IMG/VR virus record: IMGVR_UViG_3300030110_004154
Coordinates: 1 to 23,250 of that record
DNA from: a virus
DNA: 23,250 nucleotides
Reading direction: 5' to 3' (one strand)
In this document: one piece after another, positions 1 to 23,250 of the stretch
How positions within the stretch are numbered: the first letter of the stretch is position 1
How the letters are laid out: every line of letters begins with the position of its first letter
Translations under genes and position numbers: made by a program
Notes under the pieces: generated by a model
Seen by the model: the letters and a program-made list of their open reading frames with translations, nothing else
Database searches by the model: none
What the model was told of the DNA's origin: nothing

Positions 1-584
1 GCTACGTCCATCACGTCCCTCCACTTCTCATCCTGCAACCAGCGGTGGAACCCTGGCACATAACCGCCGGCCCATCCAGAGTTGGTGCTCTTCTCAAGCT
101 TGATGGCAGAGGCTATCTGCATCCGGTCTACCAACGGCATCTTGCGCCACACGTTCCAAGACTTACGCCTGCTCGAACGCTCCCTGCCTACCTTGGGGTA
201 ATCCTTCCAGGCATCCAAGAACACCTGGTCCTTGACCCAAGGCGTCTCATTGCGTGGAGCGTCACCCGCTTTCTTCAGAAGCTTGTTCTGGATATCTTGA
301 GTCTCTTGCTTTTTAGCCAGAGCCTTCTCCGCGAGAGCACCTTTCCGCTGTACTCCTATTGTCTCTGATATATTCTTTACCTTATTAGTTAATTCTAAAT
401 AAGAATTATTGCAAGGCGTGTGCCAAGGCTCATCAAGGAGCAGGCGATACACCGCTAACACCACGGCATGATTGACAGAACTGCATAGTATGCCGTCCTT
501 GCACACCACCTTAAGCGCATCCATCAAATACTTAGGGAATCTTATGGTCCGAACAACCTGTTCTGTAACCGCTTCTTTACTCAT
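1..584 (-). CDS. Putative phage replication protein, helicase-loader-like C-terminus (partial, cut by left edge)
   Basis: The frame is open from an ATG at 584 to the window edge (194 codons, no stop), so the C-terminus is missing. AGAGG lies 8 nt upstream of the ATG. Residues about 10-50 have a short strand-like stretch (VRTIRFPKYLMDAL) followed by helices, which could be a ribbon-helix-helix or winged-helix DNA-binding segment. Residues 65-105 are Lys/Glu/Gln-rich and probably helical. Residues 122-190 carry a pattern known from C-termini of phage O-like initiators and helicase loaders: FLDAWKDYPKVG, then basic residues and KSWNVW, then helices, then YVPGFHRWLQDEKW. In that family this part recruits the replicative helicase. 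The gene diverges from the recombination operon, which fits a replication region. The helicase-loader assignment is inference from the C-terminal pattern; a plain DNA-binding regulator is the alternative. Confidence 0.6.
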   Translation of the reverse strand, partial: MSKEAVTEQVVRTIRFPKYLMDALKVVCKDGILCSSVNHAVVLAVYRLLLDEPWHTPCNNSYLELTNKVKNISETIGVQRKGALAEKALAKKQETQDIQNKLLKKAGDAPRNETPWVKDQVFLDAWKDYPKVGRERSSRRKSWNVWRKMPLVDRMQIASAIKLEKSTNSGWAGGYVPGFHRWLQDEKWRDVMDV

Positions 585-617
585 TGTGTAACCTCTTTGG
601 TTGGAGTTGATAACCAG

Positions 618-646
618 TTTGTAAATCTTTTTTCTTTACTATGCAA
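618..646 (-). promoter_or_regulatory. Probable sigma70-type promoter for the leftward replication-like gene
   Basis: Reading the minus strand, TTGCAT (646-641) is followed after 17 nt of A-rich spacer by TACAAA (623-618). The -35 box matches consensus at 3 of 6 positions and the -10 box at 4 of 6. Transcription would start near 611, giving a leader of about 27 nt before the ATG at 584. The A-rich spacer and the correct distance support it; there is no experimental support. Confidence 0.4.
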
Positions 647-654
647 ATACTTTC

Positions 655-685
655 TTGACAGGGGTGTCATACTTTATGCTACATA
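655..685 (+). promoter_or_regulatory. Probable early promoter for the rightward operon
   Basis: A perfect -35 hexamer TTGACA lies at 655-660. The -10 is ambiguous: TATGCT at 675-680 is the better match but leaves only a 14-nt spacer, while TACATA at 680-685 leaves 19 nt. Either would start transcription shortly before the ribosome-binding site at 707-711. No other strong promoter was seen for the four rightward genes, so this is the likely early promoter. The non-ideal spacing suggests activation or repression by a regulator. Confidence 0.45.
656..669. promoter_or_regulatory. Inverted repeat overlapping the early -35 box, candidate operator
   Basis: TGACA at 656-660 and TGTCA at 665-669 are perfect inverted arms around GGGG. 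The left arm lies inside the TTGACA -35 hexamer, so a dimeric protein bound here would block or alter RNA polymerase access. The arms are only 5 bp, so chance is possible. Confidence 0.3.
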
Positions 686-697
686 TCGGGTGTAACA

Positions 698-710
698 CAA
701 CCCACTAGGA
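698..710 (+). repeat. Left arm of a 13-bp perfect inverted repeat covering the first early ribosome-binding site
   Basis: CAACCCACTAGGA here is the exact reverse complement of TCCTAGTGGGTTG at 1120-1132. This arm includes most of the AGGAG Shine-Dalgarno of the gene starting at 718, so in the mRNA the two arms could pair and hide that ribosome-binding site. The match stops at both ends (697/1133 and 711/1119 do not pair). Confidence 0.6.
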
Positions 711-717
711 GATGGTG

Positions 718-1014
718 ATGGCAATTAAGATTGATATGACTAGCGAAAGCGTGAACCGGTACCAGGGTATCTGGGCTCACCAGCTACAGATGATTGACGT
801 GCTTCGTCGTACCATCATGACCGCTGACGAAATGGCCAAGGTGCTTGGCGCATTGTCGTTGGACATCGAGCCCCTCAACGAGGCATGCATGCACGTGTGC
901 TCTTCAGCTACAGAGCTGTTGCAAGACCTCGACCGTGCACAAGGCACGCTGGAGACCATGCTTGAGAACTTAGACACTGCCCTAGATGCACACTACGATA
1001 AGTCGTTTGACTAG
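718..1014 (+). CDS. Small helical early protein, function unknown
   Basis: 98 residues from the ATG at 718. An in-frame ATG at 712 directly abuts the AGGAG at 707-711, leaving no spacing, whereas 718 gives the usual 6 nt; I therefore prefer 718 (MAIKIDMTSE...). The protein is predicted almost wholly helical, mildly acidic, without signal peptide or membrane segment, and contains two cysteines in MHVCSSATELL-like helix context. I do not recognise a family. As the first gene of the early operon, directly after the promoter region, it could be an early regulator or host-interaction protein, but nothing in the sequence proves this. Its ribosome-binding site is complementary to a segment just downstream of the gene, so it may be under RNA-level control. 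Confidence 0.7.
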   Translation: MAIKIDMTSESVNRYQGIWAHQLQMIDVLRRTIMTADEMAKVLGALSLDIEPLNEACMHVCSSATELLQDLDRAQGTLETMLENLDTALDAHYDKSFD

Positions 1015-1029
1015 GGTACAATACGCGAG

Positions 1030-1165
1030 CCGCTTTCCTTGGTCGGGCAGCGGTAAGTGGAATGCCATGCAAGGTAAGGCATGAATCCTTGCAGGGTGTC
1101 TGTCCCTTAACACCACACATCCTAGTGGGTTGCCGGTACCTCGGCATCTCAAGGGGCAGGCACCC
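1030..1165 (+). ncRNA. Structured intergenic RNA of unknown class (leader or small RNA candidate)
   Basis: This stretch holds several nested or adjacent inverted repeats. P1: CCGCT 1030-1034 with AGCGG 1049-1053. P2: TGCAAGG 1068-1074 with CCTTGCA 1087-1093. P3: GGGTGTCTGTCCCTT 1094-1108 with 1151-1165, 15 pairs of which two are G-U. P4, inside P3: TGCCG 1131-1135 with CGGCA 1142-1146. P3 begins at the base after P2, so the two helices could stack. ATGCC 1062-1066 can also pair with GGCAT 1078-1082 in the P2 loop, making an H-type pseudoknot. No U-tract follows P3, so it is not an ordinary terminator. A possible -10 box TACAAT lies at 1017-1022 without a clear -35. The element ends 14 nt before the AAGGAGG of the next gene. 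It matches no riboswitch or ribozyme class that I recognise. Confidence 0.5.
1120..1132 (+). repeat. Right arm of the 13-bp inverted repeat, in the P3 loop of the structured RNA
   Basis: TCCTAGTGGGTTG is exactly complementary to 698-710. In the transcript it sits in the large apical loop of P3 (1109-1150). It begins with an anti-Shine-Dalgarno-like UCCU. Its last two bases overlap the start of stem P4, so full pairing would require partial opening of P4. Confidence 0.6.
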
Positions 1166-1189
1166 ATCTTTAACTTCAAGGAGGTCAAA

Positions 1190-1729
1190 GTGGAGAAGAG
1201 AAGAAGCTCATGGGAAATCATGAACGACATTACCAAGATGGTGCATGACTACACCCACGTAATGTCGGACCCTGGAGCCAGTGAGGTGGAAGCCGAGCAC
1301 TACGAGAGTGAGTTCTGGAAGCAGTTCGATGCTGTCGTTGAGGAGCGCGACGAGAAGATGTTCGCGTGCAAGGTGGTAATAGAGAGGGCAAAGCTAGAGG
1401 CAGAAGAGGCCAGGAAGAAGTCTCGCCAGTGGACTGAGCGCGCGCGCATATTGAAGGGTCTGGCTGAGCGCGTGTCGGAGAATGTTGTCGGCATGATGAC
1501 TGCCAACAATGACAAGAAGGTCACGCTCTCTGATAACTCCAAGGCTACGCTGTGCGAGCGCACCGCATATGACTTGGTGGGTGAGCTATGCCCCGACTCA
1601 TTGCCCGATAGGTTCATTAAGAAGGAGGTCAATAAAGGTTTAATTAAGAAAGCGTTAAGGCAGAAAGAAGAAGTAAAAGGGGTGACCCTTAAGGAAAGGA
1701 CAACAAGGTTTATACGATGGTCAATCTGA
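1190..1729 (+). CDS. Gp157-family phage protein
   Basis: 179 residues from a GTG at 1190, preceded by a strong AAGGAGG at 1178-1184. An upstream in-frame TTG at 1130 lies inside the structured RNA and has no ribosome-binding site, so I reject it. Residues about 45-110 are a long charged coiled coil rich in Glu, Lys and Arg (ERDEKMFACKVVIERAKLEAEEARKKSRQW). The C-terminal part has the layout of the Siphovirus Gp157 family: a beta-like stretch, then LPDRFIKKEVNKGLIKKALR, then EEVKGVTLKERTTRF near the end. Known members are early proteins, usually beside annealing and ssDNA-binding proteins, linked in the literature to phage resistance or nuclease inhibition; the biochemical role is not settled. 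The last 13 nt overlap the next gene. Confidence 0.75.
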   Translation: MEKRRSSWEIMNDITKMVHDYTHVMSDPGASEVEAEHYESEFWKQFDAVVEERDEKMFACKVVIERAKLEAEEARKKSRQWTERARILKGLAERVSENVVGMMTANNDKKVTLSDNSKATLCERTAYDLVGELCPDSLPDRFIKKEVNKGLIKKALRQKEEVKGVTLKERTTRFIRWSI

Positions 1730-2217
1730 AGAATAAGAAAAGAATCTGGGACGAGGTGAAGTGCACTGACCCCCGGTTCACAAAGAAGGTTTCCAAAGGT
1801 GCATACGGTTTCACCGCAGTCGATGCCCACTACAACGTGCTTAAGGCTACCGAGATATTCGGTGCTCATGGCGACGGGTGGGGGTGGGACATCATTGAGC
1901 ACTCCGTTATCGACGGTGTGTTCATGGTAACCGTGCAGCTTTGGTACAGCGAAGAGATGGGTCTCGGCCCTGAAGGTGAGGTGATGGTCGCAAGGCGCAC
2001 GTGTAGCCCGGTGTTTGGTACCTGCAAGTTCAAGGGTACGAACAAGAGGGGAGACTACATTGACGAGGAGGCACCCAAGAAAGCCCTGACTGACGCGCTG
2101 TCTAAGGCGTTCAGCTACTTAGGGTTCTCGGCGGATGTGTTCCTCGGGTTCTTCGACAATCACAAGTATGTGCAGTCAATGACACAAAGGTTTAGCAAGG
2201 AGAAAGCAAGTGAGTGA
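1717..2217 (+). CDS. Rad52/Sak-like single-strand annealing protein (probable)
   Basis: 166 residues from the ATG at 1717, overlapping the Gp157-like gene by 13 nt; AAGG lies 8 nt upstream. The pattern fits the Rad52-like annealing fold: an N-terminal WDEVKCTDPRFTKKV segment, TAVDAHYNVLKATEIFGAHG followed by GWGWDI, a beta-rich middle (residues about 60-105), and a helical stretch EEAPKKALTDALSKAFSYLG near residue 125, resembling the conserved A-x-TDALKRA helix of Rad52. Such proteins coat and anneal complementary single strands for recombination-dependent replication and repair. Placement between a Gp157-like and an SSB gene is typical of phage recombination modules. No partner exonuclease is visible in the window. 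The family is inferred by pattern; the fold class could be wrong. Confidence 0.65.
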   Translation: MVNLKNKKRIWDEVKCTDPRFTKKVSKGAYGFTAVDAHYNVLKATEIFGAHGDGWGWDIIEHSVIDGVFMVTVQLWYSEEMGLGPEGEVMVARRTCSPVFGTCKFKGTNKRGDYIDEEAPKKALTDALSKAFSYLGFSADVFLGFFDNHKYVQSMTQRFSKEKASE

Positions 2218-2749
2218 ATGGACGTTTAGCGCAAAAGAGTATACGCCTGCACCGCAGGAGCCCAAGACAGACCCGAAGTGGTCCTACAATACAGTGGTGC
2301 CAGAGGGCACGTACCGTGCAGACATTGGCCTGGTGCGTTGGAAGCACTGGGACGATGGCGGAAAGACACTGAAGGTGTTCTTCAACCTTGGAACCAACGA
2401 CAACGGGACCGAGCACATCATCTTCGTATGGGACTGCAGCGTTGTGAACAAGCGCAACAGCAAGTACGAGGACAAAGCAAAGCACATGCTCTATGAGCTA
2501 TGCACTGTGCTTCAGGTCGACGACCTGTCTGAGTCCACGATAGAGCAACCCATTGGCTCAGGTGGAATCTTAGGCGGGAAGTGCCGCGTCAAGCTTGTAG
2601 TGCTTGAGCCTAGCGACAGGTTCCCAGACCCCAAGAACTGGCTAGTGGGCTTTCGCTCCGTCGATGGAGATAAGCCCCATCAGGTAGACCAGGGAAAGGT
2701 AGAGGCCAGCGTAGTCGATGATTACGACGACGATGACATACCGTTCTAG
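2210..2749 (+). CDS. Single-stranded DNA-binding protein, DUF669-like
   Basis: 179 residues from a GTG at 2210; AAGGAG at 2197-2202 lies 7 nt upstream, and the start overlaps the previous gene by 8 nt. Residues 30-60 (VPEGTYRADI, then GGKTLKVFFNL) and the following strands look like the OB-type core of phage DUF669 proteins. The protein ends in the acidic tip DYDDDDIPF, the hallmark tail by which SSB proteins recruit replication and repair partners. It probably protects ssDNA during phage replication and works with the annealing protein encoded just upstream. It is the last gene of the rightward operon; its TAG stop overlaps the stop of the converging late gene through a shared CTAG at 2746-2749. 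Confidence 0.8.
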   Translation: MSEWTFSAKEYTPAPQEPKTDPKWSYNTVVPEGTYRADIGLVRWKHWDDGGKTLKVFFNLGTNDNGTEHIIFVWDCSVVNKRNSKYEDKAKHMLYELCTVLQVDDLSESTIEQPIGSGGILGGKCRVKLVVLEPSDRFPDPKNWLVGFRSVDGDKPHQVDQGKVEASVVDDYDDDDIPF

Positions 2750-2943
2750 GAGGGCGTATCCTTAATGGCGGCCTCTTCGCTTGCGTATGCTCCGCGCACG
2801 CAGGTGGGTGAGTGCCACATAAAGGCATCCGTGCCATCCACCTTCTTAAGTGTGAAGGTGATTCCTTGAACGGTAACCGTTTTCCCAAGCTGAGTCCCTG
2901 CCTTTTTGGCAGGGGCTTTTTTCTTTGTGTCTTTCTTGCTCAT
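2746..2943 (-). CDS. Small lysine-rich protein, last gene of the late operon, function unknown
   Basis: 65 residues from the ATG at 2943, with GGAGG closely upstream and an ATGA overlap with the preceding gene. The N-terminus is strongly basic (MSKKDTKKKAPAKKAG), followed by a compact beta-like segment, GKTVTVQGITFTLKKVDG, and WHSPTCVRGAY. I do not recognise the family. The DNA encoding residues about 8-16 doubles as an intrinsic terminator for the opposing early operon, so the lysine and alanine codons there may be constrained by that role. The stop codon overlaps the stop of the SSB gene on the other strand. Confidence 0.65.
   Translation of the reverse strand: MSKKDTKKKAPAKKAGTQLGKTVTVQGITFTLKKVDGTDAFMWHSPTCVRGAYASEEAAIKDTPS
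2896..2922 (+). terminator. Intrinsic terminator of the early operon, inside the opposing gene
   Basis: On the plus strand CCCTGCC (2896-2902), a loop of five T, and GGCAGGG (2908-2914) form a perfect 7-bp hairpin. After GC it is followed by six T (2917-2922) and a further T-rich stretch. It works in one direction only: on the minus strand no T-run follows the hairpin. It lies about 150 nt after the SSB stop and would end the rightward transcript. Confidence 0.85.
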
Positions 2944-3158
2944 GCCTCCATCTCCTCCTCTTCAACCTCTTCGGTTTCCATTACCATAGGGGCTCGCATG
3001 GGTGGGGTCTTCTCTTTGCGTTGAGCAAACTCCACAAACATCTCTGCGTTATCTTGCTCGTCCATCTCTGCAACCTTTTCCTCGCCACCCTTCTCACCAG
3101 GGTAGGGCAAACGATAGACTGCAAAGACGCCTTCTTCTTCTCTAATGTCGTAGGGCAT
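2940..3158 (-). CDS. Small acidic protein, function unknown
   Basis: 72 residues from the ATG at 3158, directly after the TAA of the upstream gene (3161-3159). AAGGA lies about 8 nt upstream, inside that gene. It starts MPYDIREEEGVFAVYRLPYPG, possibly a small beta hairpin, and becomes very acidic, ending ETEEVEEEEMEA. It is the acidic counterpart of the basic 65-residue protein that follows with an ATGA overlap. That suggests, without proof, that the two could interact. I do not recognise a family. Confidence 0.6.
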   Translation of the reverse strand: MPYDIREEEGVFAVYRLPYPGEKGGEEKVAEMDEQDNAEMFVEFAQRKEKTPPMRAPMVMETEEVEEEEMEA

Positions 3159-3308
3159 TTACTGTTCCTTAATCTTGATAGTGTCTACTTCTACCTTGGT
3201 GGTAATCAGCTTCTGAATCTGGTTGTGGATATTCTCCACCGACTCCTTAAGCTCCTTGCTCTTTACCATCAACTCCATAACTTCTGAAAGGACCGGGGAT
3301 AAATCCAT
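3159..3308 (-). CDS. Very small coiled-coil protein, function unknown
   Basis: 49 residues from the ATG at 3308, with AAGGAG 6 nt upstream; that Shine-Dalgarno overlaps the end of the spanin-like gene. The stop is followed at once by the ATG of the next gene. Residues about 5-40 show a heptad-like pattern of Leu, Val, Met and Ile (VLSEVMELMVKSKELKESV), so a short coiled coil is likely. The last third is TTKVEVDTIKIKEQ. There is no membrane segment or signal peptide. The strong ribosome-binding site and tight packing between real genes support it as a gene. Confidence 0.6.
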   Translation of the reverse strand: MDLSPVLSEVMELMVKSKELKESVENIHNQIQKLITTKVEVDTIKIKEQ

Positions 3309-3310
3309 GG

Positions 3311-3490
3311 CTACTCCTTGGGACAAGGCTTCTTAGCAGTAGCCTCTAAGATGAGTGAGCCATCGACCTTCACTGTCACCTTGCATGCGGGAGCACGCTT
3401 AATGGTAAGGTCTAGCGACTTGCCTTTGACGTAACGGGTACACCCGGCAATGAACACCAGCGCGATGGCGATTAGTAGGACCTTCTTCAT
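3311..3490 (-). CDS. Small lipoprotein, probable outer-membrane spanin (o-spanin, Rz1-like)
   Basis: 59 residues from the ATG at 3490, which overlaps the holin stop as ATGA; AGAGG lies 7 nt upstream. The N-terminus MKKVLLIAIALVFIAGC is a classic lipoprotein signal: positive charge, hydrophobic core, lipobox I-A-G-C with the lipidated Cys at 17. The mature part is about 43 residues with two more cysteines (36 and 56) and mixed polar sequence; it lacks the proline-richness of lambda Rz1. O-spanins sit in the outer membrane and, with an inner-membrane partner, disrupt the outer membrane in the last step of lysis of Gram-negative hosts. Position just after endolysin and holin supports this. Another phage lipoprotein role cannot be excluded. 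Confidence 0.75.
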   Translation of the reverse strand: MKKVLLIAIALVFIAGCTRYVKGKSLDLTIKRAPACKVTVKVDGSLILEATAKKPCPKE

Positions 3491-3717
3491 TCTGTCACCT
3501 CTGCCTTGTCCTGCGACTCCTCGACACCGATGGGCTCACGAGTAATAAATCGCATACCCACCATAAGCACGCTCGATACAATGGCTGACCACGCAGCACC
3601 GAGTGCAGCAGGCTCAAGCTCAAGCACACCGGTATAATGTAGTACCACGCTGGTAACAGAAGTTACCAACAGGGCGGCGCCCGTCTGTATTGTCCGAGAC
3701 TGTAATGGTTTCTTCAT
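3487..3717 (-). CDS. Holin, two membrane segments (probable)
   Basis: 76 residues from the ATG at 3717, which overlaps the previous stop as TAATG; AAGG lies 8 nt upstream. Two hydrophobic segments are seen at about residues 11-30 (QTGAALLVTSVTSVVL) and 37-57 (AALGAAWSAIVSSVLMVG). They are preceded by a basic N-terminus (MKKPLQSR) and followed by a charged tail (REPIGVEESQDKAEVTE). This is the layout of class II holins, which form inner-membrane holes at a set time and release the cytoplasmic endolysin. The lysis context (endolysin upstream, lipoprotein downstream) supports the call. No distinctive sequence family is recognised. Confidence 0.7.
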   Translation of the reverse strand: MKKPLQSRTIQTGAALLVTSVTSVVLHYTGVLELEPAALGAAWSAIVSSVLMVGMRFITREPIGVEESQDKAEVTE

Positions 3718-3953
3718 TAGCTTACCTTTGTTTCGACCACCGTTACCCGGTTGGTCAGTTCGTTATGCTTTTCCCAGATGTTTGAGCGAGCATTCCTAGC
3801 ATCATCAAGGCCCTTCTCCATGCTGGCAAGGCGACTCTCCATGGCATCCATACGGTGGACAAGCATGCTAATGCGGGAGCCCATCCACCAGGCAGTAGCA
3901 AGCATGGTTGTTCCAAGAGGTACCGTGATACTAAGTATGTCTGCTAAGCTCAT
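3717..3953 (-). CDS. Membrane-anchored coiled-coil protein, candidate inner-membrane spanin
   Basis: I choose the ATG at 3953, which overlaps the endolysin stop as ATGA like many neighbours. An in-frame GTG at 3962 would add three residues and has no better ribosome-binding site. The product is 78 residues: an N-terminal membrane segment at about 6-24 (ILSITVPLGTTMLATAWWMG) and then a long charged helix with coiled-coil character to the end (MDAMESRLASMEKGLDDAR). That topology, N-terminus inside and coil in the periplasm, fits i-spanins (Rz-like), which join an o-spanin across the periplasm. The holin gene separates it from the lipoprotein gene, which is not the usual order. A holin-like or accessory lysis role is the alternative. 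Confidence 0.55.
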   Translation of the reverse strand: MSLADILSITVPLGTTMLATAWWMGSRISMLVHRMDAMESRLASMEKGLDDARNARSNIWEKHNELTNRVTVVETKVS

Positions 3954-4333
3954 CCGCCCCACCGTGAACGCCTGCCCCTGTTATCGTAATGTACAAACGT
4001 CTTGTACAACCCGATACCACCTTGCTCCATTTTGCCCTCGGTTATCAAGATTTCTATCGCTGCCTTGATAGCCTTCGGGCTCATGCCGTTGACGCGGATG
4101 TCTGCCGCCATAGCCTTCATGTGGTACGAACGCTTTGCTCCACCGATGCGCTTGTTGTAGGTGGGATTCCTGTAACCAGACACCACATGAATGGGCTTAC
4201 CGATGGTTTCGCGTAGTACCTGAAGGTTGTTGGCTAGCTTCTGTACGTTCTCGACTAGGTTCCAGGGTACGCCGGTCCCGTCATGGCACTCGAACTCATT
4301 GATGGTAAAGTTCTCTGTTAGGTTCATGTTCAT
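3950..4333 (-). CDS. Endolysin, M15-family zinc D,D-/L,D-peptidase
   Basis: 127 residues from the ATG at 4333, with AGAGGAAG upstream; a second ATG lies two codons on. The protein matches the M15A peptidase pattern: NFTINEFECHDGTGVP near the start, VVSGYRNPTYNKRIGGAKRS at 50-69, then S69-Y-H71 and D78, and H115-Y-D117. H71, D78 and H115 are the likely zinc ligands. The usual Gly in the SxHxxGxAxD motif is Ala74 here. Members cut peptide cross-bridges of peptidoglycan. There is no signal peptide or separate wall-binding domain, so it depends on the holin for access. It follows the giant ejection gene by one base and starts the lysis cassette. Confidence 0.85.
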   Translation of the reverse strand: MNMNLTENFTINEFECHDGTGVPWNLVENVQKLANNLQVLRETIGKPIHVVSGYRNPTYNKRIGGAKRSYHMKAMAADIRVNGMSPKAIKAAIEILITEGKMEQGGIGLYKTFVHYDNRGRRSRWGG

Positions 4334-4334
4334 T

Positions 4335-7300
4335 TTACTTCCTCTTTGCCCATCTTTCGTTCAGCTCTCGCATTGCTTCTCTATCAAGCTCACGGGTGCT
4401 TTTCTGGGGCAGGATTGCGACTTCTTTTTTGCTTGCGGGTTCGTAGCCAAGGCTTTCTAGTTCTCTCTTAATGCCCATTCTTAACAGTTCTATCTCTGCA
4501 TCTACAGCCCAGCCCACTGCCAAGTTCCTGCGCTTAATTGCTTCGAGGTCCACCCTGTCCTTGTCCGTTCTGGGGGTATACGGTGTTGTTTGCAGGCTTT
4601 TTTTCCACTCGCTTGCAAGCTTGTTGAGAGATTTGTTCACGTAATTTTGTACGTCAATCTGGTCTTTTTTCCTCAGATAAGAGTCGTCTCTTATTCCAAT
4701 GTACTCTCGCACCGCTTGAGTGACATTTCCTCCATCCTTAAAAGTCTTGGTGGCAATGTCACCCACCATCTTGGAGCCGGTTGCCATCCCTACAAGCTGA
4801 GCAATAATGTAAGGAGACAAGTCATCTGCTGAAGGTCCCCATGACTTGACGGTTTCAGCAATCAATGGGCCTGCCCCGCCCATTTGTAAACCAAAAATAA
4901 CGGCCAGGTCGCTTGCCTTGTTGCCAAGCGATGGGAGTGCAGACCTCACTTCCTCTACTATCTTCAGTCTTTTCTCAGGGTCTGCAAGCGTGCGGGCCGC
5001 GTCTACAATGCGTTCAAGCCTTAGAAACTTCGGGGTTCTATCTCTTCTGTCACGTTCAGTCAAACCGCTGGGTCCGCTCTTAACCCTTGCTGCAACTATC
5101 GAATCAAGCGCAGCCCTTTGAGGGCTGCCTTCAGTAATGAAGTCTTGTATGCTGCCATCGAGACTAGAACCCGCAGCCTCTTTGCCTCGCAAAGACATTG
5201 TAGCCTTGCCAAGCAATCGGAACAGCGGAATCTGTGCGCCCGATACCTCAAAGCGGTTCATCATAAACCGAGTCATTCCGCCGGGACCCTTTGTCAACAA
5301 ACCCATAAAGGGAGCGTCTTTCGTAGGGCCATACCCGCTCAACATCCTAATCTTATCAACTTCAGATTCAGGCAGCTGTCGCGCCATCTGCGATGACAGC
5401 ACGACCCCAAGCCTTCCCCTGGCCTGCCTCGCCTTGCCCGCGCCTATAAGCTTTGTGACGTTCGGGTCTGTAGACTTTATGCCTGACAGCCCTCCGTTAA
5501 TAATATGCTTTGCTAGCCCCTCTTTTAAACCTGGAACCCACATAGCCTTCCAGAACCATGAATAAAATGGAGACGCAAAGACGTCCATGCCCGACTCACG
5601 CAACAGCCGGTTCAGGCCAGACACCTTACTGTAATCAAAATAAAGCCTATTCCCGGCCAAACGTCCCGCTTCCGCCAACAAGGAGGACACCTGCTTGGGT
5701 GACAACTTTCGACCGCGTTGGTTGTTGAGCCGAAAATTCCCGTTTATGTCCTTATAAATTGTCATGCTTCTTTCTGGTGACACGTCGAACGTAAGGGTCT
5801 TTTGTTTTCCCATAGTTTTCAGGCCCTTATCCAAGAGCCTGCCGACAATAAGTCCCCTCTCAAGCTTGAACCATACATCGGATAAACGGTACGCTGTCTC
5901 CATCTTTGTAAGTGCACCCTTCCACAGGTTTAGACCCTTAGATGCGGTCCGCACCAACAGGTTGTCGGCTGCGGTTGCGGTGCCCTGCATGACTTTAGAG
6001 AAAGCCTGAGCCGCATCAGAGTCACTTGCCTCTGCCAGCCACTTGCCAAACTTGTCGGCTACGCCCTTGCCTAAAGCCTGCCTGACTTCAACAGAGGTAA
6101 AGTCTCCCCACCCTGCCTTCTCCCACTCTTTTATCATGGCCATGTCTAGCTCAAGCTTTTCCGCCAGCGCATTATTCTTTTGCTTTCTTGCTTGTGTTAT
6201 TTGCCTCTGAAGTGCTCCGCTTTTGTACCTGTTATAAACGCCTGTAGCCTCTAGCAACCCAATCGGTGTGACGTTTCCATCCACCATTGCACGTAAGGCC
6301 AGGTTGGAAATAAGGTTACCAGCAAACGTAATGGGGTTCATTGCCGTCATCATCGCTTTCCAAGATGAGCTTGCCATCTTTAGCAGGCCTTTACCGGCAA
6401 CGCCCCCTCCAAACAATCCCCTCCATCTCTGGTCAAACTTTATAAAGTCCTGCACTTCTGGTTGGATATAAAGGTTGGACCCCTCGTCAAACCCAAGCCA
6501 CTTCTTTTGCTCTGCGGTTGCCGGTCTTAATCCAACATCTTCCGGCGACCTACCGGCAAGGGTTGCGTCTGTCGCCGCCGTTATCTGCCCTTGGTTCTCC
6601 CCCTTTATTGCCCCCGCAGAGTTTGCAACTTCTTCTTCGAGCATTAAGCGGCGCTCTTTTGCAAGTATCTGTGAAGACACAAAATCCGTATCGTCAATAA
6701 GTTGCGCAAGCCCTTGGGCCCTTGTTTGCGGGTTGAGAATAGTTGCCTCCACCTCAGGAGAGATTCTTGTCCGCTGACGTTCTCCAAATAAAAACTCACG
6801 CCCTCTCTCTAGGGTCTCTGCGGTTTTTCTTCTCCCTTCCATCAAAGCGCCAATAAGGCCATCGCTACTCGTGACTGCGCCTAGACCGCCGGCAGGAGTT
6901 GACGGCTTGGGTGTAAGGGACTGCAAGTACCTAACAGTCTCTGCATTTGACGCTGCTACTTGAAATGGCTTTCCTGACTCAAGCCCTGCAATGACGTGGG
7001 CAATCGACTGTCTTGAGGGGTTGACTCCCTGCCGAGGCGCACCTGTGGTAGGGTCAAGTATTGCTCCATAGCTACTTGTGTGAACCGGCTCCGCCCTTAA
7101 GACCCCCTCGTCGATAACCATGACGGGAATATCTGACTGGCTAATGACATCGGTGTTTACGACCGGGCGACCTTTGACGTACTTTGGAGAGCCCGGCTTT
7201 CCTCGGACACCTTCGTATTGCACGCTTCCTTTAGCGTCTAGGGTCTCCTTGTATAGCGCCCCTTGCGCCTGCTCGATGTCTTTTGTGATTCTAGCGGGAA

Positions 7301-10241
7301 GTTCGTTGCTTAATCTATTCTCTATGTAACGCGCTCTTTTTGCTTGTATTTCAGAGCGAGACAATCCTTGTTCAGCCCATTTTTTCTCTAGCTTGGGGAG
7401 GGCACCCTCAATCGAATCCATAAGGTCCTTGCGAACCATGTCTTCTTGGGCCTTTCTAAGCTCAACCAACAGAGGCTCGGTTGACGCAGACCTTTGCACG
7501 GTAACCGCATGCGGGCCTCCGCCTTGGTCTGAGAGAGCCTCAACATAGGCCGGGTAAAGCTCATCAAACTCAACCAGCCTTCCCTCGTCGCGAACACTTC
7601 TAGCCGAAGCGCCATCCATTACATCTTGAAAGTATGCGTCGTCTGCCACACGCGCCGCGACCGGGGGTCTCGGAACTGCGACAGGCGAAGGCTTAGGAAG
7701 CGGCGGAGGACCCTGGGCAGGCAAAGGCGGTGGACCTTGAGTCGGAAGCGGCGGGGGCACAGGGGCTTCTGGGCGCGGCAGCGGGGGAGGTCCAGGTGGC
7801 GCATCATCAAAAGCTGGCCTGCCTGGGACGGTAGCATCATCAAAAGCTGGCCTGCCTGGGACGGTAGCATCATCGAATACTGGCCTGCCTGGGACGGTGA
7901 CGTCTTGTCGAGGCGCAGCAGGTCTAGCGTCTGATGCCGACCCTGATAAGTCCATTCTGCTTTGGCGAGGAAAGCTTACATAGCTAGAAGGGCTTCCTGG
8001 TGGAGACTGGGCCGGAAGGTCGAGTGTTCCTGCCAACGCCGCTCTATCTTGCGCAGGCACTCTTAGCAGGTCACCGTCTTCAGCGAGCCTTTTAATTGCA
8101 TCGTAGTAAGACCCGTTTGTTCTTTGCACGGTTGCAATGACCGCATCGTAACCCAGCGCGTTTAGAAACTCTTGAGACAGGACCTCTTTGGGAACCGTAT
8201 CAAGAGCATCCATTTCTTTTATGACGTCTGCGGCACTCGCGTTTTCCCCAATGGATTCTCTTAGTTTAGCCTTTTGCTGGTTATACAAATTCTTTGCATC
8301 TTCTGCCCTCTCAAGCTTTCGAGTAACGCGGTACTCTGGACCTGTAGGTCTAATAAGAAAGTTCTGTAGGGCTGTCATAAATTTGCCAACCGGAGCCATT
8401 GCCGCACCGACTTGCTGCAATGCAGGTCCATATAGTTGATATCCAGGCAACGCCTGGGCAGCTATCTTTACCGGCGCAAACATGAGTGCGCCATCCACCT
8501 GGTTGAGGACCCCGGTGATTAGCTCGTACCGGCTTACTTGTTTTCCACGCATTGCCTTTGGCACGTAGGGTTTGTTTGGTGCCGTTACCATTTTCTTTTG
8601 CAGATGCGACTTTAATACAGGGTTCATCTTAAGCGCACGCGCTGCCCCGGTAAACGTCATCAACGTAAACAAAGGGTCTGACTCAAACGCTGTTCCGGGG
8701 TGCTTTGCAACGTTAGTAATGCTGGCACCCAGTGCCTGGACCATGTTTCTAACCGTGTCGGCACGCTTGCCGGAACGCATAAGGTCGTACTCTTTTGCCG
8801 TAAGAGGACGGAATACGCCTCGGTTCCTCATGTCTGCAATGACTGACCGTTTGACTATTTCTGGAACGTCGTCCCCAAGCAACCCGTAGGTTTCCCAAAT
8901 CAACTGGCCCAAGCCAACTACCATCTCACCAATGTTTTTTGCAAAGTTGAGGGGGAGGCTGTCTTTGCCTCGCTTTTCTATTCGAGCCTTGTCGGCAGCC
9001 AGTGCTTGGGCAAACGCTGCGCTTCCAGCATCTTCAGAGCGGTCAAAGAAGCCTGGCTGAAAACCAGTCCAGTCAGTGGGTAGCGACCTGTAAACACCCC
9101 GTGCTATTCCTTCTCCTGCTCTAGCGACAGGGGTTCCAAGAAGATACGTGCCAAGCGCCCCCATTGGGCCTCCCGATAGAAACCCTACTGCCGCTTTTCC
9201 TAGGCCACCCTTGCTTGGCGCTTTCTCATCAACGCCATACCTGTCTAGCGATTTGCCTTCAAGGGACGCTCTTCGCTCGTCTTCTACCGTTTTGTCCGAT
9301 GCCAGGCGGTACGCGCCCAGCTTCTTTAGGTAGGGGTTAATGATTGCCTTGGCGTCTTCGCTGTACTCTTTGTCGTACCTGCCATCGTAGAAGTCGTCTA
9401 CGATTCCTTCTGCGGTACTTAACAATAGCCGGTCAGTTTCTTCTTTCGACTTGTCTTGCAGTAATAACCCAAACCCTCTCTTCTCTAGCATCTCCCTTGC
9501 GGCACCCATCAGTTCTCGCGAGGGTTTAGACCTTAGCTTTAGAAAAGCCTCTTTAAGGTTGTCTGCCCGCCTAGCGTCCTCACTTTTTACCGGCTGCCCT
9601 GGCGCAGACACCAGTTCCCCGCTGCCAAGCATGCGGTCGGCAAAAGCTATTTGTCCTATAGCCGTGCGGTTAAAAAGGCTAAGAGGAACGCTTACTGACT
9701 CTAAAGCCTTACGCGCAGCAAGCGCAACTTTCTCTGGGTCATAGGTTCCCTTCTTGCGACTTTCGCGTATTCTGCGAGATATTTCTTTTCTTGCTTGCTC
9801 AGGAAATGGCGTTGGCGTGCGCGTTGGTGTAATCGGCTTCTTGTACCGAAGGCTTGTCTGTGCAAGCTGATAAGGAAACACAGCATCGTCAGCCCCCATG
9901 CTTTCGTTTGCTTTGGGTGGCTCTGGCTCTGGCTGCTTTGCTGAGCGAAACAAAGGGTCATCCGTTTGCTTTACCGGAGCCCCAAGCTGTCTTGCCAATC
10001 TTCTTGCTGCCTGCACACCAGGCGCAAGCTGTTCGCCTCTTTTCTTTCTTTCTAGAAGCTCACGATACACTTCGCCGGCACGCTCGTGCCCTCTAGTCTT
10101 TTCTTCAATCGGAGTAAGAAGCTCAAGAAGTTCGCTTTGCTTCTTAAACCTTTTACGGCGTCTCGCTTTCTTAGATTTGACCCCCCTTCCAACGCGGTCA
10201 ATATACTCCCCAAGCAGCTCAGGACCTTTTTTGTTGCTCAT
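4335..10241 (-). CDS. Giant internal virion / DNA-ejection protein (probable), 1968 residues
   Basis: 1968 residues from the ATG at 10241, preceded by AAGGGG and TTAGG and only 3 nt after the previous stop. The N-terminus is very basic (KKARRRKRFKKQ). Glycine/alanine-rich hydrophobic stretches, possibly membrane-active, occur near residues 345-375, 430-460 and 575-625. A low-complexity region at about 780-860 holds three 11-residue repeats (TVPGRPAFDDA type) and PPPLP motifs. Near 1265-1320 is a segment of the type WKAMMTAMNPITFAGNLISNL, and near 1530-1570 is FDYSKVSGLNRLLRESG with PFYSWFWKAM. Both resemble modules of very large phage polyvalent or internal virion proteins (LPD38-like, from memory). 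No lytic transglycosylase motif was found. Order after the 219- and 614-residue genes mirrors T7 gp14-gp15-gp16, so I infer the largest ejection protein. Confidence 0.6.
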   Translation of the reverse strand: MSNKKGPELLGEYIDRVGRGVKSKKARRRKRFKKQSELLELLTPIEEKTRGHERAGEVYRELLERKKRGEQLAPGVQAARRLARQLGAPVKQTDDPLFRSAKQPEPEPPKANESMGADDAVFPYQLAQTSLRYKKPITPTRTPTPFPEQARKEISRRIRESRKKGTYDPEKVALAARKALESVSVPLSLFNRTAIGQIAFADRMLGSGELVSAPGQPVKSEDARRADNLKEAFLKLRSKPSRELMGAAREMLEKRGFGLLLQDKSKEETDRLLLSTAEGIVDDFYDGRYDKEYSEDAKAIINPYLKKLGAYRLASDKTVEDERRASLEGKSLDRYGVDEKAPSKGGLGKAAVGFLSGGPMGALGTYLLGTPVARAGEGIARGVYRSLPTDWTGFQPGFFDRSEDAGSAAFAQALAADKARIEKRGKDSLPLNFAKNIGEMVVGLGQLIWETYGLLGDDVPEIVKRSVIADMRNRGVFRPLTAKEYDLMRSGKRADTVRNMVQALGASITNVAKHPGTAFESDPLFTLMTFTGAARALKMNPVLKSHLQKKMVTAPNKPYVPKAMRGKQVSRYELITGVLNQVDGALMFAPVKIAAQALPGYQLYGPALQQVGAAMAPVGKFMTALQNFLIRPTGPEYRVTRKLERAEDAKNLYNQQKAKLRESIGENASAADVIKEMDALDTVPKEVLSQEFLNALGYDAVIATVQRTNGSYYDAIKRLAEDGDLLRVPAQDRAALAGTLDLPAQSPPGSPSSYVSFPRQSRMDLSGSASDARPAAPRQDVTVPGRPVFDDATVPGRPAFDDATVPGRPAFDDAPPGPPPLPRPEAPVPPPLPTQGPPPLPAQGPPPLPKPSPVAVPRPPVAARVADDAYFQDVMDGASARSVRDEGRLVEFDELYPAYVEALSDQGGGPHAVTVQRSASTEPLLVELRKAQEDMVRKDLMDSIEGALPKLEKKWAEQGLSRSEIQAKRARYIENRLSNELPARITKDIEQAQGALYKETLDAKGSVQYEGVRGKPGSPKYVKGRPVVNTDVISQSDIPVMVIDEGVLRAEPVHTSSYGAILDPTTGAPRQGVNPSRQSIAHVIAGLESGKPFQVAASNAETVRYLQSLTPKPSTPAGGLGAVTSSDGLIGALMEGRRKTAETLERGREFLFGERQRTRISPEVEATILNPQTRAQGLAQLIDDTDFVSSQILAKERRLMLEEEVANSAGAIKGENQGQITAATDATLAGRSPEDVGLRPATAEQKKWLGFDEGSNLYIQPEVQDFIKFDQRWRGLFGGGVAGKGLLKMASSSWKAMMTAMNPITFAGNLISNLALRAMVDGNVTPIGLLEATGVYNRYKSGALQRQITQARKQKNNALAEKLELDMAMIKEWEKAGWGDFTSVEVRQALGKGVADKFGKWLAEASDSDAAQAFSKVMQGTATAADNLLVRTASKGLNLWKGALTKMETAYRLSDVWFKLERGLIVGRLLDKGLKTMGKQKTLTFDVSPERSMTIYKDINGNFRLNNQRGRKLSPKQVSSLLAEAGRLAGNRLYFDYSKVSGLNRLLRESGMDVFASPFYSWFWKAMWVPGLKEGLAKHIINGGLSGIKSTDPNVTKLIGAGKARQARGRLGVVLSSQMARQLPESEVDKIRMLSGYGPTKDAPFMGLLTKGPGGMTRFMMNRFEVSGAQIPLFRLLGKATMSLRGKEAAGSSLDGSIQDFITEGSPQRAALDSIVAARVKSGPSGLTERDRRDRTPKFLRLERIVDAARTLADPEKRLKIVEEVRSALPSLGNKASDLAVIFGLQMGGAGPLIAETVKSWGPSADDLSPYIIAQLVGMATGSKMVGDIATKTFKDGGNVTQAVREYIGIRDDSYLRKKDQIDVQNYVNKSLNKLASEWKKSLQTTPYTPRTDKDRVDLEAIKRRNLAVGWAVDAEIELLRMGIKRELESLGYEPASKKEVAILPQKSTRELDREAMRELNERWAKRK
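7801..7899 (-). repeat. Three tandem 33-bp repeats in the giant ejection gene
   Basis: Units are 7801-7833, 7834-7866 and 7867-7899. The first two are identical and the third differs at 4 positions. They encode three copies of an 11-residue unit of the form TVPGRPAFDDA just before a PPPLP-rich tract. The length keeps the frame, so copy number could vary without breaking the protein. It is probably a flexible linker. Confidence 0.9.
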
Positions 10242-10244
10242 ATC

Positions 10245-12089
10245 CTAACCCCTTGGAGTCGAGTCGTCGTCTTCTTCAAGGCTTTTTCTTAGCTTCTCCT
10301 CTTCAATCTCAACTCGACGATTCTGTATCATAAGGAGGCTGTCTTTATAGTCTTTTTGCTCTCCAGATTTACTCTGTTGCTGTGCCGCTTTTTGAAGTCT
10401 ATCTAGGGTAACGGTGTTTGCAGACTTTTGCGCTTTTCTGCGCTTGCTGAGAAGCTCTGGAGTCGGCTTAACCCCTTCCTTTAATTCGACCGTGTAAAAG
10501 GTTGCGGCTAATGGGTTCCTATCATCACCAGGTTTAATGGGAACAAGCTTTAGCCTTGGGTCAAGCTTTCTTGAGGCGTTTCTGCCGCGCCCTGGCATTG
10601 CCCTTCGCAGGATTTTCCACGCCCTCGCCGATGTAAGCTGGGTCTTTGCCCTTAAGAGCGGAATGTTCTCTGCCTTCTCTGCCGCCTGAGTCTTTCTTAG
10701 AAGTGCTTGCGCCTCGATGTTTCGACCCTCTGCCAGAAGCTTTCTTACCTTGAGAAGGGCAAGTCTTCTTTGCGATTCGGTCATAGGGGCAGGCAGCTCT
10801 CTTAAGACGTACTGCTCACCTGCACGAGCACCAGACTCGCCCGCTATGCTGCCAAGCAATCCTGGTGGCATCTCGTATTCACCACGAGCCCTTGCCGCTG
10901 CACCGAGGCGACGGATGTCAGCCGGTGTCTTGGCTAGCTTGCGAATAGCCCTTAGCTCAGTAAGCGAGTACTGAGACAGGTCTTCAGGCAATGCGCTATC
11001 TCCACGCGCTGCCTTGCGGTCTGTCACGTTCTTCTCTCGGAACATCTTGCCAAGCTGGGCAATGTCAATCCTGCCATCCTTCATCGGCACCTTAACGCCA
11101 CCAACCTCTCCAGGTATGGTTGGCATTGGGGCACCAGGCTCCTGACCCAGACGAGCACCCTCTGGCACAGGAAGGACGGTGGGCGTTATCGCTGGCATGT
11201 CTGATGGTCGCTCAGGAAGGTCAGCAGGCTCAGGCCGCAAGAACGGTGACTCGAGTTTTGTCTCTGGAATAGAGGGAACGCTAGCAGGAAGTACCCTGTC
11301 TGGAGGGGCGTCACCTTGAACAAAAGGCCCTCCTATGCGTTCGTCTCTTAGCTTTCGGTTTTGTTCTTCAATCGTTCTTATAATCGGATTATTATCTACC
11401 GCCGCGCCCTTGCCGGTCGAAGTAAACCCTGGCATCAGTTGCCTTGCTATTACCTCGCGTATACCTGCCTTTCTTGCCTCAGACGGAATGGGCGGAGAGG
11501 GGTCCTCGCCAGGAACATTGAGCATTGGACTTAAGCTCGGGTCCAGCTTTAGCTGGGGGCTAGGTACGCCGGTTAGTGCCCTTGGGGTAACTGTGGTCCT
11601 AAACCTTGGCCTTCCCAGGGTTCTATCAAAATAAGATGTCTCTCGCTCTTGCCACGGAGACTCCGTTAAATCGAAGTCATATACATTGGGTATCGGGCCT
11701 CTTGTGGTTTTTCTCGGAGTGCTAAAGCCCATCCGAGGGAACGGCTCTCCACCAAGAGGCACGACTGGCTTAGAGTCTTTTTGAGGCATGGGCTGTGCTG
11801 CGGCGGCGGCTGCGCGTTTCCTTTCAAGGTTACGCATGTTGATAAGCTCGGCGCTTTGTTCTGGCGTAAGCCCATCCTCTAAAGACCTCTGCGCTGCTGC
11901 TGCCCTGGGTGATGTGGGCGGTTTAGCGATAGCCTTACGGATGCCTTTTACAAGCGGGTCAACCAGGGGGAGTGTCCCCTTGATTGCCCGAATGACGTCC
12001 ATGTACTTAGCTACGCCGCTTTTTTCTGGGGCGTCGTCTAGGCTGACTGCATCAATCCTTGCTCGCCTTCGAGGTCTTATGCGTCCCAT
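10245..12089 (-). CDS. Probable internal virion / ejection protein, proline-rich, 614 residues
   Basis: 614 residues from the ATG at 12089, with AGGAG overlapping the stop of the gene before it. The N-terminus is basic (MGRIRPRRRAR). Residues about 50-180 are mixed helices and Pro-rich stretches, 180-345 are strongly proline-rich and probably extended (for example PFLRPEPADLPERPSDMPA), and 365-560 are helical and Lys/Arg/Ala-rich. The C-terminus is charged (EEDDDSTPRG). No enzyme motif or membrane segment is clear. Size and place between a 219-residue Ala/Gly-rich protein and a 1968-residue giant match the middle ejection protein in T7-like gene order (gp15 position). Sequence family not recognised; the role is inferred from context. 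Confidence 0.5.
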   Translation of the reverse strand: MGRIRPRRRARIDAVSLDDAPEKSGVAKYMDVIRAIKGTLPLVDPLVKGIRKAIAKPPTSPRAAAAQRSLEDGLTPEQSAELINMRNLERKRAAAAAAQPMPQKDSKPVVPLGGEPFPRMGFSTPRKTTRGPIPNVYDFDLTESPWQERETSYFDRTLGRPRFRTTVTPRALTGVPSPQLKLDPSLSPMLNVPGEDPSPPIPSEARKAGIREVIARQLMPGFTSTGKGAAVDNNPIIRTIEEQNRKLRDERIGGPFVQGDAPPDRVLPASVPSIPETKLESPFLRPEPADLPERPSDMPAITPTVLPVPEGARLGQEPGAPMPTIPGEVGGVKVPMKDGRIDIAQLGKMFREKNVTDRKAARGDSALPEDLSQYSLTELRAIRKLAKTPADIRRLGAAARARGEYEMPPGLLGSIAGESGARAGEQYVLRELPAPMTESQRRLALLKVRKLLAEGRNIEAQALLRKTQAAEKAENIPLLRAKTQLTSARAWKILRRAMPGRGRNASRKLDPRLKLVPIKPGDDRNPLAATFYTVELKEGVKPTPELLSKRRKAQKSANTVTLDRLQKAAQQQSKSGEQKDYKDSLLMIQNRRVEIEEEKLRKSLEEDDDSTPRG

Positions 12090-12098
12090 GTTAGGCTC

Positions 12099-12758
12099 CT
12101 ATAGTTCAGCGGAAAGGGCGTTAATTATGTTTTGATATTCTGCCCTTGCTTCGGGAAAGTCTGCTTTGTTGGCCAGGTCTGACAACTGGGAAATAGCGCG
12201 ACGTAATCCTTCGGACCCACCTGCAACATTGGCGGCATATATTTCGTTGGCCTGCGTATACGCTTCTGCAACGGCTTCGTCTCGCAGCGACTCAGGAGTG
12301 GCTGCGGACCTTGCCTCTTCAATGTCTGCAAGCATGCCTTGGGCCTGCGTCTGGATGCCCATAATGTTTTTGGCTGCCGTCTGCCTAGCCATTTGTTCTT
12401 TGTTAGCGGCCTCAAAACCAGACTGTGCAAGGCCGGCACGCACCGCGCCTGAGCCTGCAAGCCCCCCGGTACCTCCCGCTAGCCCCATCATTGAACGAGC
12501 AGCGCCCTGCCTTGCCGCACGTATGGACGCCTCTGCCGCTTCTCGCTCTCCAGCGATTCCGCCAAGCAGTGCTTCTCTCTGCCCCTCAAGACCAGTGAGC
12601 GCAGCTTGGCGCTCCCTTAGTGCGTCAGCAATTCGCCTCTGCGCTGCTTCATACTGACCTGTAGTCATAGGGTCGCCGACAACATTGATGTCGCCATCTG
12701 ATATCAACCTTAGTGGCTCATACTCTTCTTGCCCGTAAAACTCTTCGTACTCTGCCAT
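12099..12758 (-). CDS. Probable small internal virion / ejection protein, 219 residues
   Basis: 219 residues from the ATG at 12758; the Shine-Dalgarno GAGG overlaps the upstream stop. After an acidic N-terminus (MAEYEEFYGQEEYEPL) there is a long alanine-rich helix with coiled-coil character (residues about 35-80), a Gly/Ala-rich hydrophobic centre at about 85-115 (MMGLAGGTGGLAGSGAVRAG), and further Ala-rich helices to the end. This arrangement, two helical arms around a hydrophobic glycine-rich middle, resembles small podovirus ejection proteins (T7 gp14 position), which insert into the outer membrane. Gene order fits: it precedes the 614- and 1968-residue proteins. Family membership is not established by sequence. 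Confidence 0.55.
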   Translation of the reverse strand: MAEYEEFYGQEEYEPLRLISDGDINVVGDPMTTGQYEAAQRRIADALRERQAALTGLEGQREALLGGIAGEREAAEASIRAARQGAARSMMGLAGGTGGLAGSGAVRAGLAQSGFEAANKEQMARQTAAKNIMGIQTQAQGMLADIEEARSAATPESLRDEAVAEAYTQANEIYAANVAGGSEGLRRAISQLSDLANKADFPEARAEYQNIINALSAEL

Positions 12759-12765
12759 GACAGCC

Positions 12766-14529
12766 TCACACTATTGATTTCTTACCGATGATGTACACCC
12801 AGTGACCTTGGTATCCGCAAATCACCTCGTTGTTTGCGGTAGGCACTGTGTCTAGTTTCATTCTTACTTCAAGCCATTGTTCTTGGCCGCCGGCTCGTGA
12901 ATCCGTTCCGCCATTCATTATTGTTCTAGTGGAAGTTGGCAGCCAAGACTTTCCAACAAACGCAGGCACACTGGTGGACTTATAGCCAGTGCCGCTTCCA
13001 GTAGCTGCTACGCCTGCTTGCGGAACAAGCGGAACATAATGAAGCTCCCAGTCCCTTGGTACTCCCGTTGCTGGAGCAACTCTTAGGGCGGCAACCTTTT
13101 TAGAAGTTCTTATCTTGTCGATAAGATGCGTTTCCCATGTGCCGGGAGCGTTCGGGGTGTTTATGGAAAGCTCGGCTATTTGTTGATAGCCAGCGGCATC
13201 AGCCCTCATGCCTGTGCCAATCGCAACACCAACGTGTGCACTCATTGCGTTTGACGGTATTGCGCCAGGAGGCGCAGGCGCAGCACCCCCAAAACCAACA
13301 GGAATAAAACGCTGCCAGTTCCACGCCATAATAACGTGATGAACCACAAACGGGTAAGACAACGGGACCATCTTTCTTTCCCATAAAGGGTCGCCCGCAC
13401 CAGCATAAGGCTCTGTCTGCCACGTTGTAGCGTAAACTCCTCCGTACCTTCGGTTGTTAAACATCGGCACAGCGATGACCTCAAAGGTCGAATCGTCTGC
13501 AAGCTGCTGTAAAGATGCGACTTCGCAGAACTCATCGCGACCTCCAGACAGTTTCTTTCGATAGACCTCATCTATCGTCGCCATAGACGTGTTAACTCCG
13601 GTCGCGTCGTCACTACTAATAATGGTGCCCGGAAGCGGCGCGGTGACGGTAACCGGCAAACTCACTGCCGTAGGTGTTCTAATTGCACCGTTGGTATCCT
13701 TGGTTGGCAAGTTCGATATTGCCATAGGTGCGCCGTTAATGTCCCTCGGGACAAGCACGCTCTTAAACTTGAGTGAGAACTGAACGCTTACCAGTGCATG
13801 GTTACGGGTGTTCGGTGAGCCGTTGAGCACACCAAGAGCAGGCATCTTGATAGAAATGCCGTAGGTCTTATAGGGGTCAACTGCTGCGCCGATGTCTTTA
13901 AATACAGACGGGTTACCAATGTCACCCAGCGACCTATCAAACGTGCTAGCCAGGTTGCCAAATGGCAGTGGAGCATTGAAGATAGTACGCTCAATATCCT
14001 CTGGACCGTTGAAGGCAGTGGGTGTTTTCTCCCATATAGATAGCTGCATTGAGTATGCGGACAGCTCGTCAAAGTCCATGTCATACGCTGTAGTCGTATT
14101 CTCAATGGGGTCTGCTCCCGCAGCAGATGGTTGCACAAAGTCAATGATAGCTGCCGGCTCGGCCCGCTGGTCAAAGCTTATAGAAAACTCGTCAAGGACA
14201 ATCTTCGGCGTGCTTATGTTTATTATCGGGTCGTTAGATGCGTCTACGCTAAACTGTTGCTGATATGGAGGGATGGTAAACGGAATTGAAAACGGCTCTC
14301 CTTGCGTGTCAAGGGATGAAACCGTGCCGTCATACGTGGAAAAGGCGAAGTCGTTAGCAAGGTATGGGACGTGAAGGTTAATGCGAAACACGCCTGACTT
14401 CTCTTGCAAGTTCTCTTCACCAACCGCACCCGCATTGATGTCGCTTGCAACGGCAGACAGCGGGGTATGGATGTGGTTCACCAGTAGCTTGGTGCCCCTG
14501 CTTAGATTTGGACGCTTAATCTTAGTCAT
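12766..14529 (-). CDS. Virion structural protein, probable tail appendage, 587 residues
   Basis: 587 residues from the ATG at 14529, overlapping the previous stop as TAATG, with GAGGGG upstream. It begins MTKIKRPNLSRGTKLLVNHIHTPLS and is then mostly beta-rich, with many Thr, Ser, Asn and Pro residues and no coiled coil, signal peptide or membrane segment. The C-terminal 60 residues (EQWLEVRMKLDTVP ... VICGYQGHWVYIIGKKS) look like a beta-sandwich lectin-type domain, though no binding motif is identifiable. Like the next gene upstream it is probably a tail-associated or fibre protein. I remember similar N-termini from aquatic podovirus virion proteins but cannot verify it here. Confidence 0.55.
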   Translation of the reverse strand: MTKIKRPNLSRGTKLLVNHIHTPLSAVASDINAGAVGEENLQEKSGVFRINLHVPYLANDFAFSTYDGTVSSLDTQGEPFSIPFTIPPYQQQFSVDASNDPIINISTPKIVLDEFSISFDQRAEPAAIIDFVQPSAAGADPIENTTTAYDMDFDELSAYSMQLSIWEKTPTAFNGPEDIERTIFNAPLPFGNLASTFDRSLGDIGNPSVFKDIGAAVDPYKTYGISIKMPALGVLNGSPNTRNHALVSVQFSLKFKSVLVPRDINGAPMAISNLPTKDTNGAIRTPTAVSLPVTVTAPLPGTIISSDDATGVNTSMATIDEVYRKKLSGGRDEFCEVASLQQLADDSTFEVIAVPMFNNRRYGGVYATTWQTEPYAGAGDPLWERKMVPLSYPFVVHHVIMAWNWQRFIPVGFGGAAPAPPGAIPSNAMSAHVGVAIGTGMRADAAGYQQIAELSINTPNAPGTWETHLIDKIRTSKKVAALRVAPATGVPRDWELHYVPLVPQAGVAATGSGTGYKSTSVPAFVGKSWLPTSTRTIMNGGTDSRAGGQEQWLEVRMKLDTVPTANNEVICGYQGHWVYIIGKKSIV

Positions 14530-15404
14530 TACTCTAGCCCCTCAAGCACAACCAACGTAACACCCCAGTGGCACTGATACCAAGGCTTAACACCCCACGG
14601 AGAGCCATACGGTACGGGACCTGCGGTTGCGGGAGGAATCACCAGGTTTAACCTTGCGATAGACTCTTGATGCAAAGGGACGTCTACTTCCAAAGGTATT
14701 ATCCAGCCGGCAGGTGCGCCCCCAGGCCACCCCGAAGGGTTCATGTCCGTCGCACCACCAGGCCAAGCCACAGGCCTAAACAAGTCTCGGCTAAATATAA
14801 ACTGGTTCCTAGCAATTTCAACGTCCGTGTGCTGCCTGTCTTCTGGAGATAGGGGGGAGGAAACCTCAAAGGAAAACGTAAAGTCTTGTGTTTCTTGTGC
14901 AGCAGCAAACCCAGGCGGCGCTGGAGAGGCGTATACTGGGTTTAAGTTGTACTGAACTACACTTGCGCCAGCGGTATCTATTGCCATCTGAACAAACACC
15001 CGCTTGACAATTACCGGCTTGTCAAAGGCGAAGCATGTAGACCAAACAAACTGCTGATGAAGCCCGCTGTCTACACGGGGCTCAACTCCGGGTATCTGGT
15101 ACCCTTTCACCCTTTCAGGGTTACTCATAACGCTTGGAATCGATGCGCCTGTTGCCTGAGAGGCTACATTAAACGCGGTCTGCCAAGGGAATCGTGTACC
15201 ATTTTGCGCAAGCCCAGGGTTCTGCGGAATCCACCCGCTGAAGTACGTGTTCGCGGTATAGCGTGTAGAGATGTCTGACGACGGTATATTGTTGTGATGC
15301 TGGATAAAGTCTTCCATTGCATCGTCTAAGCGTGAGCCATCTACCGTTGTGCCCTCGGCAAACTGTTGTTCGGTTACGTGTCTCGGATGCTTCTTAAATG
15401 GCAT
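14529..15404 (-). CDS. Virion structural protein, probable tail appendage, 291 residues
   Basis: 291 residues from the ATG at 15404, overlapping the stop of the previous gene as TAATG. It begins MPFKKHPRHVTEQQFAEGTT, then SRLDDAMEDFIQHHNNIPSS, a short helical N-terminal segment that could be a virion-attachment part. The remainder is beta-rich with many Pro, Trp and Gly residues (for example WPGGATDMNPSGWPGGAPAG). No catalytic motif or membrane segment is seen. It lies between a beta-helix-like protein and the 587-residue protein. The three genes probably form one tail or appendage set. Function is inferred from position alone. Confidence 0.5.
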   Translation of the reverse strand: MPFKKHPRHVTEQQFAEGTTVDGSRLDDAMEDFIQHHNNIPSSDISTRYTANTYFSGWIPQNPGLAQNGTRFPWQTAFNVASQATGASIPSVMSNPERVKGYQIPGVEPRVDSGLHQQFVWSTCFAFDKPVIVKRVFVQMAIDTAGASVVQYNLNPVYASPAPPGFAAAQETQDFTFSFEVSSPLSPEDRQHTDVEIARNQFIFSRDLFRPVAWPGGATDMNPSGWPGGAPAGWIIPLEVDVPLHQESIARLNLVIPPATAGPVPYGSPWGVKPWYQCHWGVTLVVLEGLE

Positions 15405-16006
15405 TACGATATCACTCCGGTTGCCGTTACGGTCCCAAGGCCTACGGTGGGGTTCGCATTAACGCAGCCAATAAGATGAACTCCTGCGGCTACATTTGGT
15501 GCCTGGTTGTCTATTACACTGCCAGACCCAAACCCGCCTGAGAACATGCATCCCACGAACACCGCCTTCGCACCGGGAGCAACACGCACCCATATTGCAG
15601 ATTGCATCTCGGCTGTGCGCTCAAACACGCAGTTTCGGAACACTACCCGAACCTCTGTGTTCGCAGTTCCTGTTCCCACAATGACCAGCTCATTAGGGAA
15701 CTTGTCTGTGTTTTTGAAGTGAACAGAGTCAATCACCGCTTTTGCGTTTATTGTCGACTGCCCTGCGCTTACTGTCTTGACTCCAAGGCCACCCACCATG
15801 CCGAAGGGCTTGGTAATCCTAATGCGCTGATGCGCTCCTGCGCTCAGGTTTGCCTTGTTGTAGCTACTTCCTGTTTCCTCATACGTCACAGAAGGAGTCT
15901 CAAAGTCTAGACTGTTGAGACCTGCAACAACGTCTTGCCTTGCATCTTGGTTGGCCTGGTCGATACGCCCAAGGCCTCGGTGCTCTATTTCAGAAGCGAA
16001 CCTCAA
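15404..16006 (-). CDS. Beta-helix-like tail/fibre protein, 200 residues, TTG start
   Basis: 200 residues from a TTG at 16006. No better start exists nearby, and AAGGAGG lies 8 nt upstream inside the nozzle gene; the start overlaps that gene's TGA stop as TTGA. The N-terminal 40 residues (MRFASEIEHRGLGRIDQANQDARQDV) are helical and may anchor it. From about residue 90 the sequence alternates short strands with turns and Asn/Cys positions in the manner of right-handed beta-helices: VIDSVHFKNTDKFPNELVIVG, VRVVFRNCVFERTAE, AVFVGCMFSGG, GVHLIGCVN. Such domains are common in tailspikes. No catalytic site is evident and the protein is short for a tailspike, so an attachment or adaptor subunit is also possible. 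Confidence 0.5.
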   Translation of the reverse strand: MRFASEIEHRGLGRIDQANQDARQDVVAGLNSLDFETPSVTYEETGSSYNKANLSAGAHQRIRITKPFGMVGGLGVKTVSAGQSTINAKAVIDSVHFKNTDKFPNELVIVGTGTANTEVRVVFRNCVFERTAEMQSAIWVRVAPGAKAVFVGCMFSGGFGSGSVIDNQAPNVAAGVHLIGCVNANPTVGLGTVTATGVIS

Positions 16007-18819
16007 TGTCCAAACCTCCTTCTTGAGCCACCCACCACGCGCAACTGTGCAAGGACGCTCTCTAGCTTTAGCGCCTGCGCTCTGTTTTGCACATGACCAA
16101 ACACCATGTAGGAAAAGCTATTACCTTTTACCCCATCACTGGTCGCCACAATCGACACCTCTTGGTCGTCGATAATGTAGTCTCCACCTGCCACTCCTGC
16201 TGTTCCATAATGAAGTCCCGCAGCAGCAGTCGACGCGACGAAGTTCTTAAGCTGCATGTTGCCTGCAACATCTCGAACTCGCGTCCTTGTGGTGTTCTTG
16301 TTGGTCAACAGGTCTAACGCTGGTTGTTCCGCGCCTGGTGCTCCAGATGTAGCCGTGTCAATGACCTGGCTCATCCAACCCTTACGGTCGCTACCAAGGA
16401 GCGTATTGAACGGACCATAAGGCCAAGCAGGAACAAGGTAATCGGTCGTTACACCTGAGCCATGCGAGAGCAACCTTACGAAAAGCCCGCGCGCCTTTAG
16501 CAGGTTGGCGTCTGTCAGCCCGACCTCTTGCGACTTGTAGCACCAGTCTACAGGCAGTGCGACGTTATCGTCTTTGGACATGTCAGGCGTCCCAAGGTGC
16601 CACTGCTCCCAGCTTATAACGGATGCGGTACGCGCAGTCCCGCCCGATGTAAACGACGCATTCGTAACCACGCTAAACCCAAACGACCTTACTCCGGCAT
16701 CGTTAAGCCTTTGCATCGGAAGGTACATCAGCATGTTCACGCGGTCGTCGTTAATAGATATCACCGGGTTTAAACCTCCGGCAACAAACGCAATGCTAAT
16801 CCTATTGGCAGCAGATTGCGTCACAGTATATCCACCAAGGCCTGCAATACGCTCACTCGGCAGCGCGTAATCTATTGTGCCAGTAGCGGCAGATGGGTCA
16901 TCTAGCCTTGGCTTCCAATTCGTATTGTCAAACCCAAGCGTTACTGACCACGCAGAAACGCCGCTAGCGGGCGTGATAGCACCTAAAGGGCACACCACTG
17001 TGATAGGCACCCACCACACGTCCTCGTTGTTAATTACGGTAGAGGCTGCTGCCGTCGACCTAAACTTGTACCCACGGTCTACCTTGAATGGTTTGTCTAG
17101 GTACATCGTAACTTTATGCAGCGGGTTTCTCGGGTCATGATATCCGGCTGTGCTCAGGTACACATAGTTCTGGGCGGGTATTCGATAATCCTCGTCCTCG
17201 ACTGAGCGGTCAATCGAGCCGCCTCGACCGTACACCAGGACTTGATAGTTGGTGCCGCCGACATCGAGACCTGCTGCGCTTGCGTCATCATGTGACTGAC
17301 TTAAAGGTCCTGTGACAAGAGCAACGGTGTCATCTCCCGTAACCATCCAGGGGGACTTAATACGAAGGTTAGAACCAACATCTGCCGCGCCGGCACCGTT
17401 AGTGTGGACCATTGACTCAACAGTCCAGTACGCCCACTTGCCATTACATAGAACCCACATCTCTCGCTCTTCAGGAAACACGGCAAACACCGCGTCTAGC
17501 TTAGGCGAGTACGCCATGTGACACCGTGTGTCATTAAGGCGCAATGTAGTGTCTGGCATATTCTGGCTGTCTGATGCGACAGGCGTAGATACGCCGTTAG
17601 CCACATAGTAGCTTGTCATTGGGTTGGTCACAAAGTCCGTAAAGAACGGAGCAATGACGTCAGCCACCGGACTTACAATGAGGTTTCCAGTGGTCCGATA
17701 CACGTTGTTTCGGTCCATCCACACAATGTCATTGCCGGTCTTTACCCATGAGTTTGCATTAAGGCACCCAACGGTATCACTTATCTTTGTCAACGAGCCT
17801 GTGCCCACAGCGCCGCTCGAAGGAATCCTGTACACAAACGTCTCAGTAGATGTCCATATAGTAAGGTTGCCTAACTGCTCTGCGATTGCAGTGATAGGGT
17901 TCTCGCTATCAATGACAATTACGTTATCCCCCAAAACGGACGCATAATAGTCGTCGTCTGAAAAGAATACGGTGCGGTCCCTGGCATACGCCACCTTGTT
18001 CCCTACGGCAGCTATTGCCGAAGGAGGCGGAAAGTCGGAGGGTATAAGATAAGACAGACCGTCTGCCGCGCCGCCAAACAGTCCCTGGCCCGCCATGACT
18101 AAAGGTGACACCACTGACGACTCACCATACGAGCGAGATGACTCGTGCCAATATGCCCCGGTAACCTGCACGGTCCTCTGCGTAACATCTTGAAACTTTG
18201 TGGGATAATAAATCCACGCACCAAGAACGGGGTGTGAAAAGATGACCCTGTCTTTAGTTTCTATAAACGTAAAGGCGTCGTCTCCAGCAGACAGTGTTGT
18301 GACCCACCGTTGCCTGTCATACGTTGTGTCCGTTTCATAGTTGGCGTGCATTGTCGCCAACGGATAGCTAGCAGCATCTTCGTAAGCGGTTGATATGTTT
18401 AGTGTCACATCAGACTTCTGGCTTACAGTGTGCTGGTAAAGGGGGACCTCCCACCGGGTGCCATCCGTGAGGTCGTCAATCTGCACCGTGTATATTGGTA
18501 TGCGCCTAGATGACCTAAGCGTTGTGCCGAGGATGGTGTCCCCAGTATTGGCGTTACCTTCAAAGACTGAAACTATCTGCTCATGGTCAAAGTTGGTTTT
18601 GATGAGCCTGCTTCCGAGATGCTTTTGCAGGGTGGTGTTTCCTCTTCCTGCAATATCGGGCAACGCCATCGTTGAGCACCGCTGTGCAAACTGGCCGAAG
18701 CCTTTCCTTACTTCCCATGCACCTCGACGAAATATCATGTTCATTGCAAACGACCCCTTCGTAGGGGCGTCTAGCTTACATCCATCACCTAATATCTCAG
18801 TCTCGGTATACTTAGGCAT
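16003..18819 (-). CDS. Tail nozzle / hub protein with beta-propeller (probable), 938 residues
   Basis: 938 residues from the ATG at 18819, overlapping the adaptor stop as TAATG. Around residues 265-345 it has the pattern typical of podovirus tail nozzle proteins and their beta-propeller: GNKVAYARDRTVFFSDDDYY, then PITAIAEQLGNLTIWTSTET, then VYRIPSSG and WMDRNNVYRTTGN. These resemble P22 gp10 and T7 gp12-type proteins that extend the tail tube below the adaptor. The N-terminal 60 residues (DAPTKGSFAMNMIFRRGAWEVRKGFGQF as short segments) also fit that family's start. The C-terminal half is beta-rich and may carry the docking site for appendages. Direct placement after the adaptor supports the role. 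Confidence 0.65.
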   Translation of the reverse strand: MPKYTETEILGDGCKLDAPTKGSFAMNMIFRRGAWEVRKGFGQFAQRCSTMALPDIAGRGNTTLQKHLGSRLIKTNFDHEQIVSVFEGNANTGDTILGTTLRSSRRIPIYTVQIDDLTDGTRWEVPLYQHTVSQKSDVTLNISTAYEDAASYPLATMHANYETDTTYDRQRWVTTLSAGDDAFTFIETKDRVIFSHPVLGAWIYYPTKFQDVTQRTVQVTGAYWHESSRSYGESSVVSPLVMAGQGLFGGAADGLSYLIPSDFPPPSAIAAVGNKVAYARDRTVFFSDDDYYASVLGDNVIVIDSENPITAIAEQLGNLTIWTSTETFVYRIPSSGAVGTGSLTKISDTVGCLNANSWVKTGNDIVWMDRNNVYRTTGNLIVSPVADVIAPFFTDFVTNPMTSYYVANGVSTPVASDSQNMPDTTLRLNDTRCHMAYSPKLDAVFAVFPEEREMWVLCNGKWAYWTVESMVHTNGAGAADVGSNLRIKSPWMVTGDDTVALVTGPLSQSHDDASAAGLDVGGTNYQVLVYGRGGSIDRSVEDEDYRIPAQNYVYLSTAGYHDPRNPLHKVTMYLDKPFKVDRGYKFRSTAAASTVINNEDVWWVPITVVCPLGAITPASGVSAWSVTLGFDNTNWKPRLDDPSAATGTIDYALPSERIAGLGGYTVTQSAANRISIAFVAGGLNPVISINDDRVNMLMYLPMQRLNDAGVRSFGFSVVTNASFTSGGTARTASVISWEQWHLGTPDMSKDDNVALPVDWCYKSQEVGLTDANLLKARGLFVRLLSHGSGVTTDYLVPAWPYGPFNTLLGSDRKGWMSQVIDTATSGAPGAEQPALDLLTNKNTTRTRVRDVAGNMQLKNFVASTAAAGLHYGTAGVAGGDYIIDDQEVSIVATSDGVKGNSFSYMVFGHVQNRAQALKLESVLAQLRVVGGSRRRFGH

Positions 18820-19505
18820 TAGACGTCCTCGTATGAATCGGATGTCCTTCTCACGTACTGAACCCCTTCAAAGTTGCGACGGTTCATATACGCCTCTAGC
18901 TCCCTAAGCCTCATGCCTAGTTGCATCATGAGGGGCTGATTTACGTTTGCGTCTCGAATCGAGTACTGCTTGTAAGCCAGCAGCGCGATGATATCGTGAA
19001 ACATTGCGAGGTCATCCACGTACTCAGCACCGGCACCGGTTGCCGTGTTTGCCCAGTTCACCGAGTTTTCTGGAATGTACGTCACAATCAAGTTGCTTCC
19101 AGGTGCTAGCGACAGGTACAGCGTCGTTCCCTGTAAGTAATAAGACCGATACGTCGACTGTAGGTCACGTAAGCCTTGCGCCGATTTCCAGAGCAGGTCA
19201 TTCGGTGTTGAGCTGGTGGGTGTGCGAACCTGAATAAGCTGGGTCATTCGCTGCACACCAGCAGACAGGTTACTTCCCAGTATCCTCACCGCATTTGCAG
19301 GCAACGCAAGGTCGTACTCAGTGACGCTTGCTGCCGGGATAGACACGTCTACCGCATAGGTGTGAGGTGCCATGTCGCTTACCTTCCACCGAAACTCGTT
19401 GTACCCGGTGAGAAGATAGCTTGCGACATCTGCTGCGGTAAGCCACGTCGTATCGGGCTCATCGCAGTATTGCCGAAACAGATTAGTAATCTCGAAGACA
19501 AACAT
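18819..19505 (-). CDS. Head-tail adaptor protein, 228 residues
   Basis: 228 residues from the ATG at 19505, which shares one base with the portal stop (TGATG). The N-terminus FRQYCDEPDTTWLTAADVASYLLTGYNEFRW and the C-terminal helices DDLAMFHDIIALLAYKQYS with LGMRLRELEAYMNRR fit the helical-bundle adaptor proteins that bind beneath the portal in podoviruses (P22 gp4 / T7 gp11 role). A beta-rich insert lies between them (residues about 60-150). The protein would form a ring connecting portal and nozzle. Its position between portal and nozzle genes is the canonical one. Confidence 0.65.
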   Translation of the reverse strand: MFVFEITNLFRQYCDEPDTTWLTAADVASYLLTGYNEFRWKVSDMAPHTYAVDVSIPAASVTEYDLALPANAVRILGSNLSAGVQRMTQLIQVRTPTSSTPNDLLWKSAQGLRDLQSTYRSYYLQGTTLYLSLAPGSNLIVTYIPENSVNWANTATGAGAEYVDDLAMFHDIIALLAYKQYSIRDANVNQPLMMQLGMRLRELEAYMNRRNFEGVQYVRRTSDSYEDV

Positions 19506-21421
19506 CAGTACCCCGGTCCTACTGGTGATATAAGGGCTTCACTGCGCTGACCCATGCGTGACACCGCATCTTCCACTTGGTCGCGTCTGGCGGCCTCGTA
19601 GACCTGCTCCTGGCCCATTTGGTTTAGCGCCTGTTGAGACTCTTGGATTCCGAGCTCGGTTGCCTGCTCAACTTCTGGTGCAGCTACGGGAGTTTTGCGC
19701 GGCCAAACGCTTCGGTTCATCGCGGCCTTTTGATACGCCTCGTCTCCCATACCAAAGGTAGAGATGGCAACGTAGACATCGCTAAGGTAGTCCTGCCTAT
19801 CTTCAGGAAGGAGGTAGAAGTCCTCGGACTGCATGAACTCTTCCCATACCTGCTTAAACGCTTTGAGGTCATCAGACGCAAATATCTCGATGTCGTATCC
19901 AGATGCTGCGGCTGCGAGCAGGTCTTGCGCGTGAGACATCTGTGCGATGTGACGCGAGACGTAAGCGTTCGACGTTCGGAAGGAAAGCTCCCTGGTCGCA
20001 GTTTCCTGGTCAACCAACCCAAGCTTGAATAGCTCAAGCACTCGGCTGTCGCGGTCATGCGCTTCGGTTCTAAACAAAGACCCCGGCTGCAAGAACACTT
20101 CCGGGTCCTCGGTAAGGTTGGTTGAGTCTAACTCTTTGTGGACTACGCTTCCGAGCGTATCCATCATGCGAAGCATTTTGCGCTCGGTGTAGTATCGCTT
20201 CGCGATAACAAGCGTAAGCCTTGCGACCTCTTTAATGCCTCGCTCCATTGCGTTCTGAGACACCTGAAGCTGACTCATGTCGTTACGCGAAAGCACGTCG
20301 ATGGCGCTACCGCTAGACACGTTGACCGCCCGCTTACCGAGCGTTACCGAGTGAATACCTGCAACGTCCTGCATCTCAGACTGGATACGGGTAATGTTGT
20401 CGAGCACGTATCCTGGCAGCGGCTTCGGTGGTGCCATCTCAGGCTTGCCCCCAGCAGCATTATAATAAACCTTCTCCCCGGGCCTGTCGGTAAACGAGGA
20501 CGTGTCGACACCGGCAGTTTTTGGGATGAGCCATTTGGGGTTCCCCATCAACTCCACATTCTGGAGAACCTGTGACCGTGACTTATTATAATACCACTGA
20601 AGACGAACCAAAGGAGAAACAAGGCCTACTCCCCACAACCTTGTAGGTATAGACGAGTAGCGAACAATCTGAACAGGGAACGGGTCGGTGACTCCGTTCT
20701 CTTCTTTAAACAGATATGTCTGCCCCATAAGGATGGCGTGACGACCGTCCCTCCAGTAAACCTCGTATGTTTCTACGCGGTTGGCAGGAACCATGTCACC
20801 TAAGGGGCCGCCCTCTTTGGACTTGTCTGTGGTGGCCGCGTCCTCAATTTCTTTCTCATGGTCTGGATACGCAGCCTTAAGGGCGCTTCTTGTATGATAC
20901 GTCCGTATCGCAATCCACTGAGACTCCTCAGGGTCCGCCACCTTAGCTTCAAAGAATAAGTCGTATGGGCTGACAACATCCGTGTGTGCCCGTTTTAGCT
21001 TAGGGTCATAATAGGTATGAAACCCTACAGTACCGAAAGAGAGCAAGTGCTCGATGGCGACCTTAATCGTCTCCGCCATGTCATCGGCTTGCCAGTGGTA
21101 TTGAAGTAACCACTCGCTTGTCTTTGCTTTTACGATGTCGCTTGTCGACGGACTAGCGGGCAAAACCGCGATGGCAGGGTAGTTCACCATCATGCGCGAC
21201 AAGATGTTTCGGTACATATTGAGGAGCAGGTTGACGGTGACCCTGGTGTTCGACTGCTGCGGGCGGTCCATTGACCATTGGCGCAAGCTGTCGTTGTACG
21301 TGAGCCACTGGTTTCCGCTCAAGAAAAGAACGCACAAGTCCCACGCACGAGTGTAGCTAGACTTGTCGTCTTCGCTCTCTTTGATGAGCCCTCTCATATT
21401 AGTGGGGAACTTGTCGCTCAT
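19505..21421 (-). CDS. Portal protein, 638 residues
   Basis: 638 residues from the ATG at 21421, overlapping the upstream gene as ATGA; no strong separate Shine-Dalgarno is seen, which suggests translational coupling. Residues about 20-130 show the portal pattern: WDLCVLFLSGNQWLTYND, RVTVNLLLNMYRNILSRMM, then AKTSEWLLQYHWQADDMAET and LLSFGTVGFHTYYDP. A basic/aromatic stretch continues (LQWYYNKSRSQVLQNVELMG), then long helices near 365-420 and an acidic, Gln-rich C-terminus. Portals form the dodecameric vertex through which DNA is packaged and ejected. Size fits podovirus portals. It is followed directly by the adaptor gene. It lies downstream of the capsid gene, the reverse of the P22 and T7 order. 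Confidence 0.8.
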   Translation of the reverse strand: MSDKFPTNMRGLIKESEDDKSSYTRAWDLCVLFLSGNQWLTYNDSLRQWSMDRPQQSNTRVTVNLLLNMYRNILSRMMVNYPAIAVLPASPSTSDIVKAKTSEWLLQYHWQADDMAETIKVAIEHLLSFGTVGFHTYYDPKLKRAHTDVVSPYDLFFEAKVADPEESQWIAIRTYHTRSALKAAYPDHEKEIEDAATTDKSKEGGPLGDMVPANRVETYEVYWRDGRHAILMGQTYLFKEENGVTDPFPVQIVRYSSIPTRLWGVGLVSPLVRLQWYYNKSRSQVLQNVELMGNPKWLIPKTAGVDTSSFTDRPGEKVYYNAAGGKPEMAPPKPLPGYVLDNITRIQSEMQDVAGIHSVTLGKRAVNVSSGSAIDVLSRNDMSQLQVSQNAMERGIKEVARLTLVIAKRYYTERKMLRMMDTLGSVVHKELDSTNLTEDPEVFLQPGSLFRTEAHDRDSRVLELFKLGLVDQETATRELSFRTSNAYVSRHIAQMSHAQDLLAAAASGYDIEIFASDDLKAFKQVWEEFMQSEDFYLLPEDRQDYLSDVYVAISTFGMGDEAYQKAAMNRSVWPRKTPVAAPEVEQATELGIQESQQALNQMGQEQVYEAARRDQVEDAVSRMGQRSEALISPVGPGY

Positions 21422-21771
21422 TGCTCAATACCCAGTGCCTTCATTCGTTTCTGTAGTTTCTTTTGAAGCTCAAGAGACTTCTGCGCCTTGTCGTATTGCG
21501 TGAACTGTTGACCAGCCTGCGAGACTCGTTGCATCATATCCTCTTCGTTTCCTTCCATCAGGTTTCCCACGGTCTGCCCAGCGGTATTCCCAAGCCCTGC
21601 TCCAGCGACTGCACCCGCAGGTCCGCCCGTTACGGCACCTGCAATTCCGCCGCCGATACCTCCAAGGACGCCTAGCACTGTGGACGCGACATTGCTTTGC
21701 TCGTCGTCAAGAGCGCCTCTTCCCCCTGACAGCCTTAGTGCTGCTCTGCTTCTTGGTGTCATCATTGCCAT
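21418..21771 (-). CDS. Small glycine-rich protein, possible membrane-active or capsid-associated, unknown
   Basis: 117 residues from the ATG at 21771, with GGAGG 6 nt upstream, overlapping the upstream gene by 10 nt. Residues about 28-65 are a long glycine/alanine hydrophobic stretch of glycine-zipper type (VLGVLGGIGGGIAGAVTGG, PAGAVAGAGLG). A charged helix with coiled-coil character makes up the end (KAQKSLELQKKLQKRMKALG). Such hydrophobic Gly-zippers occur in membrane-inserting proteins. It could be a minor capsid or ejection component expressed just before portal. No scaffold-like feature is seen. I do not recognise a family. Confidence 0.55.
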   Translation of the reverse strand: MAMMTPRSRAALRLSGGRGALDDEQSNVASTVLGVLGGIGGGIAGAVTGGPAGAVAGAGLGNTAGQTVGNLMEGNEEDMMQRVSQAGQQFTQYDKAQKSLELQKKLQKRMKALGIEQ

Positions 21772-21953
21772 AGAGAGCCTCCGATATCTTCTTGAGAAGA
21801 CACAATGTCAAGGGGGTCAGCATCATAACTAGTGAGCCTAATAGATTCATCGTGCTGTTTAATTTCACGACGCTTTTTCTTAATCAAATCAACGATGTAT
21901 ATGTTTAGCGTAATGGCGGTTATGACCACTGACGCGAGTGCCAAGTCTATCAT
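21762..21953 (-). CDS. Small single-pass membrane protein, unknown
   Basis: 63 residues from the ATG at 21953, which overlaps the upstream stop as ATGA, with AAGGG about 10 nt upstream. One membrane segment at about residues 2-22 (IDLALASVVITAITLNIYI) is followed by a positive stretch (KKKRREIK) and a polar, acidic tail. The positive charges after the segment suggest the N-terminus is outside and the tail is in the cytoplasm. It resembles small holin-like or membrane-anchored structural accessory proteins, but it lies in the capsid/portal region and not in the lysis cassette. Function unknown. Confidence 0.55.
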   Translation of the reverse strand: MIDLALASVVITAITLNIYIVDLIKKKRREIKQHDESIRLTSYDADPLDIVSSQEDIGGSLWQ

Positions 21954-22144
21954 TTCTTTCGACCCTTGGCTGCCATTTTAGCCATGCCTTTCTTTCCGTA
22001 TGTCTTGCGCCCAATAAATGCCGCCAAGGCCTTTGACCCTACGGCTTTAGATAGCGCAGCGAACCGCTTGCCATCACCAGGTTTAGACGTCTTCTTCGCC
22101 TTCTCATACATCTTCATGGCGGCTTTTTTGCGTGAACCTGGCAT
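21950..22144 (-). CDS. Small basic protein, phage-associated, function unknown
   Basis: 64 residues from the ATG at 22144; AGGAG, overlapping the upstream stop, lies about 6 nt upstream. The protein is strongly basic (Lys/Arg about a third). It has a core of the form DGKRFAALSKAVGSKALAAFIGRKTYGKK and an end MAAKGRKK. I recall this core (RF.AL...A..AWIGR..YGK) as common in small proteins of diverse phages, with no assigned function. Basic charge and position beside the capsid genes suggest nucleic-acid contact or packing inside the head, which is inference. Confidence 0.6.
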   Translation of the reverse strand: MPGSRKKAAMKMYEKAKKTSKPGDGKRFAALSKAVGSKALAAFIGRKTYGKKGMAKMAAKGRKK

Positions 22145-22153
22145 GGCTTTCTC

Positions 22154-22450
22154 CTAACAGTTCCATTTACGGAGTGACTTGTTTATGCGGCTCTTGGGGT
22201 CACGAGCCGTCTTCTTGCTGGTAAGCTTTTTCTTCATACCTTTCATGCGCGCACAAAATCGGTCCCGCCGCTTACCACCCTCTGGCTGTGGGCGCTTAAG
22301 GTCAGACCCTGGATTCTCTTTCTCGTAAGACTTGCGACCCTTTTCGTTGAGTCCGCCTGACGGGTCTTTCCCCTCTTTACGAGTCCACGCAGCGGTCTTC
22401 TTGCGCTTACCCATAAGACGCTTCGCTGCATCTTTGCGTGCTCGTGCCAC
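22154..22450 (-). CDS. Small basic protein, DUF6321-like
   Basis: 98 residues from a GTG at 22450, preceded by AGGAGG with 5-nt spacing. Sequence pattern: TAAWTRKEGKDPSGGLNEKG, RKSYEKENPGSDLKRPQPEG, KRRDRFCARMKGM, SRINKSLRKWNC. This set of blocks (RKEGK.P.GGLN, FCARM.GM, the terminal RKWNC) fits a family I know as DUF6321, common near capsid and portal genes of aquatic phages; function unknown. It is very basic and contains two cysteines, so DNA binding or metal binding is possible but not shown. It is the first gene after the capsid terminator. Confidence 0.65.
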   Translation of the reverse strand: MARARKDAAKRLMGKRKKTAAWTRKEGKDPSGGLNEKGRKSYEKENPGSDLKRPQPEGGKRRDRFCARMKGMKKKLTSKKTARDPKSRINKSLRKWNC

Positions 22451-22468
22451 GGGGACCTCCTAAAGGAA

Positions 22469-22492
22469 GGGGGGCCGAAGCCCCCCTTTTTT
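22469..22492 (-). terminator. Hairpin terminator or attenuator after the major capsid gene
   Basis: On the minus strand a 7-bp GC stem (GGGGGGC and GCCCCCC) with a UUCG tetraloop lies just after the capsid stop, preceded by six A and followed by UUCCUUU. The UUCG loop suggests this orientation. The trailing U-tract is interrupted, so termination is probably partial and would lower expression of downstream genes relative to capsid. On the plus strand the same hairpin (22469-22486) is followed by six U, so it may also stop antisense transcription. Confidence 0.7.
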
Positions 22493-22500
22493 AGTGCAAC

Positions 22501-23250
22501 CTAGTTGTATCCGATGAGGATGCAGTTGTTATTGGGATGCTTTGCAACAACATTCCAATACCAACGATAGTAACCCTCAAACGCATCGCTGTTTCCAACT
22601 CGCGAGAGGACGTTTCCATCAAGGTCAGCAAACCCAGGCGACTGAAGCTCGGTCAGGCACCAGGAGTCTTTGCGCATGAAAATCATGGCGCGACGGTGAC
22701 AGGCGCGGCTCGTGCGAATTGGCACACCGGCAAACGCGATGTCCAAGAACGAACCGTCACCCTTAGCCTTGGTTCCAGCGGGGTTCATCTGGATAGTCGC
22801 GTTAAGGATTCCGATATAAGCCTGACGGTCAACAGGGTTGAGCAGGATAATATCGGGAGCCTCTCCACCACCACCGGGAAGCGTTCCGCCACCGGCACCA
22901 GGCGTAGCCTGCGGGTCAAGGTCAACAGCGTCCATAAGAGCAGTCATGCGCGGAAGCGCAAGAACCGCTCGGCCCTGGTCGCGAGGCGCTGCAAACGTCA
23001 CGCCGCCCGGAACATTCACCTGGACGTGTCCACGCAACGACGGAGCTGCACCATCGGCAGCAACCGCAGGCACGGCAGTTCCGTCCTGAACATTCCGCGT
23101 AACACCGTAGTGTGCCGCCGAAGACAGGTTGGTGTAGATTCCATTCGCTTCCGCAAACGTAGCAACAGTCACCGCACCAGCGGCAGCCGGAAGGAGGCCT
23201 GGGTTAAGTGCGCTGTTGTTCACTCCTACTGGCGCATTGGCATTATCGAC
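22501..23250 (-). CDS. Major capsid protein, C-terminal part (partial, cut by right edge)
   Basis: The frame is open from the window end at 23250 to the stop at 22501 (249 residues visible). A GTG at 23223 has no Shine-Dalgarno and lies in a continuing open frame, so I do not take it as the start. The C-terminal region has the pattern of HK97-fold capsid proteins of podoviruses: APDIILLNPVDRQAYIGIL, GSFLDIAFAGVPIRTSRA, MIFMRKDSWCLTELQSPGF, then YYRWYWNVVAKHPNNNCIL. A Gly/Pro-rich insert lies before it (TPGAGGGTLPGGGGEAPD). It assembles the icosahedral head. The downstream hairpin suggests capsid is made in excess over the rest of the late operon. Confidence 0.75.
   Translation of the reverse strand, partial: VDNANAPVGVNNSALNPGLLPAAAGAVTVATFAEANGIYTNLSSAAHYGVTRNVQDGTAVPAVAADGAAPSLRGHVQVNVPGGVTFAAPRDQGRAVLALPRMTALMDAVDLDPQATPGAGGGTLPGGGGEAPDIILLNPVDRQAYIGILNATIQMNPAGTKAKGDGSFLDIAFAGVPIRTSRACHRRAMIFMRKDSWCLTELQSPGFADLDGNVLSRVGNSDAFEGYYRWYWNVVAKHPNNNCILIGYN

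Follow-up and report, generated by a model that had tools for sequence, protein, structure and literature searches.

The early operon of the phage analysed here carries, between its first gene (gene A) and the gene that follows (gene B), a structured RNA at positions 1094–1165 of the plus strand. We propose with moderate confidence, on the strength of sequence comparisons, that it is a trans-acting phage antisense small RNA, which would be cut from the early mRNA and would block the translation of early lead genes. The window is the whole stretch of DNA that was analysed, 23,250 nt long (positions 1 to 23,250 of the IMG/VR record IMGVR_UViG_3300030110_004154). Its relative G001 (IMGVR_UViG_3300044267_003698) is an IMG/VR contig of 29.8 kb, and L063 denotes the part of G001 beyond the coverage of the window.

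A Three-Way-Junction RNA between Genes A and B

The gap that the first-pass annotation had described as 175 nt of non-coding DNA extends from 1015 to 1189, between a gene stop at 1014 and a GTG at 1190. The stem that had been placed in it, 1094–1108 with 1151–1165, has exactly 15 bp and exactly two G-U pairs, as claimed. The other hairpins of the gap fared unevenly: two are present inside the stem, the upstream pair is weak, and one that can be drawn over the Shine–Dalgarno (SD) sequence of gene B (1168–1190) was not significant when compared with shuffles (z = +0.2) and is altered in G001. The elements of the RNA are as follows:

1094..1165 (+): core structured RNA of 72 nt (77 nt in G001), in which a 15-bp stem closes a three-way junction that bears two hairpins
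1094..1108 (+): 5' strand of this stem, GGGTGTCTGTCCCTT; one U to C change in G001 turns U-G into C-G
1151..1165 (+): 3' strand of the same stem, AAGGGGCAGGCACCC; one G to A change in G001 turns U-G into U-A
1109..1132 (+): hairpin 1, with the stem AAC/GUU plus CCAC/GUGG and an 8-nt apical loop, ACAUCCUA, containing the anti-SD core UCCUA
1132..1147 (+): hairpin 2, GCCGGUACCUCGGC, which reads GCCGGUUUCGCUCGGC in G001; the stem is kept, the loop is not
1024..1093 (+): two upstream predicted hairpins (about 1024–1059 and 1065–1093; z = −2.0), possibly part of a precursor

Segment 1090–1168 folded at −41.2 kcal/mol, compared with −24.1 ± 2.8 kcal/mol for its dinucleotide shuffles (z = −6.06), and 0 of 200 shuffles folded as well; the core RNA folds gave z values of −6.06 and −5.70, and the fold of the whole gap (1015–1190) gave −4.93. 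The reverse strand folded more weakly (z = −2.89), because both G-U pairs turn into A-C mismatches there. A GC-corrected scan of both strands placed the segment that begins at 1089 (+) second among 5,794 windows of 80 nt (−4.35 SD). The strongest predicted fold in that scan, at 22465–22544 (−4.4 SD), overlaps the gap between the major capsid gene and the next gene. As to the upstream hairpins, their paired bases are identical in G001, the sole relative, and they thus gain no comparative support.

The closing stem is followed by ATCTTTAAC and not by the U run that comes after the GC stem of an intrinsic terminator, and the consensus scan flagged no terminator. The same kind of scan revealed no dedicated promoter before the RNA beyond chance expectation, and the ARAGORN model gave no match to a tRNA or tmRNA. 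Small antisense ORFs over the RNA locus and a 53-aa ORF at 1062–1223 were considered and rejected, as nothing supported them.

Retention of the RNA in a Related Phage

G001 is 97% identical to the window across 6.2 kb, and the RNA is present in it. The two versions of the RNA differ by two substitutions in the stem and by an insertion of 3 nt on the 5' side of loop 1, and loop 2 has been remodelled. Both substitutions convert a G-U pair of the window into a Watson–Crick pair (A-U and C-G), so that all 15 pairs stay, and the retention of the stem in a related phage, which had been named as a check, is borne out. The indels within the RNA are confined to loops, and the anti-SD stretch CACATCCTAGTGGGTTG is invariant, while the insertion lies just 5' of it and its flanks change. 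Two pair-preserving changes alone would be modest evidence for an RNA structure; the combination of changing loops with a kept stem and a kept loop core is more telling. The suggested collection of related sequences yielded one relative with pair-preserving changes; the window and G001 are the only two sequences with the RNA in the searched collections, too few for a true covariation test.

Relatives were sought by scanning viral contigs with the proteins P0001, P0002, P0003, P0007 and DnaC and with the alignments A1 and A2. No RNA-bearing relative besides G001 was found in the scanned viral contigs, the INPHARED phages or the GTDB genomes. The contig of a sister phage (L008/G003, 78% portal identity) stops inside DnaC, before the RNA region. 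A match to the stem in L015 lies within a coding gene and was dismissed as due to chance.

The Early Operon around the RNA

The portal of the phage is P22-like, and its large terminase subunit belongs to Terminase_6; in G001, the helicase loader is on the other strand. A tyrosine integrase was found neither in the window contig nor in G001, both of which are incomplete. The features of the operon that concern the RNA are the following:

655..685 (+): putative early promoter, read from the sequence, with TTGACA at 655–660 and a −10-like element at about 675–685
718..1014 (+): early gene A (ATG at 718, or the in-frame ATG at 712), encoding 98–100 aa of no known family; predicted cis target
1190..1729 (+): gene B, Gp157/Gam-like, with the SD AAGGAGG at 1178–1184; probably co-transcribed

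Downstream of the RNA, the operon thus encodes a Gp157/Gam-like protein and then a protein of a single-strand-annealing/exonuclease family. The putative promoter at 655–685 is absent from the output of the consensus scan. A perfect inverted repeat, TGACA-GGGG-TGTCA (656–669), overlaps its TTGACA −35 element and is likely to be a repressor operator. In the sister phage L008, a similar TTGAC-GGTAGC-GTCAA occurs upstream of an early gene near 1343. A protein encoded divergently to the early operon (window 1–584, minus strand; L063 12887–13528), the N-terminus of which resembles a ribbon-helix-helix DNA-binding domain by eye, had no Pfam or PHROG match and is a candidate early repressor. Elsewhere in the window, a strong terminator-like hairpin with a T run (2892–2918) marks the meeting point of the early (+) operon and the late (−) genes, and positions 4335–10241 encode a 1968-aa protein with proline-rich repeats and without a PHROG match, which is probably a large virion or ejection protein.

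Complementarity of the Loop to Ribosome-Binding Sites

A repeat search of positions 560–1800 revealed a feature that the first-pass annotation had overlooked: a 13-nt perfect inverted repeat that makes the loop of the RNA complementary to the SD of the upstream gene, gene A. In G001, a second forward early region, contained in L063, holds two further SD regions to which CACATCCTAGT, located in the loop and overlapping the 13-nt stretch, is an 11-nt perfect complement. As the contig of the window does not cover the second early region, the trans sites are known from G001 alone. The segments involved are as follows:

1120..1132 (+): antisense segment TCCTAGTGGGTTG, the perfect 13-nt reverse complement of 698–710, formed by the apical loop and the 3' strand of hairpin 1
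698..710 (+): cis target CAACCCACTAGGA, covering the SD (AGGAG, 707–711) of the first early gene, gene A
L063:7285 (+): trans site 1, AAACTAGGATGTGATGTTATG, with the 11-nt match at L063:7287; ribosome-binding site of the gene with the ATG at 7303
near L063:9486 (+): trans site 2, AAACTAGGATGTGAGACAATG, with the 11-nt match at L063:9488; ribosome-binding site of the gene with the ATG at 9504

The two trans ribosome-binding sites share 14 nt, and their common sequence is AAACTAGGATGTGA. The site at L063:7285 is preceded by a putative promoter (TTGACT-17-TATGGT), as read from the sequence, and the site at L063:9486 by a weaker one. The predicted target genes match no named function.

Complementarity of this extent turned out to be rare. 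A cis match of at least 13 nt was obtained with 2 of 60,000 dinucleotide shuffles of the RNA and with 0 of 7,636 natural segments, and two trans matches of 11 nt or longer with 24 of the 60,000 shuffles and, again, with 0 of the 7,636 natural segments. Neither set contained a sequence with one cis and two trans matches that each reached at least 11 nt (0/60,000 and 0/7,636). When overlapping 44-nt segments of G001 (both strands) were compared with its ribosome-binding sites, only 7 of 14,182 matched two sites over at least 11 nt, and all seven cover the loop of the RNA. A single match of at least 11 nt to a ribosome-binding site is not rare (2.9% of natural segments). The three matches are also not fully independent, because the ribosome-binding sites share the core CTAGGA or CCAGGA. 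Moreover, ribosome-binding sites sharing motifs of 10–12 nt occur in several related phages, and we therefore rejected the shared motif as a stand-alone proof.

When pairing was weighted by accessibility, the two trans sites ranked first and second of all tested ribosome-binding sites, and the gene A site of the window came next. The hybridisation energy itself is unexceptional (best −11.5, compared with a median best of −8.6 for 100 RNAs with shuffled loops); these controls are too close for the ranking to serve as a proof, and it was rejected as such. The cis site of G001, CAACCCACCAGGA, has one central C-A mismatch to the RNA, ranks low and is predicted to pair poorly. Possibly, it is the trans sites that constrain the loop, and the cis site drifts, which one relative cannot show. 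The loop of hairpin 2 (GGTACC) matches gene A near 757–762 in the window, but this match is lost in G001, and we consequently rejected GGUACC as a second antisense loop or a kissing dimer.

Proposed Mechanism and Alternative Explanations

The 13-nt match between the loop and the SD of gene A suggests that the RNA acts on other ribosome-binding sites rather than on the gene that follows it. What we infer for its processing, pairing in the cell, repression and timing is as follows. The early operon transcript would span gene A, the RNA and gene B onward, and the three-way junction of 72–77 nt would be cut out of it; release by processing is probable because there is no terminator after the RNA and no promoter beyond chance before it. 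The 8-nt loop of hairpin 1 would then display UCCUA, nucleate on UAGGA at ribosome-binding sites and zip outward. On the gene A mRNA, the pairing would extend to the 3' side of the RNA and reach 13 bp, and on the two mRNAs of the second early region, it would extend to the 5' side and reach 11 bp each. The duplex would cover the SD and block ribosome entry. As the RNA would accumulate along with the early mRNA, the result would be a delayed negative feedback on the early lead genes. Such a mechanism predicts an RNA of 72–77 nt and a loop core, UCCUA, and an SD core, UAGGA, that can be exchanged as a pair.

Among the roles that the first-pass annotation had listed for the element (leader, riboswitch-like switch, ribozyme or small RNA), the small RNA is the one that is favored, while a leader, a riboswitch and a ribozyme are disfavored by the lack of any Rfam match and by the insignificant SD hairpin. 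Its remark that no known class was recognised agrees with our Rfam comparison, in which no family matched even at E ≤ 10. Gene B could still have a structured leader, i.e., a regulated 5' UTR that is riboswitch-like or bound by a protein, with fortuitous SD complementarities, as 12 nt lie between the end of the stem and the SD of gene B, and a hairpin can be drawn over this SD. However, that hairpin is no better than shuffles and is changed in G001, riboswitch and ribozyme families gave no covariance match at E ≤ 10, and the complementarities would be left unexplained, all of which makes a leader unlikely. Long intercistronic stems are typical RNase III or stabilising features, and the element might simply be a signal of RNA processing or stability (an RNase III or RNase E site, or an intercistronic stabiliser) placed to keep the two genes apart. 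A conserved internal loop is not required in such stems, whereas the conserved part here is the loop, which is complementary to ribosome-binding sites, and we ascribe to a mere processing signal only a slight probability.

The matches to ribosome-binding sites could also be explained in two other ways. The loop might act in cis only, pairing within one mRNA with the SD of gene A, about 410 nt upstream, so that gene A would be shut off once the RNA region is transcribed, with no free small RNA involved. The longest complementarity, 13 nt, is indeed to the upstream gene on the same transcript, and no terminator or convincing promoter of its own bounds a free RNA; yet the cis pairing in G001 is mismatched, while the loop stretch is invariant and matches two ribosome-binding sites on other transcripts, so that we give the cis-only arrangement little credence. 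Anti-SD loops can hit many mRNAs, and the main targets might accordingly be mRNAs of the host or of a competing phage, with a function in immunity or exclusion and with the matches in the phage's own genome being secondary. The c4 RNA of P1 and P7 acts in heteroimmunity (PMC12197685). Against foreign targets, the phage's own early ribosome-binding sites match better than expected and no tyrosine integrase was found in either contig, and we consider this the least probable of the alternatives. A trans-acting antisense RNA directed at the phage's own early genes remains our preferred reading.

Ribosome-Binding Sites of Other Phages

A screen of 20 related phage contigs, which serves as a rough gauge of false positives, gave no second convincing case of the same design; the screen overlooked the present RNA, where its crude gene caller set a spurious antisense ORF. 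The matches that it gave in G014 represent the opposite strand of a repeated ribosome-binding site and were rejected. Four ribosome-binding sites of G014 (20400, 21108, 22197 and 22524 in the joined coordinates of L177 and L178) share TCCGAGGAGGA. In three of them, the sequence is GTCCGAGGAGGACA, which could fold into a self-hairpin, GUCC-GAGGA-GGAC, that hides the SD, and the last two (22197 and 22524) are preceded by a CCCCCTCATGCGAGGG hairpin; the set looks like a repeated regulatory leader. In L146 (290–2540), several ribosome-binding sites share GGGGAATC or GGGAATCACT just before the ATG, and this contig holds a distant relative of the L063:9504 gene.

In the sister phage L008, the early ribosome-binding sites at 1343, 2067 and 2520 carry GCTACCAGGA, which occurs nowhere else on that strand of the locus. 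An equivalent RNA with a different seed may target them. If so, the L008 RNA should carry a TCCTGGTAGC-like sequence, which is a prediction and not evidence.

Comparison with Known Antisense RNAs

The closest parallel to the RNA is c4 of P1, which comprises 77 nt (RF01695; NC_005856 48343–48419) and, by its fold, has a 17-bp closing stem, a UUCG hairpin and a hairpin with a 9-nt loop. Its targets are sites that precede it on its own transcript and, downstream, the ribosome-binding site of icd. In C4 RNAs, RNase P reportedly cuts at the 5' end of the stem, and of the loops a' and b', loop b' covers ribosome-binding sites (PMC5320573). The RNA described here resembles P1 c4 in size (72/77 nt vs. 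77 nt), in the long closing stem around two hairpins, in being antisense to a ribosome-binding site sequence, and in having a target upstream on the transcript in which it is embedded. However, the hairpin with the large loop comes first and the small one second, whereas C4 has its small UUCG hairpin first and the one with the larger loop second. Both loops of C4, a' and b', are complementary to the target, whereas here one loop is, the second not being complementary in both relatives, and the 5' end is GGG, compared with GGW cited for C4 (PMC5320573). The predicted targets lie in two separate early regions. C4 controls an antirepressor in a temperate phage; no antirepressor was found near the present RNA, in contigs that are incomplete and with predicted target genes that match no named function. 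At E ≤ 10, the C4 model (RF01695) matched neither G000 nor G001, while P1 c4 scored 68.8 bits with it; likewise, a search for the a1b1 target element (RF03163) of C4 found it in P1 but not here. The RNA would thus work like C4 without being a C4 member.

A complementary site upstream on the same transcript is also known from the CI RNA of P4, which is processed from the early leader transcript and pairs with the upstream seqA (PMC4825925). CI RNA, however, causes premature transcription termination in an untranslated transcript through the sites seqA and seqC, whereas the sites described here are the SDs of translated genes, and a seqC-like site was not found downstream of the RNA, so that on this transcript the upstream site is the only one found. 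The sar RNA of P22 is a small hairpin-rich phage RNA that keeps a phage mRNA from being translated by pairing with it (PMC13397905). It is encoded near ant, on the strand opposite to its target, and is transcribed from a promoter of its own (PMC13397905 and references therein), in contrast to the present RNA, which is on the same strand as its predicted targets, with these located elsewhere.

As far as we found, the phage antisense RNAs described to act on ribosome-binding sites (c4 and sar) belong to temperate phages and have one main target. Tentatively, and as a possibility to which we assign less than even chances, the RNA may represent a new class of phage regulatory RNA, in which one early three-way-junction RNA coordinately silences the lead genes of several early units through one two-sided anti-SD loop. 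Such a class would have arisen independently of C4, with the order of the hairpins reversed, in a phage without a detected integrase. If this is true, a c4-like shape with an unrelated sequence, targeted at separate early operons, would suggest that the design arises repeatedly and can time early infection.
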